Origin: Bacteroidota bacterium
GTDB lineage: Bacteria > Bacteroidota > Bacteroidia > NS11-12g > UBA9320
Reading direction: 5' to 3'
DNA: 64,000 nt
NCBI GenBank assembly: GCA_013359235.1
Contig: JABWCE010000014.1
Coordinates: 1 to 64,000 of the forward strand
In this document: positions 1-64,000 of the stretch, piece after piece
How positions within the stretch are numbered: the first letter of the stretch is position 1
Layout of the letters: the number at the start of each line of letters is the position of its first letter
Translations under genes and position numbers: made by a program
The notes under the pieces: model-generated
Told to the model about the DNA's origin: nothing
What the model saw: the letters and a program-made list of their open reading frames with translations, nothing else
The model's database searches: none

Positions 1-1427
1 TTAAAAATTTTTAAATTATAGCCAATAATACCTGTTGTTGTGGGCAAAAACTCATCATTAAGCCCATCGCCATTAGGGGTGAATGAGTTTGGGATAAACA
101 CTTGTGGTTCAAAATTTACACATTCGTAATTGCTGTACATTTTTGTACCATTGTGCAAAATGCTCATTCGGTAACATTTTTTTAATAAACCCGGACTTGC
201 AAATTTTTCATCTCTGTAAGGATTTACGGGGTTTTGCTCGCCCAAAACAAGATTTATGGCATGATGGTAAGACCATTCAAGTTCTGTGGATTGAGCAATT
301 CCCAAACCTTCGTCGGGTGTATAATAAATTATTGAGGCTTCGTTGGCGGGCAGGCGTTCACCTTTAATCCATTGAGGTTTTGCTATGTTTTTTGATGAAG
401 ATAATTTACCGCAACTGTCAAGCCCTGCAATTTTATAATAAACAGCTTTGTTAAGAAAAGCAATAACTGCATTGGTTTGCGAAGTATTATTATACAAACT
501 AAAATTTTTTCCATCAGCCGAATGATAAATATTGTAGCTAAGGGCAGCTATATGGTTTTCCCAATGTAAATGCAATTGGTTAAGCGTATCAAACGAAGCC
601 AGAGTAATGGCAATGCTATCGGAAGGCAAAAGCCCTTTTGAAACAAAAAACCTAATAGAATCTGTGCGGATAATACAGCCGGTGTAGCCGTAGAGTTTTT
701 GCACAGCCCAATAGTGGCCGGGCTTAGAGAAAGTGTAATTGAAAACTGAAGAATTTATGGTTTTCCACTTTGCTGAATCTGTAAAAAGGTATTCTTTTTT
801 GGTTACATTAAGTGTAACGGTATCGGTAATTTGTGTGGTAAATGGAACGCAACCTTGCCTAACCGCCGCACTAAAGCCCGGTTTGGGAGCATCAACTACA
901 CGGATGTATTGGTTTTTTACCAGGGTGCTGTCGCAATAGCCATTGCTATAGAATAAACTTACGGTGTAATATCCAGGCTGAGTATAGGTATGGGTAGGTT
1001 CTTTGTCGTAAGATGTACCGCCATCGCCAAAGGTCCAGACATATTTTTCCTGAGAGCCGGGTTTTATTTCTTTTGCATGGCTTAAATTGGTAAATTGCAA
1101 AGGCAGGTAGCGGCAAATTACGGTATCGGCAGCTTTGAAAGCGGCAATGGGTTTGGAGGGGATGTTAATTTCTATGGTATCATAATACCATTCACCATAG
1201 CCGCCATTTAAATCGGAAGAGGCAAACACCTTAAAACCATATTTACCATTTTTGGTGTAACTTATTTTTTGATTACTGCCAAAAAGAGTATCAGTTTTCC
1301 CTAATTGGTTAGTGATAACCCACATAAATTTATTAATTCCGCCTGATAGGTCAGTTTCATTTATTAAATCCACAGTTGCTTTACAGTCATAATTTACATT
1401 TACCTTTATCCTTACATATTCGTACAT
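1..1427 (-). CDS. C-terminal part of a T9SS type B sorting (CHU_C) protein with PKD-like domain, runs off left edge
   Basis: This frame is absent from the ORF track because it has no stop inside the window, but I translated it and it is open from 1427 to base 1 (about 475 codons). A PKD-like stretch (WTFGDGGTSYD) lies near the middle, and the visible end is FIPNSFTPNGDGLNDEF, the hallmark of the gliding-motility/CHU_C type B sorting domain. Such proteins are exported by the T9SS and kept at or released from the cell surface. The reading frame has an ATG at 1427 but no signal peptide, so it is probably the continuation of the upstream 400-residue ORF (1387-2589), which does have one, in a shifted frame. 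By eye this part is richer in G+C than the upstream ORF. The domain call is firm. Whether the break is real, a sequencing error or a recombination junction is open. Confidence 0.75.
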   Translation of the reverse strand, partial: MYEYVRIKVNVNYDCKATVDLINETDLSGGINKFMWVITNQLGKTDTLFGSNQKISYTKNGKYGFKVFASSDLNGGYGEWYYDTIEINIPSKPIAAFKAADTVICRYLPLQFTNLSHAKEIKPGSQEKYVWTFGDGGTSYDKEPTHTYTQPGYYTVSLFYSNGYCDSTLVKNQYIRVVDAPKPGFSAAVRQGCVPFTTQITDTVTLNVTKKEYLFTDSAKWKTINSSVFNYTFSKPGHYWAVQKLYGYTGCIIRTDSIRFFVSKGLLPSDSIAITLASFDTLNQLHLHWENHIAALSYNIYHSADGKNFSLYNNTSQTNAVIAFLNKAVYYKIAGLDSCGKLSSSKNIAKPQWIKGERLPANEASIIYYTPDEGLGIAQSTELEWSYHHAINLVLGEQNPVNPYRDEKFASPGLLKKCYRMSILHNGTKMYSNYECVNFEPQVFIPNSFTPNGDGLNDEFLPTTTGIIGYNLKIF

Positions 1428-2589
1428 TCATATTTCCTTTAAAACCAGATTTATTAGGATCAATGGTATATAGTTTCGGATTAAAATAATCCTCAAAAGT
1501 GAATAAGTTTAGTGTGTGGAATGGAGACAAATAATCTGAAAAGGTAGATTCTCTCGGCACTTGAATAGAATCAACATACTTTCTCTTTTGAATATCAAAC
1601 TGAAGATATTGTGTTTTATCGGTCAACTTATTGAATTTAAAATAGGGATATTTCATTATAACTCTATTTTCACTATAAAAGAATTGATTATTAGGGCTCA
1701 ATAATCTCAAAAAGTAAGGGAAGATGTATGGCTTAGTTAAATAAGAACTGTCTCTTAAATGCTCAAGTTTATTTAAAATTTGGTTCTTAGAAGCAACAAA
1801 TTTATTACTCTTTTTATCAAAATATATTATTGATGTTGTATTGTTTTCGTAAAGGAAGGGACTATTTGAAGGATAAAGTACCGAGATAGATTTAATGATG
1901 TTACTTATTAAAAAATCAGCACTATGCGAAAACAGTAAAAATATGCTCTCTTGTTTTGCAGTTATATTTGTATCCAAAATGTGTTTTGAAATGTTCGGGT
2001 AACCGCTTTTTGTAGGATTAAACAAACTATCGGTCTGAGTGACTCCATCACTATCCATCTTAAACAAATACAGATATTCATTTATCTGTGCGGCAATGAG
2101 GTAAAAGCCATCAATAGTCCTGCAAATATCCATCCACTTAGCTTCCCCCGTTTTTAAAAGAATATTACTTTTTCCAATTATGGTTCTACCTTTGCCCGAA
2201 GCAAATTTGAAATCAATAAATGTGTATAAAAGTTGTTCTTTGTATGCCTCTTTCTCATCAAGCTGTTTATTAAACCAAACTAACGCCGCCAATGAATCAT
2301 TTAAGCGGACAGCCTGGGCTGTGCTGTAAGAAAATATTAAACTGTCTGTCGGGATTATAATACCTCCGTTAGAATTTAATACATCATCGGCAAAAGATAG
2401 TAAAACTTTACCGGAGTTATCACTTAATACTCTATACCATTGCTTAATAATGTTATTATAATTTACTAAACTTGGAGGAGAAATCGTGTTATTTAAATAT
2501 TTATTACTACTCACGGGATAATACATATTTGTTTGTGCCATAGAAGTTAAGGCATATACAAAATAAATTATACTAAGCAAGTATCTCAT
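1387..2589 (-). CDS. N-terminal part of the broken T9SS type B protein (secreted, probable beta-propeller)
   Basis: A 400-residue ORF with a signal peptide (MRYLLSIIYFVYALTSMAQ). The rest reads as repeated beta-strand segments of the kind seen in the N-terminal part of large Bacteroidota type B sorting proteins; I recognise no catalytic motif. It ends with an odd lysine/cysteine-rich tail (CKDKGKCKL) just where the other frame supplies YVRIKVNVNYDCKATVDL, a plausible continuation into the next beta domain. The two frames overlap by about 40 bases. It starts 4 bases after the 286-residue gene upstream, so the two are probably co-transcribed. Best reading: one T9SS type B gene split by a frame change near 1390-1427. 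Alternatively it is a complete short protein followed by a separate gene lacking an export signal, which is less likely. Confidence 0.6.
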   Translation of the reverse strand: MRYLLSIIYFVYALTSMAQTNMYYPVSSNKYLNNTISPPSLVNYNNIIKQWYRVLSDNSGKVLLSFADDVLNSNGGIIIPTDSLIFSYSTAQAVRLNDSLAALVWFNKQLDEKEAYKEQLLYTFIDFKFASGKGRTIIGKSNILLKTGEAKWMDICRTIDGFYLIAAQINEYLYLFKMDSDGVTQTDSLFNPTKSGYPNISKHILDTNITAKQESIFLLFSHSADFLISNIIKSISVLYPSNSPFLYENNTTSIIYFDKKSNKFVASKNQILNKLEHLRDSSYLTKPYIFPYFLRLLSPNNQFFYSENRVIMKYPYFKFNKLTDKTQYLQFDIQKRKYVDSIQVPRESTFSDYLSPFHTLNLFTFEDYFNPKLYTIDPNKSGFKGNMNVRICKDKGKCKL

Positions 2590-2593
2590 GTTT

Positions 2594-3454
2594 TTATCTG
2601 TGAATCATTAATTTTTGAGGAATAGTATTGTAATGATTATCAAGTACTACAATTGTATAAACGCCTTGACTAAGATCAGAAATATCTATGACAAATTCAG
2701 ATCCATTTATATTTGAAATATCCTTTACTAATTTTCCATCTATTGAATACAATCTAATTTCCTTAATATAGCCATTTGATATGGTAATGGTAGCTTTTTG
2801 ATTAGCGGGGTTGGGGTAAATTACAGGTCGTTGTATATTGATTTCCTTACTGTTATTACGTTTAAGTAACGGAAAGTAATCGCATGTGGGTGCTACAATA
2901 TCAGGTTCGAATCCATTAAAAGTAGTATTCCAAAAAATCAATGTATCAATCTGGCAAATCGACTTTAATTCTGTTGTATGTATCCAAATCCAATCATATC
3001 TATACCAACCAAAATTTTTTTCACCTAATCCTTCTACCCAAATCAAGGGTTTAGCTTGATATTTTGATTTCATATACCAATGTTTGTGAAATTTTAGATC
3101 ATTTAATTGTATCATTTTTATCGAATCAATTTTCATAAATTCTGTTCTTGTTGTTGGGTTATTAAAGTAAAAAGTATCTCCAACCATTAATGAATAGTCA
3201 TAATATAGTACAGTATCATTACCAATTAAATAATACACTTTATCATTTTTTTCCAGGATGATTTGAATATCGAATTTATAAACATTAACCTTTCCGGTTG
3301 ATGTTTTAATAATCTGTTTAATGCTTACTGTAGTTTTTGGTCCATCGCCGTAGGTAAGATACAGAAATTTTGAGCCGTCCAGAATTTTTTGAGCAAATAA
3401 TTCGCTATTTATTAAAAACAAAAAACTAATGCTGAATAATTTTATGGGTTTCAT
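2594..3454 (-). CDS. Secreted protein with T9SS type A sorting domain
   Basis: A 286-residue protein with a signal peptide (MKPIKLFSISFLFLINSELFAQ). The last 75 or so residues form a type A T9SS sorting domain: PVIYPNPANQKATI, then an IRLYSIDGKLVKD segment and GVYTIVV near the end. This domain directs export through the outer membrane and is normally cleaved on attachment. The middle part (residues about 25-200) is a beta-rich region with many aromatic residues and no motif I recognise, so its task is unknown. It is the first gene of a pair with the type B protein downstream (4-base gap), and lies downstream of the M23 peptidase after a spacer that carries a 26-bp tandem duplication. Confidence 0.75.
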   Translation of the reverse strand: MKPIKLFSISFLFLINSELFAQKILDGSKFLYLTYGDGPKTTVSIKQIIKTSTGKVNVYKFDIQIILEKNDKVYYLIGNDTVLYYDYSLMVGDTFYFNNPTTRTEFMKIDSIKMIQLNDLKFHKHWYMKSKYQAKPLIWVEGLGEKNFGWYRYDWIWIHTTELKSICQIDTLIFWNTTFNGFEPDIVAPTCDYFPLLKRNNSKEINIQRPVIYPNPANQKATITISNGYIKEIRLYSIDGKLVKDISNINGSEFVIDISDLSQGVYTIVVLDNHYNTIPQKLMIHR

Positions 3455-3535
3455 GGTGATAATATTTTTTGTTGTTTAATTAAAAGACATTTATAATACG
3501 AATATAAACAAAATTTTAAACCCCTTTATATATTT

Positions 3536-3587
3536 TTAATAAACAAGTTTTTATTAAAAAATTAATAAACAAGTTTTTATTAAAAAA
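3536..3587. repeat. Perfect 26-bp tandem duplication with internal inverted repeat
   Basis: The unit ttaataaacaagtttttattaaaaaa (first 20 bases: ttaataaacaagtttttatt) occurs twice back to back, at 3536-3561 and 3562-3587. Each copy holds an 8-bp inverted repeat (ttaataaa / tttattaa) around a 6-base loop. The second copy includes the stop codon and last codons of the M23 peptidase, so the duplication sits at the 3' end of that gene. It could act as a weak AT-rich terminator hairpin that has been duplicated by slippage. Confidence 0.85.
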
Positions 3588-4434
3588 TAATAAAATCTTT
3601 AGGGTTTACGGGAGTGCCATTTTTCCACATTTCAAAATGAAGATGATAGCCAGATGATAGTTCACCTGTAGTACCTACAAGAGCTATTGGTTCGCCTGCA
3701 CTTACATAACTTCCGCTTTTTTTGAGTATTGCCGAGCTGTGTTTATATACCGAAATTACATTATCAGAGTGTTGAATTATAATTATATTCCCGTTTTCGG
3801 GTGTCCAGTCGGTTGCTATTACCGTTCCGTTTCCAATACTTTTTATAGCTGTGTTTTTAGCTGAAGCTATATCTATTGCAAAATGGTTGGTTTCTGTGTT
3901 AAAGGTATCGGTAATAAAACCTTTAAGTGGAGGAAAAAAGGTTTTTAACTCAAAAGGCGAAATTTCTGCAAGATTTTGACTTGTTTTTTCATATTCTTCT
4001 CTAAACTTAGCTTCGTCTTCACTTATTTTGTCAGCTTCAAAATCAAGGCTTACATTTGCCGTGTCAGTAAGTGGCACATTTTGATAAATTGAGTCATTAC
4101 CTGATAAAATATTCAATAAGTTTTGTCTTTCTTTTTCAATATTTTCAATTTTTAACATCAGAGAATCTTTAAGGTTGTTCATTTTTAAAAATTCATTTTT
4201 GTAAAAAGTTTCGTTTTGGCTGCGGTAAGCATATTCTCTAAGGGGTGTACGTGTAAAAAGAAAAAGAATGATAAAAGCAAAAAGTACAAATATCCCGCTA
4301 AGCAGCAGAATGAGATTGAGCGGAGTAAGTGTTATACTCAATTTGTCTTCAAGTGTTTCGCGGTTTTTAAGTACAAGCACATATTTTGTAAGACTTTTTG
4401 TGGCTATTTTTTTTCTATATTCTTTGAAATTCAT
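3580..4434 (-). CDS. M23 family (LytM-type) peptidoglycan endopeptidase, membrane anchored
   Basis: A 284-residue protein. One membrane segment lies at about residues 38-62 (LNLILLLSGIFVLFAFIILFLF), followed by a coiled-coil stretch (about 75-150) and a C-terminal LytM domain from about 165. Zinc-ligand motifs are visible: HFAID near 184 (HxxxD) and YHLHFE near 263 (HxH), with GNGTVIATDWTPENGN between. This architecture is that of cell-wall hydrolases or their regulators in Bacteroidota, acting in the periplasm on peptide cross-links. Both zinc motifs are intact, so it should be enzymatic rather than an EnvC-like activator. It is transcribed divergently from the SprE-like gene, with a 106-base shared promoter region. 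The substrate bond cannot be told from sequence. Confidence 0.88.
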   Translation of the reverse strand: MNFKEYRKKIATKSLTKYVLVLKNRETLEDKLSITLTPLNLILLLSGIFVLFAFIILFLFTRTPLREYAYRSQNETFYKNEFLKMNNLKDSLMLKIENIEKERQNLLNILSGNDSIYQNVPLTDTANVSLDFEADKISEDEAKFREEYEKTSQNLAEISPFELKTFFPPLKGFITDTFNTETNHFAIDIASAKNTAIKSIGNGTVIATDWTPENGNIIIIQHSDNVISVYKHSSAILKKSGSYVSAGEPIALVGTTGELSSGYHLHFEMWKNGTPVNPKDFIIF

Positions 4435-4540
4435 AAATAATTACAATATGTTTTTAGCAATGCAAAAAATATGTTTTAAAGAAATATTTTTGCAGTTGCA
4501 AAGTTATATACTAAACTTAGATTAAAATATAATACATTTA

Positions 4541-7132
4541 GTGAAGTTTAAAATATTAATAATTCTATCGGTATCAATATCATTTCAGGCTTATGCCCAG
4601 AATAAAGATAAATGGTTCAGGCGTAACTGGAACAATATGGTTTCGAGGTACAATGTATATTTTCATGCCCAAAAAAAACTGAACGAAACTATCGAAGACC
4701 TTGTTGCAATGCACAAAGACGATTTCAGCAAACCGATAGAAGTTTATCCTTATGGCGATGAAGCAAATGCTACAAGTTTAAAACCTAAAATGGAAGAAGT
4801 AATGAAAAAAGCTTCTTATGTGATAGAAAAGCGCAGCCGTAGCAAATGGGTTGACGATTCGTATATGCTTATAGGTAAATCTCATTTCTTTTCGGGCGAT
4901 TATTTTTCGGCTGACGAAGCCTTTCAGTTTGTAAATTCGCAATACCTTGACCGCACAATAAATTACGAAGCCAAATTGTGGATTTTAAAAAACATGGTAA
5001 AACTTAAAAAATACGATGATGCTGAAGCATTGTACAAAACTTTTTTAAGAGAAGAAAAATTTCCAAAAAAAATAAATAACCAACTAAACTGTGTTGCAGG
5101 TGATATTTATACACGGCTAGGATATTACCCCGAAGCACAAAAACACCTTGAAGATGGACTAAAAAAAACAAAAAATAAAGTTTTAAGATATAGAATACAT
5201 TTTCTGCTGGGACAGATTTATATGAAAACAGGCGATTACAAAAAATCGGCTAATCATTTCAGAAAAGTAGCACGTTCTAATGCTCCTTATGAATTTACTT
5301 TTCAATCAAATGTGCTGATTGTAAAAACTAATACTCTTAGTGGAAATGCCTCTACTAAAGAAAGTCGCCGAAACCTTAAAAAAATGGTACGCGATGATAA
5401 AAACATTGATTATTTCGGGCAACTTTATTTTGAGCTTGGAAATCTCGATTATGCTGATAAAAACTTGCCAAAAGCAATAAAAAACTATCAAAATGCTGCA
5501 AAATATGCAAAAAATGATAAAGTTATAAAAACTGATGCTTTTTTGAAAATAGCTAAAATCTACTTTGAAAACCGCAATTACAAAATGGCTCAAAAGTATT
5601 TTGACAGCACTGTTTTGGTAATACCCGAAACGCACCCCGATTATGAAAAAATTAAATTACAACAATCATTTCTCACAAACCTTATTGACCAACTAATGGC
5701 AATCCATACCAACGACAGTTTGCTAAAACTTGCATCATTAAGCAAAGAACAGTTGAATAAAGAATTGAACAGAATTATAGATTCCAAAAAAGCCGAAGAA
5801 AAAAAGAAATCGAAGAAAAGACACAAAGACGAAGAAACCCCTCAAAATATATTAAATACTACCCCAACTCCGGGCAGCAGTTACACAGGTACAAGCCAAT
5901 TTATTTTTGATAACCAAAGCCTTTTAGCTTCAGAATACAATGAATTTTTAAAGCGTTGGGGAAACCGCAAACTTACTGACAATTGGAGATTGTCATCAAC
6001 AAAAAAGAATATTGATAATGAACCTGAAATAAAAGACGAAAATGACAACAAAGGAGATAAAGATGGTAATACAAAGCCTGAAAATTCTCAAAATACTGTT
6101 TCGCGTGATGATGAGTTGAAAAAACTTATGTCAAACATACCTTTTGATGAAAAAGATAAATCTTTAGCTAATAATAAAATTCTTAAAGCCAATATTGAAG
6201 CAGGTAAAATTTATTACGAAAAATTAAAAGAATACAAAGAAGCAATTTTTCACTTTAACTCCGCAATTACAAAGTATCCGGGCAATAAATATGAAGCCGA
6301 AATTTTGTTCTACCTATCAAAATGCTATTTTTCAATAAACGATTCATTAAACGGTAAAAAATACGGTGATTTATTAAACTCAAAATATCCAAATTCCGAA
6401 TTCAACAGGGTTTTTAATAAAAACAATGCTCCAAAAGATTCAATTTCAAAACCAACCGAAAATGCAGTAAGCGAAAAGCAAGAAATCACTGCACTATACG
6501 AAAAAATGTATAATGCTTATATTGAAAATAAATTTGAACTTGTAAAAGCAATAAAAGCTGAAGCTGATAAGAAATATGCAGGAAATGCTATTCAAGCAAA
6601 ATTTGATTATTTATATGCACTTGCAGTAGCAAAGACCGATGGAACCGAAAAATTTGCTGAACTTCTTAAACAAATAAAAGAAAGTTATCCCGGAACCGAA
6701 ATTGCTCAAATAGCAATATATACCCTTGAGGTAATAGACAACAGGAACAAAAAAACAAAATTAGACCCCAAATCTAAGTTTAAGTATGATGCTTCAGTTT
6801 CGCATTATTTTGCTTTAGCCACACCCGAAGGGCAGTCAGAAAGGTTTAAAAATGCAATTTCTAATTTTAATACAAAATACTTCAATAGCAACAATCTTAA
6901 AATTAAATCTTTTTTGCTTGGGAATAAAGATTTGCTGGGAATTGAGATGTTTGAAAACAAAAGCACTTCGCTTGAATATTACAAGTCTTTTAAAATAAAT
7001 TTCAAAGAATTTATGTCAATAATTCCCGAAGATGTAAGTTTTTTTGTTATTTCTTCCGAAAATTTTCTTACGCTTATCCGCGAACTTGACGAAAAGGAAT
7101 ATTTAGAGTTTTTTGAAAAAATGTATTTCTGA
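4541..7132 (+). CDS. sprE: T9SS component SprE/PorW-like TPR protein
   Basis: An 863-residue protein beginning with a GTG codon and a signal peptide (MKFKILIILSVSISFQAYAQ). The segment after it, RRNWNNMVSRYNVYFHAQKK followed by YVIEKRSRSKWVDDSYMLIG, is typical of the SprE/PorW family, which is needed for type IX secretion and gliding. TPR-like helix pairs fill residues about 60-390 and again about 560-720; between them is a charged low-complexity linker (KKAEEKKKSKKRHKDEE and a D/N/K-rich run). SprE of gliding flavobacteria is a lipoprotein, but here there is no cysteine at the end of the signal peptide. It ends 7 bases before the convergent cupin gene. The family call is good; the exact symbol is by analogy. 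Confidence 0.78.
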   Translation: MKFKILIILSVSISFQAYAQNKDKWFRRNWNNMVSRYNVYFHAQKKLNETIEDLVAMHKDDFSKPIEVYPYGDEANATSLKPKMEEVMKKASYVIEKRSRSKWVDDSYMLIGKSHFFSGDYFSADEAFQFVNSQYLDRTINYEAKLWILKNMVKLKKYDDAEALYKTFLREEKFPKKINNQLNCVAGDIYTRLGYYPEAQKHLEDGLKKTKNKVLRYRIHFLLGQIYMKTGDYKKSANHFRKVARSNAPYEFTFQSNVLIVKTNTLSGNASTKESRRNLKKMVRDDKNIDYFGQLYFELGNLDYADKNLPKAIKNYQNAAKYAKNDKVIKTDAFLKIAKIYFENRNYKMAQKYFDSTVLVIPETHPDYEKIKLQQSFLTNLIDQLMAIHTNDSLLKLASLSKEQLNKELNRIIDSKKAEEKKKSKKRHKDEETPQNILNTTPTPGSSYTGTSQFIFDNQSLLASEYNEFLKRWGNRKLTDNWRLSSTKKNIDNEPEIKDENDNKGDKDGNTKPENSQNTVSRDDELKKLMSNIPFDEKDKSLANNKILKANIEAGKIYYEKLKEYKEAIFHFNSAITKYPGNKYEAEILFYLSKCYFSINDSLNGKKYGDLLNSKYPNSEFNRVFNKNNAPKDSISKPTENAVSEKQEITALYEKMYNAYIENKFELVKAIKAEADKKYAGNAIQAKFDYLYALAVAKTDGTEKFAELLKQIKESYPGTEIAQIAIYTLEVIDNRNKKTKLDPKSKFKYDASVSHYFALATPEGQSERFKNAISNFNTKYFNSNNLKIKSFLLGNKDLLGIEMFENKSTSLEYYKSFKINFKEFMSIIPEDVSFFVISSENFLTLIRELDEKEYLEFFEKMYF

Positions 7133-7139
7133 AAATATT

Positions 7140-7532
7140 TCAATTATCAATCAAAATTCTATCATTTCCATCAAAAAATGGTGATTGTACAGAAATAACT
7201 TTCAATGGCTTGTTACCTTGATTTAAAACCGAATGAACAGTTTTTGCAGGCACTATTATCAAATCTCCTTTTTTTATTTCAATTTCTTTTTTGCCTAATT
7301 TCATAATTGCATTTCCTTCCAATACAAAAATATTTTCGGTATGCGTGGCATGATAGTGCGCTTTTACTTCGTCGGGTATTATTATTAAGAAAGTACAACT
7401 CAAACTATCGCAATACAATTTGCTAACTTGTGTTTTCCCGGTGTTTTCAATATTTAAGGTATCGGTTGCAAATACAGACTGTGCATTCGAAAAGCACGGT
7501 AGAAACATTAATAGAAATAAAATTGATTTCAT
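7140..7532 (-). CDS. Secreted cupin-domain protein
   Basis: A 130-residue protein with a signal peptide (MKSILFLLMFLPCFSNAQ) and one cupin_2 barrel. Cupin motif 1 is visible as HYHATHTENIFVLEGNAIM (metal-binding His/His/Glu type) and motif 2 as IIVPAKTVHSVLNQGN. Export of a single-domain cupin is common in Bacteroidota, and the ligand is usually unknown. The gene is convergent with the SprE-like gene and stands alone on its strand. It may bind a sugar, small organic acid or metal; no catalytic assignment is supported. Confidence 0.8.
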   Translation of the reverse strand: MKSILFLLMFLPCFSNAQSVFATDTLNIENTGKTQVSKLYCDSLSCTFLIIIPDEVKAHYHATHTENIFVLEGNAIMKLGKKEIEIKKGDLIIVPAKTVHSVLNQGNKPLKVISVQSPFFDGNDRILIDN

Positions 7533-7599
7533 TTTTAAATTGCGATTTTATTTTTGGCAAAATTTAAAATTATTTGGATTATTAAAAAATATATTTAAG

Positions 7600-7630
7600 T
7601 TTGTTTAATTATTTTCTAAATGTAATTTAT
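7600..7630 (+). promoter_or_regulatory. Candidate Bacteroidota promoter upstream of the small membrane protein
   Basis: TTTG at 7600-7603 is followed after 19 bases by TAATTTAT at 7623-7630, near the Bacteroidota -33/-7 pattern (TTTG, about 19 bases, TAnnTTTG). The start codon lies about 50 bases downstream. The -7 match is imperfect in an AT-rich region. Confidence 0.35.
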
Positions 7631-7680
7631 TTTTTATTTAAATATTCGAATTTTTTAACTCTTAAAATTATAAAAATGTC

Positions 7681-8097
7681 ATGAAAATTAAAGTAATTAT
7701 TGCCGCTGTATTAGGCGGTATCACATCATTTATTACAGGTTTTTTAACCTACAATCTACTGTTAGGCGAATTTTTTAAATCTAATGTCACTAATGCTTCA
7801 GCAAACAATCCGCCAATTGCTTGGGCATTGTTTGCTTCAAACTTGGGATGGGGTTTTTTCTTTGTGATTATTTTCAATAGGTGGGCAAGTATTTCTACCT
7901 TCAAGTCGGGAATGATCAATGGTTTGTGGATGGGTTTACTGTTGGGTTTATCAATAAATTTGATGAATTATTCATTAATGGGTGGCGAAACAATATTAGC
8001 CCATGCCGTAGATGTAATTTTATGGGGTATTATTTGTGCTGCCGGAGGTGGAGTTGGAGGCTGGGCACTTGGCTTTGGCAACAAATCGTCAGAGTAA
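7681..8097 (+). CDS. Small integral membrane protein of unknown function
   Basis: A 138-residue protein with four hydrophobic segments (about residues 4-26, 48-66, 73-94 and 108-130) and glycine-rich helix packing (ICAAGGGVGGWALGFG at the end). No signal peptidase site or catalytic motif was seen. I do not recognise the family with certainty. It resembles small four-helix membrane proteins annotated as hypothetical in Bacteroidota. It stands alone between the cupin and the convergent hypothetical gene at 8128. Confidence 0.7.
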   Translation: MKIKVIIAAVLGGITSFITGFLTYNLLLGEFFKSNVTNASANNPPIAWALFASNLGWGFFFVIIFNRWASISTFKSGMINGLWMGLLLGLSINLMNYSLMGGETILAHAVDVILWGIICAAGGGVGGWALGFGNKSSE

Positions 8098-8127
8098 GTC
8101 ACTTAATTTTTAGTTGATTTTTGATTT

Positions 8128-8694
8128 TTATCCGATTCTGTGTTTTATAATTTCAGATACAGTATTGTATAGCTTTTGAGGTGAATTATTTCGCCAAATA
8201 AGTTCATCAAGGTCACCACCAAAAATTAGATAATAATCAATCTTAATTTTAGAAAATTCATCTAAAACGTGTTTTCTGAAATTAATACAAGCTATCCAAC
8301 CATTTTCAATATCCTGATACCATTCATCGTAGTATTCATCGCCCGAAAAGTGAAAGTTTAAAACATTTTCGCCTATAATTAAAAATTTATCAATACCCGA
8401 TTTTATAAATTTATCAATCACTTTGCGTTTCAAAAACATAATATCATTATTTATGCAGTCGTTCCATTCGCCAAGCAATTCAATTATCACAAATAAATTA
8501 TCATAATCTGCATAAAGTACTTTTAAATATAAGGTTTCGGAGCCAAACTCATCCCAGCCGGGGTGAATCAAATAGCCGTAAACACTATTTGAGTAAATAT
8601 TTCTGTTGATGTTTTTGGCGTAAAATGGTGAATTTTTATCGCTTTCGGGGGTGTATTTATTTTGCCAGTTTTGGTATGGTTCAATATCGTGCAT
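8128..8694 (-). CDS. Hypothetical cytoplasmic protein
   Basis: A 188-residue protein without signal peptide or membrane segment, rich in Trp, Tyr and Asp (YADYDNLFVIIELLGEWND). I do not recognise a catalytic motif. Its start codon overlaps the stop codon of the YqeY-like gene by one base (TAATG), so translation is probably coupled. Codon use and length look like a real gene, conserved in style with uncharacterised Bacteroidota proteins. No function is proposed. Confidence 0.7.
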   Translation of the reverse strand: MHDIEPYQNWQNKYTPESDKNSPFYAKNINRNIYSNSVYGYLIHPGWDEFGSETLYLKVLYADYDNLFVIIELLGEWNDCINNDIMFLKRKVIDKFIKSGIDKFLIIGENVLNFHFSGDEYYDEWYQDIENGWIACINFRKHVLDEFSKIKIDYYLIFGGDLDELIWRNNSPQKLYNTVSEIIKHRIG

Positions 8695-9137
8695 TACTGC
8701 CCAAGAAGTTTTTTTACAATTTCTGCTACAAGTCTTCCATCGGCTGTACCGCTTGTGGCTTTCATTGCCAATGGCATAACTTTTCCCAAATCTTTCATAG
8801 TATTAAAACCTGTTGTATTTACAATTTCCTGAACTTTGGCTATAATTTCAGCTTCGCTTAATTGCTTAGGCAATAGTGACGAAATAATTTCAAGTTCATC
8901 ATTTTCTTTTTTTGCAAGATCATTTCTACCTTCTTTTGTAAAAATTTCAATACTATCTTTCAATTGTTTTGCAAGTTTTTGTACTGCTTTAAGGTATTCA
9001 TCTTCTGATACTTCGTTTCCTGATGATTGTAGCAATAGAAAAGCAGCTTTAACATTTCTGAAGGTTCTAAGCTTTATTTCGTCTCTCGATTTCATTGCGA
9101 GAGTAATTTCATTATTGACCTTTTCGGTAAGTTTCAT
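8694..9137 (-). CDS. yqeY: GatB/YqeY domain protein
   Basis: A 147-residue protein matching the YqeY family over its full length: EKVNNEITLAMKSRDEIKLRTFR at the start, a helical middle, and TSGTADGRLVAEIVKKLL at the end. The family equals the tail domain of the GatB amidotransferase subunit, which contacts tRNA; the free-standing protein may have a role in tRNA-dependent amidation or charging, not proven. It is followed with a one-base overlap by the hypothetical gene 8128-8694. A TAGCTTTG -7-like element lies 5 bases before the ATG, suggesting a very short leader. Confidence 0.9.
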   Translation of the reverse strand: MKLTEKVNNEITLAMKSRDEIKLRTFRNVKAAFLLLQSSGNEVSEDEYLKAVQKLAKQLKDSIEIFTKEGRNDLAKKENDELEIISSLLPKQLSEAEIIAKVQEIVNTTGFNTMKDLGKVMPLAMKATSGTADGRLVAEIVKKLLGQ

Positions 9138-9142
9138 AAGTG

Positions 9143-9150
9143 CAAAGCTA
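9143..9150 (-). promoter_or_regulatory. Candidate -7 element (TAGCTTTG) of yqeY
   Basis: Exact match to TAnnTTTG on the minus strand, followed by CACTT and the ATG. If it is used, transcription would start almost at the start codon. No convincing -33 element at the usual spacing. Confidence 0.4.
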
Positions 9151-9164
9151 ATAATTTAATTTTT

Positions 9165-10679
9165 TCAAATTTTTGTAATTTTAAAAATCCAATACCTTTC
9201 GTAATATTCTATTCCCGGAGGAAAATAGGCCATTTTCTTTACCTTGTATTTATCAAAAATAAATTCATTTTTAGGGTTCTTTTTATTTTTATAAAACTCA
9301 AAATACTCAATTTCGTGGCTTGCAATAAAAATTACAGGACAGCCGTTTTTAATACCTTCTGCAATTGCTTCAGAAATATCGTTACTGTAAATAGAATTTA
9401 ACCTTTTTTTATCCCATTTTGTAAAACTGCATAAAGCTTTATGTTGCATATAATATATTTTACGGTTTAGCTCGGCTGCTATCGGGCTCATAGCAAAATC
9501 AACACTGGCTATCATATAGTTTTTTGAATATCCGTGCTTTTTAAGCCATTGGGCGGCATCGTAGCCTGTAGAAAATTTTTGAACTCTATCAGCATTATAC
9601 ATCATTACTCCGCCTATACCCTGCATTGCAATTACAAAACCAAAAACAATAGTATTTATTTTGTTTTTTACTTGGTAAAACACCTGTAAAAACCAAAAAC
9701 ACACAATCCAAAGTAAAAAAATATGACCATAATATCGGGCAAATCTAAATCCTGTATGGTATTGAAAAAACAAAATCATGCCTACTCCCATAACCCACAA
9801 AAGCAAAATTTTGATACGTGTTGCAAATGGAATACTCACAATGATAAAAACTATAAGGGGCAAGTACCATTTTACAATACCTAATGAATTCATTAGGAAA
9901 TTTGTGTTCCAGAAAAATTTGTTTTGAAACTTGCAAATAGGTACAAAAGCACTGAAAAACTGTGTAATTGCTACATCAAACCTATATTTATCAAAGGGTA
10001 AAATTACTCTGTGAACCGGAAATGAATTATCGGCTCCGGGTTTTATTTGCAGATACGCCAATAGTACACCCAAACTTACAATTATCAACCATAAGTATTG
10101 TTTTATATTGTCTTTTTTAAAAACATAAAGTCTTTGGAAAAATATTATCCATGCACAGATTACTGCAGTTAACATCATTGCATAAATTGATGTATTGGCT
10201 AACAGAAAAAGCACAATTGTAGTTTTTAATGTGAGTTTTTTTTGCTTTGAATAGAAATGTGAAAAAACGAAGAAAAACAATACACCAAATGCATAACAAC
10301 GGCTAATTACAGCATATTCAAACAACAAAAAATAACTTGAAAGTAATAATGCTGATTGCCATAGTTTAAATGGACTTTTGTAAAGCAATACATAAGCAAA
10401 AGCTAAAGCGATAAAACCATGAAAAACCTGCATCCAAAGTGGATTGTGCGAAAATCTTGTAATTATCCAAAGACACGTTTGCCAAAGCATTGCATGACCT
10501 TGCGACATTATATTTTGAAGCCCAAAAATAGCTCCCGAATCTCTTGCCTGAAGGTATTCTTCATATTCATCACGCCACATTTCATGATTACTTAATCCTA
10601 AAATAAGTAAAATGATGTATAGCGATAGTATTACAAATTTTTTGTCAGACAGACTCCAAGAATTTAATTTTAAATGCAC
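9165..10679 (-). CDS. Polytopic membrane protein, GT-C/GT39-like glycosyltransferase
   Basis: A 504-residue protein with about ten to eleven membrane segments over residues 15-370 and a soluble C-terminal part. Near the N-terminus, in the first large loop, is HEMWRDEYEEYLQARDSG, an acidic D/E motif in the position used by GT-C lipid-linked-sugar glycosyltransferases (GT39/ArnT-like). The start is GTG at 10679. It lies between the outer membrane receptor upstream and yqeY downstream on the same strand. The fold class is well supported; the donor (probably a polyprenyl-phosphate sugar) and the acceptor are inference. Confidence 0.65.
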   Translation of the reverse strand: MHLKLNSWSLSDKKFVILSLYIILLILGLSNHEMWRDEYEEYLQARDSGAIFGLQNIMSQGHAMLWQTCLWIITRFSHNPLWMQVFHGFIALAFAYVLLYKSPFKLWQSALLLSSYFLLFEYAVISRCYAFGVLFFFVFSHFYSKQKKLTLKTTIVLFLLANTSIYAMMLTAVICAWIIFFQRLYVFKKDNIKQYLWLIIVSLGVLLAYLQIKPGADNSFPVHRVILPFDKYRFDVAITQFFSAFVPICKFQNKFFWNTNFLMNSLGIVKWYLPLIVFIIVSIPFATRIKILLLWVMGVGMILFFQYHTGFRFARYYGHIFLLWIVCFWFLQVFYQVKNKINTIVFGFVIAMQGIGGVMMYNADRVQKFSTGYDAAQWLKKHGYSKNYMIASVDFAMSPIAAELNRKIYYMQHKALCSFTKWDKKRLNSIYSNDISEAIAEGIKNGCPVIFIASHEIEYFEFYKNKKNPKNEFIFDKYKVKKMAYFPPGIEYYERYWIFKITKI

Positions 10680-10732
10680 TATTTTAAAACCTTGGTAAAA
10701 TTAAATTTTCGGCTATAAAGTTCAAATTTTTT

Positions 10733-13159
10733 TTAGAAACCCATATCTTCGTTTCGCTGTTCTTGTTGTTCTTTTTTCTTTTGTTTGTTTGAAGAGGTGG
10801 TTTTGCCAAAGCGGTAATTAAAGCCAATGTACAAAATACGCGATTCCATCTTTCTTTGAAATACAGATTCCATATTGTTTGCATACAATTCCATTCCGAA
10901 TTTACGGGTATTAAAAATATCAGATAAAGTAATTGTAAATACGCCTTTACCTTTCATTATTGGTAAGTTTCCGCCAAAATCAAGCCATTGCATAGGTAAT
11001 GATTCTCCCTGTGGGGTTAAAAAAGGGGTACGGTAGTTATATGTAAACTGTAGTTCTATTACTTTTTTAATTTTAAATGTTGCAGTTTGCTTTAAATTGG
11101 CATTCCAGTTGTTATTATCAAAACTAAAACCTCCCAAATTACCCTTCATACGGTTGTAATAAGCTGTTAAACTCGTAAGTGTGTTCAACCATTTGTTGAA
11201 AGTATATGTAGTTATCCAATCAAATCCCATATTGTATGAAGAACCTATGTTTTCAAATGTTACATAATTAACATAGTTTTCTAAAGTCATATATCGCCAC
11301 ATTAAATTATTGGTTTGTTTATAATAAATACCGGGATTTGTCATTAATTTTTTATTTGTAAAAACGTAATCAAATTCAATGTTATTAATAAACTGTGGTT
11401 TTAAATCAGGATTACCTTTTCTTACATTTCGGGGGTCGCTCAAATCTTGAAATGGATTTAACTGATAAACCGAAGGTCGTTCAATTCTTCGGGTATAATT
11501 TACTTTAAATTCGTGCTCTGTTTTTATCTTCTTGTACAAGTAAAAACTCGGAAAAAAATCAATACGGTTGTAACCTACTTTTTGATTATTGAATTTTAGT
11601 TCGCCATCGGTAATTGTTTGCTCAACACGGGTACCTGCTTGATATCCAATGTTTTTGTAAACACCTGAAAAGTTTACATAAGCAGCATTAATTAATTCAG
11701 AGTAAACAAAGTGATTTGAGAGACTGCTGTCAATAAACCATTCGTTTTTTAAAATATCCGATTGTTTTATCAGCATATTATTATCATAGTTTCTGTAAGT
11801 TGTTTTTAAACCGGTTTCAAGTTTTCTGCTATTTGAAAACAGATAAGTATAATCTGTTTGAGCTATAAAATTACTGTTTTTTGTAAAATTTATATTTTGC
11901 CTGTTCAAAGAAATACTGTCTATAGGCAAATAATTATACAAAGTATAATAATTTGAACCTTTATTTATGTTAGAATCATTGTTTGAAGTGTAATTTAATG
12001 CTGCGGAAAGCTCGTTTTTATTGTTTTTAAAGGTTTTTTTGTATTGAGAATTAAAATTAAAGAAGAAATTTTCACCGTAAATATTGTTTTGTCTCGAAAA
12101 CAAGGCAAAGGTAGTTTTATATGTATCAAACTCGGTATATTTAATGTATTCGGGACTTTTCTTTGTTCCAAAATTTGATGATACACCAAACGAAATAGAA
12201 TTTAATTTATTAAAATTATAATCTAAGCCAGCACTTGCCGTTTGCGAAAAATCTCTGTTATATCCATTGTTATCAGTATCAAAATAATATGTTGAATCTG
12301 ATAAAAACACTTTACGGTAAAAGAAACCATTCCAAATTCTGTTGTTATATCTCAATCCATAACTAAAATTCAAACCAATATTATTTTTATTGTAACTAAT
12401 GGCAGCACTCAGGTTGTATTTGTCTTTAGTGCCTATCTGGGCATTTATATTTCCGTTTATACCTGTGTTTTTATTGTGTTTCAATATAATGTTAATTATT
12501 CCATTGGCTCCTTCAGAGTCGTATTTTGAAGATGGATTTGTAATTACTTCAATTTTTTCAATCGAATTAGCGGGTATTTGTTTAAGAATAGATTGAATGC
12601 TTTCGCCTTTCATACCCGTTGGTTTACCATTTATCAAAATTAAAATACTTGAAGAACCTCTAAGTTGTATATTTCCATTTTCATCAGTTGAAATTAATGG
12701 AATTTGTTCAATAGCTTCTACCGCACTACCACTCTGGCTAATAATGCTTTTATCAATAGTAAAAGTCTTTTTATCAATGTTGTTTTCAATAAGTTTACGT
12801 TCTGCTCCAATTTCAATCTCTTTAAGGTCTTTGCCCGTGCTATTTAATACAATAGATGAAAATGTAACTGTAGGCTTGTAGGCATTTGGCTCTGCAACAA
12901 GCCATTTATCTATAGAACCAACGTTTTTAATTCGTACATAATATTTTTCAAAAGATAATTTTTCAATTATAAATTGTCCTGTTTCATTGGTTACAGCACC
13001 CATCACATTACTGCTGTCAGAAGCTTTTATTACATAAATTGAAGCGTATGCAATTGGATAATTCTTTTCATCTGTAACTTTGCCTCTGATAACTCCGGTT
13101 TGGGCTAAAGTGTTTAAAGAAAACAGCAGAACAATAATATTAATCAGTAAAAAACGCAT
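10733..13159 (-). CDS. Outer membrane beta-barrel receptor with CarboxypepD_reg and plug-like domains
   Basis: An 808-residue protein: signal peptide (MRFLLINIIVLLFSLNTLAQ), a carboxypeptidase-regulatory-like beta-sandwich (about residues 22-105, GVIRGKVTDEKNYPIAYASI), a TonB-plug-like region (about 120-225, SAVEAIEQIPLISTDENGNI and IEVITNPSSKYDSEGANGII), and a long beta-barrel with many aromatic strands to the end. This is the Bacteroidota outer membrane beta-barrel family related to TonB-dependent receptors. No classical TonB box is evident, and no SusD-like partner is adjacent, so the substrate is unknown. The C-terminus is charged (NEDMGF) rather than ending in an aromatic strand. Confidence 0.85.
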   Translation of the reverse strand: MRFLLINIIVLLFSLNTLAQTGVIRGKVTDEKNYPIAYASIYVIKASDSSNVMGAVTNETGQFIIEKLSFEKYYVRIKNVGSIDKWLVAEPNAYKPTVTFSSIVLNSTGKDLKEIEIGAERKLIENNIDKKTFTIDKSIISQSGSAVEAIEQIPLISTDENGNIQLRGSSSILILINGKPTGMKGESIQSILKQIPANSIEKIEVITNPSSKYDSEGANGIINIILKHNKNTGINGNINAQIGTKDKYNLSAAISYNKNNIGLNFSYGLRYNNRIWNGFFYRKVFLSDSTYYFDTDNNGYNRDFSQTASAGLDYNFNKLNSISFGVSSNFGTKKSPEYIKYTEFDTYKTTFALFSRQNNIYGENFFFNFNSQYKKTFKNNKNELSAALNYTSNNDSNINKGSNYYTLYNYLPIDSISLNRQNINFTKNSNFIAQTDYTYLFSNSRKLETGLKTTYRNYDNNMLIKQSDILKNEWFIDSSLSNHFVYSELINAAYVNFSGVYKNIGYQAGTRVEQTITDGELKFNNQKVGYNRIDFFPSFYLYKKIKTEHEFKVNYTRRIERPSVYQLNPFQDLSDPRNVRKGNPDLKPQFINNIEFDYVFTNKKLMTNPGIYYKQTNNLMWRYMTLENYVNYVTFENIGSSYNMGFDWITTYTFNKWLNTLTSLTAYYNRMKGNLGGFSFDNNNWNANLKQTATFKIKKVIELQFTYNYRTPFLTPQGESLPMQWLDFGGNLPIMKGKGVFTITLSDIFNTRKFGMELYANNMESVFQRKMESRILYIGFNYRFGKTTSSNKQKKKEQQEQRNEDMGF

Positions 13160-13422
13160 TTGATTTATTGAATTTGCTAATTTAACTCAATAAACTACAT
13201 ATTAGTTTTAATTTTACTACGAAATGTTAAATAATGACGTTTGAATAATGATATGTTGCCACACTATTGTCATTATATGAAGTCCCCAACCTAATTAATT
13301 CTAAAACTTAATTTTAAAAAAAACTTCTGAATTGTTTGATATAGGAATGTTTCTAAGTTTACTTATATTTTGGCGATATTTTATTATACCAATATTCAAC
13401 CTCTCTCGTCAGGGTCAGTCGG

Positions 13423-14328
13423 TCATAATATCTCAGCAAATATTTTGTTAAGGTCATTGTCCAAGTTACCATTGTATTCCTTGTGAGGAATTTGCAAATT
13501 CTCCAACGCCAACTTAAATCTTTTCCAACCGTCTTGGCTCCGCATTTCAATCCAATTTATCTGTAAACTTTCAAGTTGATTTTTGTTTTGAATTGAAAGT
13601 TTGTCAGCAACAAAAACATTTGTCGCCCTTGCTATAACTGCGTCAGCACTTTCAGGATTACCGCTTCCCATCAGTTTTACTTCGCACAAAAATTCTTTAC
13701 CGCCTTTGAGTAAGTAGAAGTCAATCTCTCTGTCAAAACCTTTTGCTTTGTCTTTGATAAATTTTGCTTTGTAATTATCGGGACTTACAGAATAAAGTTT
13801 GCAAAGTGTTTTCATCAGAGGATTTTCAACTCTCTTTCCTGCTGTGCTCCAAAGTCCGCCACGAAGCTCTGCCCGCTTAACAGCAAGCGTATTGATTACG
13901 ATTAAACTTTCGCTAACATTCAAATCAACCGAAACGCCTTTGAATTTTATCGTCAGCGTTAAATCAAGTTCGTGTTCGCTTTCAACCAAGTCCTTGATGC
14001 TCTGATAAAGAATGTCGTAATGTTCATTTGCTGCATCAATCACAATCTCTTTGGTTGAAGAGTTGAACATATTGTGAATGGTCTTTTTGTTCAATCCAGA
14101 ATTAATGGCTATTTCATTCGCAGGTAATTTCGGATTTAGAAATGCCTCTTTATACCAGTCAACTGTTATATTTTTGTTTTGAAGTTTTGCATCAATAATC
14201 TTTTTGAAAAACTCTATTGCGAATTGCAAAAATTCTGCATTGATAAGAGTAACTACTTCTATTCTGTAGTCAGCACCTTTTAAAAGTTTCTTGATAATGT
14301 TTTTGGCTACTTGTTCTGTTAGTGTCAT
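13423..14328 (-). CDS. Type II restriction endonuclease, CfrBI-like
   Basis: A 301-residue protein. The C-terminal half carries a PD-(D/E)XK-type core: FDREIDFYLLKGGKEFLCEVK, where the Asp and the ExK are the expected metal-binding and catalytic residues. Together with the arrangement beside an SPPY-type methyltransferase it looks like the CfrBI restriction enzyme family, which is known to cut CCWWGG; recognition here is inferred, not shown. The N-terminal half is helical (LNKKTIHNMFNSS may be a helix-turn-helix-like segment). Its start overlaps the methyltransferase stop by four bases (ATGA), so the methyltransferase is translated first, as expected for self-protection. Base composition appears higher in G+C than the neighbours, a sign of transfer. 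Confidence 0.75.
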   Translation of the reverse strand: MTLTEQVAKNIIKKLLKGADYRIEVVTLINAEFLQFAIEFFKKIIDAKLQNKNITVDWYKEAFLNPKLPANEIAINSGLNKKTIHNMFNSSTKEIVIDAANEHYDILYQSIKDLVESEHELDLTLTIKFKGVSVDLNVSESLIVINTLAVKRAELRGGLWSTAGKRVENPLMKTLCKLYSVSPDNYKAKFIKDKAKGFDREIDFYLLKGGKEFLCEVKLMGSGNPESADAVIARATNVFVADKLSIQNKNQLESLQINWIEMRSQDGWKRFKLALENLQIPHKEYNGNLDNDLNKIFAEIL

Positions 14329-15698
14329 TTGATTGTTTGATGAAAATCTTTGAGTGATAAAAATTTGGTTGGATACTCATCAAACATTCCATTTGATTTT
14401 TTGGATTGCATATAGCCAAAATAACTTTCGTCTTTTTCAGTGAGGAAAAAGTATCTGTCTAAACTCTTTGCTGTTTTACCGACTGTTCCGCTTCCTCCGA
14501 ATGGGTCAAACACTAAATCGTGTTTGAAACTGTAATACTGAATTACTCTCTTGCACAACTCAACAGGGAAAACCGCTGAATGAACTTTGTCAAAACAAGG
14601 GTCAATCTTCCAAACATTTGTTGTTTCAAATCCATCTGCAACTTTACTTTCTTTTACAGTCGTCCAATCGTATTGGCGAATGTTCCAGTCCAAAAGTTTT
14701 TCAGTTGATTTTCTGTAAACCATTAAATATTCTGTCACACTGTTTGGTTTGTAGCCAAGCGGTTTTCGGTGCTGCTGAAAACCGCCAATGCGGTTTTTTA
14801 CACTCGCTTCTGGTTTCATCCAAACAATATCATCAATAAACTCCCAACCCATTTCCATCAAGTATGGATGAATGTCAAACGGAATTGGATAACGCTTGCT
14901 ACTGTGAGAACGGCTAACTCTTGGAATTATAATCGGTGAAGTGTTCACGATTAAAAATCTTCCTTCTTTTGTAATGCGATGAACTTGCTGAAAAACATCT
15001 CTCAAAAATTCAAGGTAATGTTTATAGCTTGGATAAATTGAATAGTCCCGTGCGTTGTAATATGGAGGCGATGTAAATGTGAGATGCACACTTTCATCTT
15101 GTAAAAGTTTCATTGTTTCAATGGTGTCGCCATTGACAATTACATTTTTCAAATAATCAAAACTTTCAGTGTGTGGTTGATGGGAAGGAGTTTTTTGCGT
15201 AGCAAAAAACTCCTTGTAAATTACCGTTCTCACCATTTCGTTTTGATGATTAATTAGTGGCTGCAAATTTTCTTCAACATCTTTGTCGCCTCTGAAAACT
15301 AAAAGCCCTCTGATTGCTTGGCACACAACTTTTGGGTCATTGTCATTGAGAACTTCAAAAAGATATTTTTTTGCTTTCGGGTTTCTCATTCGTCCGATTG
15401 ATGAAACCGCCTCTCGTCTTACAGTCGTGTCCTCCTCGTTTTGAATTACTTTTTTCAAAAGTTTCAAGTAGTCCTCATTTGAAAGTTTGCCAATCGTCTT
15501 TACAGTCCAAAGGCGAACATTGGAACTCTTATGTTGAAGTAAGTCAGGTAAAAAACTGCCGTCAAAGTCGTTGGGAAGATGTCCCAAGTTTTCAAGAATG
15601 AAGCTTATAGAACTACTGTCGCGGTATAACTTTACAAGGTGTCCAATACCACCGTTTCCTTTTGATTTTACCTCTTTTATGTGTTCTTTGGTCAGCAT
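14325..15698 (-). CDS. DNA methyltransferase (N4-cytosine/N6-adenine, SPPY type) with N-terminal HEAT repeats
   Basis: A 457-residue protein in two parts. Residues about 1-165 are HEAT-like helical repeats (VRREAVSSIGRM, VVCQAIRGLLVF). From about 175 is a beta-class DNA methyltransferase: TSPPYYNARDYS (catalytic motif IV, near 209) precedes FDPFGGSGTVGKTA (motif I, AdoMet binding, near 402). SPPY favours N4-cytosine but does not exclude N6-adenine. It protects DNA against the CfrBI-like nuclease encoded next (4-base overlap). HEAT repeats on a methyltransferase are uncommon and may act in protein or DNA contact. The linker between the two parts encodes a perfect 14-bp hairpin (see repeat at 15185). 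The gene looks foreign in composition. A TACCTTTG -7-like element lies 22 bases upstream. Confidence 0.88.
   Translation of the reverse strand: MLTKEHIKEVKSKGNGGIGHLVKLYRDSSSISFILENLGHLPNDFDGSFLPDLLQHKSSNVRLWTVKTIGKLSNEDYLKLLKKVIQNEEDTTVRREAVSSIGRMRNPKAKKYLFEVLNDNDPKVVCQAIRGLLVFRGDKDVEENLQPLINHQNEMVRTVIYKEFFATQKTPSHQPHTESFDYLKNVIVNGDTIETMKLLQDESVHLTFTSPPYYNARDYSIYPSYKHYLEFLRDVFQQVHRITKEGRFLIVNTSPIIIPRVSRSHSSKRYPIPFDIHPYLMEMGWEFIDDIVWMKPEASVKNRIGGFQQHRKPLGYKPNSVTEYLMVYRKSTEKLLDWNIRQYDWTTVKESKVADGFETTNVWKIDPCFDKVHSAVFPVELCKRVIQYYSFKHDLVFDPFGGSGTVGKTAKSLDRYFFLTEKDESYFGYMQSKKSNGMFDEYPTKFLSLKDFHQTIK
15185..15215. repeat. Perfect 14-bp inverted repeat inside the methyltransferase gene
   Basis: AAGGAGTTTTTTGC and GCAAAAAACTCCTT flank a 3-base loop. 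The hairpin is fully in frame and encodes KEFFATQKTP, exactly in the linker between the HEAT repeats and the methyltransferase domain. The match is perfect. It may be a chance palindrome, a palindromic insertion tolerated in a linker, or a regulatory hairpin. Confidence 0.9.
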
Positions 15699-15720
15699 TA
15701 TTGTCGCCTGTTAATTTGCT

Positions 15721-15728
15721 CAAAGGTA
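15721..15728 (-). promoter_or_regulatory. Candidate -7 element (TACCTTTG) of the restriction-modification operon
   Basis: Exact TAnnTTTG match on the minus strand, 22 bases before the methyltransferase ATG. No clear -33 partner at 19-21 bases. Confidence 0.35.
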
Positions 15729-15803
15729 AATTTTTTAGTCGTCAATTCAGTTGTGAAATTAAGGTTAGTTTTACACAAATTTTCCGATTTAATAAAAAAT
15801 TAT

Positions 15804-16223
15804 TTAATGCCCTTCTCCGTCTTTATGTCTGCAAATTTCAACTATCTGATGAAAAATATCATGTAGTTTTGATAATGAAGTTTTGATTTTTTCATCACTT
15901 GCTTTGTTTTTTATCATTTTATCTAAGGCTACGGAATTTTTATACAATTTTTTTAAAGTTTTTTTTACTTTTGGGTTATCAAATTCTTTTGGAGGTGTAC
16001 TGTTCATCCATGCTTTGGCACTTTCTACAAGCTCGCCACTGCGGTTTTTTATAGGCTCCAAATTGCCTTCTTCAGATGGGTGAAAAGTTGCTGACATTAC
16101 TGAATGAAAATCGTTTTTTTCTTTCCATTCGGTTTTTTTTTCCTGTGCTTTTAATAAAGTTGAATTAACAAATAATGCAACAAATAATACAATTGCTGTG
16201 GTTTTGAATATTGATTTTTTCAT
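15804..16223 (-). CDS. Secreted helical protein of unknown function
   Basis: The ORF track starts at a TTG (16235), but the ATG at 16223 gives a clean signal peptide (MKKSIFKTTAIVLFVALFVNSTLLKAQ) and the TTG lies inside a likely promoter element, so 16223 is preferred. The mature protein (about 112 residues) is helical with the pattern of a small four-helix bundle, and ends in HDIFHQIVEICRHKDGEGH, a His/Cys-bearing tail that could bind metal but lacks a CxxCH haem site. It lies between the restriction-modification pair and the cysS operon and seems to have its own promoter. Function unknown. Confidence 0.72.
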   Translation of the reverse strand: MKKSIFKTTAIVLFVALFVNSTLLKAQEKKTEWKEKNDFHSVMSATFHPSEEGNLEPIKNRSGELVESAKAWMNSTPPKEFDNPKVKKTLKKLYKNSVALDKMIKNKASDEKIKTSLSKLHDIFHQIVEICRHKDGEGH

Positions 16224-16232
16224 ATTTTTTAG

Positions 16233-16240
16233 CAAATTTA
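16233..16240 (-). promoter_or_regulatory. Candidate -7 element (TAAATTTG) of the secreted helical protein
   Basis: Exact TAnnTTTG match on the minus strand, 9 bases before the preferred ATG at 16223. It helps decide against the TTG start at 16235, which would sit within the promoter. Confidence 0.45.
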
Positions 16241-16260
16241 ATATTATTAATTATAAGTAG

Positions 16261-16521
16261 CTAAAAATTCAATTGTTTTAAACCTTTGGCTGTAATCCTA
16301 TATTGATATCCGGTCATATTATCCGAATCAAAAAAAAATCCTGTTTTGCCTTCGTTTTCAAGCGTTATTGCAACTATTAGTTTATGATGCAACAGAAATT
16401 TTAAAATATCAGAAATAACGTTGACAGGTGCAAGTTCTTTACAATCGTTTAAAATATTTTCATAGCTTTCGGCAAAAATTAATTTTTGCAATATTGCTTT
16501 TTCGGTCTCGTCAATTTCCAT
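16261..16521 (-). CDS. Small hypothetical protein, possibly winged-helix-like
   Basis: An 86-residue protein overlapping the end of the GT39-like gene by 11 bases, last in the cysS operon. The pattern (helices about residues 5-20 and 32-46, then ITLENEGKTGFFFDS...YQYRITAKGLKQL) resembles a short winged-helix fold with a beta-hairpin wing and the common YRITAKGLKxL ending of such proteins. No function is assigned. A DNA-binding role is possible but weakly supported because the helix-turn-helix residues are not diagnostic. Confidence 0.6.
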   Translation of the reverse strand: MEIDETEKAILQKLIFAESYENILNDCKELAPVNVISDILKFLLHHKLIVAITLENEGKTGFFFDSDNMTGYQYRITAKGLKQLNF

Positions 16522-17992
16522 TTTTTATTTTAAATAGTTTCCAATCTTTATATTGAGAGGCAAGTTCAAGTTTATCAATCATTGCAGGGTATTGTTTAAA
16601 AAACCTTGAAGAATTGCTTGTAATTAAGTTTCCGGTAATTTTTATTTTTTCTTCAACATAAAGTTGATTGTGGTCAAAAACTCTGTACCCACGTCTTTTG
16701 AACATATAAAGCATTACATTTGGATTTTCGTCAAAAGCTACAAAAATCTTTTTATTTTCATCTATTCCATTTTTTTTAAGCCAGTCATTTGTACCTATAA
16801 AATTTTGTGGTTCAAAAAAGGTTTGATACCAATAATTTCCTTTGCTGTACCTAAGTCTTACTCCGTTTTTGGCATCAATCATTCCCCAAAATCCAATACT
16901 AAATATTATAAAAATTGCAATAGTTTTATTTAATTTTTCAAGAAATTTATAAGCTGAGATAATTAAAAACAACATTATAGGCATAAAAGTAATGATGTAA
17001 TAATCATGAAACCTGAATTGATTAGACATTAATGCATAAAACGCCAAGCAACCAATAATTGAAATAAATGTGAATAGTTTAATTTCTTTTTTGATATTGG
17101 TAAAAAACAAAACAGCCAACCCTAATCCAATCAAAATCCACTGTGCAATATTGTATATTTTTAAAAACCAATTACTGAAAAAAATGTCAAAATTTTTTAC
17201 AAACTCAGCAAGATTTTGAGACGGCTCAATTTTCATAAGAAAATATGACCCTCCTACTTGTTTTTCGAGGTTTATGCAATAGTAATACCACGAGAAAACT
17301 ATTATAAATACAATTATACTTTCTGTAAAAATGGTTGTTTTCTTTTTGTTTTTTATATAAAAATAGGTTTGGCAAAGCAATAATGATATAACAAAAATCA
17401 ATGAAGTGATTTTTATTAAACATGAAAGAGTAATTGCAATTGTAAATAATACTTTATTTAAAGTTGAGTTTTGTGTTTGTATAACTTGATACCTGTATAT
17501 TCCATATAACATTAGCGAAAGCGAGGCTATATCAGGCAAAAAATTGTTTGTATAATAACAAAGAACTGTTCCAAAATACCAGCAACTTGCAATAATTAAA
17601 GATAAAATTTTTGAGTTTTCAAATATTTTAATGATTTGTACTGCACACCAAAATCCAAATGACATAAAACACCAAACCACAAAACGGTACCAAAAATCAT
17701 TAAACCCGAAAATTTTATAAAACAAAGCCGAAATATAACTCACAATTGGAAATTCAGAAGGTGTTATACCATCTTTTGTGCCAGTTTCCATAACACGAGG
17801 TTCAAAAAAATTTGAGTTGGTTTTAAAAAAATTGTAAGCAATAGAAGCCCTATCGGCTTGTGCTCCTTGGTGTACCGAAAGAGGGGGATTAAAAACTGTT
17901 TTGTGATAGCTAAAAAGTATTGAAAAAATCAGCCATATAGCTATAAGCAAAAGGTTACTTTTTGCAGATTTTATTTTTTGAAGTATTGTCAA
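16511..17992 (-). CDS. GT39/PMT-like membrane glycosyltransferase
   Basis: A 493-residue protein with about ten membrane segments across residues 15-380 and a soluble tail. The first loop has VHQGAQADRASIAYNFFKT, followed by ETGTKDGITPSEFPIVSYIS, the pattern of the GT39/PMT family that transfers sugars from polyprenyl phosphate in the outer leaflet of the inner membrane. It overlaps the C1 peptidase gene by 4 bases upstream and the 86-residue gene by 11 bases downstream, so it is firmly within the operon. It is unlike the GT-C protein at 9165 in its first-loop motif. Acceptor (lipid, glycan or protein) unknown. Confidence 0.7.
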   Translation of the reverse strand: MTILQKIKSAKSNLLLIAIWLIFSILFSYHKTVFNPPLSVHQGAQADRASIAYNFFKTNSNFFEPRVMETGTKDGITPSEFPIVSYISALFYKIFGFNDFWYRFVVWCFMSFGFWCAVQIIKIFENSKILSLIIASCWYFGTVLCYYTNNFLPDIASLSLMLYGIYRYQVIQTQNSTLNKVLFTIAITLSCLIKITSLIFVISLLLCQTYFYIKNKKKTTIFTESIIVFIIVFSWYYYCINLEKQVGGSYFLMKIEPSQNLAEFVKNFDIFFSNWFLKIYNIAQWILIGLGLAVLFFTNIKKEIKLFTFISIIGCLAFYALMSNQFRFHDYYIITFMPIMLFLIISAYKFLEKLNKTIAIFIIFSIGFWGMIDAKNGVRLRYSKGNYWYQTFFEPQNFIGTNDWLKKNGIDENKKIFVAFDENPNVMLYMFKRRGYRVFDHNQLYVEEKIKITGNLITSNSSRFFKQYPAMIDKLELASQYKDWKLFKIKNGN

Positions 17993-19092
17993 TTAATTTC
18001 AAATTGTTTGTTTATTTCAGGAGTTATAGCATTTTTATTTATGTAAATTGAAACAGTTTTGAGCATAATATATTTTTCTGACATATATACGTAACCCTCA
18101 ATTCCTGATTTTTTTCCCCATGAATTTTTGGTTATAAAATATTTATTACCTTTTTGGTCGTTTGCAATTCCGGTAATTTGCATTAAGTGGTCATCGGCAG
18201 TTTCATGATTATCAAAAGTGTATTGTCTCAATTGCTGCGATGGAATTTGTTCTATAGGTAGTGAATCGCCAAGTAAAATACCCTCAGGTAGTAATACAGC
18301 AACTCCTTTATCTCTCAAAAAACCTGTTTCGCTTACATCACCATCCCACACTACTGAATAGCCTTTATCTATTGAAGAATTTATCAGGTCAATCAATGTT
18401 TCGATAGGTGCGTTAAAATATTGACCTCTCGAAAAATTATCTGGTATTTCGAGGATAAAGTTTTTATAAAAAGGATGATGTGTATAGCTTGTAAAACCTA
18501 AATAATCCGATGTTTTTAAATTTAATGACTCTGCAAAAGATTTTGCCGAATACTCTTTGCCTTCGTAGGTAAAAAGTGCCGGGCATGCTCCGAGAAATTT
18601 ATCGAGTATTGTTTCAAAATTTTCTTTCCAATGAGGGTCAATCGTATTAAATTTTAAAATGGAATCGAGATAATTTTTTAATGATATTTCGAGTAGTGAA
18701 TGATTGTGGTTGCTGTTTTTTTTACCATTGTAAACTGTTTCGGGCATTAAACCGTATTTGTCAATTACATTAAAATAATCATGAGCCAAGCCTCCTTGGC
18801 TAAAATTGGCTTTTCCCCAGAAACGAAGATAGTTTTCGGCTTTTTCAAGGTAAATTTTTCGTGCTACAAACATTTCTGAAAGGTCAATTTTTTTTCCTGA
18901 AATACGCAATATCTCTGATTCTACAAAAGACGAAGTGCTGAAACTCCAACATGTGCCGGTATTGCCTTGGTTTTTTACTTCGGTAGCTTCAATATTTTTT
19001 ACTATTGTAAATTTAAAAGGATTTTGGGCTAAAGCTGTCCATGTACATGTAAAAATCAGTATAAGAAATATTGTTGAATATATTTTTTTCAT
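17989..19092 (-). CDS. C1 family cysteine peptidase (bleomycin hydrolase/aminopeptidase C type), exported
   Basis: The track begins at 19137, but the ATG at 19092 gives a proper signal peptide (MKKIYSTIFLILIFTCTWTALAQ) and removes an overlap with the SprT-like gene, so I start there (367 residues). The papain-type triad is visible: Cys in KNQGNTGTCWSFS (with the oxyanion Gln just before), His in ETADDHLMQITG, and Asn in FITKNSWGK. Spacing fits the peptidase C1B (bleomycin hydrolase) group common in Bacteroidota, but with a signal peptide, so it acts in the periplasm or outside. It overlaps the GT39-like gene by 4 bases. Substrate unknown. Confidence 0.87.
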   Translation of the reverse strand: MKKIYSTIFLILIFTCTWTALAQNPFKFTIVKNIEATEVKNQGNTGTCWSFSTSSFVESEILRISGKKIDLSEMFVARKIYLEKAENYLRFWGKANFSQGGLAHDYFNVIDKYGLMPETVYNGKKNSNHNHSLLEISLKNYLDSILKFNTIDPHWKENFETILDKFLGACPALFTYEGKEYSAKSFAESLNLKTSDYLGFTSYTHHPFYKNFILEIPDNFSRGQYFNAPIETLIDLINSSIDKGYSVVWDGDVSETGFLRDKGVAVLLPEGILLGDSLPIEQIPSQQLRQYTFDNHETADDHLMQITGIANDQKGNKYFITKNSWGKKSGIEGYVYMSEKYIMLKTVSIYINKNAITPEINKQFEIN

Positions 19093-19096
19093 GTTT

Positions 19097-19726
19097 TCAG
19101 TCTGTTTTTTCAATTTTTTTAACTCTTGCAATTGCACTTACCAAATAATATTTTTTGTTTGTAAGGTTGTAACATTTATATCTTTTACGTTCTAAAGCAC
19201 CTTTTTTAAAGATTTTGTTTCCATCGAGTGAAAAAATTGAATTTTCTTCAAGTTCTTCAAGGTTTTTCAAACCATCATCAGGTTCAAACATTTGTAAAGA
19301 TTTCATAAGATTAATATCGGCACAACTCGATGCAGCAGGGTTGTTCATATATTTAATTAAAGCATTGAGAATTATTTCGGGGAAAAAATTATTGTTCAAA
19401 AAGGGTGTCATGTGTCTTTTAAAATGGTTTTTCCATTCGGTACCATGTGGCAAAACTTTGTTTTGAAAATCATTCCAGCAGGTAAGGTGCGATAATTCAT
19501 GGATAAATGTAATGAGAAACGAAAACTTGTTAAGATTTTTATTAATTGTAATTCTATGACCTTTGCCTTTTTGAGGTGGACGGTAATCGCCTATCTTTGT
19601 TGTTCTTTGGCGTGTAAGGGTTAAATGAATATTGTTTGAAATTATCAATTGTGCAACCATTTTATCAGCCCCAAATGGAACAAAGGGATTCAATTTCTCG
19701 GCAAGTGAATTTAATTGTGGGTGCAT
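19097..19726 (-). CDS. SprT-like zinc metallopeptidase domain protein
   Basis: A 209-residue cytoplasmic protein. The zinc motif HELSHLTCWN (HExxH) lies near residue 89, followed by GTEWKNHFKRHM, the usual context of SprT-like domains. A basic C-terminal segment (KGALERKRYKCYNL) resembles the zinc-ribbon or strand part of this family but with few cysteines. Eukaryotic relatives (Spartan) cut DNA-protein crosslinks; bacterial roles are not settled. It sits 3 bases after the M28 gene and 4 bases before the C1 peptidase, in the cysS operon. Confidence 0.85.
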   Translation of the reverse strand: MHPQLNSLAEKLNPFVPFGADKMVAQLIISNNIHLTLTRQRTTKIGDYRPPQKGKGHRITINKNLNKFSFLITFIHELSHLTCWNDFQNKVLPHGTEWKNHFKRHMTPFLNNNFFPEIILNALIKYMNNPAASSCADINLMKSLQMFEPDDGLKNLEELEENSIFSLDGNKIFKKGALERKRYKCYNLTNKKYYLVSAIARVKKIEKTD

Positions 19727-19729
19727 TTT

Positions 19730-20737
19730 TTAGTTTTGATAAGAGGTGAGTTTTGCAAAATTGTATGAAACATAGATTACTGTTTTGCCTACTGCTGTCA
19801 ATGTGTTTTTATCTATAATTTTCATATTATCGTTGTGTGTATGCCAACTCGAACTAAAGCCTGTTTTTGTTCTTGGATTGTATTCAATAATATCAATTGT
19901 AGGAATTTTTGCAATAAAACTTACATAAACATGGTCATCAGTTATTCCGGATTTTGAATAGTTGATAAAAAAATTGCCAAAGCCAAGTGATGCTGCCGTT
20001 TGCCAAACAACTCCAAGAAATTCCATATCAAATTTTACCGACATATCTTCGTGGGCAAAGGTGGCGTTTTGCCCTCCAACCATATCGAGTAGTATTCCTT
20101 TATTTGCTCTGTATTCGGGAAAATGCAGGTGTTTTGCCCAATATTGCGAACCAAGGCACCATGTGCCTTCTATCTCGCTTTCTGAACTTTGGCCTCCATC
20201 TTCAAGGTCGAAAAAAATAATATCAATCCCGATTTCGGGTCTTTTAATATGAAACTGGCGGGCAAGCTCAAGCAAAATTCCAACTCCGCTTCCTCCATCA
20301 TTTGCACCATCAGCAGGTGTGTTTGGGTTTATTGTGTCTTCGTCTGCCCAAGGTCTTGTATCCCAGTGGGCGCATAGCAATAATCTATTTTTTGCTTTTG
20401 GATTTATTGTGCCTATTATGTTTTTTCCGTTCCAGGTATCATTTTTATAACTTTTAGCTTGAAACTCTTGAACATAAATAGTATCGCACCATTTTTTTAA
20501 CATTTGAGTAAGCCAGTTACCACAGTTTTTGTGTGCTTGTGAGTTTGGCACTCTTGGTCCAAAGTCAACCTGTTTTTGAATGTAACTGTAAGCGCTATCT
20601 GCATTAAAATTTACAGAATTTAATGCTTCGTTTGAATATTCTTCTTCATCTTCGGTATTTTCGCCTTCATTTGTTTTTGTATTGCACGATAAAAAAATTG
20701 CGATAAAAAAAAGCAGGATGTAAATTTTTAATTTCAT
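19730..20737 (-). CDS. M28-family lipoprotein, glutaminyl-peptide cyclotransferase type
   Basis: A 335-residue protein with a lipoprotein signal (MKLKIYILLFFIAIFLSCNT, lipobox Cys at 18). Zinc-site motifs of the M28 fold are visible: LLCAHWDTRPWADED, GANDGGSGVGILLE, FFDLEDGG, and SWHTHNDN near the end. HWDTRPWAD and the overall length match Bacteroidota type II glutaminyl cyclases, which form N-terminal pyroglutamate on exported proteins after signal peptide removal (many mature proteins here begin with Gln after AQ or FAQ). An aminopeptidase role cannot be excluded. It overlaps cysS by 4 bases. Confidence 0.82.
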   Translation of the reverse strand: MKLKIYILLFFIAIFLSCNTKTNEGENTEDEEEYSNEALNSVNFNADSAYSYIQKQVDFGPRVPNSQAHKNCGNWLTQMLKKWCDTIYVQEFQAKSYKNDTWNGKNIIGTINPKAKNRLLLCAHWDTRPWADEDTINPNTPADGANDGGSGVGILLELARQFHIKRPEIGIDIIFFDLEDGGQSSESEIEGTWCLGSQYWAKHLHFPEYRANKGILLDMVGGQNATFAHEDMSVKFDMEFLGVVWQTAASLGFGNFFINYSKSGITDDHVYVSFIAKIPTIDIIEYNPRTKTGFSSSWHTHNDNMKIIDKNTLTAVGKTVIYVSYNFAKLTSYQN

Positions 20738-22218
20738 TCTTTGATTATTGAATAAGTTGTTTCGTCTTTGCCGTCTTTTATTTCAAAACCGGCTTTTAGC
20801 AATTTATCTCGAATTTCATCAGATTTTTTATAGTCTTTGTTCTTTTTTGCTTCGTTTCGCAATTCTAATAGTATTTTTATTAAAGGATCTATGTATTGTT
20901 TTGTGTTTGTTAATTGTTCGTTTTTTAATCCTAAAACATCAAAAATCATAGTATTCATCAGGTTTTTCAGTTTGCTTAATTCTTCCTTATCAATAGTAGC
21001 ATAACCATCGTTTATCTTGTTTATAATGTTTACTGCTTCAAATATGTATGATATTGCAATAGGAGTATTGAAATCATCATTCAAAGCATCATAAATTTTA
21101 TTTTTTAATTCGGTAATATCAAAATCTGATTTTTCTGAAATTTTTAGTTTGTTGAGTAATTCTAAAGAATTAAACAATCTTTGAAGTCCTTTTTCTGAGG
21201 CTTTAAGTGCATCATTGCTAAAATCAAGAGTACTTCTGTAATGAGCTTGAAGTATAAAAAATTTCAAAGTGATAGGGCTGTAAGCCTTTTCGAGTAAATG
21301 ATGATTTCCCGAAAAAAGTTCTGAAAGCAAAATACCATTGTTTAAAGATTTTGCCATTTTTTGCCCGTTTAAAGTAACCATATTGTGATGTATCCAATAA
21401 TTTGCAGGATTTATGTTGTGGCAAACGGTACTTTGTGCTATTTCGCTTTCATGGTGCGGAAAAAGCAAATCCATTCCGCCGCCATGTATATCGAAGGTTT
21501 TGCCAAGGTATTTTGCACTCATTGCACTACATTCAATATGCCAACCGGGAAAACCCATACTCCATGGCGAGTTCCATTGCATTATATGTTCTTCTGATGC
21601 TTTTTTCCAAAGTGCAAAATCATTTGGGTTTTTCTTTTCATATTGTCCTTCAAGTTCACGACGGGCTTGCCCTGCCCCGGCTATCAAGTCTTCAATTACT
21701 CTTCCAGAAAGTTCTCCATAATTATACTTTTGAGCATATTTTATTACATCAAAATAAACTGAACCATTTGCAACATAAGCGTATCCCAGCTCAATTATTT
21801 TGCTTATCATTTCTATCTGCTCTATTATGTGCCCGCTTGCTCTTGGTTCTATTGAGGGTTTAATTACATTTAGTTTGTTAATTTCTTCGTGGTATGCCTC
21901 TGTGAAGTGTTGTGCAATTTCCATTGGTTCAAGTTTTTCAAGTTTAGCTTTTTTTGCAATTTTATCTTCTCCATCGTCAGCATCATTAAGCAAATGACCA
22001 ACATCTGTAATGTTTCTTACAAAACGCACCTTGTATCCCAAATGTATCAAATATCGTATGATTACATCAAAAATTACGGGTCCACGTGAATGCCCGAGAT
22101 GTGGATATCCATAAACTGTGGGACCGCACAAATACAAACCCACATAAGGATGATTGATTGGTGTAAATACCTCGCTTTTGCCTGTAAGTGTATTGTGTAT
22201 TTTTAACGGAGATTCCAT
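20734..22218 (-). CDS. cysS: Cysteine--tRNA ligase
   Basis: A 494-residue class I aminoacyl-tRNA synthetase. Features in order: LCGPTVYGYPHLGHSRG (Cys zinc ligand and HIGH-type HLGH), the FPGWHIECSAMS zinc and cysteine site, HHESEIAQS, the KMSKS loop as KMAKSLNNG, then the helical anticodon-binding end. Length is normal for bacterial CysRS. It heads a tight minus-strand operon: M28, SprT-like, C1 peptidase, GT39-like and the 86-residue gene, each overlapping or within 4 bases. A TATTTTTG -7-like element lies only 5 bases before the ATG, suggesting a leaderless or nearly leaderless mRNA. Confidence 0.97.
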   Translation of the reverse strand: MESPLKIHNTLTGKSEVFTPINHPYVGLYLCGPTVYGYPHLGHSRGPVIFDVIIRYLIHLGYKVRFVRNITDVGHLLNDADDGEDKIAKKAKLEKLEPMEIAQHFTEAYHEEINKLNVIKPSIEPRASGHIIEQIEMISKIIELGYAYVANGSVYFDVIKYAQKYNYGELSGRVIEDLIAGAGQARRELEGQYEKKNPNDFALWKKASEEHIMQWNSPWSMGFPGWHIECSAMSAKYLGKTFDIHGGGMDLLFPHHESEIAQSTVCHNINPANYWIHHNMVTLNGQKMAKSLNNGILLSELFSGNHHLLEKAYSPITLKFFILQAHYRSTLDFSNDALKASEKGLQRLFNSLELLNKLKISEKSDFDITELKNKIYDALNDDFNTPIAISYIFEAVNIINKINDGYATIDKEELSKLKNLMNTMIFDVLGLKNEQLTNTKQYIDPLIKILLELRNEAKKNKDYKKSDEIRDKLLKAGFEIKDGKDETTYSIIKE

Positions 22219-22223
22219 TATTG

Positions 22224-22231
22224 CAAAAATA
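22224..22231 (-). promoter_or_regulatory. Candidate -7 element (TATTTTTG) of the cysS operon
   Basis: Exact TAnnTTTG match on the minus strand followed by CAATA and the ATG. If used, the transcript starts at or next to the start codon. Confidence 0.4.
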
Positions 22232-22315
22232 ATTTAAAAACCATATTTTTGGGATTACATTATTTTCACAAACTTATTTTTGAGTTTTAAGTTTTTGGGT
22301 AACTATAATTAAAAC

Positions 22316-23362
22316 TTACTCTAAGGCTTTGGAAAGCGAAAAACTGAATATAGTTCCCGAACCTGGAGTGCTTATTACTTCTATTTTTTGGCGATGTGCT
22401 TCAATTATGTGTTTTACAATTGAAAGTCCTAATCCTGAACCTCCTTTTTCGCGACTTCGCGAATTGTCAACTCTATAAAATCTTTCAAAAATTCTACCAA
22501 GGTGTTTATTGTCTATGCCTATTCCATTATCAGAAATTTCAATTTTAATATAGTTTTCGAGTTCGTAAATTCTCAAAATAGTTTTACCACCTTCTTGTTT
22601 GCCGTATTTTATCGAGTTTAAAATAAGATTGCTCAATACTTGTTTAATACGGTTTCGGTCGGCAGTTACAAATATTTCATTCGTTTTTTTAAAATCAATA
22701 AAAATATTGTTTTTGCCTGCATTGTCGTTTTCGTTTTCAATAACTTCAATTATTAGTTCATTTATCTCAAAAGTTTCAAAATCAAGTTTAAGTTCGCCTG
22801 TTTCTAATAGACTTATAGTTTGCAAATCGTCAATAATGCTTATCATTCTATCAACATTTTTATCGGCTTTTTCGAGAAAATTTATAGATATTTTTTTGTC
22901 ATCAATTCCACCTTCAAGTAATGTAGAAATATATCCTTGTATATTGAAAACAGGTGTTTTTAGTTCGTGAGATACATTGCCAATATACTCTCTGCGGTAT
23001 TTTTCGAGTTTATTTAGTTTAAATAATTCATCTTCTACTTTCGAGTTATAAAATTTAAGATTATTTATAATACTTTTTAGTGGGTTAATGCCTGTTTTAT
23101 TATCAATTTTGTTATTGTACAAGGGATTTTTTTGTATTAATTCATAAATTTTATGTGTATTGTGCAATATTATAAAGTACAAACAAATAAAGATACATGA
23201 AGCATTTACAAGCCAAAAAGTTGAAATTTCACTTAATAATAAATCGAATTCTATTTGTTTTTTGTTTGCAATAAACCAAATTGCAGCTATTAGTAAAAAA
23301 GTTATAAAAAACGAAATAATAACTGAAACAAAAAATAACCACCAATATCCTTTATTATTCAT
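22316..23362 (-). CDS. Sensor histidine kinase, PhoR-like
   Basis: A 348-residue membrane kinase with two N-terminal membrane segments (about residues 8-31 and 46-64) and almost no periplasmic part. The H box is NVSHELKTPVFNIQGYI (phospho-acceptor His near 131), the N box NLILNSIKYG, the G boxes ISDNGIGI and GGSGLGLSIVKH. A short sensor region without a large periplasmic domain and its place 4 bases downstream of the PiT transporter fit a PhoR-type phosphate kinase that senses transporter state. No response regulator gene is in the window, so its partner lies elsewhere. The kinase call is certain; the PhoR role is inferred from context. Confidence 0.9.
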   Translation of the reverse strand: MNNKGYWWLFFVSVIISFFITFLLIAAIWFIANKKQIEFDLLLSEISTFWLVNASCIFICLYFIILHNTHKIYELIQKNPLYNNKIDNKTGINPLKSIINNLKFYNSKVEDELFKLNKLEKYRREYIGNVSHELKTPVFNIQGYISTLLEGGIDDKKISINFLEKADKNVDRMISIIDDLQTISLLETGELKLDFETFEINELIIEVIENENDNAGKNNIFIDFKKTNEIFVTADRNRIKQVLSNLILNSIKYGKQEGGKTILRIYELENYIKIEISDNGIGIDNKHLGRIFERFYRVDNSRSREKGGSGLGLSIVKHIIEAHRQKIEVISTPGSGTIFSFSLSKALE

Positions 23363-23366
23363 TTAG

Positions 23367-25019
23367 CTAAACAAAAAACTGTACGAGAAAATACACTGCT
23401 GCAGCAATAATAGCAGTTACAGGTATGGTAAGTACCCATGCCCAAAGCAAACTAATGGTAACCCCCCATTTTACAGACGAAACGCCCTTTACCAAACCTA
23501 CACCAACAATAGAGCCAGTAATAGTATGTGTTGTACTTACGGGTATTCCCATTTGCTCTGTGAGAAACAATGTAGTAGCACCTGCGGTTTCGGCACTTAC
23601 ACCTTCAAGCGGGGTAACTTTGGTTATTTTGCTACCCATAGTTTTTACTATACGCCAGCCGCCAGAAAGTGTACCTAAGCCTATGGCGAGATAACATGAA
23701 AGCGGAACCCAATCGGGCATTGATTTTATATCGGTTAAGTTTCCGCTTGTGATAAGGGCTGCGGCAATTATCCCCATTACTTTTTGGGCATCGTTTCCGC
23801 CATGTCCAATGCTGAACGCTGCCGATGACATCAATTGCATTTTTTTGAATGAATTTACTGTTCGGCTCACGGTTCGCTCTTTTATTTTTTCGGTATATAT
23901 AAATGATAGAGCAAAAACTAATAATGATAATATAATTGCTATTCGCAAATATTTGTTATTGGCTTTTTCAACTTCTTTTATCAGTTCCTTCTTTATGTCT
24001 ATTATAATAGTTTTTTTAAACTTGTTTTTGTCTCTTATTTCTTTGCCAAATGAGGTATAAATAGCCGATAATAGCGAATCGTTTCCATGTTTGTAATTTT
24101 TATTTACTATTAATTTTATGCTGTCAACTATTTCTTTTGACTCGTTGTACTGGCTTTCGAAAGATTTGTCATTTTTTGCTTTGTATTTGAGCATTTCAAG
24201 TTTAAAAAATAATGCTACTTTTTCATTGGTTTTTGAAATTGCAGCATCGGTTAAATCAACATGATTTACAATACTATCAACCGTTACTGCCGCACCTTTT
24301 GTTTCGTATAGTTTTGCAAATGGTTTACATTTATCAGAATTTTCTTTGGCTTGTTTTAATTTTTCTGCTACTGAATTGTCGTGTTTTATTTCAAGTTCAT
24401 AGGTGTATTTATCAACTTTAAAAAATTTCTTTAAGTTTTCATTTATTTTATTTTCTTGAAAACCTGTAAAAACCAAGTAAAGTACAGCCGAAGTTAGCAC
24501 TAATATTCCTACTTTAAGCCATGTTTTCAATTGGATAAAAACTAAAGTATAAAAAATAGAAATCATCATACCTATAATTGGAGCAAGAAAAATGAACCAA
24601 ATAGTTTTATTTATTTTACCACTGTCAATTATTTCGTTTATAGGCATAAATCCCTTTGTAATAAAAGCATGACAAAGTGCTGCCCCTGCAAAACCGCCAA
24701 TTAAAGTATGCGAAGACGAAGAAGGAATGCCGTAATACCATGTTACCAAATTCCATGCTATTGAACCAATCAAACCGCTTAATATTACCGGAAGAGTAAT
24801 AAAATCAGAATACACGGTTTTACCTATTGTATTTGCTACAGCATGGTCTTTAAAAATAAGAAATGCTATAAAATTGAAGAATGCTGCCCAAAGTACAGCT
24901 TGAAAAGGTGTTAATACTTTTGTTGAAACTATTGTAGCAATTGAGTTTGCGGCATCGTGAAACCCATTTATAAAATCAAAAATAAGTGCTAATGCAATAA
25001 CTATAATAAGTAACTCCAT
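23367..25019 (-). CDS. pit: PiT-family inorganic phosphate transporter
   Basis: A 550-residue inner membrane protein. Both PiT signature repeats are present: FDFINGFHDAANSIATIVST near the N-terminus and FSIGHGGNDAQKVMGIIAAA near residue 400, each with the GxxDxxN-type core. The transporter symports phosphate with protons, sodium or metal-phosphate. A soluble insert of roughly 150 residues (about 190-350, lysine/glutamate-rich) splits the two halves, as in longer Bacteroidota members. It lies between the DUF47 protein (15 bases upstream) and the histidine kinase (4 bases downstream). A predicted phosphate operator lies upstream of the operon. Confidence 0.93.
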   Translation of the reverse strand: MELLIIVIALALIFDFINGFHDAANSIATIVSTKVLTPFQAVLWAAFFNFIAFLIFKDHAVANTIGKTVYSDFITLPVILSGLIGSIAWNLVTWYYGIPSSSSHTLIGGFAGAALCHAFITKGFMPINEIIDSGKINKTIWFIFLAPIIGMMISIFYTLVFIQLKTWLKVGILVLTSAVLYLVFTGFQENKINENLKKFFKVDKYTYELEIKHDNSVAEKLKQAKENSDKCKPFAKLYETKGAAVTVDSIVNHVDLTDAAISKTNEKVALFFKLEMLKYKAKNDKSFESQYNESKEIVDSIKLIVNKNYKHGNDSLLSAIYTSFGKEIRDKNKFKKTIIIDIKKELIKEVEKANNKYLRIAIILSLLVFALSFIYTEKIKERTVSRTVNSFKKMQLMSSAAFSIGHGGNDAQKVMGIIAAALITSGNLTDIKSMPDWVPLSCYLAIGLGTLSGGWRIVKTMGSKITKVTPLEGVSAETAGATTLFLTEQMGIPVSTTHTITGSIVGVGLVKGVSSVKWGVTISLLWAWVLTIPVTAIIAAAVYFLVQFFV

Positions 25020-25034
25020 ATAAATTTTTATTTG

Positions 25035-25682
25035 TTAGGCATTTTTTACCTGAATAGATTTAATAATATCAGCCGCATCTTCTGCTTTATCAGTAGCTGT
25101 TTCTAAGGTGGCGTATATTTCTTTCATTTTTATAAGTTTTATAGGGTCTTTTTCTTCTTCAAACAATTGCCCTATTGCCATATCAAAAATATCATCGGCA
25201 TGGTTTTCAATTGAATTTATCCTCACATAAGCTTCATTTATTTTTTCAATATGTTTAAGATTATGAAGTTGCCCAACAGCTATTTGCAATTCTTCGCTGC
25301 ATTTCAATATAAGCTCGGCAAGTTTTATAATTTCAGGAGTAATATCATTAGGTTCTATTTTATAAATTATTATTCTGCTTGCTACCCCATTTATATAATC
25401 AACAATATCATCAATTATTACTGTTAATGAATGAATATCTTCCCTGTCAAACGGGGTAATAAAACTTTTGCTTAGTTGTTTTAATATATCATGAGTAATT
25501 CCGTCACCAACATGCTCCATTCTTTCAATTTCATTTCTCAAATTTTTTCTTTCGTCAGCCGAAGTAGATTTAACTAACTCTACAAGCAATTTCGATATCT
25601 CTACAAGATTATTTGTTGCACTTTGAAACATTTCGAAAAACTTTCTTTCTTTGGGGATAAAAAAACTTAATAAGTTTGCCAT
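25035..25682 (-). CDS. DUF47 (PhoU-like) Pit accessory protein
   Basis: A 215-residue all-helical cytoplasmic protein matching DUF47 from start to end (FFIPKERKFFEMFQSATNNL, ERMEHVGDGITHDILKQLSK, FDREDIHSLTVIIDDIVDYI). This is the PhoU-like family usually encoded next to PiT transporters, where it modulates uptake. Acidic metal-binding patches (DDIVDY, HADDIFD) are kept. First gene of the DUF47-PiT-kinase operon, divergent from recJ. Confidence 0.93.
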   Translation of the reverse strand: MANLLSFFIPKERKFFEMFQSATNNLVEISKLLVELVKSTSADERKNLRNEIERMEHVGDGITHDILKQLSKSFITPFDREDIHSLTVIIDDIVDYINGVASRIIIYKIEPNDITPEIIKLAELILKCSEELQIAVGQLHNLKHIEKINEAYVRINSIENHADDIFDMAIGQLFEEEKDPIKLIKMKEIYATLETATDKAEDAADIIKSIQVKNA

Positions 25683-25701
25683 AGTAATTTTGATTTTTAT
25701 G

Positions 25702-25708
25702 ATGCAAA
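25702..25708 (-). promoter_or_regulatory. TTTGCAT -7-like element of the DUF47-PiT operon
   Basis: TTTGCAT on the minus strand, preceded by TAATC, so one base longer than the ideal TAnnTTTG. It lies 30 bases downstream of the last TTAA of the three-unit repeat, and about 20 bases before the DUF47 ATG. The porin promoter has the same TTTGCAT at the same phase. Confidence 0.45.
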
Positions 25709-25727
25709 GATTAATCTTGTCATCTAT

Positions 25728-25760
25728 TCTAAAGTTAAGAAATTGTTAAGTTTTTTTTAA
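25728..25760 (-). promoter_or_regulatory. Putative phosphate operator (three TTAA-led 11-bp repeats)
   Basis: Read on the minus strand: TTAAAAAAAAC, TTAACAATTTC, TTAACTTTAGA, three units at an exact 11-bp period, ending 30 bases from a TTTGCAT element. Direct repeats with an 11-bp period are the known form of Pho boxes bound by PhoB/PhoP/SphR-type regulators; CTTAAC-like units are typical of the cyanobacterial version. The same arrangement occurs before the OprO/P porin. The site abuts the recJ start codon on the other strand. Confidence 0.55.
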
Positions 25761-25763
25761 TAA

Positions 25764-27470
25764 ATGTCATTAAAAAATTGGATAAATATGCCGAAGCCCG
25801 ATTTGCAAGGGGTTGAAAAAGTTCAAACTTTGTTAAATGTAAACCGCATTATTGCAAGTTTGCTTTTTCAACGTGGAATTTCGGATTTTGAAACAGCAAA
25901 AAAATTTTTCAGACCATCGCTTGATAATCTTTACGACCCTTTTCTTTTCAGAGATATGAAAAAGGCAGTAGATAGGATAAACCTTTCAATTTCTAAAAAC
26001 GAAAAAATATTGATTTATGGCGATTATGATGTTGATGGAACAACTGCCGTTGCAGTAGTTTATTCGTTTTTAAGAAAATTTACTGAATCTATTGAATATT
26101 ATATCCCCGACCGCTATACCGAAGGCTATGGAGTTTCGCAAAAAGGTGTTGATTATGCTATAAATAATAATTTTAAACTCATTATTACTCTCGATTGTGG
26201 TATTCGTTCAGAAAAACTTGTAGAATATGCCGCAAATAATAATGTTGATTTTATAATTTGCGACCATCATCTTCCTGCAAAAAATCTTCCTCCAGCTATT
26301 GCCGTTTTAGATGCTAAAGCAGAAGGCGAAACATATCCATTCAAAGAATTATCAGGATGTGGTGTAGGTTTCAAACTCATACAAGCAATTTGTAAAGACA
26401 AATGTTTACCTGATGAAAATTTTCTTAAATATATTGATATTGTTGCTGTAAGTATTTGTTGCGATATCGTTCCGATAGTTGATGAAAACCGCATAATAGT
26501 TAAATTCGGCACTGAAAAACTAAATAATAACCCATCGCCAGGCTTAAAAATTTTGAAAGAAAGTTGTATAAATAAAAAAGACCTTACAACATCAGATATT
26601 GTATTTTACTTAGGTCCAAGAATAAATGCGGTAGGCAGGTTAAGCGATGCAAAAGATGCCGTAAAACTTCTATTAGCAAAAAACGAAGATGAAGCCGAGA
26701 AATATGTTGAAGTTTTGAATAAAAACAATAGTGAAAGAAAATCTATTGACGAAAGTATTACAGCACAAGCTCTTGAAATGATTGAAAAAGACAAATACCA
26801 TCTCAACAAATTTACAAATGTGTTATACAATCAAAAATGGCACAAAGGTGTAGTAGGAATTGTAGCTTCAAGAGTAATAGAATACCATTACAGACCAACA
26901 ATAATATTAACAGGTGATGATAGAAAAATTACAGGCTCTGCAAGGTCTATTGAGGGTTTTGATATACACGAAGCATTAATTGAATGTAGTGATTTGCTCT
27001 TGCAATTCGGTGGGCATAGCCATGCTGCTGGTTTGAGCCTTGATGCTGCAAATCTTGAAAAATTTAAAGACAAGTTTGATAATGTTGCCAGTAAAAAATT
27101 AACCCGAGAAATGCTTGTTGAAACATTTAAATACGATATTGAAATAAAACCTGAAGAAATTACCGATTCGTTGTTAAAATTATTAAAACAAATGGAACCT
27201 TACGGACCCGGGAATATGACACCTGTATTTTATATATCAGGCTTAAAAGATACAGGAATGGTAAAGCAAATGGGTAGCGACAATTCTCACCTCAGCATAA
27301 ATGTGATATTACCCAATATTTCGAAACCTGTAAAAGGAATTGCCTTTAAATTGGGGGAAAAATATGAAAAAATAAAAAATGGAAATTCTTTCGAGAGCTT
27401 GATTTCCTTACATGAAGAAGAGTTTAATGGCGTAAAAAACATTCAGATTTTAATAAAAGATATAAAATAA
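25764..27470 (+). CDS. recJ: Single-stranded-DNA-specific exonuclease RecJ
   Basis: A 568-residue DHH-superfamily 5'-3' exonuclease used in recombination and mismatch repair. DHH motifs: LIYGDYDVDGTTAVAVVYS (near residue 78), TLDCGIRS, IICDHHLPAKNLP; DHHA1 motif FGGHSHAAGLSL near 415; then the OB-fold end. All metal-binding residues are visible and the length is normal. It is divergent from the phosphate operon and followed 104 bases later by the porin, which seems to have its own promoter. Confidence 0.96.
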   Translation: MSLKNWINMPKPDLQGVEKVQTLLNVNRIIASLLFQRGISDFETAKKFFRPSLDNLYDPFLFRDMKKAVDRINLSISKNEKILIYGDYDVDGTTAVAVVYSFLRKFTESIEYYIPDRYTEGYGVSQKGVDYAINNNFKLIITLDCGIRSEKLVEYAANNNVDFIICDHHLPAKNLPPAIAVLDAKAEGETYPFKELSGCGVGFKLIQAICKDKCLPDENFLKYIDIVAVSICCDIVPIVDENRIIVKFGTEKLNNNPSPGLKILKESCINKKDLTTSDIVFYLGPRINAVGRLSDAKDAVKLLLAKNEDEAEKYVEVLNKNNSERKSIDESITAQALEMIEKDKYHLNKFTNVLYNQKWHKGVVGIVASRVIEYHYRPTIILTGDDRKITGSARSIEGFDIHEALIECSDLLLQFGGHSHAAGLSLDAANLEKFKDKFDNVASKKLTREMLVETFKYDIEIKPEEITDSLLKLLKQMEPYGPGNMTPVFYISGLKDTGMVKQMGSDNSHLSINVILPNISKPVKGIAFKLGEKYEKIKNGNSFESLISLHEEEFNGVKNIQILIKDIK

Positions 27471-27511
27471 AAATTCAATGTTAAATTTTCGTTAAGTGTT
27501 ATGAAAGTAAA

Positions 27512-27544
27512 TTAACGTAAAATTAATAATCAATTAAAAAGTAT
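27512..27544 (+). promoter_or_regulatory. Putative phosphate operator of the porin gene (three TTAA-led 11-bp repeats)
   Basis: TTAACGTAAAA, TTAATAATCAA, TTAAAAAGTAT: three units at an exact 11-bp period with TTAA at 41, 30 and 19 bases before TTTGCAT (27553). The DUF47-PiT operon has TTAA at 52, 41 and 30, the same phase. An oppositely oriented pair, GTTAAATTTTCGTTAAG (27480-27496), also with 11-bp period, lies just upstream and resembles GTTAAGAAATTGTTAAG at the phosphate operon. Region is AT-rich, so chance must be considered. Confidence 0.5.
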
Positions 27545-27552
27545 ATTATTTT

Positions 27553-27559
27553 TTTGCAT
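27553..27559 (+). promoter_or_regulatory. TTTGCAT -7-like element of the porin gene
   Basis: TTTGCAT in a run of T, preceded by TATTATTTT, 15 bases before the porin ATG. It resembles the -7 element of other genes in the window (TTTGCA) and matches the one of the phosphate operon. Confidence 0.4.
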
Positions 27560-27573
27560 TAAATAAAAAACAA

Positions 27574-28779
27574 ATGAAAAGATTATTAAATTTTTCTGCA
27601 CTCCTACTATTTATTTTGTTTGGTATCTTAGTTCCCAAAAATTCAAAATCTCAAGATAACAAAAAAACATTTTCGGAAAATTGGTATGAAAAAATATCAA
27701 TTCGCGGATATGCACAATTCAGATATAACCGATTATTTGAAACCAACGATTCGCTAAAGTGCGAACAGTGCGACAAATCGTGGGGTAATGGCAGTTTTTT
27801 TATTAGAAGAATGCGTTTGGTTTTTTACGGAAATATTTCTGATAGAATTTTTTTATATATTCAACCTGATTTTGCCACAAGCACATCGGGCACAATACTA
27901 AATTTTGGACAACTGCGAGATGCTTATTTCGACTTTTCGTTTGATAAAAACAAAGAATACAGGCTTAGAATTGGTCAAAGTAAGATACCTTACGGTTTTG
28001 AAAATCTTCAATCAAGCCAAAACAGATTGTCATTAGACCGTAGCGATGCCTTGAACAGTGCAATATCAAACGAACGAGATTTGGGTGCTTTTTTTTACTG
28101 GGCTCCTCATAAAACAAGAAAATTATTCAATTCGCTTGTAAACGAAGGTTATAAAGGCAGTGGTGATTATGGTGTTTTGGGGGTGGGGGTATTCAATGGT
28201 CAAACATCCAATAAAAGCGATTTGAACAAAAACTTACATGTTGTTTCGCGAATTTCATACCCGTTTTCTATCAATGGGCAAACTGTAGAAGCAAGTGTAC
28301 AGGCTTATAGAGGCAAATATGTTTTAGAAAATAAATCTGAAAAAACTAAGGTAAACAATGATTTGAATTACCTTGATCAAAGGATGGCTGCAAGTTTTAT
28401 TCTTTATCCTAAACCATTGGGTTTACAAGCCGAGTACAATATAGGAAAAGGTCCTGAATTTAATAAGTTTACAGATTCAATAGAAACAAAGGAACTTAAA
28501 GGTGGTTATGTTTTAGTCAATTATTTTATAAAGTATAAAAATCAATTAATAATCCCATTTATTAAATATAATTATTATAAAGGAGGGAAAAAACATGAAC
28601 TTGATGCCAGAAGCTATTTAGTTAAAGAACTCGATATAGCAGCCGAATGGCAACCTGTGAAAAATTTTGAACTTGTAGTAATGTACACCATGTCAGAACG
28701 AAGGTTTGAAGATTACAAAATGCAAAATAATTTACAAAAAGGTAATTTGATGCGAATACAAGCTCAATTCAATTTTTAA
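27574..28779 (+). CDS. OprO/OprP-type outer membrane porin (Porin_O_P family)
   Basis: A 401-residue protein with a signal peptide (about 26 residues, ending NSKSQ) and a beta-barrel through to the C-terminal strand (RIQAQFNF, terminal Phe). Family hallmarks: RGYAQFRYNRLF near the start, FFIRRMRLVFYGNISDRI, and RLRIGQSKIPYGFENLQSSQ. In Pseudomonas the family forms phosphate- and polyphosphate-selective channels; Bacteroidota members are annotated as phosphate-selective porins without much testing. The lysine-based selectivity ladder cannot be judged without a model. A predicted phosphate operator upstream, shared with the PiT operon, supports a phosphate role. Confidence 0.83.
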   Translation: MKRLLNFSALLLFILFGILVPKNSKSQDNKKTFSENWYEKISIRGYAQFRYNRLFETNDSLKCEQCDKSWGNGSFFIRRMRLVFYGNISDRIFLYIQPDFATSTSGTILNFGQLRDAYFDFSFDKNKEYRLRIGQSKIPYGFENLQSSQNRLSLDRSDALNSAISNERDLGAFFYWAPHKTRKLFNSLVNEGYKGSGDYGVLGVGVFNGQTSNKSDLNKNLHVVSRISYPFSINGQTVEASVQAYRGKYVLENKSEKTKVNNDLNYLDQRMAASFILYPKPLGLQAEYNIGKGPEFNKFTDSIETKELKGGYVLVNYFIKYKNQLIIPFIKYNYYKGGKKHELDARSYLVKELDIAAEWQPVKNFELVVMYTMSERRFEDYKMQNNLQKGNLMRIQAQFNF

Positions 28780-28884
28780 ACTTTTAAAAACATATCAATA
28801 AATATATTTTCTAAACCAATAATTAAATAGATATTACAAATTCAAACTTTAAAATTAATTTTTTAAAATTATCTTCGCCCATTG

Positions 28885-31227
28885 ATGAAAATTTCGTACA
28901 ATTGGCTTAAAAAGCACATAGAATTAAACGAAACACCCGAAGAAATTTCAGATTTACTTACAAATTGTGGGCTTGAAGTTGAAGATTTTTACGAGCACCA
29001 AGTAATAAAAGGAGGCTTAAAGGGTTTGATAGTTGGTCATGTATTATCAGTAGAAAAGCACCCCGGTGCCGATAAATTAAAAATAACAAAAGTAGATATT
29101 GGAAATGGCGAAATTCTTCAAATAGTGTGTGGTGCACCAAATGTTAAGCAAGGGCAAAAAGTAGTTGTAGCTACTGTCGGAACTACAATTTACCCATTAA
29201 ATTCAGAACCTTTTAAAATTAAAAAAGCAAAAATCAGAGGAATAGAATCAAACGGTATGATTTGTGCCGAAGACGAAATAGGATTAGGTACTAACCACGA
29301 AGGAATTTTAATACTTGACGAAAATTGTTTGCAAGGTAAATTAGTTACTGATTATATAAAAACTCCAAACGATTTTATCTTCGAAATAGGGCTTACTGCA
29401 AATCGTGGCGATGCAGCTTCGCATCTGGGTGTAGCAAGAGATTTAAAAGCATTACTAAACCGAAACCTAATCAAACCAAAAACATTTGAAATAACCACTG
29501 CTCAAAACAAAATGCCATTGAGTATTTCAATAAAAAGTGATGATTTATGTGAAAAATATTGTGGTATTTTAATAAAAGATATAAATGTAAAACCATCACC
29601 AGATTGGCTTTCTTCAAAACTTTCTTCAATAGGTTTAAATTCAATAAACAATATTGTAGATATCACAAATTACATTTTACACGATACGGGACAACCGATT
29701 CATGCTTTTGACTTTGATAAATTGAATGGAAACATAGAAGTGAGAAATGCAAACCCAAACGAGAAAATAATTACTTTAAATAAAGAAGAAAAAAAACTAA
29801 ATGGGCAAGAAATGGTGATTGCCGACCATAATGGACCTGTGGCTCTTGCAGGTGTTATAGGTGGTTTAAACACGTGTGTTGACAATAACACAAAAAATAT
29901 TTTTATAGAAAGCGCATGTTTTGATATGTCTGCTGTACGAAAAACATCAAAAATCACCGGAATTTCTACTGATTCTTCATTCAGATTTGAACGTGGTATT
30001 AACCCTGAAAATACTTATAATGCTATGATAGAAGCAGCAGCAATGGTATTGGAAATAGCCGGTGGTAAAATTGAATTTTTGCCAGTTGAAGTAAATAGTA
30101 AACTAATTGAGCCTGCTCAAGTATTTATTTCATTCGATAAACTGAAAAGAATTTTAGGAGTTGAAATTGAAAAAAATGTAGTAAAAACTATTGTTTCAAA
30201 TCTTGAAATGAAAATTGTAGAAGAAAACAACGAAGGTTTAAAATTAATTATACCACGTTACAGAACTGATATAACAAGGGATATTGATGTTTTTGAAGAT
30301 ATTTTGAGGATATATGGTTTTGACAAAATTGCTTTTCCCGAAAATGTAAATACAGCTATTGTAAACTCTGCAATTCCCGATAAACATTTAATAAAACAAA
30401 AAATAAGCAATTATTTAAAATCGCAAGGTTTTAATGAAATAATGACAAATTCATTAACAAGCGACAATTATTATGATGAAACCGAAAAAAATGAACTCGT
30501 TTATCTGAGCAATCCACTAAGCAATGAACTTGCAGTTATGCGGCATTCAATGTTGCCCACTATGCTCGAATCCGTTGCATACAACAAAAACAGGAAAATA
30601 CACGACAACAAATTTTTTGAGTTTGGCAAAATTTATCATAAAAACGAAGATGGAAATTATTTTGAAATTGAAAAAATTGCATTAATAGTAAGTGGGAACC
30701 GTGAAACCACAAATTGGATTAAAAAACCCGAATATGCCGATTATTTTTATTTAAAAACTATAGTTGAAAATATTGTTTTACATGCCGGAGGTATTAATTT
30801 CAATACACCTAAAATAAGCAAAGTAGAAAAAAAGTTGCTTGACAAAACTGATGTAAATACCGAAGTATGGTTTGCCGAATTGAATTTTGAAAAATTGTTG
30901 AACAATATATCAAAAAACAAATTCGAATTACGCGATGTTCCTGTATTTCCGGAGGTTAGCCGCGATTTAAATTTAATAATAGATGAAGCCGTAAACTATT
31001 CGGATATTGAAAAAATTGTTAAAAATACAGTTGGAAAATATTTACAAAAAATAAATATGACAGATGTTTACAAAGGCAAAACGCTTGAAGAAGGCAAAAA
31101 ATCTTACACTTTTAATATTTTGCTTTACGATAGCGAAAAAACTATGACCGATAAACAAATAGATTATATAATGCAAAAACTGATATTTACTTTTGAAACC
31201 GAACTTGGAGCATTTATTAGAAAATAA
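28885..31227 (+). CDS. pheT: Phenylalanine--tRNA ligase beta subunit
   Basis: The track uses a TTG at 28882; the ATG at 28885 gives the standard MKISYNWLKKHIELN start (780 residues). Domains in order: N-terminal region with the tRNA-binding OB fold (about 40-150, IVCGAPNVKQGQKVVVA), B3/B4 editing domain (about 210-380), B5, the catalytic-like core, and the C-terminal ferredoxin-fold anticodon-binding domain (about 690-780, FPEVSRDLNLIID). Pairs with PheS, not in the window, in the alpha2-beta2 enzyme. First gene of a run with the coiled-coil gene, zapA, rny, adk and obg. Confidence 0.97.
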   Translation: MKISYNWLKKHIELNETPEEISDLLTNCGLEVEDFYEHQVIKGGLKGLIVGHVLSVEKHPGADKLKITKVDIGNGEILQIVCGAPNVKQGQKVVVATVGTTIYPLNSEPFKIKKAKIRGIESNGMICAEDEIGLGTNHEGILILDENCLQGKLVTDYIKTPNDFIFEIGLTANRGDAASHLGVARDLKALLNRNLIKPKTFEITTAQNKMPLSISIKSDDLCEKYCGILIKDINVKPSPDWLSSKLSSIGLNSINNIVDITNYILHDTGQPIHAFDFDKLNGNIEVRNANPNEKIITLNKEEKKLNGQEMVIADHNGPVALAGVIGGLNTCVDNNTKNIFIESACFDMSAVRKTSKITGISTDSSFRFERGINPENTYNAMIEAAAMVLEIAGGKIEFLPVEVNSKLIEPAQVFISFDKLKRILGVEIEKNVVKTIVSNLEMKIVEENNEGLKLIIPRYRTDITRDIDVFEDILRIYGFDKIAFPENVNTAIVNSAIPDKHLIKQKISNYLKSQGFNEIMTNSLTSDNYYDETEKNELVYLSNPLSNELAVMRHSMLPTMLESVAYNKNRKIHDNKFFEFGKIYHKNEDGNYFEIEKIALIVSGNRETTNWIKKPEYADYFYLKTIVENIVLHAGGINFNTPKISKVEKKLLDKTDVNTEVWFAELNFEKLLNNISKNKFELRDVPVFPEVSRDLNLIIDEAVNYSDIEKIVKNTVGKYLQKINMTDVYKGKTLEEGKKSYTFNILLYDSEKTMTDKQIDYIMQKLIFTFETELGAFIRK

Positions 31228-31240
31228 TTAATAAAAAAGA

Positions 31241-31531
31241 ATGTCAGAAACAGAAGAAATATTTCAAAGAATAAAGCATAAAATAGAGCAGCTTGTTTTG
31301 CGAAACAAAGAATTGCAAAACCAAAACAAAGATTTTGAGAAAAAAATCCATGATTTAGAAAAAACTATTGAAATTCAAAGAGAAACGATAAAAGATATAG
31401 AAGAGAAAAATAAATTACTTAAAATTGCAAATAAAATTACAGAAGACGATACACAAAAAAAAGAATTGAAATTAAAAATAAACGAATTTATAAGAGAAAT
31501 AGATAAGAGCATAGCATTGCTCAACGATTAA
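31241..31531 (+). CDS. Small coiled-coil protein between pheT and zapA
   Basis: A 96-residue protein that is almost wholly coiled coil (VLRNKELQNQNKDFEKKIHD, heptad pattern over about residues 10-70) with a short amphipathic tail ending IREIDKSIALLND. It starts 13 bases after pheT and is followed 20 bases later by zapA, so it is translated with them. Size, coiled-coil form and place beside zapA make a ZapB-like division partner a reasonable guess, but no specific motif proves this. Confidence 0.75.
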   Translation: MSETEEIFQRIKHKIEQLVLRNKELQNQNKDFEKKIHDLEKTIEIQRETIKDIEEKNKLLKIANKITEDDTQKKELKLKINEFIREIDKSIALLND

Positions 31532-31551
31532 AAACAAAAAATGAAAAACAG

Positions 31552-31848
31552 GTGGAACAGGAAGAAATATCCATCAAAATAATAATAGGAGACAGGCAAT
31601 ACCCGCTTAAAATTTCAACTTCAGAAGAAGAAAACATCAGAAAAGCGGCAAAACTGGTAAACGAAAGGTCAAAATTTTATACCGAAAATTTTTCGGTTAA
31701 AGATAAACAGGATGCACTTGCCATGACGGCACTCGAAATTGCAACCGAAAATATTAATAGCGATTCTCAAAACCAGCTATTAAACTCTGAACTGTCGCAG
31801 CAGCTCAAAGATATTGACAACTTCCTATGTAATTTTGAAATTTCTTAA
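31552..31848 (+). CDS. zapA: Cell division protein ZapA
   Basis: A 98-residue protein with the ZapA pattern: ISIKIIIGDRQYPLKISTSEEENIRKAAKLVNE (N-terminal beta/alpha domain), then DALAMTALEIATENI and a short coiled-coil tail. ZapA cross-links FtsZ filaments at the division ring. The start is GTG at 31552; the ATG at 31541 is in another frame. Its neighbours pheT, coiled-coil gene and rny follow the order common in Bacteroidota. Confidence 0.9.
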   Translation: MEQEEISIKIIIGDRQYPLKISTSEEENIRKAAKLVNERSKFYTENFSVKDKQDALAMTALEIATENINSDSQNQLLNSELSQQLKDIDNFLCNFEIS

Positions 31849-31895
31849 AGTTCTGCTTTTAAAAAAAAGGACAAACTTAAAAAAAGAAGAAAAAA

Positions 31896-33437
31896 ATGGA
31901 ACCATTATCATTAGTATTGGGTATAGTAGCTGGCATCGGAGCAGGAACTTCGGCAGCATTTTACCTGATAAACAATCGAAACAAAAAAAAATCAAACGGA
32001 ATTATAGCTGATGCAAAAAACAAAGCCGAAGCTATACTAAAAGCCAAAGAACTTGAGGCAAAAGAAAAATTTTATGAATTAAAAAACCAACATGACGAAA
32101 AAATTAATTCAAGAAACAGAGAAATAGCTGAAGCCGAAAACCGCATCAGAGGTAAAGAACAGAGCCTAAATGATAAAATTTCAAACTTAGAACGCAGAAA
32201 CAAAGAAATAGAAAACCTTAAAAACGACCTCACAAATCAAATTGATGTAGCAAAAGTAAAAAAAGCCGAAGCTGAAAAACTACATGCAAGTCAAGTTGAA
32301 AAGTTAGAAAAAATTGCAGGATTATCAGCCCAGCAGGCAAAAAATGAGCTTGTTGAAGCATTAAAATCAGATGCTGAAAACCAAGCTTTATCACAAATGA
32401 AATTAATCATTGACGAAGCAAAACTAAACGCAACACGTGAGGCGAAAAGAATGATTTTGCAAACAATACAACGCTCTGCAGCCGAACACGCAATTGAAAA
32501 TACGGTTACAGTTTTTCATATTGAAAATGATGATGTAAAAGGCAGAATTATAGGAAGAGAAGGAAGAAATATACGAGCTCTTGAAGCAGCTACAGGTATA
32601 GAGTTTATAGTTGACGATACCCCCGAAGCAATTATACTTTCGGGCTTTGATCCCATAAGGCGTGAAGTAGCAAGATTATCATTGCACAGACTTGTATCCG
32701 ACGGCAGAATACATCCGGCACGCATTGAAGAAGTAGTAGAAAAGACAATTAAGGAAGTAGAACAGGAAATTATAGAAATTGGTCAGAAAACAGTTGTTGA
32801 TTTAGGAATAAACGGACTGCATCCAGAGCTAATTAGAATGGTAGGCAGAATGAGATACCGTTCATCTTATGGTCAAAATCTATTAAAACACAGTAGAGAA
32901 GTTGCAAATTTATGTGCAATAATGGCGGGTGAATTTGGGCTTAATCCAAAATTAGCAAAGCGAGCAGGACTCTTGCACGATATAGGTAAAGTGCCAGAAG
33001 ACGACCCCGAAACACCACATGCTTTGCTTGGTATGAAATTGGCAGAAAAATACGGTGAACATCCCGATGTTGTAAACGCAATAGGTGCACACCATGACGA
33101 AATAGAGATGAATAATCTTATCTCGCCAATAATACAGGCTTGTGATGCAATTTCAGGTTCACGCCCTGGTGCCCGCCGCGAAGATTCCGAAGCTTATATT
33201 AAAAGATTACAGGATCTTGAAAAACTTGCTGTAAGTTTTGACGGAGTTGACAAAGCATTTGCAATACAAGCAGGCCGCGAACTTAGAGTAATTGTGAACA
33301 GCGATATTTTAGATGATAAAAAATCCGATCTTCTTTCTTTCGATATTTCACAAAAAATTATGAAAGAGATGATTTATCCGGGTCAAATTAAAGTAACAGT
33401 AATTAGAGAGAGAAGGGCAGTAGCTTTTGCCAAATAA
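31896..33437 (+). CDS. rny: Ribonuclease Y
   Basis: A 513-residue membrane-anchored endoribonuclease for mRNA turnover. N-terminal membrane segment (about residues 4-25, [20 protein letters not shown]), a long coiled coil (about 30-190), KH domain ([20 protein letters not shown], near 215-275), HD domain with [13 protein letters not shown] (catalytic His-Asp) and GAHHDE, and the standard end [12 protein letters not shown]. All parts are intact and the length is normal. It lies 47 bases after zapA and 15 bases before adk. Confidence 0.97.
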
Positions 33438-33452
33438 TTTTTTAAAAGAAAA

Positions 33453-34028
33453 ATGAAAAATATTGTATTGTTCGGTCCTCCGGGAGCAGGTAAAGGGACA
33501 CAATCTGAAAAACTTATTGAAAAGTATAAACTAATTCATATTTCAACAGGTGATATTTTAAGAGCAGAAAGAGCCGCAGGAACCGTATTGGGCAAAAAAG
33601 CCAATGAGTTTATTGAAAAAGGCGAACTTGTACCTGACGAAGTTGTGATAGGAATGGTTTCAAACAAAATTGACGAAAACAAAAACTCAAGTGGTTTTAT
33701 ATTTGATGGTTTTCCGCGTACCAATGCACAAGCTGTTGCACTTGATAAATTGCTGCAAAAATTTTCACTTTCAATTTCGAAAATGATAGCTCTTGAAGTA
33801 GATGAAGACGAACTTACAAAAAGGCTTTTGTTAAGGGGTAAATCATCGGGTAGAGCTGATGACCAAAGCGAGGAAACTATAAGAAACCGTTTTAGAGTTT
33901 ATAATAATGAAACTTTTCCGCTTATTGATTTTTATAAAAAACAAGGAAAATATTGTGGAATAAATGGCATGTATACAATAGATGAAGTATTTGATGATTT
34001 ATGTAAAATTATCGAAGTAATTAACTAA
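33453..34028 (+). CDS. adk: Adenylate kinase
   Basis: A 191-residue enzyme converting ATP + AMP to 2 ADP. P-loop FGPPGAGKGTQSEKL at the N-terminus, AMP site HISTGDILRAE, DGFPRTNAQA, and a short LID (RLLLRGKSSGRADDQSEETIRNR) without zinc cysteines, so the short type. It lies between rny and obg, an order seen widely in Bacteroidota. Confidence 0.97.
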   Translation: MKNIVLFGPPGAGKGTQSEKLIEKYKLIHISTGDILRAERAAGTVLGKKANEFIEKGELVPDEVVIGMVSNKIDENKNSSGFIFDGFPRTNAQAVALDKLLQKFSLSISKMIALEVDEDELTKRLLLRGKSSGRADDQSEETIRNRFRVYNNETFPLIDFYKKQGKYCGINGMYTIDEVFDDLCKIIEVIN

Positions 34029-34053
34029 CAAAAACATATTAAATTATTAAAAT

Positions 34054-35043
34054 TTGGCTGAATCAAATTTTGTTGATTATGTAAAAATATATTTTCGTTC
34101 AGGAAAAGGCGGAGCCGGAAGCGTACATTTTCATCGCGACAAAATTACTGCCAAAGGAGGACCCGATGGTGGAGACGGTGGAGCAGGTGGCTCGGTAATA
34201 CTCAAAGGCAATTCGCAACTTTGGACTTTACTACATCTAAAATATCAAAAACACATACTTTGTGAAGATGGAAAAGATGGGCAAAGCCAAAACAAAACCG
34301 GAGGAAACGGTAAAAATGAAATTGTAGAGGTGCCACTAGGTACTGTAGCCCGAAATGCCGAAACAGGCGAAGTAATTTTTGAAATTACTGAACACAATCA
34401 AACACAAATATTAATGCAAGGAGGAAGAGGCGGTCTTGGCAACTGGCATTTTAAAACACCTGTAAAACAGGCTCCGCGATATGCTCAACCAGGTGAAAAT
34501 GGTACAGAAGGCTGGGTAATAATTGAATTGAAAGTGCTTGCTGATGTAGGCTTGGTTGGTTTTCCTAATGCCGGAAAAAGCACCTTGCTTTCGGTAATTA
34601 CAAGTGCCAAACCCGAAATTGCAAATTATCCTTTTACAACTCTTGTACCCAATCTCGGTATTGTAAAATATCGCAATTTTAAGTCTTTTATTGTAGCAGA
34701 TATACCCGGTATAATAGAAGGAGCAGCCGAAGGCAAAGGTCTTGGAAGCAGATTTTTAAGACATATTGAACGAAATTCTGTTTTGCTTTTTATGATTTCT
34801 GCCGAAACAGGTAATATTATTAAAGAATACAACATTTTATTGAATGAACTAAAAAAACACAACCCTGAACTTATGTTTAAGAAAAGGCTCATAGCTATTA
34901 CAAAATCTGACCTACTTGACGAAGAGTTAAGAAATATGTTAAGTGCAGAAATACCCGAAAACATTGATTTTATTTTCATTTCATCTGTAACTGGGTTTAA
35001 TATTCAGAAACTTAAAGATAAACTATGGCAAATGCTTCAATAA
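34054..35043 (+). CDS. obg: GTPase Obg (ObgE/CgtA)
   Basis: A 329-residue ribosome-associated GTPase in large-subunit assembly and stress control. The glycine-rich Obg fold fills residues about 1-160 ([16 protein letters not shown]), then the G domain: [13 protein letters not shown] (G1), [11 protein letters not shown] (G2), [11 protein letters not shown] (G3), ITKSDLL (G4), SSVTG (G5). No long C-terminal extension. The start is TTG at 34054 ([13 protein letters not shown] matches the family start). Last gene of the pheT-to-obg run. Confidence 0.97.
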
Positions 35044-35166
35044 TTTATAAAATATGTTGAATTCATTTGTAGAAACACTTTTTTTTTGCAATTTTTTAAC
35101 ATAATATGAGTAATACAAAATATCTTAAAAGTCATTAAAAAATTTAAGCTATATCAAAATTACATA

Positions 35167-35451
35167 TTAAGGAACATTCCACATTTCGGTGTATTTGTAA
35201 ACCCATCGCTTATCAATTTGATTAAATCCTTTAGGGTTACTTACCAATTTAACTTGTAAATTTTCAACATCAATAGCTTTTTTGAGCTTTATGCTTACTT
35301 GTACTTGAACGTCAGTTTTGTATTTAGATATTTTCGCAGCTTCAACAAACTCTATTTCTGAAAGTTTGTATTTCATTAAGATTAACCATGCTTGAGCATC
35401 TCTATCTTTTTTCCAATCGCTAAACTTTTCAACTATATCGTCTTCTAAAAT
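35167..35451 (-). pseudogene. Remnant resembling a type II restriction endonuclease
   Basis: The track lists only 69 residues from the ATG at 35376, but the frame is open further upstream to about 35451 and reads DDIVEKFSDWKKDRDAQAWLILMKYKL before that ATG, so the start is missing. The following segment (KTDVQVQVSIKLKKAIDV, KLVSNPKGFNQIDKRWVYKY) reminds me of a type II restriction enzyme family; the recollection is not backed by a search. It stops at TEMWNVP, in mid-domain, so the C-terminal part is lost too. It lies directly after the 185-residue nuclease-like gene. Probably a decayed gene. Confidence 0.45.
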
Positions 35452-36002
35452 TCATTATATTCTTTTGAATTGTAAATTAATTTCCAATTATCAGAATTTT
35501 GCCATATTTCAACTACAGAGTTAGAGTATTTATCCTTATAATTTTCAAATTCTTTGTACATTTTCCTTAATGGAATTGGAAATGTAACATTTATTTTAGG
35601 TGTAAATTTAAATTTCTTATGCTTTGTTAATTTTTTAGATAGATTCATCCATAGCTCTAATTCAATTAAGTCTTGTTTCGTATTAGAAATTTCAAGTTGT
35701 GTTTGTATAAATGTAAGTGCTTTAGTTACAATTACAACATTTTCAGGAAATAATACAAAATAAATCCAGTAATCTCGTTCAAAAAAAAGTTTATCAATAG
35801 CTCTTACACCATTAATTGCAATCCATTTATCACTATTCTGCATAGTTTTAATTTCAATTTTCCGAACTTTTCCGTCTTTATACACCGATAAGCCATTAAA
35901 TCCAGAAAGTCTTTTAACAAGTTCAATTTTAGCACCTTTAAAAGTTTCCAATGAACATACAAGTCCTGTTCCTATTTTTTCTAATGAATTACTATGTTCC
36001 AT
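35445..36002 (-). CDS. Putative nuclease-fold protein of unknown function
   Basis: A 185-residue protein without signal peptide. Residues about 20-100 have the look of a restriction-endonuclease-like core: GAKIELVKRLSGFNGLSV, then KVRKIEIKTMQNSDKW (ExK), then RDYWIYFVLFPENVVIVTK, as in DUF3883-like and other PD-(D/E)XK-type domains. The C-terminal half is lysine-rich helical. It starts 8 bases after the 76-residue gene and ends beside the restriction-enzyme remnant, so it may belong to a small defence or restriction locus. AT content looks higher than that of flanking housekeeping genes. Function is inference only. Confidence 0.55.
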   Translation of the reverse strand: MEHSNSLEKIGTGLVCSLETFKGAKIELVKRLSGFNGLSVYKDGKVRKIEIKTMQNSDKWIAINGVRAIDKLFFERDYWIYFVLFPENVVIVTKALTFIQTQLEISNTKQDLIELELWMNLSKKLTKHKKFKFTPKINVTFPIPLRKMYKEFENYKDKYSNSVVEIWQNSDNWKLIYNSKEYNEF

Positions 36003-36010
36003 TCCTCATT

Positions 36011-36241
36011 TTATATAGCATTAGGATTAAGATACTTATCAATAGAATTTTGAATAGCAGTTGTTAATTTATAATATAAAATTGCATTTTTTGAATCATT
36101 ATCAGCTATTCTCTTTGATTTAATAATTTTATTATTGTCATCAAAATTAAATAATAGATTAGAACAATCTGGCATATTTACATGGATTTCTTTTTTCATT
36201 GTAATCAAACAATTTTCATTATATATTTTTTCGGTTTCCAT
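36011..36241 (-). CDS. Small hypothetical protein, first gene of the AT-rich locus
   Basis: A 76-residue ORF. Its first residues (METEKIYNENCLITMKKEI) resemble the start of many SPPY-type DNA methyltransferases (IYNENCLxTM), but no methyltransferase motif follows; the rest is Asp/Asn/Lys-rich and ends in a helical segment. It could be a methyltransferase start fused to unrelated sequence by deletion, or an unrelated small protein. It precedes the nuclease-like gene by 8 bases. Weakly supported as a functional gene. Confidence 0.4.
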   Translation of the reverse strand: METEKIYNENCLITMKKEIHVNMPDCSNLLFNFDDNNKIIKSKRIADNDSKNAILYYKLTTAIQNSIDKYLNPNAI

Positions 36242-36441
36242 TTTTTTATTTAATTATAGAAGAATTAACCAAACATTAATTTTTTACTAATCTGAAAAAA
36301 TTTCCTTATTAAATCAACTCTCAAAGTTATTAAAAACGTATAGATTTTTATTTTATAAATTAAAAACTTTTTTAAAAAAACTCAATTGCTTTTCATAAGC
36401 TACATTTAGAAAAAATATAGAAATAACAAATCAAAATAAGC

Positions 36442-36449
36442 TAATTTTG
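36442..36449 (+). promoter_or_regulatory. Candidate -7 element (TAATTTTG) of purL
   Basis: Exact TAnnTTTG match followed by CA, 31 bases before the purL start. No clear -33 element. Confidence 0.4.
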
Positions 36450-36480
36450 CAATGAATTTTATATATTAAATAATTCTGTT

Positions 36481-38715
36481 TTGACTCATACAATTTCACA
36501 ACCCGAAACAACACTTGAGCAGGCTATATCACTTGGTTTGTTGCCCGAAGAATACGAAAAAATTAAAACAATACTTGGCAGAACTCCTAATTTTAACGAA
36601 TTGTCTGTGTATTCAGTAATGTGGAGCGAACATTGTTCGTATAAAAATTCGATAGTATGGCTTAAAACTCTACCTAAAGAAAGCCCAAAACTTTTGGCAA
36701 AAGCAGGCGAAGAAAATGCAGGGTTAATAGACATTGGCGATGGTTTGGCAGTTTGTTTTAAAATAGAAAGTCATAATCATCCAAGTGCCATTGAACCTTA
36801 TCAAGGTGCAGCCACCGGCGTTGGTGGAATAAACCGTGATATTTTTAGTATGGGAGCAAGACCCATAGCACAATTAAACTCTTTGAGATTTGGAAATATA
36901 GAAACCAAACGCACAAAATGGCTGGTAAAAGGTGTTGTAAAAGGAATTGGCGATTATGGAAATGCTTTTGGTATTCCTACTGTAGGGGGCGAAGTGTATT
37001 TTGACGATTGTTATGAGACCAATATTTTAGTTAACGCTATGAGTGTTGGTATTGCAAAAATTGGTAAAACAATAAGTGCATCTGCCGATGGGCCCGGTAA
37101 CCCAGTGTATATTTTTGGAGCTTCAACAGGCAAAGACGGTATTCATGGGGCTGCATTTGCAAGCAAAGATATTTCTGAAGATAGTATAAACGACCTCCCA
37201 TCAGTACAAGTTGGAGACCCTTTCTGGGAAAAACTTATACTTGAAGCATCAATGGAATTACTTGATACCGGTGCAGTGGTAGGTATGCAAGACATGGGAG
37301 CAGCAGGTATAACATGCAGCACAAGCGAAATGTCTGCAAAAAGTGGAACAGGTATGAAAATACAGCTCGACAAAGTTCCGTTAAGACAACAAAACATGAA
37401 AGCATGGGAAATTTTGCTAAGCGAAAGCCAGGAACGTATGTTGGTAGTTTTGAAAAAAGGTAGGGAAGATGAAGCTGAAAAAATTTTTAAAAAATGGGAT
37501 TTAACTTTTGCTTGTATTGGCGAAGTAACAAACACCGGAAGGGTACAGTATTATATCGGCGAAACTCTTGAAGCCGATATTCCGGCTGTAAGTCTTGTTT
37601 TGGGCGGCGAAGCACCGGTTTATAAACGCGATTGGGAAAAACCAAGTTATATTGACAGACTTAATAATTTTGATATAAATGTTATTACTGATATTGAAAA
37701 TAATTTTGAAGATATAGCAAAATTTATGGTTCAATTGCCAAATATTGCAAGTAAAAAATGGGTTTTCAGGCAATACGACAGTATGGTAGGTACTATAAAC
37801 CAAAGCACAAACAACCCAAGTGATGCTGCTGTTGTTAAAATTAAAGGTTCTCAAAAATCTTTAGCACTTACCGTAGATTGCAATAGCCGTTATGTGTGGG
37901 CAAACCCCGAAGCCGGTTGTGCAATTGCAGTTGCCGAAGCAGCCAGAAACATTGTTTGTACAGGAGGTAAGCCAGTAGGAGTTACAAATTGCCTTAACTT
38001 TGGAAATCCTTATGATAAGGGAGTATATTATCAATTTAAACATTCTATTGACGGAATGGGCAAAGCTTGTAGAAAATTTGAAACACCTGTAACCGGTGGC
38101 AATGTGAGCTTTTATAATCAAAGCAGTGATGGTACTGCTGTTTTTCCAACCCCTACTATAGGAATGGTAGGAATTATTGAAAAACCCGAACATATTACAA
38201 CACTTGATTTTAAACAAGAAGGTGATGTTATTTTTATGCTTGGTAAAAGCAAAAACGACATTAACTCATCACAGTATCTTGTAAAATATCTGAATATAGC
38301 TGAAAGCCCTGCACCTTATTTTGACCTTGACGAAGAATTAAATTTACATAATTTAGTTTTAAATTTAATTTACAAAAATCTTTTGCAAAGTTGCCATGAT
38401 GTAAGCGAAGGTGGATTGTTTATTACACTTTTCGAATCTGCATTAAACCGAAATTTAGGTTTTGAAATTTCTACCGATTCTAATTTTAGAAAAGATGCTT
38501 TTTTGTTTGGCGAAGCTCAAGGAAGAGTTGTAGTTTCGGTAAAGCCGGAAAATTTACAGGCTTTTGAACAAATTGTATCTACAGCCCAAATCTCAAGTAC
38601 CAAACTGGGCTCAGTTAAAGATAAAAAAATTGTAATTAATGAAATTTCTTTAGGAAATATTGAGTTGTATGCTGATTTATACAATAATGCTATTGCACAA
38701 AAACTTGAAGATTAA
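36481..38715 (+). CDS. purL: Phosphoribosylformylglycinamidine synthase subunit PurL (short form)
   Basis: A 744-residue enzyme of purine synthesis step 4 (FGAR to FGAM, ATP and ammonia from glutamine). Short PurL form that needs PurQ and PurS, neither in the window. Motifs: [13 protein letters not shown] near residue 48, [21 protein letters not shown] near 95, [20 protein letters not shown], and [14 protein letters not shown] in the second half. Start is TTG at 36481; the sequence [20 protein letters not shown] is consistent with the family. It ends with a 4-base overlap with the convergent DUF3109 gene. Confidence 0.96.
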
Positions 38716-39290
38716 ATTTTACTTTTAATCCATTCATCGGCTACAGCCTCAAGTTCATTATACCATTCTTCGCCCATTTTTCTTATCAATGAATTTTTTA
38801 AAAATTTAAATAATTGAATATTTAATGTATTGCCATTAGTACAAGCCGATTTGCATATATCCCATTCATTAAAATTGAAATTAATAAAATCGCCATATTT
38901 TGAAACTCTGATAGGATAAAGATGGCATGAAATCGGCTTAATGAAATCAGATTCGTAGTTTTCAAAAGATTTTTCAATTGCACAAAAAGCAATATTGTTT
39001 TCAAAAACTGCAAAAACACAAGCTCCATTTGTTCTACATGTAGTTACATATTCATTGTCGGAAGGGTCTATTTCAAAAAATCCATTTTTTGATAATAATT
39101 TAAGCCCTTCATTATCCATAAAAGGTTTAATTTTCTCAATATTTTTTTCTATTTCATCTATTTCGGATTCTTCGAGTGGAGCACCACGATCTCCCTCAAC
39201 GCAGCATTTACCAAGACATTTGGAAACATTGCAAACAAATTTTTTTTCAATTATATTTTCAGAAATGAGAGCCTGTCCAACAATTATCAT
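38712..39290 (-). CDS. DUF3109 family cysteine-rich protein
   Basis: A 192-residue protein with the DUF3109 cysteine pattern: [21 protein letters not shown] near residue 18, [13 protein letters not shown] near 84, [27 protein letters not shown], and DICKSAC. The cysteines suggest an Fe-S cluster or zinc, as in the related YkgJ-like proteins, but no function is established. It lies 19 bases after purE on the same strand, so it is probably transcribed with purK-purE. Confidence 0.88.
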
Positions 39291-39309
39291 TCTGTTAAAT
39301 TATAAAATT

Positions 39310-39819
39310 TTAAGGAGTATTCAGGTAATTTTCAAACCCTTCGATTTCAAGTTTCACAGCTTTTTCGATAACTTCATTTTTCATAGTTTCCTTAAATTTT
39401 ATAACTTTTTCTTCAACTTTTTTGTCACATAATCCTATTATTTGAGCAGCTAAAATTCCTGCATTTTTTGCTCCATTTATTGCAACCGTAGCAACCGGAA
39501 CACCCGGAGGCATTTGCACAATTGAAAGTAATGAATCATTCCCACTGAGGGTACTCGATTTTACCGGTACTCCAATTACAGGCAGATGTGTAAGCGAAGC
39601 AGTCATACCGGGAAGATGTGCAGCACCTCCAGCTCCCGCAATTATTACGCAGAATCCTTGTAAATGTGCATTCTTTGCAAATTCAAACATTCTTTCGGGG
39701 GTACGGTGTGCTGATACAATTGTTATTTTATATTCAATTCCGAATGTTTCGAGTATTTCGGCGGCATCTTTCATTACCAGAAGATCACTGTCGCTACCCA
39801 TTATTATTAGTACTTTCAT
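39310..39819 (-). CDS. purE: N5-carboxyaminoimidazole ribonucleotide mutase PurE
   Basis: A 169-residue purine-synthesis enzyme converting N5-CAIR to CAIR. Motifs: [19 protein letters not shown] at the start, [16 protein letters not shown], and [17 protein letters not shown] with the catalytic His. It lies 13 bases after purK, which makes its substrate. The pair shows this is the class I (PurK-dependent) route. Confidence 0.97.
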
Positions 39820-39832
39820 GTATGTAAAAATA

Positions 39833-40987
39833 TTATTTTTTTTCTAAAATTTTTAATTTTTTCTTTATTTTCAATGCAATTTCTATGGCTTCTTTTGTTG
39901 TATCAGCCAAAATAGTAAAGTGTCCCAATTTTCTACCAGGTCTAGTTTGAATTTTGTTGTACAAGTGCAAGTAAAAGCCTTTTTGTTTCAGTGCAAAATC
40001 AAGTCCTTCTATTTGATAATCTCCATTAATATTTTCAGGTCCAATAATGTTTACCATTGCAGAAGGTTTAATAAGTGAAGTATTTCCTAATGGTAAATCA
40101 AGCAAAATGCGGTTCAATTGTTCGTATTGCGATGTGTATGAGGCTTCGATAGTGTGATGACCTGAATTGTGTGGTCGCGGAGCTATTTCATTAATAAATA
40201 TTTTATTTTCTTTTGTAAGAAACATTTCAACGGCAAAAACTCCTTTTCCATTTAGGCATTTAATGGCATTTTTAGCAATTTCAGTAACTTTTTCTTCAAT
40301 ATCGCTTTCAATATCACCTGGTGAGTAAAGGTAATCAACCAGATTTAACTTAGGGTCAAAGTGCATAAAAATAGTATTCCAACTCACCGATTTTGTTCCA
40401 TCAGATGCCACAATTACTGACAATTCGGTTATATCATTTACAAATTCTTCGATAATGCATGGCTGCTCAAAAGGAATTTTTCCATTTTTAATATCTGTTT
40501 TATTACACAATGCCACTCCGCGTCCATCATAACCTCCGCTACATAGTTTTGCAATTATTTTTTCTCCCTTAAAATCATCAATTGCATTAATCCAGTCATC
40601 GTGAGATTTAACAATTTTATAAAATGCAGTTGGAAGATTGTTTTGGGTATAAAAATTCTTTTGAAGCCCTTTGTCTTTTATTATTTTAAGGATTGATGAC
40701 GATGGAATTACTTTTACTCCATTTCTTTCAAGTTCTTCCAAAGCATCAGTATTTACATGCTCTATTTCATAAGTGAGAATATTGCTAACTGATGATAATT
40801 TTTTTATTGCATTTTTGTTTTCAAGGCTTGCATTTATAAAGTTTAGAGCATATTTACGACATGGAGCATTGGGGTCGGGATCAAGCACATTGTATTGTAT
40901 ATTACATGGCATTCCACTTTCTATTAGCATTTTTCCAAGTTGCCCGCCACCAATTATTCCAATAATAGGATGAAATGGTTTTTTCAT
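39833..40987 (-). CDS. purK: 5-(carboxyamino)imidazole ribonucleotide synthase PurK
   Basis: ATP-grasp enzyme making N5-CAIR from AIR, bicarbonate and ATP. The track starts at a TTG (40999); the ATG at 40987 gives [20 protein letters not shown], the normal start (384 residues). Motifs: [12 protein letters not shown], the [13 protein letters not shown] segment, ATP-grasp residues including IIEEFV and [19 protein letters not shown]. First gene of purK-purE-DUF3109. A TAATTTTG -7-like element lies 9 bases upstream of the ATG, so the TTG would be inside the promoter. Confidence 0.96.
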
Positions 40988-40996
40988 TTTGCTCTG

Positions 40997-41004
40997 CAAA
41001 ATTA
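40997..41004 (-). promoter_or_regulatory. Candidate -7 element (TAATTTTG) of purK
   Basis: Exact TAnnTTTG match on the minus strand followed by CAGAGCAAA and ATG. Supports the ATG start at 40987 and a very short leader. Confidence 0.45.
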
Positions 41005-41034
41005 AGCTATATTAATAAACATTGTTTTTTTGGT

Positions 41035-41042
41035 TATTTTTG
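41035..41042 (+). promoter_or_regulatory. Candidate -7 element (TATTTTTG) of the metzincin-like gene
   Basis: Exact TAnnTTTG match, 26 bases before the preferred ATG at 41069; the track's TTG start at 41030 lies upstream of it and is unlikely. Confidence 0.4.
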
Positions 41043-41068
41043 AAAACATCAAAAAAAAATTGAAAAAT

Positions 41069-43579
41069 ATGTATTTTAAAAAGTTACTGTTAATTGTACT
41101 TATAATTTTTACCGAGAAAAATATTTTTGCTCAATGTGCAATAGAAAACTGGAGTATTGAAAAAAGAACAGAACTTTCGTCATTAATTGTAGAGGGAAAA
41201 GTTATTAAACTGAATTCATTTAGATCAGCCTATTCAAAAGCAATATACACAGCTACAGTTATTGAGGTATATAAAATTTTTAAAGGCAATATAAATGGAA
41301 GTAAAACAATTGAAATTATAACTTTTGGCGGACAGATTGGGAATGAACTTCATCGTGCTGACCCGGAATTAGAGCTATCAAAAGACGAAACAGGTGTTTT
41401 TTTACTTGTAAATAACGAAGTAAAGTTGTCAGACAATATAAAAAACAATGGAATTCCAGAATTTCAGGGTGTTGCGAGTTTACAATCGTTAATATCTTAT
41501 GACCTTATGTATAACAAAGCATTTGATGGAGAGAAAACATATTATGGAATTGAAACAGAGCTTTATGAAAAATTGCAAGATTTGACAGGTTTAAAGTTTT
41601 ACGAAGTAAAAAATTCAGCAATAAATTTCAATTTGTTTAAAAATCGCAAACTTTCATCTCCCGAAATTAAAAGTTTTGTTCAAAGTAGCGCAAATTCAGG
41701 CACTGGTGATATACTAACAATAAAAGGTACTGGTTTTAGAAACACAAGAGGAAATGGGCGAATTGAATTTTTGGATGCCAATTATGGTGACGGCAGAAGA
41801 GTGAAAACCCCTTTTGCTGCTGATTATAAAGTATGGAATGACACAATGATAAGTGTAAGAATTCCAACAAGAGCAGGCACAGGTACTATCTCGCTTGCTA
41901 CATACGACAGTAATTACTTTACTACAAGTACAAGTTTTAAAATAAATTTTGCGCACCTAAATGCTTCTTTTGCTCCTTCAGGAGGTTCTACTCAATATTT
42001 TACAACAGACCATGTAAATGATAATGGAAAAGGAGGTTATACTTTTCAAATGAACTACAGATTTAAAAACAACAACAATATGGTAAATACATTTCTCAAA
42101 TCTCTTGAAACATGGAGATGCCAAACTTTTATGAATTGGGAAGTGGGACGAGATACGTCAATAAACAAAATTGAACCAGATCAGGTAAACATAGTAAAAC
42201 TTACAAAAAATGCTAATAATGTGCTTGCAACTTGTTACAGTTACTGGAATGGTTGTTACGTAAGCGGAACAGAGATGGAATGGTATGTTACCGAACTTGA
42301 TATAGAAGCCGATAGTACCCGAAACTGGTACTATGGCACCGGAAATCCATCTGGTTCACAATACGATTTTCAATCTGTTATTTCTCATGAACTTGGGCAT
42401 GGTCACCAACTTGGGCATGTAATTGCTTCACAGGAAATGATGCATTGGTCTATTTCACCGGGTCAAAAAAAATCTTCACTCAGCTCTAATGATATAGCCG
42501 GAGGTACTTACGTGAAAGATAAAAGTATAAAAATGAATGTTTGCTCAGGTGCTAAACTTATTGCACTAAACTCTACAAACTGTGGATATACTAAACCTAC
42601 AGCAGGTTTTAAAGCAAGTTTGTTAAATATTTGCGAAAGCAAAGATGTAGTTTTTACAGATACATCAAAAGGTATAATAAAAACGTACCTCTGGAAATTT
42701 GATAATGGAGCAAGCTCTGCAAGCAAAACAGGAAAGGGTCCACATACAATCACTTACAGTACTACAGGTTTTAAAACAATAAAGCTATTTACAACCAACG
42801 ATTTCGGTACAGATTCTACAGTAAAAACAAATTATATCGAAATTTTACCAACAAAACCCCCTATGCCACAAAACCTAAAATTTAAAGATACAACTTGTAT
42901 TGGAACAAGTACATACGTTGTTGATACATTCAACGGAAATTACAATTTGACATGGCTTTTCCCTCCAGAAGCTTCGGAAATCGGGGGAGGAAAATATTCA
43001 AAACAAGTTAATTGGACAAGTAGCGGAGGACCATTTAAAATTCTGGTAAAATCACAAAACCTATGTGGAAGTAGCGACTCTCTTACAGGCTCAGTTTGGG
43101 TAATGAATAATCCGGTTCCGTCTTTTACAGCCACAGAAAACGGCAGAGAAGTTACATTTACCAATACCAGCCAATTTGCAGATAGTTACAAATGGTATTT
43201 TGGCGACAGCGACAGTAGTAGTTTACTTAATCCAGTACACATATATCCACTAGGTAAAGCGTATGTTGCAGTATTAAAGGCAACAAATATTTGCAAAACC
43301 GTAGTTTTTTCAAAAACCGTAAATCCATATCATCCTGCACATATATATAATAGAGCTAAAAATGAAATTTACTTTTCACCTAATCCGGTTGTTGACCAAA
43401 TTTTAACTTCAGAAAAAGTATTAAGCTACAAAATCTTTGATATAGCCGGCAAGGAATTACTTTGGGGAGATAAAAAAAATATAAACTTTGAAAAATTTGA
43501 AAAAGGATTTTACATTTTAAATCTCAAATTATTAAATGGTGAAAATTTAATATTCAAAATAATAAAAAAGGGTGAATAG
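41069..43579 (+). CDS. Secreted metzincin-like zinc peptidase with IPT/TIG, PKD and T9SS type A domains
   Basis: The track starts at a TTG (41030); the ATG at 41069 gives a signal peptide (MYFKKLLLIVLIIFTEKNIFAQ), so 836 residues. Regions in order: a beta-rich N-terminal part to about 190; an IPT/TIG-like segment (GDILTIKGTGFRNTRGNGRI, about 200-300); a matrixin/metzincin-like domain with SHELGHGHQLGHV (HExxHxxxxxH, near 450) and a possible Met-turn at QEMMHWSI; PKD-like domains (YLWKFDNGASS, YKWYFGDSDSSS); and a T9SS type A sorting domain (YFSPNPVVDQIL to the end). It should be exported by the SprA/SprE system and cut proteins or glycoproteins outside. Gln replaces the usual Gly of HExxHxxGxxH. 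Confidence 0.82.
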   Translation: MYFKKLLLIVLIIFTEKNIFAQCAIENWSIEKRTELSSLIVEGKVIKLNSFRSAYSKAIYTATVIEVYKIFKGNINGSKTIEIITFGGQIGNELHRADPELELSKDETGVFLLVNNEVKLSDNIKNNGIPEFQGVASLQSLISYDLMYNKAFDGEKTYYGIETELYEKLQDLTGLKFYEVKNSAINFNLFKNRKLSSPEIKSFVQSSANSGTGDILTIKGTGFRNTRGNGRIEFLDANYGDGRRVKTPFAADYKVWNDTMISVRIPTRAGTGTISLATYDSNYFTTSTSFKINFAHLNASFAPSGGSTQYFTTDHVNDNGKGGYTFQMNYRFKNNNNMVNTFLKSLETWRCQTFMNWEVGRDTSINKIEPDQVNIVKLTKNANNVLATCYSYWNGCYVSGTEMEWYVTELDIEADSTRNWYYGTGNPSGSQYDFQSVISHELGHGHQLGHVIASQEMMHWSISPGQKKSSLSSNDIAGGTYVKDKSIKMNVCSGAKLIALNSTNCGYTKPTAGFKASLLNICESKDVVFTDTSKGIIKTYLWKFDNGASSASKTGKGPHTITYSTTGFKTIKLFTTNDFGTDSTVKTNYIEILPTKPPMPQNLKFKDTTCIGTSTYVVDTFNGNYNLTWLFPPEASEIGGGKYSKQVNWTSSGGPFKILVKSQNLCGSSDSLTGSVWVMNNPVPSFTATENGREVTFTNTSQFADSYKWYFGDSDSSSLLNPVHIYPLGKAYVAVLKATNICKTVVFSKTVNPYHPAHIYNRAKNEIYFSPNPVVDQILTSEKVLSYKIFDIAGKELLWGDKKNINFEKFEKGFYILNLKLLNGENLIFKIIKKGE

Positions 43580-43580
43580 T

Positions 43581-44657
43581 TTATATTTTGGCAATAATGT
43601 TCTGAATAGATTTTCTATCTGTTTTCATTGATTTATTTTTTGGAATTTTTTCAAGAAATACAAACTTTTTAGGCATTTCATGTTTTTCAAGGCTTGATTT
43701 AAGTAATTTTTTAAAGTCATTATTTTCGAAGAAAAGAATATTGTTATGAACTAAAACAATCATTTGACCCCACTCCTGGCTATTTACCAATGAAATTAAA
43801 AATTCGGTATTTTCACTTTTTACATCAATTAAATTTTGTATTTTTTTTTCTAAAACCTCTGGCGATATTTTAAAACCTCCTGTGTTAATTACAAAATCTG
43901 ATCTTCCTATGAATTCAAAACCATCATCGTAAATTTTAACTATATCATTGGTTTTTATCCATTTATTGTCAGTTTGTTTGCCTTTAACAGACAATATTCC
44001 CAATGAATCAACTTTGAGTTTAATATTTTGATAAGGTTTATAATATTTCCAACTTTCATTGTTTAGTTTTTTTAAAGCAAAATTGCTGCAAGTTTCAGTC
44101 ATGCCAAAAGTGTGGTAAACGTCAGGTTTTAATTTTTTAATTTTGTTTTGCAAATCGTTGTTAAGAGCGGCTCCGCCAATTAAAATAATTTTAAAACGAT
44201 TGAGTTTACTAAAACTTTCTTCGTTATTTAAAATATTAATAAGTTGATATGGCACTAAAGAAACAAAAGAAAAATCATGATTTTTAACTAATTCATACAT
44301 TGGATCTGCAGTTGGGGTAGTAATTGTTATTTTAAAATCTCCAACCAAAGCCCTTACTATCATCATTAAACCTCCAATTTTATCAATTGGAATGCAGCAT
44401 AAAATATTTTCGTTTTTTAATTTTAAAAAATCAATAATTTGGTTTGCTCCTGCAATTAATGATGTTCTTTTTAACCTAATTTGTTTTTGTGACGAAGTTG
44501 AACCTGAAGTTAAAATTTCATAAACTAATTTTTCTTGATACCAACTTTTTAAAAATTCAAAAAGAAATAAGTTTTGATTAAATAATTGATGAAATTTTAC
44601 CGAAACTTTATCGAAATTTTCACTATTGAAAGATAAATTATTTATGGTGATAAACAT
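43581..44657 (-). CDS. menE: o-Succinylbenzoate--CoA ligase MenE
   Basis: A 358-residue AMP-forming ligase, short as usual for Bacteroidota MenE. ATP-binding loop TSGSTSSQKQIRLKR near residue 55, YHTFGMTETCSNFALKK (A5 motif), FIGRSDFVINTGGFKISPE (A8), and the C-terminal catalytic lysine region PKNKSMKTDRKSI. It makes OSB-CoA, the substrate chain leading to MenB. MenD and MenB are encoded about 10 kb away. Ends 1 base after the metzincin-like gene's stop (convergent). Confidence 0.9.
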   Translation of the reverse strand: MFITINNLSFNSENFDKVSVKFHQLFNQNLFLFEFLKSWYQEKLVYEILTSGSTSSQKQIRLKRTSLIAGANQIIDFLKLKNENILCCIPIDKIGGLMMIVRALVGDFKITITTPTADPMYELVKNHDFSFVSLVPYQLINILNNEESFSKLNRFKIILIGGAALNNDLQNKIKKLKPDVYHTFGMTETCSNFALKKLNNESWKYYKPYQNIKLKVDSLGILSVKGKQTDNKWIKTNDIVKIYDDGFEFIGRSDFVINTGGFKISPEVLEKKIQNLIDVKSENTEFLISLVNSQEWGQMIVLVHNNILFFENNDFKKLLKSSLEKHEMPKKFVFLEKIPKNKSMKTDRKSIQNIIAKI

Positions 44658-44772
44658 ATTGTATTAAAAATCAAATTAGTATAAATAAAAAATAAATTTT
44701 AAAAAAAAACAATAAAAATTTCTTTTTAATAAAAATAGAACTATAATTGCTATTCATTTCAGTCATTTAAAT

Positions 44773-45852
44773 ATGTTTATGAAGAAAAAAATTTTTCTAC
44801 CAATTTTAACTCTATTACTGATAACAAGTTCTGATGTAATCATGGCACAAAATTATGCTAAACGATTCGGATTTGAAGCAATGGGCGGAATTAATGAATA
44901 CGGAGGCGACCGAGGCACTCGATATTTCTTTGCATCAAAGCCAACTTATCAAGGTGCAAGTGCAACTTTCGGGTATTATTTAAACCCATCTTTTGACGGT
45001 GTATTATCTGTTGATATAGGAGAGATTGGTCACATTGATCAATCGTTTGAAAAAGAAGGTTTCAGAGCGAGTATTTGGAGTGTTATGCCAGGCGTTAGAT
45101 ACAAATTATACAACAACAAAATACTTTCTGAAAGATCAAAATTCAAACCATTTTTACATGCAGGCTGGGGTTTGTTTAATTATGTAACTAATGTTAGAAA
45201 CTCACCAACTCCCGAGAGAATGGTTAGAAGTTTTAGTCGTTTTGCAGTGCAATGGGGTGTAGGCGGAGGAGTTAAGTACTCTTTCAGCGAATCGTTTGAT
45301 GTAATGGCTCAAATTTTATATAACTATACTTATGACGATAATCTTGATGGTTTGCCTTATGATCCTTGGGTACATCGCCGCAATAAATTAATGGATGCTT
45401 ATTTAACTCATCGTGTAGGATTTGCATTTAATTTTGGTGCTAATGATGCAGCATATAAATTTGGAAAAGACGATGATGATGTTCCAAAAGAAGTTAAAGT
45501 AAAACTTGAATTATTTTCAAAGCAAATTCAATTTGAAACTGCAAGTTCTAATATTTTACCATCATCTTTCAATGCACTTGATTCTGTTGCAATGTTACTT
45601 TTAGCATATCCTAATGTAAATGCCTTAATTGAAGGACATACAGACAATGTAGGTGATGATGAAGAAAATCTTCTATTGTCACAGCGCAGAGCAGATGCAG
45701 TATTAAAATATCTTACTGATAAAAAAATTGATGTCTCAAGACTTACAGCTACCGGTTATGGCGAAACCCAGCCAATTGCTACAAACAAAAATGAAGAAGG
45801 AAGGGCGCTTAATCGCAGATGTGTTGTAAGACCATATATCAAAAAACAATAG
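44773..45852 (+). CDS. OmpA-family outer membrane protein
   Basis: A 359-residue protein: signal peptide (KKKIFLPILTLLLITSSDVIMAQ; starts at either ATG 44773 or 44779), an eight-strand-type N-terminal barrel (residues about 27-235), and a C-terminal OmpA peptidoglycan-binding domain (FETASSNILPSS, IEGHTDNVGDDEENLLLSQR, RADAVLKYL, ATGYGETQPIATN). The Asp and Arg that bind diaminopimelate are in place. It tethers the outer membrane to the wall. A strong bidirectional terminator follows. Confidence 0.9.
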   Translation: MFMKKKIFLPILTLLLITSSDVIMAQNYAKRFGFEAMGGINEYGGDRGTRYFFASKPTYQGASATFGYYLNPSFDGVLSVDIGEIGHIDQSFEKEGFRASIWSVMPGVRYKLYNNKILSERSKFKPFLHAGWGLFNYVTNVRNSPTPERMVRSFSRFAVQWGVGGGVKYSFSESFDVMAQILYNYTYDDNLDGLPYDPWVHRRNKLMDAYLTHRVGFAFNFGANDAAYKFGKDDDDVPKEVKVKLELFSKQIQFETASSNILPSSFNALDSVAMLLLAYPNVNALIEGHTDNVGDDEENLLLSQRRADAVLKYLTDKKIDVSRLTATGYGETQPIATNKNEEGRALNRRCVVRPYIKKQ

Positions 45853-45870
45853 AAAATTATATACATATAT

Positions 45871-45899
45871 AAAGCCCGATATTATATCGGGCTTTTTTT
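45871..45899. terminator. Rho-independent bidirectional terminator
   Basis: AAAGCCCGATA / TATCGGGCTTT form a perfect 11-bp stem with a 3-base loop, followed by a T run on the plus strand and preceded by A-rich sequence for the minus strand. It sits between the convergent OmpA-family gene and panC. It is the clearest terminator in the window. Confidence 0.93.
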
Positions 45900-45903
45900 A
45901 TGT

Positions 45904-46746
45904 TCAAACTAGAGCATTATCAAGCAACCTAACATTACAGTAATTTACGGCAGCAAGAATTACAGATTCGTTTTTAATAAATTCATTATTAAAAGCTGTT
46001 AAATTTCTTCTGTTAACTATTTCAAGATACTCGAGTTCTGCATTTTCAGTTGAGTTAATCATATTTTTAGCTTGCTGCAATGCTATTGAAAAATCTGAAG
46101 TTAAAACGTTTTCTTTTAATTGATTTAAAATAGAAAATAAAAATCCTGCTTTAGTTCTGTTTTCTTCAGATAATCTGCTGTTTCGCGAACTCATTGCCAA
46201 ACCATTTTGTTCTCTTTTTATTTCACAAACATTAATTTTTATTGGCAAATTCAAACTTTCAACCATTTTTTTTACAATTAATGTCTGTTGAAAATCTTTT
46301 TGACCTAAATAAACATTATTTGGTTCTACAAATTCAAAAAGTTTTTTTAAAACATTTGCAACACCATTGAAATGTCCAGGCCTGAGTTTACCTTCAAAAA
46401 CACTATCTAAGCCATTAAAATCAAATTTTTCAGGTATAAAATTTTCAGGATAAACTTCATTTGCATCGGGTAAAAATAAAATGTCAACACCTGAATTTAC
46501 AAGCATTTCAATATCTTTTTCAATTGTTTTGGGATACTTAATTAAATCATTCTTATCGTTAAATTGTAATGGATTAATAAAAATACTGCAAATAGTTGTA
46601 TCGTTTTCTTGCTTACATCGTTCTATTAGCGAAATGTGTCCTAGATGCAAAGCTCCCATAGTTGGCACAAAACCGGATTTTGAATTTGAATTTTGAAGGA
46701 ATTTTATAGCTTTTTTTAGCTCTTTTACTGTTTTTAGTTGAAGCAT
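45904..46746 (-). CDS. panC: Pantothenate synthetase PanC
   Basis: A 280-residue enzyme joining pantoate and beta-alanine with ATP. Motifs: FVPTMGALHLGHISLIERC (HIGH-like HLGH, near residue 26-44), INPLQFNDKNDLIKYP, GQKDFQQTLIV, and MSSRNSRLSEE (the KMSKS-like segment). Length is normal. Divergent from the starch-synthase-like gene, the arrangement commonly seen in Bacteroidota. Confidence 0.96.
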   Translation of the reverse strand: MLQLKTVKELKKAIKFLQNSNSKSGFVPTMGALHLGHISLIERCKQENDTTICSIFINPLQFNDKNDLIKYPKTIEKDIEMLVNSGVDILFLPDANEVYPENFIPEKFDFNGLDSVFEGKLRPGHFNGVANVLKKLFEFVEPNNVYLGQKDFQQTLIVKKMVESLNLPIKINVCEIKREQNGLAMSSRNSRLSEENRTKAGFLFSILNQLKENVLTSDFSIALQQAKNMINSTENAELEYLEIVNRRNLTAFNNEFIKNESVILAAVNYCNVRLLDNALV

Positions 46747-46807
46747 TATAACAAAAAATAATTAAAATACAAGTGTTTTGTTTGAAAATAATGCCGAAAA
46801 TAAGTTA

Positions 46808-46815
46808 TAATTTTG
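46808..46815 (+). promoter_or_regulatory. Candidate -7 element (TAATTTTG) of the starch-synthase-like gene
   Basis: Exact TAnnTTTG match, 29 bases before the ATG at 46845; it lies inside the longer ORF that the track starts at GTG 46773, arguing for the later start. Confidence 0.4.
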
Positions 46816-46844
46816 TAATTGAATTATTGAATAGTAATTTATCT

Positions 46845-47666
46845 ATGAAAATTATGCGAAAAAAAGTATTATTCGTGTGTTCAGAAATGAACCCATTCCT
46901 AAACACTTCAAGTATTTCAGATATAGCAAGAATGGTGCCTCAAGCTATACAGGATAACAACAATGAAGTAAGAATTATGGTACCAAGATTTGGAGTTATC
47001 AACGAAAGAAGAAATAAGCTGCATGAAGTAGTGAGATTATCGGGGATGAATATTTCGATTGACGATAACGATAATCCATTGACAATAAAAGTAGCTTCTA
47101 TTCCCGGAACAAAAATGCAAGTTTATTTTTTGGATAACGAAGATTATTTTCATCGAAAATTTGTTTATACTGATGAAAATAATCAGTTTTTTTCTGATAA
47201 CGATGAAAGAACGATATTCTTTTGTAAAGGAGCTTTGGAAACTGTAAAAAAATTAGGTTGGTATCCTGATATTATTCATTGCCAAGGCTGGATGACAAGT
47301 TTAATTCCTATTTATCTAAAAACAATTTATAAAGATGAACCCGTTTTTAGAAGCGCAAGAGTGGTTTATTCTGTTTTTAATAATGAAACACATGGTGATT
47401 TAGGACCTGATTTCAGAAGAAAAGCGAGCTTAAATTCAATATCTGATGAAGAATTACATACTTTTGGAGCAGGCGAACTGTCTAATTTACACATAGGCGC
47501 TATAAAGCATGCCGATGCAATTGTAAAGTGCGGAGAGTCTTTACACCCAGAAGTAGAATTACATCTTGAAAAATTATCAGACAAACCATTGTTAATGCAC
47601 GAAGAAGAAGAACTAGCAAATAAGTATATTAATTTTTATGAATCAGTTATGGGTGGCGAAAATTAG
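46845..47666 (+). CDS. Glycogen/starch synthase-like protein (N-terminal GT5-like domain only)
   Basis: The track begins at GTG 46773, but the family start is MKIMRKKVLFVCSEMNPF at ATG 46845, giving 273 residues. It matches the N-terminal Rossmann half of GT5 starch synthases (KVLFVCSEMNPF, RIMVPRFGVINERR, IIHCQGWMTSLIPIYL) but lacks the whole second half, and the KxGGLGDV ADP-glucose motif is replaced by NTSSISDIARMVP. This short form is typical of Bacteroidota beside panC and the DUF4270 gene. It is unlikely to synthesise glycogen alone; its true role is unknown. It overlaps the DUF4270 gene by up to 29 bases. Confidence 0.8.
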   Translation: MKIMRKKVLFVCSEMNPFLNTSSISDIARMVPQAIQDNNNEVRIMVPRFGVINERRNKLHEVVRLSGMNISIDDNDNPLTIKVASIPGTKMQVYFLDNEDYFHRKFVYTDENNQFFSDNDERTIFFCKGALETVKKLGWYPDIIHCQGWMTSLIPIYLKTIYKDEPVFRSARVVYSVFNNETHGDLGPDFRRKASLNSISDEELHTFGAGELSNLHIGAIKHADAIVKCGESLHPEVELHLEKLSDKPLLMHEEEELANKYINFYESVMGGEN

Positions 47667-49038
47667 TCACCTCTTTTGTATTAGGAGAACTTTTTTAATA
47701 CAAGGATTTTTATTGTTTTTAATTTTTACTGTAGTTTCTTGTAAAAATACAGACTCAGATTTAGGATTAAATTTAATTCCTGGAAATGGTGAATTCAATA
47801 CATTTCAAACTGATACTTTTACTATAAATACATATACTGTAAAAGATGATTCGATTAAAACAGATTCGTTAAGCACCAACTTGTTAGGTGCTATAAACGA
47901 CCCACATTTTGGCACAAGTTCTGCTTCGGTTGCGTCACAGCTTACAATTACACAAACTGGAATAAGTTTTGGTGCTTCAACAAAAGTAGATTCGGCAATT
48001 TTATATATTAGATTTGATAAAGATTACAATTATGGCAATTTAAAATCAAACCAAAATTTAAAAGTTTACGAATTGAATGAAGCAATTGATGAGTCAAAAC
48101 AATATTTTTCTAACTACAAACCGAGTTTGGGTTCTCAAATAGGCAATTGGTCGGGAAGTTTTAATATTACAGACAGTGTACCAATATATTACGAGCAAAC
48201 AAAAATAAAAGTAGCGCCAGGTATAATAATTAAATTAGATAATAATACAGCCGAAAAATTTGCCAATGCAAGTGCTGATGTTTATAGTTCGGTTGAATCT
48301 TTTCAAAATTTTTTTAAGGGAATTGTTATAGTTGCACAAAGTACTGGTTTGAATGCCGGCGATGGTGGTATTGTAGCAATTGATATGTTTAGCGGCACTT
48401 CACAACTTATGGTTTATTACAATGATTCTTTACAACACAATTTTGAATTTAATAACAATTGCTCAAATTATAATCTGTACGATTGCAATCTAATGAACCC
48501 TGAAATTACAAATCAAATATCAAGCACTGGTAAATCTTTTAACACAACTTTTATACAGTCTATGGGTGGTTGTAAAACCAAAATAGAAATCCCCAATTTA
48601 TTAAATATTGCTAAGGGATTAAATAATGAAAGAATTATAATAAACGAAGCGGCATTTGTGCTCACACCCTTGAATGGCACAATTTCTACATCATATACTT
48701 TGCCTTACAGGCTCAATCTTTTTCAACCAGATATTAACCAAAATGATACCGTAATAATTGATTATATGGATTACATAAACCCACTTACATCTTATTTATC
48801 AAAATACGGGGGAATGTTTAATTCACTTTCAGGAAATTATACTATAAGATTTACAAGGCAATTACAATATATAATAGACCAATATTTGATAAACGGCAAA
48901 AACTTAAATAAAGGATTTTTTGTTAAAATACCAAGCGACAAGCCGATTACTCCAACAAGAATTGTATTAAACAATTCACGCAATTCGGCTTATAAAGCTT
49001 TGCAGTTTAGAATTTCATATACTAAAATTAAAATATAA
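47638..49038 (+). CDS. DUF4270 family lipoprotein
   Basis: A 466-residue protein with a lipoprotein signal (FLIQGFLLFLIFTVVSC, Cys near residue 35) followed by TDSDLGLNLIPGNGEFNTFQ and VDSAILYIRF, hallmarks of DUF4270. The family is Bacteroidota-specific, beta-rich and of unknown role. The ATG at 47638 overlaps the preceding gene by 29 bases; a GTG at 47653 would shorten the unusually long pre-signal region. It is followed 1 base later by the DAHP synthase. Confidence 0.85.
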   Translation: MNQLWVAKISHLFCIRRTFLIQGFLLFLIFTVVSCKNTDSDLGLNLIPGNGEFNTFQTDTFTINTYTVKDDSIKTDSLSTNLLGAINDPHFGTSSASVASQLTITQTGISFGASTKVDSAILYIRFDKDYNYGNLKSNQNLKVYELNEAIDESKQYFSNYKPSLGSQIGNWSGSFNITDSVPIYYEQTKIKVAPGIIIKLDNNTAEKFANASADVYSSVESFQNFFKGIVIVAQSTGLNAGDGGIVAIDMFSGTSQLMVYYNDSLQHNFEFNNNCSNYNLYDCNLMNPEITNQISSTGKSFNTTFIQSMGGCKTKIEIPNLLNIAKGLNNERIIINEAAFVLTPLNGTISTSYTLPYRLNLFQPDINQNDTVIIDYMDYINPLTSYLSKYGGMFNSLSGNYTIRFTRQLQYIIDQYLINGKNLNKGFFVKIPSDKPITPTRIVLNNSRNSAYKALQFRISYTKIKI

Positions 49039-49039
49039 A

Positions 49040-49903
49040 ATGGAGATTAATACTTCATATCGTCTGGTAAAAAAAACACTCGAAAAACCTGAAACATTAG
49101 TTAATGTTAGTGGTAATATAATTGGTGGAGACGAATTTACACTCATAGCCGGACCATGTGCCATTGAATCTGAAGAACAGATATTTTCCATTGCCGAATT
49201 TTTGTCAAACAAAGGAATCAAAATTATGAGAGGCGGAGCATACAAGCCTCGAACATCACCTTATGCTTTTCAAGGTTTGAAAAAAGAAGGTTTAAAACTT
49301 CTTAAAAAAGTATCAGAAAAATATGGAATGAAAGTAATTACCGAAGTTTTAGATTTGAGCTTGTTAGATACTGTTTATCCTTTTGCAGATATTTTACAAA
49401 TTGGTGCAAGAAATATGAAAAATTATCATTTTTTAAAGGAATTGGGTAAAACCGATAAACCAATTTTGCTAAAACGAGGAATGGATGCGACAATAGACGA
49501 ATGGTTGCTAGCAGCCGAATACATTTTACTTGGGGGAAATGAAAAAGTAATACTTTGTGAACGCGGTATCAGGTCGTTTGATAACTCTACAAGAAATATA
49601 ATGGATATTGCTGCAATACCCCTTGTAAAGCAGTTGAGCCACCTGCCAATAATTGCAGATCCAAGCCAGGCAACCGGTAAAAGAGATTTGGTAATACCAC
49701 TTTCGTTAGCTGCTGCGGCTGCAGGTTGCGATGGTATAATGGTTGAAGTACATAACAACCCCGAAAAAGCATTGAGTGACGGACCTCAATCTTTAAATTT
49801 TGAACAATTTAGTGAACTAGTTGAAAAGCTTAAAATGCAATTGGCAGTTTCAAACAAGAAGTTTTTACCCAAAAAAATAAAATCAGAATTAATTCAGCAG
49901 TAA
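49040..49903 (+). CDS. aroF: 3-Deoxy-7-phosphoheptulonate (DAHP) synthase, class I-beta
   Basis: A 287-residue enzyme joining PEP and erythrose 4-phosphate, the first step to aromatic amino acids. Type I-beta (AroG/KdsA-like) motifs: TLIAGPCAIESEEQIFSIAE near residue 34, RGGAYKPRTSPYAFQG (substrate site), LKRGMDATIDEWLLAAEYI, ADPSQATGKRDLV, and VEVHNNPEKALSDGPQSL. It has only a short N-terminal extension, no chorismate mutase domain. It lies between DUF4270 and asd with 1- and 3-base gaps. Confidence 0.95.
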   Translation: MEINTSYRLVKKTLEKPETLVNVSGNIIGGDEFTLIAGPCAIESEEQIFSIAEFLSNKGIKIMRGGAYKPRTSPYAFQGLKKEGLKLLKKVSEKYGMKVITEVLDLSLLDTVYPFADILQIGARNMKNYHFLKELGKTDKPILLKRGMDATIDEWLLAAEYILLGGNEKVILCERGIRSFDNSTRNIMDIAAIPLVKQLSHLPIIADPSQATGKRDLVIPLSLAAAAAGCDGIMVEVHNNPEKALSDGPQSLNFEQFSELVEKLKMQLAVSNKKFLPKKIKSELIQQ

Positions 49904-49906
49904 ATA

Positions 49907-50899
49907 ATGTATAGAGTTGCAGTTGTAGGTGCTACCGGACTTGTAGGTAGTACAATGCTAAAAATACTTGATGAGAGAGATTTTCCAATTTCCGAAATTT
50001 TTGCAGTAGCAAGCCAAAAATCTGAAGGGAAAAAAATCATTTTTAAAAACGAAGAAGTTAAAGTAATTACAATACCCCAGGCGATTGATAAAAAACCCCA
50101 TATTGCGCTGTTTTCGGCAGGTGGAAATGTTTCGTTGCAGTTTGCACCTTTGTTTGCAGAAGCAGGAACAACGGTTATTGATAATTCATCAGCATGGCGT
50201 ATGGATAATTCAAAAAAACTCGTTGTACCTGAAGTAAATGCTAATGTTTTAACATCATCAGACAAAATTATTGCAAATCCCAATTGCAGTACAATTCAAA
50301 TGGTTGTAGCATTAAAACCACTCCATGACAAGTATAAAATAAAAAGGGTTGTTGTTTCTACTTACCAATCGGTAACAGGTACCGGTATAAAAGGTGTAAA
50401 TCAACTTATGAATGAAAGAAACGGAATAAGTGGCGAAATGGCTTACAAGTATAAAATTGATTTGAATGTTATTCCGCAGATAGATGTTTTTTTGCCAAAT
50501 TCTTATACCAAAGAAGAAATGAAAATGGTTAACGAAACAATAAAAATCATGGGTGATGAAAATATAAAAGTAACATCTACAACTGTTAGAATTCCTGTAA
50601 TGGGAGGGCATTCAGAAGCTGTAAATGTTGAGTTTGAAAATGAATTTGAAATTGATGAGATTTTCAATCTTCTTAAAAATTTTAAGGGCATTACAGTTTT
50701 AGACAATACAAGCGAAAGCATTTATCCTATGCCGCTTATTGTCGAAGGTAAAGACGATGTTTTTGTTGGTAGAATACGCCGAGACGAAAGCCAGCCAAAA
50801 ACTTTAAATATGTGGGTGGTTTCTGATAATCTGAGAAAAGGTGCTGCTACTAATGCTGTACAAATTGCCGAGTACCTTGCATCTAATAATTTAATCTAA
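49907..50899 (+). CDS. asd: Aspartate-semialdehyde dehydrogenase
   Basis: A 330-residue NADP enzyme converting aspartyl phosphate to the semialdehyde, for lysine, threonine, methionine and diaminopimelate. Motifs: VAVVGATGLVGSTMLKILDE, VVPEVNA, ANPNCSTIQMVVAL (catalytic Cys), VMGGHSEAVNVEF, GRIRRDESQPKTLNMWVVSDNL-type end. Full length. Last of the run from the starch-synthase-like gene; convergent with hutI. Confidence 0.96.
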   Translation: MYRVAVVGATGLVGSTMLKILDERDFPISEIFAVASQKSEGKKIIFKNEEVKVITIPQAIDKKPHIALFSAGGNVSLQFAPLFAEAGTTVIDNSSAWRMDNSKKLVVPEVNANVLTSSDKIIANPNCSTIQMVVALKPLHDKYKIKRVVVSTYQSVTGTGIKGVNQLMNERNGISGEMAYKYKIDLNVIPQIDVFLPNSYTKEEMKMVNETIKIMGDENIKVTSTTVRIPVMGGHSEAVNVEFENEFEIDEIFNLLKNFKGITVLDNTSESIYPMPLIVEGKDDVFVGRIRRDESQPKTLNMWVVSDNLRKGAATNAVQIAEYLASNNLI

Positions 50900-50902
50900 A
50901 TT

Positions 50903-52132
50903 TCAATTAATAATAGTTTTTTCTATACAGTTTTCAGCAAAACTATAAGGTAAATAATTTAGTGACGAAACGGGTTTGGTAATTATAAAATTAGCTTTTT
51001 TACCAATTTCTATACTTCCGTAATCATATTGCAATTCAAGAGCAGCCGCAGCATTTAAAGTTGCTGCATTGAATGCCTCTTCGGGTGTTAAATTCATTTT
51101 AATACATGCAAGTGAAATTACAAACTTCATATCAAGACATGGACTACTGCCAGGGTTATAATCACTAGCAAGGCAAAACGGTATATTGTTTTCAATTAGA
51201 ATTTTAGCAGGCGAATAAGGAATTTTAATAAAAAATGAACAAGCCGGCAAAAGTGTAGCAATAGTTTGCGAATGTTTAAGTGTTACAATATCGTTTTCAC
51301 TTATTACTTCGAGGTGATCAACACTTACAGCATTGTTTTTTACAGCACTTTGAATACCGCCAATACTGTTAAACTGATTTACGTGTACTTTGGGTTTTAA
51401 ACCGTATTTCCAACCTATTTCAAGAATTATTTCCATCTCCTCGGGCGAAAAATAATTTTGTTCGCAAAACACATCAATATAATCAGCAAGGTTTTCTTTA
51501 CTTATTACGGGTAACATTTCATCACAAATTATTTTAATATATACCTCGTGATTATATTTATAAATTTCAGGAAAGGCATGTGCTCCGAGAAAAGTGATTT
51601 TTACAGGAATAGGAGATTTTATCTTAATTTGATTAGCAACTCTAAGCATTTTTAATTCATTTTCAAATGAAAGCCCATAACCACTTTTTATTTCAATAGC
51701 TCCTGTTCCGGTTTCAATTGCTCTAATCAATCTTTCATACGAAAGTTCAAATAATTCATTTTCCGAAATTTCGCTTATTTTTTTTGCCGAATTAAGTATT
51801 CCCCCGCCTCTCAAAGCTATTTGTTCATAGGTTAATCCATTAATTCTGTCAACAAATTCTGATTCTCTATAATTTGCATGTATTAAATGTGTATGGCTAT
51901 CAATAAAACAAGGTAAAATTAGCTTATTACTGCAATCAGTTATATTTCCTGAAAATTCTGGAATATCTTTCATTTCGCCGAATTGTTCGAAAGTGCCTTT
52001 TTCAGAAATAAGCAGCCAAGCATTTTCAACACAAACAAAGTCATTCAGTTGTTTACCCACCTTTAAGCGAGGAAATCCCGTTGTAATTCCGCAAAGGTTT
52101 TTAATATTTGTATATAGATGTTTTTGACGCAT
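50903..52132 (-). CDS. hutI: Imidazolonepropionase HutI
   Basis: A 409-residue amidohydrolase opening imidazolonepropionate in histidine degradation. Metal-binding motif FIDSHTHLIHANYRESEF near residue 75, FLGAHAFPEIYKY, VDHLEVISENDI, and ASDYNPGSSPCLDMKFV near 345. The rest of the hut pathway (hutH, hutU, ftcD) is not in the window. Transcribed divergently from ald, with a candidate -33/-7 promoter in between. Confidence 0.93.
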   Translation of the reverse strand: MRQKHLYTNIKNLCGITTGFPRLKVGKQLNDFVCVENAWLLISEKGTFEQFGEMKDIPEFSGNITDCSNKLILPCFIDSHTHLIHANYRESEFVDRINGLTYEQIALRGGGILNSAKKISEISENELFELSYERLIRAIETGTGAIEIKSGYGLSFENELKMLRVANQIKIKSPIPVKITFLGAHAFPEIYKYNHEVYIKIICDEMLPVISKENLADYIDVFCEQNYFSPEEMEIILEIGWKYGLKPKVHVNQFNSIGGIQSAVKNNAVSVDHLEVISENDIVTLKHSQTIATLLPACSFFIKIPYSPAKILIENNIPFCLASDYNPGSSPCLDMKFVISLACIKMNLTPEEAFNAATLNAAAALELQYDYGSIEIGKKANFIITKPVSSLNYLPYSFAENCIEKTIIN

Positions 52133-52152
52133 TAAATTTTGAAAAATTTTAT

Positions 52153-52181
52153 CAAAAGTATATATAATTTGATAATATCAA
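52153..52181 (-). promoter_or_regulatory. Candidate promoter of hutI (-33 TTG, -7 TACTTTTG)
   Basis: On the minus strand TTG (52181-52179) is followed after 18 bases by TACTTTTG (52160-52153), an exact TAnnTTTG match, about 20 bases before the ATG. Near the Bacteroidota consensus spacing. Confidence 0.45.
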
Positions 52182-52222
52182 TAAAAAAATCACTTACTTA
52201 ACAGTCGTTATTATTATTTCTT

Positions 52223-52230
52223 TAATTTTG
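52223..52230 (+). promoter_or_regulatory. Candidate -7 element (TAATTTTG) of ald
   Basis: Exact TAnnTTTG match followed by CA, 21 bases before the ATG at 52252. It overlaps the TTG start (52228) used by the track, arguing against that start. Confidence 0.45.
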
Positions 52231-52251
52231 CAAGCCTTAACAAAAAGTAAA

Positions 52252-53367
52252 ATGATAATTGGAGTTCCAAAAGAAATTAAAAACAATGAAAACAGGGTAG
52301 CTGTAACACCTGCAGGAGTTGCAGAATTTAAAAAGTACAACCATACAATTTACGTTCAATCGGGTGCTGGTGCAGGAAGTGGTTTTAGTGACGAAAACTA
52401 TAAAAGTGCCGGTGCAACAATTTTACAAACAATTGAAGAAGTCTATTCAACAGCCGAAATGATAGTGAAAGTAAAAGAGCCGATTGAGTCTGAATATTCG
52501 CTTATTAAACCCAATCAGTTACTGTTTACATATTTTCACTTTGCAAGCTACGAACCATTGACTCATGCAATGATTAAAAGCAATGCAATTTGTCTGGCTT
52601 ATGAAACTGTTGAAAGACCTGATAGAAGTTTACCATTATTAATTCCGATGAGTGAAGTTGCAGGCAGAATGAGTGTACAACAAGGAGCTAAATATCTTGA
52701 AAAACCTATGGGTGGCAAAGGTATATTACTAGGAGGAGTTCCAGGAGTAAAACCGGCAAATGTAATTATACTTGGAGGGGGAATTGTAGGAACTCAAGCT
52801 GCTAAAATGGCTGCCGGGCTTGGTGCGAGGGTTACTATTATGGATATTTCTATTCCACGGCTAAGACAACTTGATGATATAATGCCTGCAAATGTAGATA
52901 CTGTTTATTCAAATGAGTATAACATAAGAGAAGCTATTAAAAAAGCAGATTTGATTATTGGGGCTGTTCTAATTCCGGGTGCAAAAGCTCCGCATCTTAT
53001 TACAAAAGATATGCTTAGCAGTATACCCGATGGTGCAGTAATGGTTGATGTAGCAGTTGACCAAGGAGGTTGTTTTGAAACTACTAAACCAACTACACAT
53101 GCCGAGCCTACTTATGTAGTTGATGGCGTAATACATTACAGTGTTGCAAATATGCCCGGGGCAGTTCCATATACATCTACTCTTGCTCTTACAAATGCCA
53201 CACTTCCTTATGCCATTCAGCTTGCTAACAAAGGCTGGAAAAAAGCATGTACAGATAATTCTGATTTAAAATCAGGGCTAAACATAATTAATGGAAAAAT
53301 AGTGTACAAAGGAGTTAGCGATGCATTTGGGCTACCATATTCAAATGTTGAAGATTTTTTAAAATAA
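52252..53367 (+). CDS. ald: Alanine dehydrogenase
   Basis: NAD-dependent interconversion of alanine and pyruvate. The track starts at TTG 52228, but ATG 52252 gives the standard MIIGVPKEIKNNENRVAVTP start (371 residues). N-terminal catalytic domain with QSGAGAGSGFSDENYKSAGA and KVKEPIESEYSLI; NAD domain with VIILGGGIVGTQAAKMAAGLGA; AVDQGGCFETTKPTTH near 280. All expected motifs are present. Followed 26 bases later by menD. Confidence 0.95.
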   Translation: MIIGVPKEIKNNENRVAVTPAGVAEFKKYNHTIYVQSGAGAGSGFSDENYKSAGATILQTIEEVYSTAEMIVKVKEPIESEYSLIKPNQLLFTYFHFASYEPLTHAMIKSNAICLAYETVERPDRSLPLLIPMSEVAGRMSVQQGAKYLEKPMGGKGILLGGVPGVKPANVIILGGGIVGTQAAKMAAGLGARVTIMDISIPRLRQLDDIMPANVDTVYSNEYNIREAIKKADLIIGAVLIPGAKAPHLITKDMLSSIPDGAVMVDVAVDQGGCFETTKPTTHAEPTYVVDGVIHYSVANMPGAVPYTSTLALTNATLPYAIQLANKGWKKACTDNSDLKSGLNIINGKIVYKGVSDAFGLPYSNVEDFLK

Positions 53368-53393
53368 ATTAGTTTAAATAAATGTGACAAATA

Positions 53394-55028
53394 TTGCAAA
53401 AATCAGTTAACCAACTTATAAGTCACATTTACGCTTTGGGTGTAAGATATGTAATTCTATGCCCCGGCAATAGAAATGCACCTGTTTCATTATCATTTAT
53501 CAGGCACAAAGGTTTTAAATGTTTTTCGCTTGTTGATGAAAGATCGGCTGCATACACAGCACTTGGTATTGCAATTTATCAAAGTAAGCCCGTTGTGATT
53601 GTTTGTACTTCGGGAACTGCAGTACTAAATCTTTATCCAGCAATAGCCGAAGCTTATTACTCTCAAATACCTTTAATTGTAATTACAGCAGACAGACCTT
53701 CTCATTTAATTGACCAATGGGAAGGGCAATGTATCAGACAAACTGCTATTTTCGAAAAACATATTTTAGCTTCATTTACATTTGATGTAGAAAAAAATGA
53801 TAATTTTGATTTTAAAAATAATTTGTTTAATTGCCTTTCACCGGTAAAAGGACCTATTCACATTAATATACCTCTCGAAGAACCTTTGTATGCCAAAAGT
53901 GATGAATTTTTATACAATAATATAAAACCATACGAGCAAAAATCTATTGCATTTACAAATAAAATTCCAAATGAAAAATTGCCATCAAAAATTTTAATAC
54001 TTGCAGGTGCTGATGCTTATGGACAAAGGCTTGAAAAATATTGTAGCTTTTTAAGCAAAAGTAAAAAAGTAGTATTTATTGCAGATATTTTAAGCGGATT
54101 ACATCAAAAACAAAATATTAAAAACTGGGATTTTACTTGCCTTCTTTCTTCCGAAAATGAAAAGCAAGTTTTAAAGCCTGATTTATTGATAACTTTTGGA
54201 AAAATAATAGTTTCAAAATCGCTTAATCAGTTTTTAAAGAAATTTAAACCTCAAAACCATTGGCATATTACACCCAATGGCACTATTGGCAATCCATTTC
54301 AAACTTCACCAAGTGAAATTAAATGTAGCGAAGAATTTTTTTTAAGTTGGATAAAAAATAACATTTCAAACATTGATAAAAGTTACTTTGAAAACTGGGA
54401 AAAAATTTCTGTTAAATATGATAAAAAAATCAATAAAACATTCGAACAGGCTAATTTTAATGAATTTTCTGCAACGAGGTTTATTTTAAAAAATATCGAA
54501 AAAAATGTAAATTTATTTCTTTCAAACTCAATGCCTGTAAGATATGCAAGCTATCTTACAACACTTTGTAAAATTTCAAAAATTTATTGTAATAGAGGTG
54601 TAAGTGGCATTGATGGTACAACTTCTACAGCAGCAGGGGTTTCAATGGTTTCAAAAAATAATACTGTATTGATTACAGGTGATTTATCATTTTTTTACGA
54701 TATAAACGGCTTGTGGAATAAATACCTTAAAAGCAATTATAAAATTATAGTATTTAACAATAATGGTGGTGGAATTTTCAGGCTAATTGACGGACCAGAT
54801 AAAGCTAAGGAAAGAGAAAGGTATTTAACTGCACCACCAAACAGAAATTGCAAGGCAATAGCTGAAAATTTTAACTTTATTTATTTTGAAGCTAATGATT
54901 TTGATAGCTTGAATAATAGTTTTAAAAAATTTATGGATATTAAAAATTCATCAGCCATATTTGAAATAAAATTTAAGCCTCAGAATGCAGTAAAATTTTT
55001 TAAAAAATTAAATTTAGATACAATATAA
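53394..55028 (+). CDS. menD: MenD, SEPHCHC synthase (menaquinone synthesis)
   Basis: A 544-residue thiamine-diphosphate enzyme adding succinic semialdehyde (from 2-oxoglutarate) to isochorismate. Motifs: [19 protein letters not shown] near residue 20, [16 protein letters not shown] with the ThDP-activating Glu, [38 protein letters not shown], and [15 protein letters not shown] and [15 protein letters not shown] for cofactor binding. The start is TTG at 53394; a stop lies three codons upstream and no ATG is available. It precedes menB by 10 bases. Confidence 0.95.
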
Positions 55029-55038
55029 GATTAATAAA

Positions 55039-55854
55039 ATGAGAAACTGGCAAACAATAAAAGAATTTTCAGACATTAAGTTTGAATTTTTTGATGGGAT
55101 AGCAAAAATAACAATAAACCGCCCAGAGGTTTACAATGCTTTTAGGCCCGAAACTACAATGCAAATGATAGAAGCCATGGAGTATTGCCGCGAAAATCAG
55201 GATATTTTTGTAGTGATACTTACAGGCACAGGAAACAAAGCATTTTGCAGTGGTGGCGACCAAAACGTGAAAGGCAAAGGTGGGTACATCGGCAAAGACG
55301 GTGTTCCAAGATTAAATATACTTGATATGCACCGCAAAATAAGAGAAATTCCAAAGCCGGTAATTGCAATGGTAAATGGATATGCAATTGGCGGAGGGCA
55401 TGTTTTGCATGTAGTTTGCGACCTTACAATTGCATCAGAAAACGCAGTTTTTGGGCAAACAGGACCAAAAGTCGGAAGTTTTGATGCAGGCTTTGGCAGT
55501 AGCTACCTTGCAAGGCATGTGGGTCAGAAAAAAGCCCGAGAAATTTGGTTTTTGTGCAAACAATACACTGCTACCGAAGCCGAAAATATGGGTATGGTAA
55601 ATAAAGTTGTACCATTTGAAAAACTTGAAAATGAAACTTTAGAATGGTGTAAAATTATTATGACACGTAGCCCGCTTGCACTAAGAATGATAAAAAGAGG
55701 TTTAAATGCCGAGTTAGATGGTCAACGCGGGTTAATGGAGTTTGCAGGCGATGCAACCCTTATGTATTACTTAATGGAAGAAGCACAAGAGGGTAAAAAT
55801 GCTTTTCTTGAAAAGAGGTCTCCCGATTTTAAAAAATTTCCAAGATTTCCATAA
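55039..55854 (+). CDS. menB: MenB, 1,4-dihydroxy-2-naphthoyl-CoA synthase
   Basis: A 271-residue crotonase-family enzyme closing the naphthoquinone ring from OSB-CoA. Motifs: [40 protein letters not shown] (the MenB loop), [20 protein letters not shown] (oxyanion), [20 protein letters not shown], and the end [16 protein letters not shown]. The full-length pattern separates it from other crotonases. Operon with menD; menE is at 43.6 kb, while menA, menC and menF are not in the window. Confidence 0.96.
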
Positions 55855-55874
55855 TTTACATTAATTTTTCAATT

Positions 55875-56510
55875 ATGAAAAAGTATATTTCTTCAAAAAA
55901 TTTCACTTTAATTTTAATAAACTTGATACCACTTTTTGGAGTATTTTATTGGGGGTGGTATGCCTATTCAATTATTTTATTTTATGTTGCAGAAACACTT
56001 TTGGTAGGTTTTATTCATGTAATAAAAATGACAGCACTTTATTTTATGAACTCAAAACGGCAATCTGCATTAAGTGTCTCCCGAAACAATTCGGGTGTTA
56101 GAGGCGCTGGACTTATTCCATTTTTTATATTTCATTTTGGTTTTTTTGTATTTGTGCAAATGATGGTTTTTGGAGGTTTTACTAATCAAAATTTACTTAA
56201 AGTATTTCCGGTACTTTTTACCGATACATATAAGTATGCACTTTCTGCAATTTTTTTAACAAAAATTACAGTGCTCATTGCTGAATTGTTCTGGGATCCT
56301 GATAGTGATAAAAAACTGCCTGATGATGTGTTTTTTGAACCATATCCCAGAATAATTGTTCAGCAGTTTATGGTAATTTTGGGAAGTTGGTTTAGCATTA
56401 TCGGAAATTCAATTATTGGATATTTAATAATTCTTATTGTATGCAAAACAGTTCTAGATATAGGTTTTGCTAACTTTGATTTTACAAAATTCAAAAAAAA
56501 AGCTGATTAA
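55875..56510 (+). CDS. Integral membrane protein, DUF6498-like
   Basis: A 211-residue protein with about five membrane segments. The N-terminal part (ILINLIPLFGVFYWGWYAYSIILFYVAETLLVGFIHVIKM) matches the DUF6498 type of membrane protein in my memory, of unknown function. A hydrophilic loop (residues about 57-76, SKRQSALSVSRNNSGVRG) encodes a small CCCGAA-ACAA-TTCGGG hairpin. It follows menB by 20 bases but no link to quinone synthesis is known. Its end overlaps the convergent serine hydrolase by 4 bases. Confidence 0.7.
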   Translation: MKKYISSKNFTLILINLIPLFGVFYWGWYAYSIILFYVAETLLVGFIHVIKMTALYFMNSKRQSALSVSRNNSGVRGAGLIPFFIFHFGFFVFVQMMVFGGFTNQNLLKVFPVLFTDTYKYALSAIFLTKITVLIAELFWDPDSDKKLPDDVFFEPYPRIIVQQFMVILGSWFSIIGNSIIGYLIILIVCKTVLDIGFANFDFTKFKKKAD

Positions 56511-57658
56511 TTTACAATGCTTAGAGCAGCGTCGGTATAGATATAAAAATCGAGCGGATGACCGTTTTTCTTTGTATCGTTTCTCTTTCTGCCCAATCGT
56601 ACTACTACCATATTTTTTGACGGAATGTCAATTATATATTGCCCGTCAATACCTCTTGCATAAAAAATATCAAGCCCTTTGTATTTTATAATCCACCACT
56701 GGTATCCGTATAAGTCATTTGGTTTGCCATCTAATTGCATTGTTGGGGCTAAAGCTATAGATTGATTATAATACTGTGTTGGTAAAATTGTGTCATTACC
56801 CCAAATACCATGTTGAAGCATTAACTGCCCAATCTTTGCAAAATCACGGGCGTTGCTGTGAAAACAGCAAAATCCTTTTTCATTTCCACCTTTATGGTCA
56901 AGGCTCCAATATGCTGGGTGTTCGGCACCTATTTTTTTCCATAATTTTTCAGAAGCGTATTGACTAACTGTTTTTCCTGTGGCTTTTTGTAAAACAAAAC
57001 TCAACAATTGGCTGTTTCCACTCAGGTATGAAAAGTATTTACCAGGTATATTGTTCACTTTGTACTTTTTGTTAAGTTTTACGAGATCATTGCCATAAAG
57101 TGCTTTAGCAGTATATCCATAAGGATTTTTGTATTGTTCTTTAAAATTTATACCGGAACTCATAGTAAGCAAATGTTTAATTTTTAAACCGGTTCCATTG
57201 TATTCGGGCAAAAAATCAGAGACATTTTGCTCTACACTTTTTATTTTGTCTTCCTTTATAGCGGCTCCCGTAAGTATAGAAAGTATTGATTTTGCCATGC
57301 TCCAAGAGTTTGTGTTTGACGAAGAACTGTAACCCTGCCAGTATTCTTCATATATAATTTTATTGTTTTTTACTACAAGAAATGAAAGAGTTTGGTACTT
57401 TTCAATTTCTTTTCTTTCATTGGGTGAAAGCGTTAATTTTCCGAACATTGAATCTTCTATCCATGGCTGCGGCTTGCCAATATTTACTTTTCTGGTATTG
57501 AAAACGTTTTTTGTATCAACACTTGGTCCTAATCGCCCTTTGAGTACTGTGTTTTTTAATGTTTTAAAAATATGAGAATTTCCTGTTAAATAAGCATGTA
57601 CGACAAAAAAAACTGCTATAAAAAAAATCCATTTTAATGTAGAAAAAAAGTATTTCAT
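56507..57658 (-). CDS. Serine hydrolase of the beta-lactamase/class C family, membrane anchored
   Basis: A 383-residue protein with an N-terminal anchor (about residues 8-27, LKWIFFIAVFFVVHAYL). The SxxK motif is in WSMAKSILSILTG (near 120), followed by LLTMSSGINF, YFSYLSGNSQLLSFVL (Tyr-to-Asn motif region) and LGRKRNDTKKNGHP near the end. The family includes penicillin-binding esterases and 6-aminohexanoate hydrolases, so activity cannot be specified; there is no reason to call it a resistance lactamase. Last gene of the sprA strand run. Confidence 0.85.
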   Translation of the reverse strand: MKYFFSTLKWIFFIAVFFVVHAYLTGNSHIFKTLKNTVLKGRLGPSVDTKNVFNTRKVNIGKPQPWIEDSMFGKLTLSPNERKEIEKYQTLSFLVVKNNKIIYEEYWQGYSSSSNTNSWSMAKSILSILTGAAIKEDKIKSVEQNVSDFLPEYNGTGLKIKHLLTMSSGINFKEQYKNPYGYTAKALYGNDLVKLNKKYKVNNIPGKYFSYLSGNSQLLSFVLQKATGKTVSQYASEKLWKKIGAEHPAYWSLDHKGGNEKGFCCFHSNARDFAKIGQLMLQHGIWGNDTILPTQYYNQSIALAPTMQLDGKPNDLYGYQWWIIKYKGLDIFYARGIDGQYIIDIPSKNMVVVRLGRKRNDTKKNGHPLDFYIYTDAALSIVN

Positions 57659-57667
57659 GTATTATAA

Positions 57668-58198
57668 TTATTTTTTAATCTCAGAATTGATTTGAATTTT
57701 CAAATTATCTAATTCAAGTCTGTAATTTTTTAAAAAAATTTCTTTTGATTTTTCAAGTTGTTCAAAAAAGTTGCAAATTTGTTCATCGGCAGTTTCTTTT
57801 TCTTTGCTGTTATTGTTTTTCTTCGCTAATTTAAGCCTGTTGAAATACTCTTCAGTTTTCGAAATGTTTTGATTATTGAAATCAGAAATTATCCTTAAAA
57901 CTGAAAGAAACGATTCTTTTGCAGAATTGTATATCATATCAAAAGATGTGTTCATATAATCGTTCATTGCCATGTCAACCTGCGAACGCACATTCATTAT
58001 CAGTTGCGGAAATGTATCAATTTCATCATTGTAAAATGACCGTTGAAATTTGTTGTAAAGTGTATCAATATTTGCCAATATACTATCATTGTATTTTAAA
58101 AAAGTATTAAAATTTTCGGTTTGCGAAACTTGTATTTCATCTTGCGAAAATGCATTTATTGAGAACAAAATATTTACTAAAAAAATCAACTTTTTCAT
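57668..58198 (-). CDS. Small secreted helical protein beside sprA
   Basis: A 176-residue protein with a signal peptide (MKKLIFLVNILFSINAFSQ). The mature part is helical and charged (YFNRLKLAKKNNNSKEKETA), without recognisable motif. It starts 3 bases after the sprA stop and ends 9 bases before the serine hydrolase start, so all three are probably co-transcribed. A role in the T9SS is only a guess from position. Confidence 0.72.
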   Translation of the reverse strand: MKKLIFLVNILFSINAFSQDEIQVSQTENFNTFLKYNDSILANIDTLYNKFQRSFYNDEIDTFPQLIMNVRSQVDMAMNDYMNTSFDMIYNSAKESFLSVLRIISDFNNQNISKTEEYFNRLKLAKKNNNSKEKETADEQICNFFEQLEKSKEIFLKNYRLELDNLKIQINSEIKK

Positions 58199-58201
58199 AA
58201 A

Positions 58202-61200
58202 TTATTGTAACGTGTATCTAAGTGAAATTCCAAAATTAGTCAATGCAGTATTAAATGATTGTGATGTTTTAGGTTTGTTGACATTTCGGTTGTAAAATGC
58301 CTTGAAATTTAGATTATCATTTATTTGGTAATTGATGGTAGGGCGTATAAATATTGATTTCATACCTGCCGTAGGCTGTACCTGAAGGTCAGAATTTATT
58401 TGTCTTGATATTGTATAACCGTCTTTAAATGAAAAATCAAATCTAAAATCGAGGTCGTTTTTAAGCATTGGCTTTCTGCCGTTTATTTTAAATGGTAAAA
58501 TCATGCCGGCTTTGCGGTAGCCTGCACCTACAACATATTCTTTTGTATGTATTTCGTTTAGCTGATAGCTTGTTGTAAGTGTTAATGATCTGTCGGTTTT
58601 CAACTCAAAATTAAATGTCATTCCATTGTTTAAGGTCATATCAATTTTTATAAGTGGGCTAAATCTCTCAATAATTGAAATAGACGTGAATTGGTATTTT
58701 GGTTGAAGATTTTTGGTTCTTGTAAGCGAATCGCGTCCGTAATTAGCACTCGTATTAAAATTGCCAATTGATGTAGTGGAATTGTACGAATGGCTTATTG
58801 CAATGTTTGAAAAATACTTTTTAATAAATTCAAGTTTGCTCAATCCGTTCCAGTTTATTCTCCATGATGGAAGTGGTATCATCGGAAATCTGTCAAGGCT
58901 GTATTTGCTTATGTCTTTTCCTTGATATGCAGCAATAAATGAATAAAACAATACATCTTGATGATTGCTGTCTATACCAATTGGATAGCGTGTTTTGGGA
59001 TTTATAATACCAATTGAATCTCTGTAATTTTTACTTGTCCAAATATCATCGCCCAATACTTCGCTTTGTACTTTTGAGGCAATAAATCGCCTGTTTTGCA
59101 TAAATTGGTCGAAAGCTGCCGATGTGTATTTGTCATTGTATTTTTCAAATGCTGTTTTCCATGTGTTAGACGAAATGCTGAAACTACCGGCTTCCATCAA
59201 TCCTTGGTCTATAAAGCTGTTTGTAAGTGTATCAAATCTAAAAGTGCTTGAAGTAGTATTTGAGTATCTTCTTTCAAAATTTAAAGTAATTCTGAAACCG
59301 TCAAAAGGCTCTAAAGTAGCACTACCTCTTATTTCAAGCCCTGTAAGCTGGATATAACGGTTTATTTGATTGGGGTAATGTGATAAGTGCCCGTTTTTAG
59401 CTAATTTGTATCTTATTTGTGGGTCTTGCAGCCCTATAATAAATCCTATTCCGGGTGTTTTGTACTTATGGTTGTATCCTAAATAATCAATGCTTTTATT
59501 GTAGCCAGGCAATGTAATTCCGTTTGTTGAATTTATTTCTGTTTGGAATTGTTTTATCAATGTTACAAATCTTAGAACAAATCTCAAACCATCAGAAATT
59601 TCAATTTCTTTCTTGTCTTTTGATGTGTTTTTTGGTTTGGGTTTTGTTTCATCATCGTCGTCATATTTTTTTGGTTTTGATTTTGGTTTATTTTGATTGG
59701 CTGCCTTAAGCAATGGATATTTATTGTAAAAAGATGAAAAATTAAATTGTGTATTAATACCGGTTGTTTGGGTATTTGAAATTGTATTACCTAATATAAG
59801 AGCAGCGGGTGGTGCGGTTTGCCAATTGTAACCTGCCGAATATTTAGCCGAAATATTTATCCAGTTAAAAAATTTGATTTTATTTATCGGGAAATTGTAA
59901 GTTGCATTTATTGTTTGGTTAAAATCATTTGGTTTGCCCATAGCTTTAAAATTTCTCCACATTGTATCTTTTTTTGCCGATGTTTCAAGTGCTCCAAATG
60001 GTTCTTCTACTCTTGCATTTAATGTTGAATTATAATCAACCTTTAAGTTTTTTGTTATTGCGTAATTTATGCCGTAAGTACGTGAGATGAGAAAAGTTTT
60101 ATCGAATAATTTTGGAACTATTGCTTTAAAATTATCATTATTTCGGTTTTGAAGTTCAGAGTATTTTCTGTCAATATCCAAACGCATATTTATACTTTGA
60201 GGCTTAAAAAACAAGCCAAAACCTTTTATTGGGGTCAAAAATTTTGCTTTTATTCTCTTGAATGGTTCCCATGGTTTGGGGCTATTGCTAAAATTATATC
60301 CTATTGTAGCTTTATAGGTTTCGGCAAGGTTTTCCTGAATTATCTGATTTCTTCTGAAAATTTTCTGATAACTGTAACTCACATTAAAATTTTCAATATC
60401 ATAAATATGCGATTTTCCTCCTCCCAGCTTATTTTTTTTCACATTCATAAAATTAAGACTGTACCGCGAAGTAAAATCTTGAGCATTTTCTTTTATTTTT
60501 TTCTTTTCTTCGGTAGTTTGCGCTTCTTTTAAAGCAGTTTTGAGCAATACATCAGGATTAAGGGGATAGTATTTTGGATTTATAATATTTTCGTTATACC
60601 CAATAAACATTGGTATTGTAATACCTGTACGCTGTGGGAAAAACTTGCCAAGTTCAAAACTTGATTGTATATCGTAAGATATAATTTCATTAAGGTTTCG
60701 TTGGTTTAGTCTTTTATCAACTCCCCCAAATCCTATTGATTGGTAGCTTCCTGTAAGATTTACCTTTGCAAAGTCTGCAAGGTTGGCAACAATTCTTGCA
60801 TTTGCTGCGTAACCTCCTGTATTAACAAAGTCTTGCAAACGCAATTCATTAAACCATACTTCGGTGCAAACTTCTTCTTTTCCGTTAAGAGGGTTTTTTA
60901 TTCCGAGCATTATAGAGCGAACATTGCTCAAATCAGGCTGTCCTACAACAGAAATTATATTTCCATTTGACAGTTTATTTTCGTAATATGATGTAATATC
61001 TTTGTTATATTGGTTTCTTTCTAATTTTACTTTTTGAAAATCTTCAAGTGCAATGTTCAGTTCGTTTTCTTTTGGCCAAATTGAGGCTGGATCGCCCGAG
61101 CCGGGTTGTGTAATTTTTAAAGGAATTTCAATTTGGTAGTAGTTGCGTTCTAAGTCTGTTCCAATTCTTACAAATGCTCTTACATCTCCGTCATTCAGAT

Positions 61201-64000
61201 TATTGCCTTCGGCATGTATAAACATTTTAAGGTTTTTGTAATTTCTGATGTCGTAATTCAAAGTTTTGTATGCTGCTCTTGAATCTCCTTTTTTTAGTCG
61301 GCAAGCTCTTAAAGACAGTGATTGCTCGTTCATCTGAACTGTGTTTTGCTGTGTAGGGTCATTTTCTCTTACAATTCCCGGCGGAACTACATAAGGAAAT
61401 GGTACACGTTGGCTGTTTTTTTCAATACTTACAGCAGATACTGTAAATTCGGTAGCATCATTGGGGTCGAGATTTGGACCTACATCGGGCGGAAAATTCA
61501 AATTTTTTAGATATCGTCTCCATTCTGCTCTTACAAGCTGAAATTGTCCAAACCTAAGCACAACGCTATCTTCAAAACCTTTTACAAACATTCTCATAAA
61601 CCTTATAGATTTAAAGTCTTGAATGTCGCCTACTTTGGTTGTAAATTGTCTGATTGGCACTTTGAACTGATACCAGGTAACTGTAGATGGCAAACCGCTT
61701 CCGTCAATATAATTAGGTGTTGTGCGGATTGAATCTGTTACAAAATTAGAGCCTACTTTGAATGATTCGGGCGAGATATCAATTTTGTATTGAAAATACT
61801 CTTCGTTAAAATTCATTGATTGATCTCTGTTCAAGTCTTCGTCATCCGGCAACATTGTTGCTGCGGTTGGCGAGCCATTTGATAGCGTTGCAAGATTTGA
61901 ATTTCCTTCAAGTCCGTTGTAAAATTCATATCTTCCCAAAATGCTTTTTTTAGGTGCATCGTAAGATGGGTCGAAATAATGAAAATAATCGTCATTACTA
62001 GGATCGTTGTAAGCATTTTTATAAATATTTGTACTATTTCCAAACTTATTTTTCAATTCTTCAAGATATGTATTGAAAAACATTCGTTCTTCATCATTGT
62101 TTAATCCGTCTAAACCTTTATCCTGATTGGGTCTTGTTGAAGCATCATTGTCAAAAGCCTGAATTTGCGGAGCTACTTGTGGTACAAGCCCATAGCGAGT
62201 ACTATCAATTCCTAATCGGCTGCCGTCTGATGGTAATCCATTTTCTACAGCCCTGCGGTTGTCGGCATTCAAATCTTCAGATACATTTCCTATATTCAAA
62301 TAAAGTTCTCCTTTGTTGTTTGTATTTCTATCCATACAAAAAGGATCCATCATCCAAAATTCAATATAATCAATATTTGAAGCTTCAAAATCATTGTTAT
62401 CCATTCTTCTTGAAATACCTGCCCAGTTTTCTTTTGGATTTTTAAATGTGCCATCAGTATTAAAGTCGCTTAAAGATGTATTGTAGTTGTATATTCCACG
62501 TTTTTTAGGATAATAAACCAAATCTAATGTTGAAAGCAGATTTACTTGTTGTATTTGAATGTTTAGTTTAGGAAAAACTTCTTTCAACCCCCAAATTCTT
62601 ACAAAAGGGTGTGATTGGTCTGAGCCATTTATATAGTTTGGTACAATTTTGCTGCTGTTTGATGAAATAGAAAATGTTTGGTCTATAGTGTGAAATTGCA
62701 AAGAAGCACGTTTAAATCCTTTGGTAGAATCAGAAGTAGATTCAGGAAATAGTGAATTTTGCCCTTGAGGTGTTGAAGCAAATTTCCAATTTATAACATT
62801 TTTTAAATCAAAAGGAGTTTCGGCTCCTTCAAAATCATCGAGCATTGATGTTCCTCTTTCGCCAATGGTTTTTGCATTGTGTGGAAATATTTTTGCAAAT
62901 TCACCTGAAATTGTAATGTTTGATTTTTCTTTTGTTTCAATAAATGGCAGCCTGTCAACCAATTTGGTGAGAAAACGCGATTCTTTATTCCAAGTTCCAT
63001 CTAATCCTACAATTGTATTCAAAATTGGTTCTTGTCCAATATCAACCTTTGGTGTAAGCGGTCTTTCGGTCATGTGCATAATGGTACCGCCGAGCATTAA
63101 GTTTCGTGAATGTGTGAAATCAAAACGTGAACCTACTAAGGTTTTTTGCTGAAGGGTAAAAAGAGAATTGCTCTCTGACGAAACCTTTATTACTGCTCCT
63201 GAATTTATAATACCTTCGTTTATTATTCTAACTTTTCCAATATTATAATCTACTATAAAGTCAACATTTTCTACAAGGGTTGCACCGTTTGCTGTTACTT
63301 TTACCGAACCTTGCGGAATATTTATTGCATTAAGAGAAATTTCGTTGGTTGAACTTCCTTTATAACTTCCTCTCAGAAAAAATTTGTTATGTGTAACATC
63401 TTGCTCTGCCCACCATTTAGTTGAATCGTAAAGGGCATCGTATGAGTAAAAATATGCATCTTTCCCATTTGGATTTTCGAACTTGCTTCGCAAAAAAGAA
63501 CCAAAAGGTTCGCGTACCGGAAATATAATTCTTCCGTTTGTCATATTTATAGTAATTCCTTCTATCAAATCAAAAACTCCATCGGGCTTTGCTTCTTGTT
63601 GTTTGTTTATATTATCTAAGTTTAGTACTGTAATGAGTTGTTTTTCGAAAATTTTCTTTTCTGACGAACTAACCGGCAAATAGTTTAAATCTGCCGATTT
63701 ATCATCAGCATAAACTACATTTAGAGTAAAATCAAGTGCCTGAACATTGTATGTACTAAGTGAGTAAATGTTTTTCATCATCAAATCCCACAGTGGCCAA
63801 CGGGTATTGGTTATTGATGATTTTAGCATTTTAGTAACCAAGTCTTTGCCACTTCCGCTTGGACCCGGCGGGTTATCACGCGACAATTGCCCTACTTGTA
63901 TTACTTTTCCGTTGTAGGTATATTCGTAAGCTACTGAAAGTATCTCATCATTGTTCAAAGACTGGTTGAGTGAAATATAACCTAATTGGCGGTTTATTGT
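58202..64000 (-). CDS. sprA: SprA (Sov), T9SS outer membrane translocon, C-terminal part, runs off right edge
   Basis: About 1,930 residues of SprA are visible. The track starts at 63958, but the frame is open to the window edge (INRQLGYISLNQSLNNDEIL), so the start lies outside. SprA is the giant 36-strand barrel through which T9SS substrates leave the cell. Recognisable segments: DEILSVAYEYTYNGKVIQVG, NNDFEASNIDYIEFWMMDPF, KEEVCTEVWFNELRLQDF, and many barrel strands to the end (FGISLRYTLQ). A low-complexity Lys/Pro/Asp linker (KSKPKKYDDDDETKPKPK) sits near residue 1430. About 500 N-terminal residues should be missing. Followed by two small-protein and hydrolase genes. Confidence 0.95.
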   Translation of the reverse strand, partial: TINRQLGYISLNQSLNNDEILSVAYEYTYNGKVIQVGQLSRDNPPGPSGSGKDLVTKMLKSSITNTRWPLWDLMMKNIYSLSTYNVQALDFTLNVVYADDKSADLNYLPVSSSEKKIFEKQLITVLNLDNINKQQEAKPDGVFDLIEGITINMTNGRIIFPVREPFGSFLRSKFENPNGKDAYFYSYDALYDSTKWWAEQDVTHNKFFLRGSYKGSSTNEISLNAINIPQGSVKVTANGATLVENVDFIVDYNIGKVRIINEGIINSGAVIKVSSESNSLFTLQQKTLVGSRFDFTHSRNLMLGGTIMHMTERPLTPKVDIGQEPILNTIVGLDGTWNKESRFLTKLVDRLPFIETKEKSNITISGEFAKIFPHNAKTIGERGTSMLDDFEGAETPFDLKNVINWKFASTPQGQNSLFPESTSDSTKGFKRASLQFHTIDQTFSISSNSSKIVPNYINGSDQSHPFVRIWGLKEVFPKLNIQIQQVNLLSTLDLVYYPKKRGIYNYNTSLSDFNTDGTFKNPKENWAGISRRMDNNDFEASNIDYIEFWMMDPFCMDRNTNNKGELYLNIGNVSEDLNADNRRAVENGLPSDGSRLGIDSTRYGLVPQVAPQIQAFDNDASTRPNQDKGLDGLNNDEERMFFNTYLEELKNKFGNSTNIYKNAYNDPSNDDYFHYFDPSYDAPKKSILGRYEFYNGLEGNSNLATLSNGSPTAATMLPDDEDLNRDQSMNFNEEYFQYKIDISPESFKVGSNFVTDSIRTTPNYIDGSGLPSTVTWYQFKVPIRQFTTKVGDIQDFKSIRFMRMFVKGFEDSVVLRFGQFQLVRAEWRRYLKNLNFPPDVGPNLDPNDATEFTVSAVSIEKNSQRVPFPYVVPPGIVRENDPTQQNTVQMNEQSLSLRACRLKKGDSRAAYKTLNYDIRNYKNLKMFIHAEGNNLNDGDVRAFVRIGTDLERNYYQIEIPLKITQPGSGDPASIWPKENELNIALEDFQKVKLERNQYNKDITSYYENKLSNGNIISVVGQPDLSNVRSIMLGIKNPLNGKEEVCTEVWFNELRLQDFVNTGGYAANARIVANLADFAKVNLTGSYQSIGFGGVDKRLNQRNLNEIISYDIQSSFELGKFFPQRTGITIPMFIGYNENIINPKYYPLNPDVLLKTALKEAQTTEEKKKIKENAQDFTSRYSLNFMNVKKNKLGGGKSHIYDIENFNVSYSYQKIFRRNQIIQENLAETYKATIGYNFSNSPKPWEPFKRIKAKFLTPIKGFGLFFKPQSINMRLDIDRKYSELQNRNNDNFKAIVPKLFDKTFLISRTYGINYAITKNLKVDYNSTLNARVEEPFGALETSAKKDTMWRNFKAMGKPNDFNQTINATYNFPINKIKFFNWINISAKYSAGYNWQTAPPAALILGNTISNTQTTGINTQFNFSSFYNKYPLLKAANQNKPKSKPKKYDDDDETKPKPKNTSKDKKEIEISDGLRFVLRFVTLIKQFQTEINSTNGITLPGYNKSIDYLGYNHKYKTPGIGFIIGLQDPQIRYKLAKNGHLSHYPNQINRYIQLTGLEIRGSATLEPFDGFRITLNFERRYSNTTSSTFRFDTLTNSFIDQGLMEAGSFSISSNTWKTAFEKYNDKYTSAAFDQFMQNRRFIASKVQSEVLGDDIWTSKNYRDSIGIINPKTRYPIGIDSNHQDVLFYSFIAAYQGKDISKYSLDRFPMIPLPSWRINWNGLSKLEFIKKYFSNIAISHSYNSTTSIGNFNTSANYGRDSLTRTKNLQPKYQFTSISIIERFSPLIKIDMTLNNGMTFNFELKTDRSLTLTTSYQLNEIHTKEYVVGAGYRKAGMILPFKINGRKPMLKNDLDFRFDFSFKDGYTISRQINSDLQVQPTAGMKSIFIRPTINYQINDNLNFKAFYNRNVNKPKTSQSFNTALTNFGISLRYTLQ

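What the first reader, a model, noticed from the sequence alone, without database searches (positions are those of the whole stretch)
25728..27559. Shared 11-bp-period TTAA operator at the PiT operon and the OprO/P porin: a likely phosphate regulon box
Seen directly: upstream of DUF47-PiT-kinase (minus strand) three TTAA units start at 25760, 25749 and 25738; upstream of the porin (plus strand) at 27512, 27523 and 27534. Each set has an exact 11-bp period. Both lie in the same phase to a TTTGCAT element: 52, 41 and 30 bases before it in one, 41, 30 and 19 in the other. An oppositely oriented pair GTTAA-N6-GTTAAG occurs beside both. Established: Pho boxes for PhoB/PhoP/SphR regulators are direct repeats with 11-bp period, and CTTAAC-like units are typical of the cyanobacterial form. 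Inference: this is the phosphate-starvation operator of this organism, controlling transporter, kinase and porin together. AT-richness makes single TTAA hits common, so the phase match is the main support.
Basis: partly seen in the sequence, partly recalled or inferred. Interest (0 to 1): 0.72.

Follow-up and report, generated by a model that had tools for sequence, protein, structure and literature searches.

The report
Bacteroidota phosphate-starvation operator (Pho box)
Two promoters in this bacterium, one for a phosphate importer and one for an outer-membrane pore gene, carry the same short repeated DNA switch, which recurs at fixed distances before phosphate genes across the Bacteroidota and is very probably the docking site of the phosphate-starvation regulator PhoB.

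Summary
The TTAA triples lie where stated, with exact 11-bp period and the stated distances to TTTGCAT; they are the only two such triples in 64 kb (3 of 100 shuffles reach two). The anatomy needs correction. The true unit is YTTAACA, in pairs at 11 bp. The PiT box is 25728-25751 (-).

A weight matrix trained only on foreign DUF47-PiT promoters ranks these two boxes 1st and 2nd of 127,954 window positions. In all seven congeners the PiT units sit exactly 41 and 30 bases before TTTG, as in three pstS promoters; in 33 of 39 foreign promoters they sit at 30 and 19, one repeat closer. The same matrix finds boxes before porin, pstS and PhoR-like kinase genes. The genome encodes one PhoB-like regulator, pairing by context with the kinase in this operon.

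By count there is no genome-wide excess, so the regulon is small. Binding, induction and sign are untested. I judge it a Pho box with a Bacteroidota sequence that I found in no held paper.

The parts
25728..25751 (-). Pho box of the DUF47-PiT-kinase operon, ACTTAACAATTTCTTAACTTTAGA; TTAAC units start 41 and 30 bases before TTTG
   Evidence: Rank 1 of 127,954 window positions with a matrix trained on foreign genomes, 19.3 bits against 11.0 for rank 3; units and phase kept in 7 of 7 congeners; only exact CTTAAC-N5-CTTAAC in the 2.65-Mb genome
25757..25760 (-).
   Evidence: TTAA at this position in only 1 of 6 congeners
25705..25708 (-). TTTG of the Bacteroidota-type -7 promoter element (TTTGCAT) of the DUF47-PiT operon
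   Evidence: Invariant in 7 congeners; TAnnTTTG consensus from established knowledge
27474..27497 (-). Distal Pho box of the porin promoter, ACTTAACGAAAATTTAACATTGAA, read against the gene
   Evidence: Rank 2 of 127,954, 18.3 bits; one of 4 genome places with CTTAAC-N5-CTTAAC at up to 1 mismatch; counterparts in G001, G003 and G004 porin promoters
27510..27537 (+).
   Evidence: Rank 7, 8.3 bits; TAAC/TAAT(/TAAC) at 11-bp period in G002-G005 porin promoters, displaced by about 2 bases; G002 copy scores 18.8
27553..27556 (+). TTTG of the -7 promoter element of the porin
   Evidence: TTTGCA present in all six congeneric porin promoters aligned
25035..25682 (-). DUF47 (PhoU_div), first gene of the operon
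   Evidence: PF01865, 1.8e-27
23367..25019 (-). PiT phosphate transporter (550 aa)
   Evidence: PF01384, 2.8e-92
22316..23362 (-). PhoR-like sensor histidine kinase
   Evidence: HisKA + HATPase_c; best NCBIfam models PnpS and phoR_proteo, below cut-off
25764..27470 (+). RecJ, divergent gene whose ATG is about 13 bases from the edge of the PiT box
   Evidence: DHH, DHHA1 and RecJ_OB domains; position
27574..28779 (+). OprO/P-type porin
   Evidence: PF07396, 2.8e-31

Best explanation
Both promoters carry Pho boxes, operators for a PhoB-type response regulator. Under phosphate limitation the PhoR-like kinase of the PiT operon most likely phosphorylates the single PhoB-like regulator (contig 39). 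The regulator then binds head to tail on 11-bp YTTAACA repeats set one or two repeat lengths upstream of the -7 element, and recruits RNA polymerase to DUF47-PiT-kinase and to the porin gene. Shown by sequence: the repeats, their phase, their conservation, their recurrence before phosphate genes, and a PhoB-like regulator with a PhoB-type recognition helix. Inferred: binding by that regulator, activation rather than repression, and pairing of kinase and regulator (from gene neighbourhoods only).
For: Seven congeneric PiT promoters: the two TTAAC units are 98.6% conserved against 60-64% for the flanks, always 41 and 30 before TTTG. Three congeneric pstS promoters have the same phase. Foreign Bacteroidota DUF47 promoters: TTAAC/GTTAA pairs at lag 11 in 31 of 68 against 11 of 285 controls, p=8e-17; first unit exactly 30 before TTTG in 33 of 39. 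Foreign-trained matrix ranks the window boxes 1 and 2. In 919 kb of foreign DNA it has 72 hits, 55 before DUF47, others before both porin orthologues present, six PhoR-like kinases and next to one PhoB-like gene. 7 of 17 class-wide pstS promoters score 14 or more against 9 of 285 controls, p=4e-6. Of the genome's three OmpR-type regulators the contig-39 one is most PhoB-like, keeps PhoB base-contact residues T194 and V197, and has Lys at 201 and 219. Its orthologue and the kinase's sit side by side in L113 and L127.
Against: No binding or expression data. The PhoB and PhoR models match below their curated cut-offs. The genome-wide count of loose matches does not exceed the reversed control. 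One higher-scoring match (19.9) lies at a ribosomal-protein locus, apparently in the coding end of rpmI. In Flavobacterium johnsoniae the OprP gene of the phoBR cluster was not induced by phosphate depletion (PMC8115612). Some relatives (L013, L016) lack a recognisable box before DUF47.
Confidence: 0.85

Rival explanations
1. The boxes bind PhoB, but at the PiT operon PhoB represses: PiT is shut off when phosphate is scarce, as for orfA-pit in Sinorhizobium meliloti.
For: S. meliloti orfA-pit is repressed upon phosphate starvation (PMC3131613). Here pst is lost in four congeners including this one, while PiT is kept.
Against: In S. meliloti the repressing box lies just upstream of the start codon. 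Here the box is upstream of the -7 element, in exactly the phase of the congeneric pstS promoters, and pst operons are PhoB-activated in the systems described. Pedobacter-type boxes sit 30 and 19 before TTTG, close to the E. coli activating geometry.
Confidence: 0.15
2. The repeats bind another OmpR-family regulator, for example the RprY-like one on contig 37, and have no direct tie to phosphate.
For: Many OmpR-family regulators bind AT-rich direct repeats at 10-11 bp; the KdpE half-site is TTTA(T/C)A (PMC3264566).
Against: The motif recurs before DUF47-PiT, pstS, porin and PhoR-like genes. Residues 193-203 match E. coli PhoB at 8 of 11 in the contig-39 regulator, 3 and 5 of 11 in the other two.
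Confidence: 0.07
3. Chance arrangement of TTAA in AT-rich DNA.
For: 32% G+C; loose genome-wide counts do not exceed the control.
Against: Exact phase conserved in 7 of 7 congeners while the spacer has only 10-40% identity; foreign-trained matrix ranks 1 and 2, and none of 8 Markov-shuffled windows reaches either score.
Confidence: 0.02

Closest known systems
Cyanobacterial SphR Pho box (CTTAACCT, 8-bp units with 3-bp linkers)
   Same: 11-bp direct repeats of a CTTAAC unit before phosphate genes (PMC1906773)
   Different: Bacteroidota unit continues YTTAACAWT..., usually two units, and is set against a TTTG -7 element
E. coli PhoB Pho box (two 11-nt units, CTGTCAT)
   Same: Two head-to-tail 11-bp units replacing the upstream promoter element (PMC4415409); PhoB-type recognition helix in the candidate regulator
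   Different: Core TTAAC instead of TGTCA; Lys at positions 201 and 219 of the regulator
Bacteroides fragilis PhoB and its pstC promoter
   Same: Same phylum; PhoB shown to bind the pst promoter and to be needed for pstC expression (PMC3547664)
   Different: Bound on a 512-bp fragment; passages found by the term search give no box sequence
Sinorhizobium meliloti orfA-pit
   Same: DUF47-like plus PiT operon with a Pho box (PMC3131613; that orfA is DUF47-like is from general knowledge)
   Different: Repressed on starvation, box just before the start codon; here the box is upstream of the -7 element

Membership tests
Pho box (PhoB/PhoP/SphR operator) | At least two direct repeats with an 11-bp period | tested here: met
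Pho box (PhoB/PhoP/SphR operator) | Unit resembling a known Pho unit (CTTAACCT type) | tested here: met
   CTTAAC units, compared with the SphR consensus in PMC1906773
Pho box (PhoB/PhoP/SphR operator) | Located in promoters of phosphate-acquisition genes, conserved among relatives | tested here: met
Pho box (PhoB/PhoP/SphR operator) | Fixed placement relative to the promoter core | tested here: met
   41/30 in the genus, 30/19 in 33 of 39 foreign promoters
Pho box (PhoB/PhoP/SphR operator) | A PhoB-type regulator is encoded in the genome | tested here: inconclusive
   Best match of the contig-39 regulator is PhoB, but 199.6 and 199.2 bits against cut-offs of 270 and 296; recognition helix conserved
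Pho box (PhoB/PhoP/SphR operator) | Bound by that regulator | not testable with these tools
   Needs gel shift or footprint
Pho box (PhoB/PhoP/SphR operator) | Confers phosphate-starvation response | not testable with these tools
   Needs expression data
Classical Pst-PhoU-PhoR-PhoB signalling | PstSCAB and PhoU present | tested here: not met
   No PhoU, no PstC and no PstS in this genome; pst absent also from G001-G003, present in G004-G006

The most novel reading that the evidence does not exclude
In this lineage the Pho regulon runs without Pst and PhoU. The genome keeps Pho boxes, a PhoB-like regulator and a PhoR-like kinase, but has lost pstSCAB-phoU. The kinase is encoded with PiT and DUF47, a divergent PhoU-family protein, so DUF47-PiT may be the phosphate sensor that controls PhoR, with the Pho box closing a feedback loop on its own sensor operon.
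Probability: 0.35. Interest if true: 0.72.

Novelty: new member of a known kind. Interest (0 to 1): 0.55.

Why it matters
Bacteroidota are abundant in gut, soil and water, and PhoB control has been shown in B. fragilis, but the held papers I searched give no Pho-box sequence for the phylum. A defined box with fixed spacing lets the Pho regulon be read from any Bacteroidota genome. The lineage also offers a natural test of PhoR control without Pst and PhoU.

Tried and rejected
(2) Genome-wide enrichment by count: none (50 against 76 control at up to 2 mismatches; 5 against 5 at up to 1), so a large regulon is rejected. (3) The TTAA triple as the defining element: rejected in favour of YTTAACA pairs, because the third PiT unit is not conserved. 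(4) Matrix hit at the rpmI/rplT locus (contig 5, 28815; 19.9 bits): appears to lie in the coding end of rpmI, taken as chance. (5) Distant PstS-like proteins of other families (L264-L275): one of twelve upstream stretches scored above 14, and true pst genes were not identified there. (6) Generic sigma-70 promoter scan: at chance level and not suited to the phylum.

Full report
OBSERVATION. Triples of TTAA at 11-bp period occur twice in the window, both here; shuffles give 0.23 on average and 3 of 100 reach two. The genes are DUF47 (PF01865), PiT (PF01384), a histidine kinase, a divergent RecJ, and a Porin_O_P protein (PF07396).

CORRECTED ANATOMY. TTAA is its own reverse complement, so direction comes from the neighbours. 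The unit that relatives share is YTTAACA, normally twice at 11 bp. At PiT it is CTTAACAATTTCTTAAC (25734-25750, minus). At the porin the best copy is CTTAACGAAAATTTAAC (27480-27496, minus), pointing against the gene. The TTAA triple nearer the porin promoter is a second, weaker box. In the 2.65-Mb genome CTTAAC-N5-CTTAAC with up to one mismatch occurs at four places, and two are these.

CONSERVATION IN THE GENUS. In all seven genomes of the genus the DUF47-PiT promoter has the units exactly 41 and 30 bases before TTTG. The ten unit columns are 98.6% conserved; flank and spacer are near 60-64%, and the spacer is only 10-40% identical between this genome and the others. Congeners G004 and G006 carry pstSCAB-phoU beside this locus, and G005 carries it on split contigs. 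Their pstS promoters have TTAAT and TTAAC at the same 41 and 30. Four congeners, including this one, lack PstC and PhoU. In a scan of all seven genomes, five of six exact hits of the extended pattern are DUF47-PiT promoters; hits with one mismatch include porin, pstS and PiT promoters.

CONSERVATION IN THE PHYLUM. Eighty DUF47-PiT loci from other Bacteroidota were fetched; the one congeneric record, L106, was left out of the statistics. TTAAC or GTTAA pairs at lag 11 occur in 31 of 68 non-redundant promoters against 11 of 285 control promoters, with almost nothing at other lags except the internal 5 and 6. In 33 of 39 promoters with the pair, the first unit lies exactly 30 before TTTG or its variant, the second 19. 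That is one 11-bp unit closer than in the window's genus, so on the same helical face. In the second family of the same order and in Chitinophaga the box is often reversed and farther upstream.

INDEPENDENT TEST. A weight matrix trained on the foreign promoters alone ranks the PiT box first (19.3 bits) and the distal porin box second (18.3) among 127,954 positions of the window; third is 11.0, and no Markov-shuffled window reaches either score. The training promoters were chosen by carrying the repeat, so their own scores are circular. The window, porin, kinase and pstS results are not. In 919 kb of foreign DNA the matrix gives 72 hits of 14 bits or more: 55 before DUF47, others before both porin orthologues present (L111, L120), before six PhoR-like kinases, and next to a PhoB-like gene in L113. 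Seven of 17 pstS promoters across the class score 14 or more against 9 of 285 controls.

REGULATOR. The genome has three OmpR-type regulators. One adjoins a kinase at a copper/silver-type locus and one is RprY-like. The third (contig 39, no kinase beside it) is closest to PhoB models, below their cut-offs. Its recognition helix is DRTIDVHIRKIR against DRTVDVHIRRLR in E. coli PhoB. The base-contacting T194 and V197 are kept; R201 and R219 are Lys (contacts from PMC3264566). Orthologues of this regulator and of the window's kinase are adjacent in L113 and L127, and in most Sphingobacteriaceae loci the kinase orthologue directly precedes the box and DUF47.

LIMITS. No binding or expression experiment was available. 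The sign is inferred from the shared geometry with pstS; S. meliloti orfA-pit shows that PiT operons can be repressed on starvation. F. johnsoniae OprP was not induced at low phosphate. By count, the loose pattern is not enriched in the genome, so the regulon is small or most members are too diverged to see. No Bacteroidota Pho-box sequence was found in the held papers, which is not proof that none exists.

Noticed in passing
23367-28779; G000-G006: pstSCAB-phoU is present beside this locus in three congeners and absent from this genome and three others, while PiT, the PhoR-like kinase and the Pho boxes stay: a Pho system without Pst and PhoU.
   Followed up: partly
25728-25766: The PiT box ends about 13 bases before the recJ start codon, so a bound regulator could also affect recJ; congeners have the same arrangement.
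   Followed up: no
L151, L169, L179, L180, L182, L184: Chitinophaga DUF47 promoters carry the box reversed (AATTAATAATTCCTTAACAYTGGA) about 90 bases before the start codon.
   Followed up: partly
L131, L145, L148, L150, L155, L178: The PhoR-like kinase genes upstream of DUF47 have their own matrix hits, suggesting autoregulation.
   Followed up: partly
L190 1501-1521 and L237 1501-1521: A TTTAATAATCAYTTAATTTTA element before an mraZ-like gene is shared by this genome and G001; it resembles the box but lacks the C of TTAAC.
   Followed up: no
23367-25019: The PiT protein is 550 aa with a long central insertion between the two PHO4 halves, shared by congeners and some other Bacteroidota.
   Followed up: no

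Follow-up and report, generated by a model that had tools for sequence, protein, structure and literature searches.

The window analysed here, a stretch of 64,000 nucleotides from a Bacteroidota bacterium, has between obg and purL an AT-rich interval (35167–36241) that raises the question of whether its ORFs are the debris of a restriction-modification (R-M) system, a small defence system with a new effector, or chance ORFs. Three minus-strand ORFs are present between the two genes, just as the initial annotation had placed them: ORF 1 (36011–36241, 76 aa), ORF 2 (35445–36002, 185 aa, intact) and the frame of ORF 3 (35167 to ~35445, 94 aa without a start codon and 69 aa from the first ATG). 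The GC content of the ORF stretch was ~19–27% in 500-bp windows versus 37–41% in the adjoining obg and purL coding windows, and the GC skew was reversed across the stretch. The three are evidently not chance ORFs, because the frame of ORF 3 matches R.HinP1I families and the 185-residue ORF is conserved with low dN/dS. No second copy of the locus was found in the genome, where the sole other match was a 52-bp stretch. By all appearances, a type II R-M locus of the HinP1I type was acquired horizontally here; its methyltransferase (M) and restriction endonuclease (R) have been destroyed, and two middle genes have survived. Comparison of the obg–purL interval in relatives, proposed as a check in the initial annotation, revealed no conservation: the closest relative, G001, has the two genes ~16 kb from each other and oppositely oriented, other relatives have them on different contigs, and therefore the genus provides no clean empty site.

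The frame at 35167–35445 (minus strand), described earlier as lacking both start and end and resembling a type II restriction enzyme, was identified as R.HinP1I by Pfam, PADLOC and PDB matches (PF11463, 1.2e-22, 80.9 bits, above the curated cut-off of 25; PADLOC REase_II, 1.3e-36; PDB 1ynm, 1.2e-26). It aligns to chain residues 18–107 of 1ynm and covers residues ~18–107 of 247. Intact HinP1I relatives at two other loci, L037 and L038, have 251 and 247 aa, respectively, and compared with them the window frame lacks ~18 residues at the start and ~140 at the end. The start codon and the ~247 aa of a full-length R.HinP1I family member are thus both missing, and in contrast to R.HinP1I itself the window copy, which has no start and has had its C-terminal ~140 residues deleted, is evidently a pseudogene.

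The intact ORF 2 (35445–36002, minus strand) encodes the 185-residue protein, a member of an undescribed family. In a scan covering 84,980 species genomes, we found 16 homologous loci (L003–L018), a count that is a lower bound; together with the window and a decayed second copy in the genome of L011 (L075), the family occupies at least 18 loci, in seven phyla (Bacteroidota, Chloroflexota, Planctomycetota, Acidobacteriota, Verrucomicrobiota, Nitrospirota and Gemmatimonadota). In 14 of the 16 homologous loci, identity to the window ORF is 44–91% over nearly its full length, and the protein retains ~50% identity between phyla, with 60 residues invariant across 14 full-length sequences. Its dN/dS was 0.05–0.10 for the window copy against the five closest homologues (L003–L007) and 0.04–0.15 over all pairs in the group of HinP1I-type loci described below as group A. 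A housekeeping family was ruled out, as none of 96 genomes from the same genus, family and order has the gene. A phage or plasmid origin was also considered, and no match to the protein was found in plasmids, phages or viral contigs. We found no description of this family in the literature and, as far as sequence comparison can tell, it is a new, conserved and R-M-associated family.

The ExK nuclease-like core that the initial annotation had seen in this protein held up in one half. E50 and K52, which make up the ExK half of a PD-(D/E)XK active site, are invariant (14/14), but the catalytic Asp before the ExK strand is an Asn (N36; GFN instead of the expected GYD, 14/14) and the similarity to NOV_C (PF13020), detected in 14 of 14 members tested with a best value of 3.2e-4, stays below the Pfam cut-off of 22.1 bits in the members listed (16.4 for the window, 21.1 for L010 and 19.1 for L012). 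Another acid such as E19 could substitute for the missing Asp; since the change from Asp to Asn is found in all 14, the candidate nuclease may be altered or inactive. The structure search that had been suggested for a PD-(D/E)XK fold returned weak PDB matches, which include DpnI, Hjc resolvases, SPARDA nucleases and the homing endonuclease I-Ssp6803I, but none at E≤0.001, and the AlphaFold2 models used were of low confidence (pLDDT 63–64, with the first ~46–50 residues unresolved). We regard the protein as weakly PD-(D/E)XK-like and as a candidate nuclease. NOV_C/DUF3883, which has been termed a novel REase domain (PMC3710099), has the same ExK-centred core, whereas the 185-residue protein differs from it in the sub-cut-off scores and the Asn, and also has ~100 extra conserved C-terminal residues and a stand-alone small protein beside it at R-M junctions.

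ORF 1 had been read as one gene with a methyltransferase-like start and no motifs. The start was confirmed: its first 14 codons (METEKIYNENCLIT) plus ATGAAAAA (36194–36241, minus strand) are a stub of a DNA methyltransferase. At the protein level, the stub agrees with the methyltransferase of L003 (MELEKIYNENCLITMK...) in 14 of the first 16 codons, and the L003 protein goes on to TSPPY and DPFMGSGT motifs (PF01555, 2.2e-33). Motif IV (S/D)PPY and motif I FxGxG are absent from the window copy, of which the 14 N-terminal codons remain. ORF 1 is not one gene, however, but this stub fused in frame by a deletion to a second conserved gene, hereafter the small gene, which is intact, encodes 62 aa and has its own ATG at 36199 (36011–36199, minus strand). 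The sequence ATGAAAAA occurs at codons 15–16 of M and at the start of the small gene in L004, and is the fusion point in the window; therefore, most of M was probably lost by a deletion between short repeats. In L006 most of M was lost likewise, with ACAG as the microhomology. The small gene is separate from the methyltransferase in L003–L006, where its homologues (54–60% identity by tblastn) lie directly upstream of the 185-residue gene, and its dN/dS was 0.14–0.28. No family in Pfam, NCBIfam, PADLOC or PHROG matched it above the curated cut-off, and homology among the small genes of group A, of L017 and of a second group of loci, group B, could not be shown.

Group A comprises the window and L003–L007, with the order M – small gene – 185 gene – R.HinP1I. 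This order is near-complete in L003 and L005 and, together with the homology of the M and R remnants, bears out the earlier proposal of a decayed R-M system. M is cut after codon ~14 in the window, ~109 in L006 and ~221–225 in L003 and L005, and is gone in L004 and L007, so that no adjoining methyltransferase is left at the window, L004 and L007. R is cut at its start, frameshifted (L003), reduced to its end (L007) or gone. The dN/dS of the M and R fragments of L003 and L005 was 0.11–0.13, indicating that these genes were functional until recently and that the pair of small and 185 genes may merely decay more slowly.

Elsewhere, the genome of the window retains intact SPPY-type methyltransferases. 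At 13423–15698 (minus strand), the window has a further type II R-M pair, distinct from this locus and apparently intact, which consists of a REase (PADLOC PDLC03496, 1.9e-104) and a 457-aa methyltransferase of the SPPY type. Another intact methyltransferase (L109:791–1612; G000:C25, ~46300–47100) is 52% identical to the lost M of the locus and is followed by a Cys-rich ORF of 155 aa that is HNH-like by eye only.

Group B is based on a different system, M1 – R – M2, in which R is DpnII/BanI-like. In L045–L052, which are without the pair, this system is a compact intact operon with an open R frame, the M2 start following the R stop within about 0–40 nt; in L053, also without the pair, R is split. 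All M1–R–M2 loci with the pair are truncated, and every deletion takes in the R/M2 junction. In L009, R extends to aa 317 of ~326 and M2 begins at aa ~25, with DPPF changed to DQPF; the corresponding figures are R 231 and M2 195 in L010, M1 411 and M2 125 in L011, M1 407 and M2 180 in L016 (R being gone in both L011 and L016), M2 193 with only the tail of M1 in L075, R 173 without M2 in L013, and M1 4–38 only in L014. The M2 debris begins 0 to ~30 nt past the stop of the small gene in L009, L010, L011 and L016. The remaining loci are more varied: L012 lies at a contig edge and no R-M debris was seen there, L008 and L015 have BanI-like R fragments and a methyltransferase or a fragment of one, and in L017 a HinP1I variant that ends at aa ~93 is followed by a different small ORF and a 185 fragment. 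The decayed second copy in the genome of L011 (L075, G499:C13) lies between the M1 tail and the M2 fragment, and its 185 gene contains stops while the small gene is still open. We also observed that a 66-aa relative of the small protein of group B stands alone (L115:1465–1665, reverse complement; G430:C403) in a genome with an intact M1–R–M2-type system and without the 185 gene.

Taken over all loci, type II R-M debris adjoins the 185 gene in 15 of 18 and falls into three or more kinds (HinP1I with an SPPY methyltransferase, the M1–R–M2 system, and BanI-like), an association whose strength is limited by shared ancestry and by all pair-bearing loci being from metagenome-assembled genomes. An intact R-M system flanking the 185 gene was found at none of the 18 loci; at least eight homologous systems without the 185 gene are intact (L045–L052; also the HinP1I-type L037 and L038). 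At the 14 loci with an intact 185 gene, the small gene is intact in 10 and R and M in none, figures that are biased in favour of the 185 gene because the loci were found by a search with an intact copy of it. The 185 gene is whole with the small gene broken or not detected in L007, L008, L013 and L015, and is itself broken in L016, L017, L018 and L075, two of which (L016, L075) still have a whole small gene. In the least damaged loci, M and R are hurt mainly at the ends that face the pair (M in L003, M and R in L005, R in L009, M1 in L011 and L016) and are otherwise open, with the frameshift in R of L003 as the exception. The retained R, M1 and M2 pieces compared had no internal stop codons, and their dN/dS was low where measurable, indicating that the damage is recent and lies mainly at the pair-facing ends. 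The occurrence of the 185 gene beside broken R-M systems of several kinds in seven phyla looks like a pattern and not like chance decay.

Evidence on mobility came from L012 and L014, two loci from different Planctomycetota, which share a ~630-bp block that is 86–98% identical and covers just the 185 gene; the block ends at the small gene (54–70%) and the flanks are otherwise unrelated. Therefore, the 185 gene appears to move as a unit, and the block supports the existence of a putative cassette. Between L012:349–1184 and L014:4992–5847, the 185 gene has ~92% DNA identity (dS 0.38) and the small gene ~60% (dS 1.59); the small partner may have been swapped or may be diversifying much faster than the 185 gene. 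In L009 a repeat of ~140 bp lies between R and the 185 gene (L009:4223–4391) and ends in AAATTAGCAGCATAA (-KLAA stop), and a short form of the repeat end is likewise found before the 185 gene at L010, L011 and L075. The repeat is rare in the genomes concerned. Its copies in the host genome (L090:2156–2297; G000:C1), G013 and G492 form the C-terminus of a methyltransferase or of another gene, often with -LAA stop; in L116, L117 and L125 it is followed immediately by a nuclease or partner gene, and in L121 it adjoins a truncated methyltransferase. No copy was found in the window. R-M gene modules may recombine at the repeat, and in Bacteroidota the repeat, with its '-LAA stop' ending at the ends of R-M genes, may as such a recombination point give rise to the preference for R/M junctions.

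The explanation that we prefer, and hold with about even confidence, is a decayed HinP1I R-M locus with a surviving cassette that recurs at M/R junctions, in which the 185-residue protein would be a gated nuclease with a small partner. Homologies, gene order, deletions, conservation and association were observed in its support; that the 185-residue protein is an active nuclease, what the small protein does and what acts as the trigger are inferred. Microhomology-mediated and other deletions, starting at the cassette edges and running outward, would have taken nearly all of M and most of R and spared the small and 185 genes, and the survivors would belong to a cassette found repeatedly at the M/R junction of unrelated type II R-M systems, whose M and R are truncated in every case. 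The 185-residue protein would be a PD-(D/E)XK-like nuclease acting with a fast-evolving small protein as its variable partner or specificity element. Being modification-dependent (type IV-like) or otherwise gated, such a nuclease would spare unmodified host DNA, so that no protective neighbouring methyltransferase would be needed. A nuclease that attacks the methylation of its neighbour could be retained only beside a dead methyltransferase, and this would account for the lack of intact R-M neighbours. The persistence of the pair without an adjoining M in the window, L004 and L007 rules out a classical restriction enzyme that relies on an adjacent M for protection, and a type IV reading would be compatible with the M-less neighbourhood of these three loci. 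We take the pair to be part of the R-M gene pool and, most probably, a defence module of the nuclease type, with a predicted biochemical function. A general dependence on N4-methylcytosine was weakened as a candidate, because SPPY-type methyltransferases are kept in the host genome, and a Vsr-like repair partner of M was disfavoured, as the 185 gene appears to be kept where M is gone. The 'new effector' of the initial annotation survives as a conserved, undescribed, PD-(D/E)XK-like and non-housekeeping family that outlives its R-M partners, with a plausible but putative role as an effector. A more far-reaching version, which we put forward only tentatively, is a new mobile defence or anti-R-M cassette that settles at R/M junctions of unrelated type II systems and breaks R and M together, for example as a modification-dependent nuclease unable to coexist with the methyltransferase of the host system.

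Other explanations have to be weighed against these. The two proteins may be ordinary accessory subunits of R-M systems, such as a regulator or an extra nuclease subunit, that are the last standing in decaying loci, and we consider this possible but doubtful. The pair does lie inside the M–R operon order in group A, where M, R, small and 185 genes have compatible relationships and low dN/dS, as expected for a co-evolving unit, and the 185 gene itself is broken in four loci; however, none of the loci found combines the pair with an intact R-M system, the pair-less systems are complete operons, the pair accompanies unrelated R-M families, and the damage to M and R in the least damaged loci, apart from the R frameshift of L003, lies mainly at the pair-facing ends. 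Plain decay, in which the two middle genes of a dying locus are by chance still unhit, is unlikely: the conservation between phyla, the 60 invariant residues, the low dN/dS and the small gene being so often intact where R and M never are all stand against it, even if the breakages of M and R look recent and the loci were picked by their intact 185 genes.

R-M systems are addiction modules, in which the loss of M alone is expected to be lethal. For a selfish homing-like element, R-M genes would be a safe target because a joint knockout of R and M is viable, and the 185 gene as such an element is an unlikely reading. Consistent with it, or with a mobile insertion in general, are the discrete block in unrelated flanks (L012/L014), the empty R/M2 sites in relatives (L045–L052), the ~140-bp repeat before the 185 gene (L009) and before nuclease genes behind a methyltransferase and another gene (L117, L125), and the weak model matches to I-Ssp6803I. 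Yet no splicing context (intron or intein), no defined target site and no inverted repeats or target duplication were recognised, the breakpoints in the target genes vary between loci, and the flanking M and R diverge between loci about as much as the element does. That the pair is a toxin-antitoxin module, with the 185-residue protein as the toxin and the small protein as the antitoxin, that displaced another addiction module is very unlikely, because a 185 gene that is intact beside a broken or undetected small gene (four loci) does not fit it; a two-gene unit of a conserved large and a variable small partner, with a small-gene dN about 3–7 times higher and a position of the partner that switches sides between groups, would be in line with it.

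In the preferred reading of a surviving cassette, what is of interest is the repeated placement of a new 185-residue family at broken R/M junctions. A family preserved at such junctions with both genes truncated would offer a natural way of disarming R-M systems, and its repeated siting at unrelated R/M junctions would amount to a defence-gene conflict of a new kind. If the protein is a modification-dependent nuclease, type IV restriction would gain a small and compact family, and the rivalry of methyl-specific nucleases with methyltransferases could be tested directly.

Among known systems, the DpnI/DpnII systems, with the dpnC/dpnD gene pair, are one of the nearest precedents. Streptococcus pneumoniae carries DpnI or DpnII as alternatives (PMC3573125). 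The likeness is that a modification-dependent nuclease can replace an M/R system, and the models of the 185-residue protein gave weak matches to DpnI; in contrast to DpnI/DpnII, no sequence homology was shown, the cassette in the window lies inside truncated R-M genes, and its modification dependence is hypothetical. Methyl-specific nucleases such as McrBC kill cells that acquire a methyltransferase (PMC2614495), and the R-M system PcaRCII and a methylation-dependent nuclease coexist only through silencing of the nuclease (PMC8989522). The incompatibility between a methylation-dependent nuclease and a methyltransferase follows the same logic as that proposed here, whereas the protein families are different and the conflict ends there in killing or silencing, and here in physically broken R-M genes.
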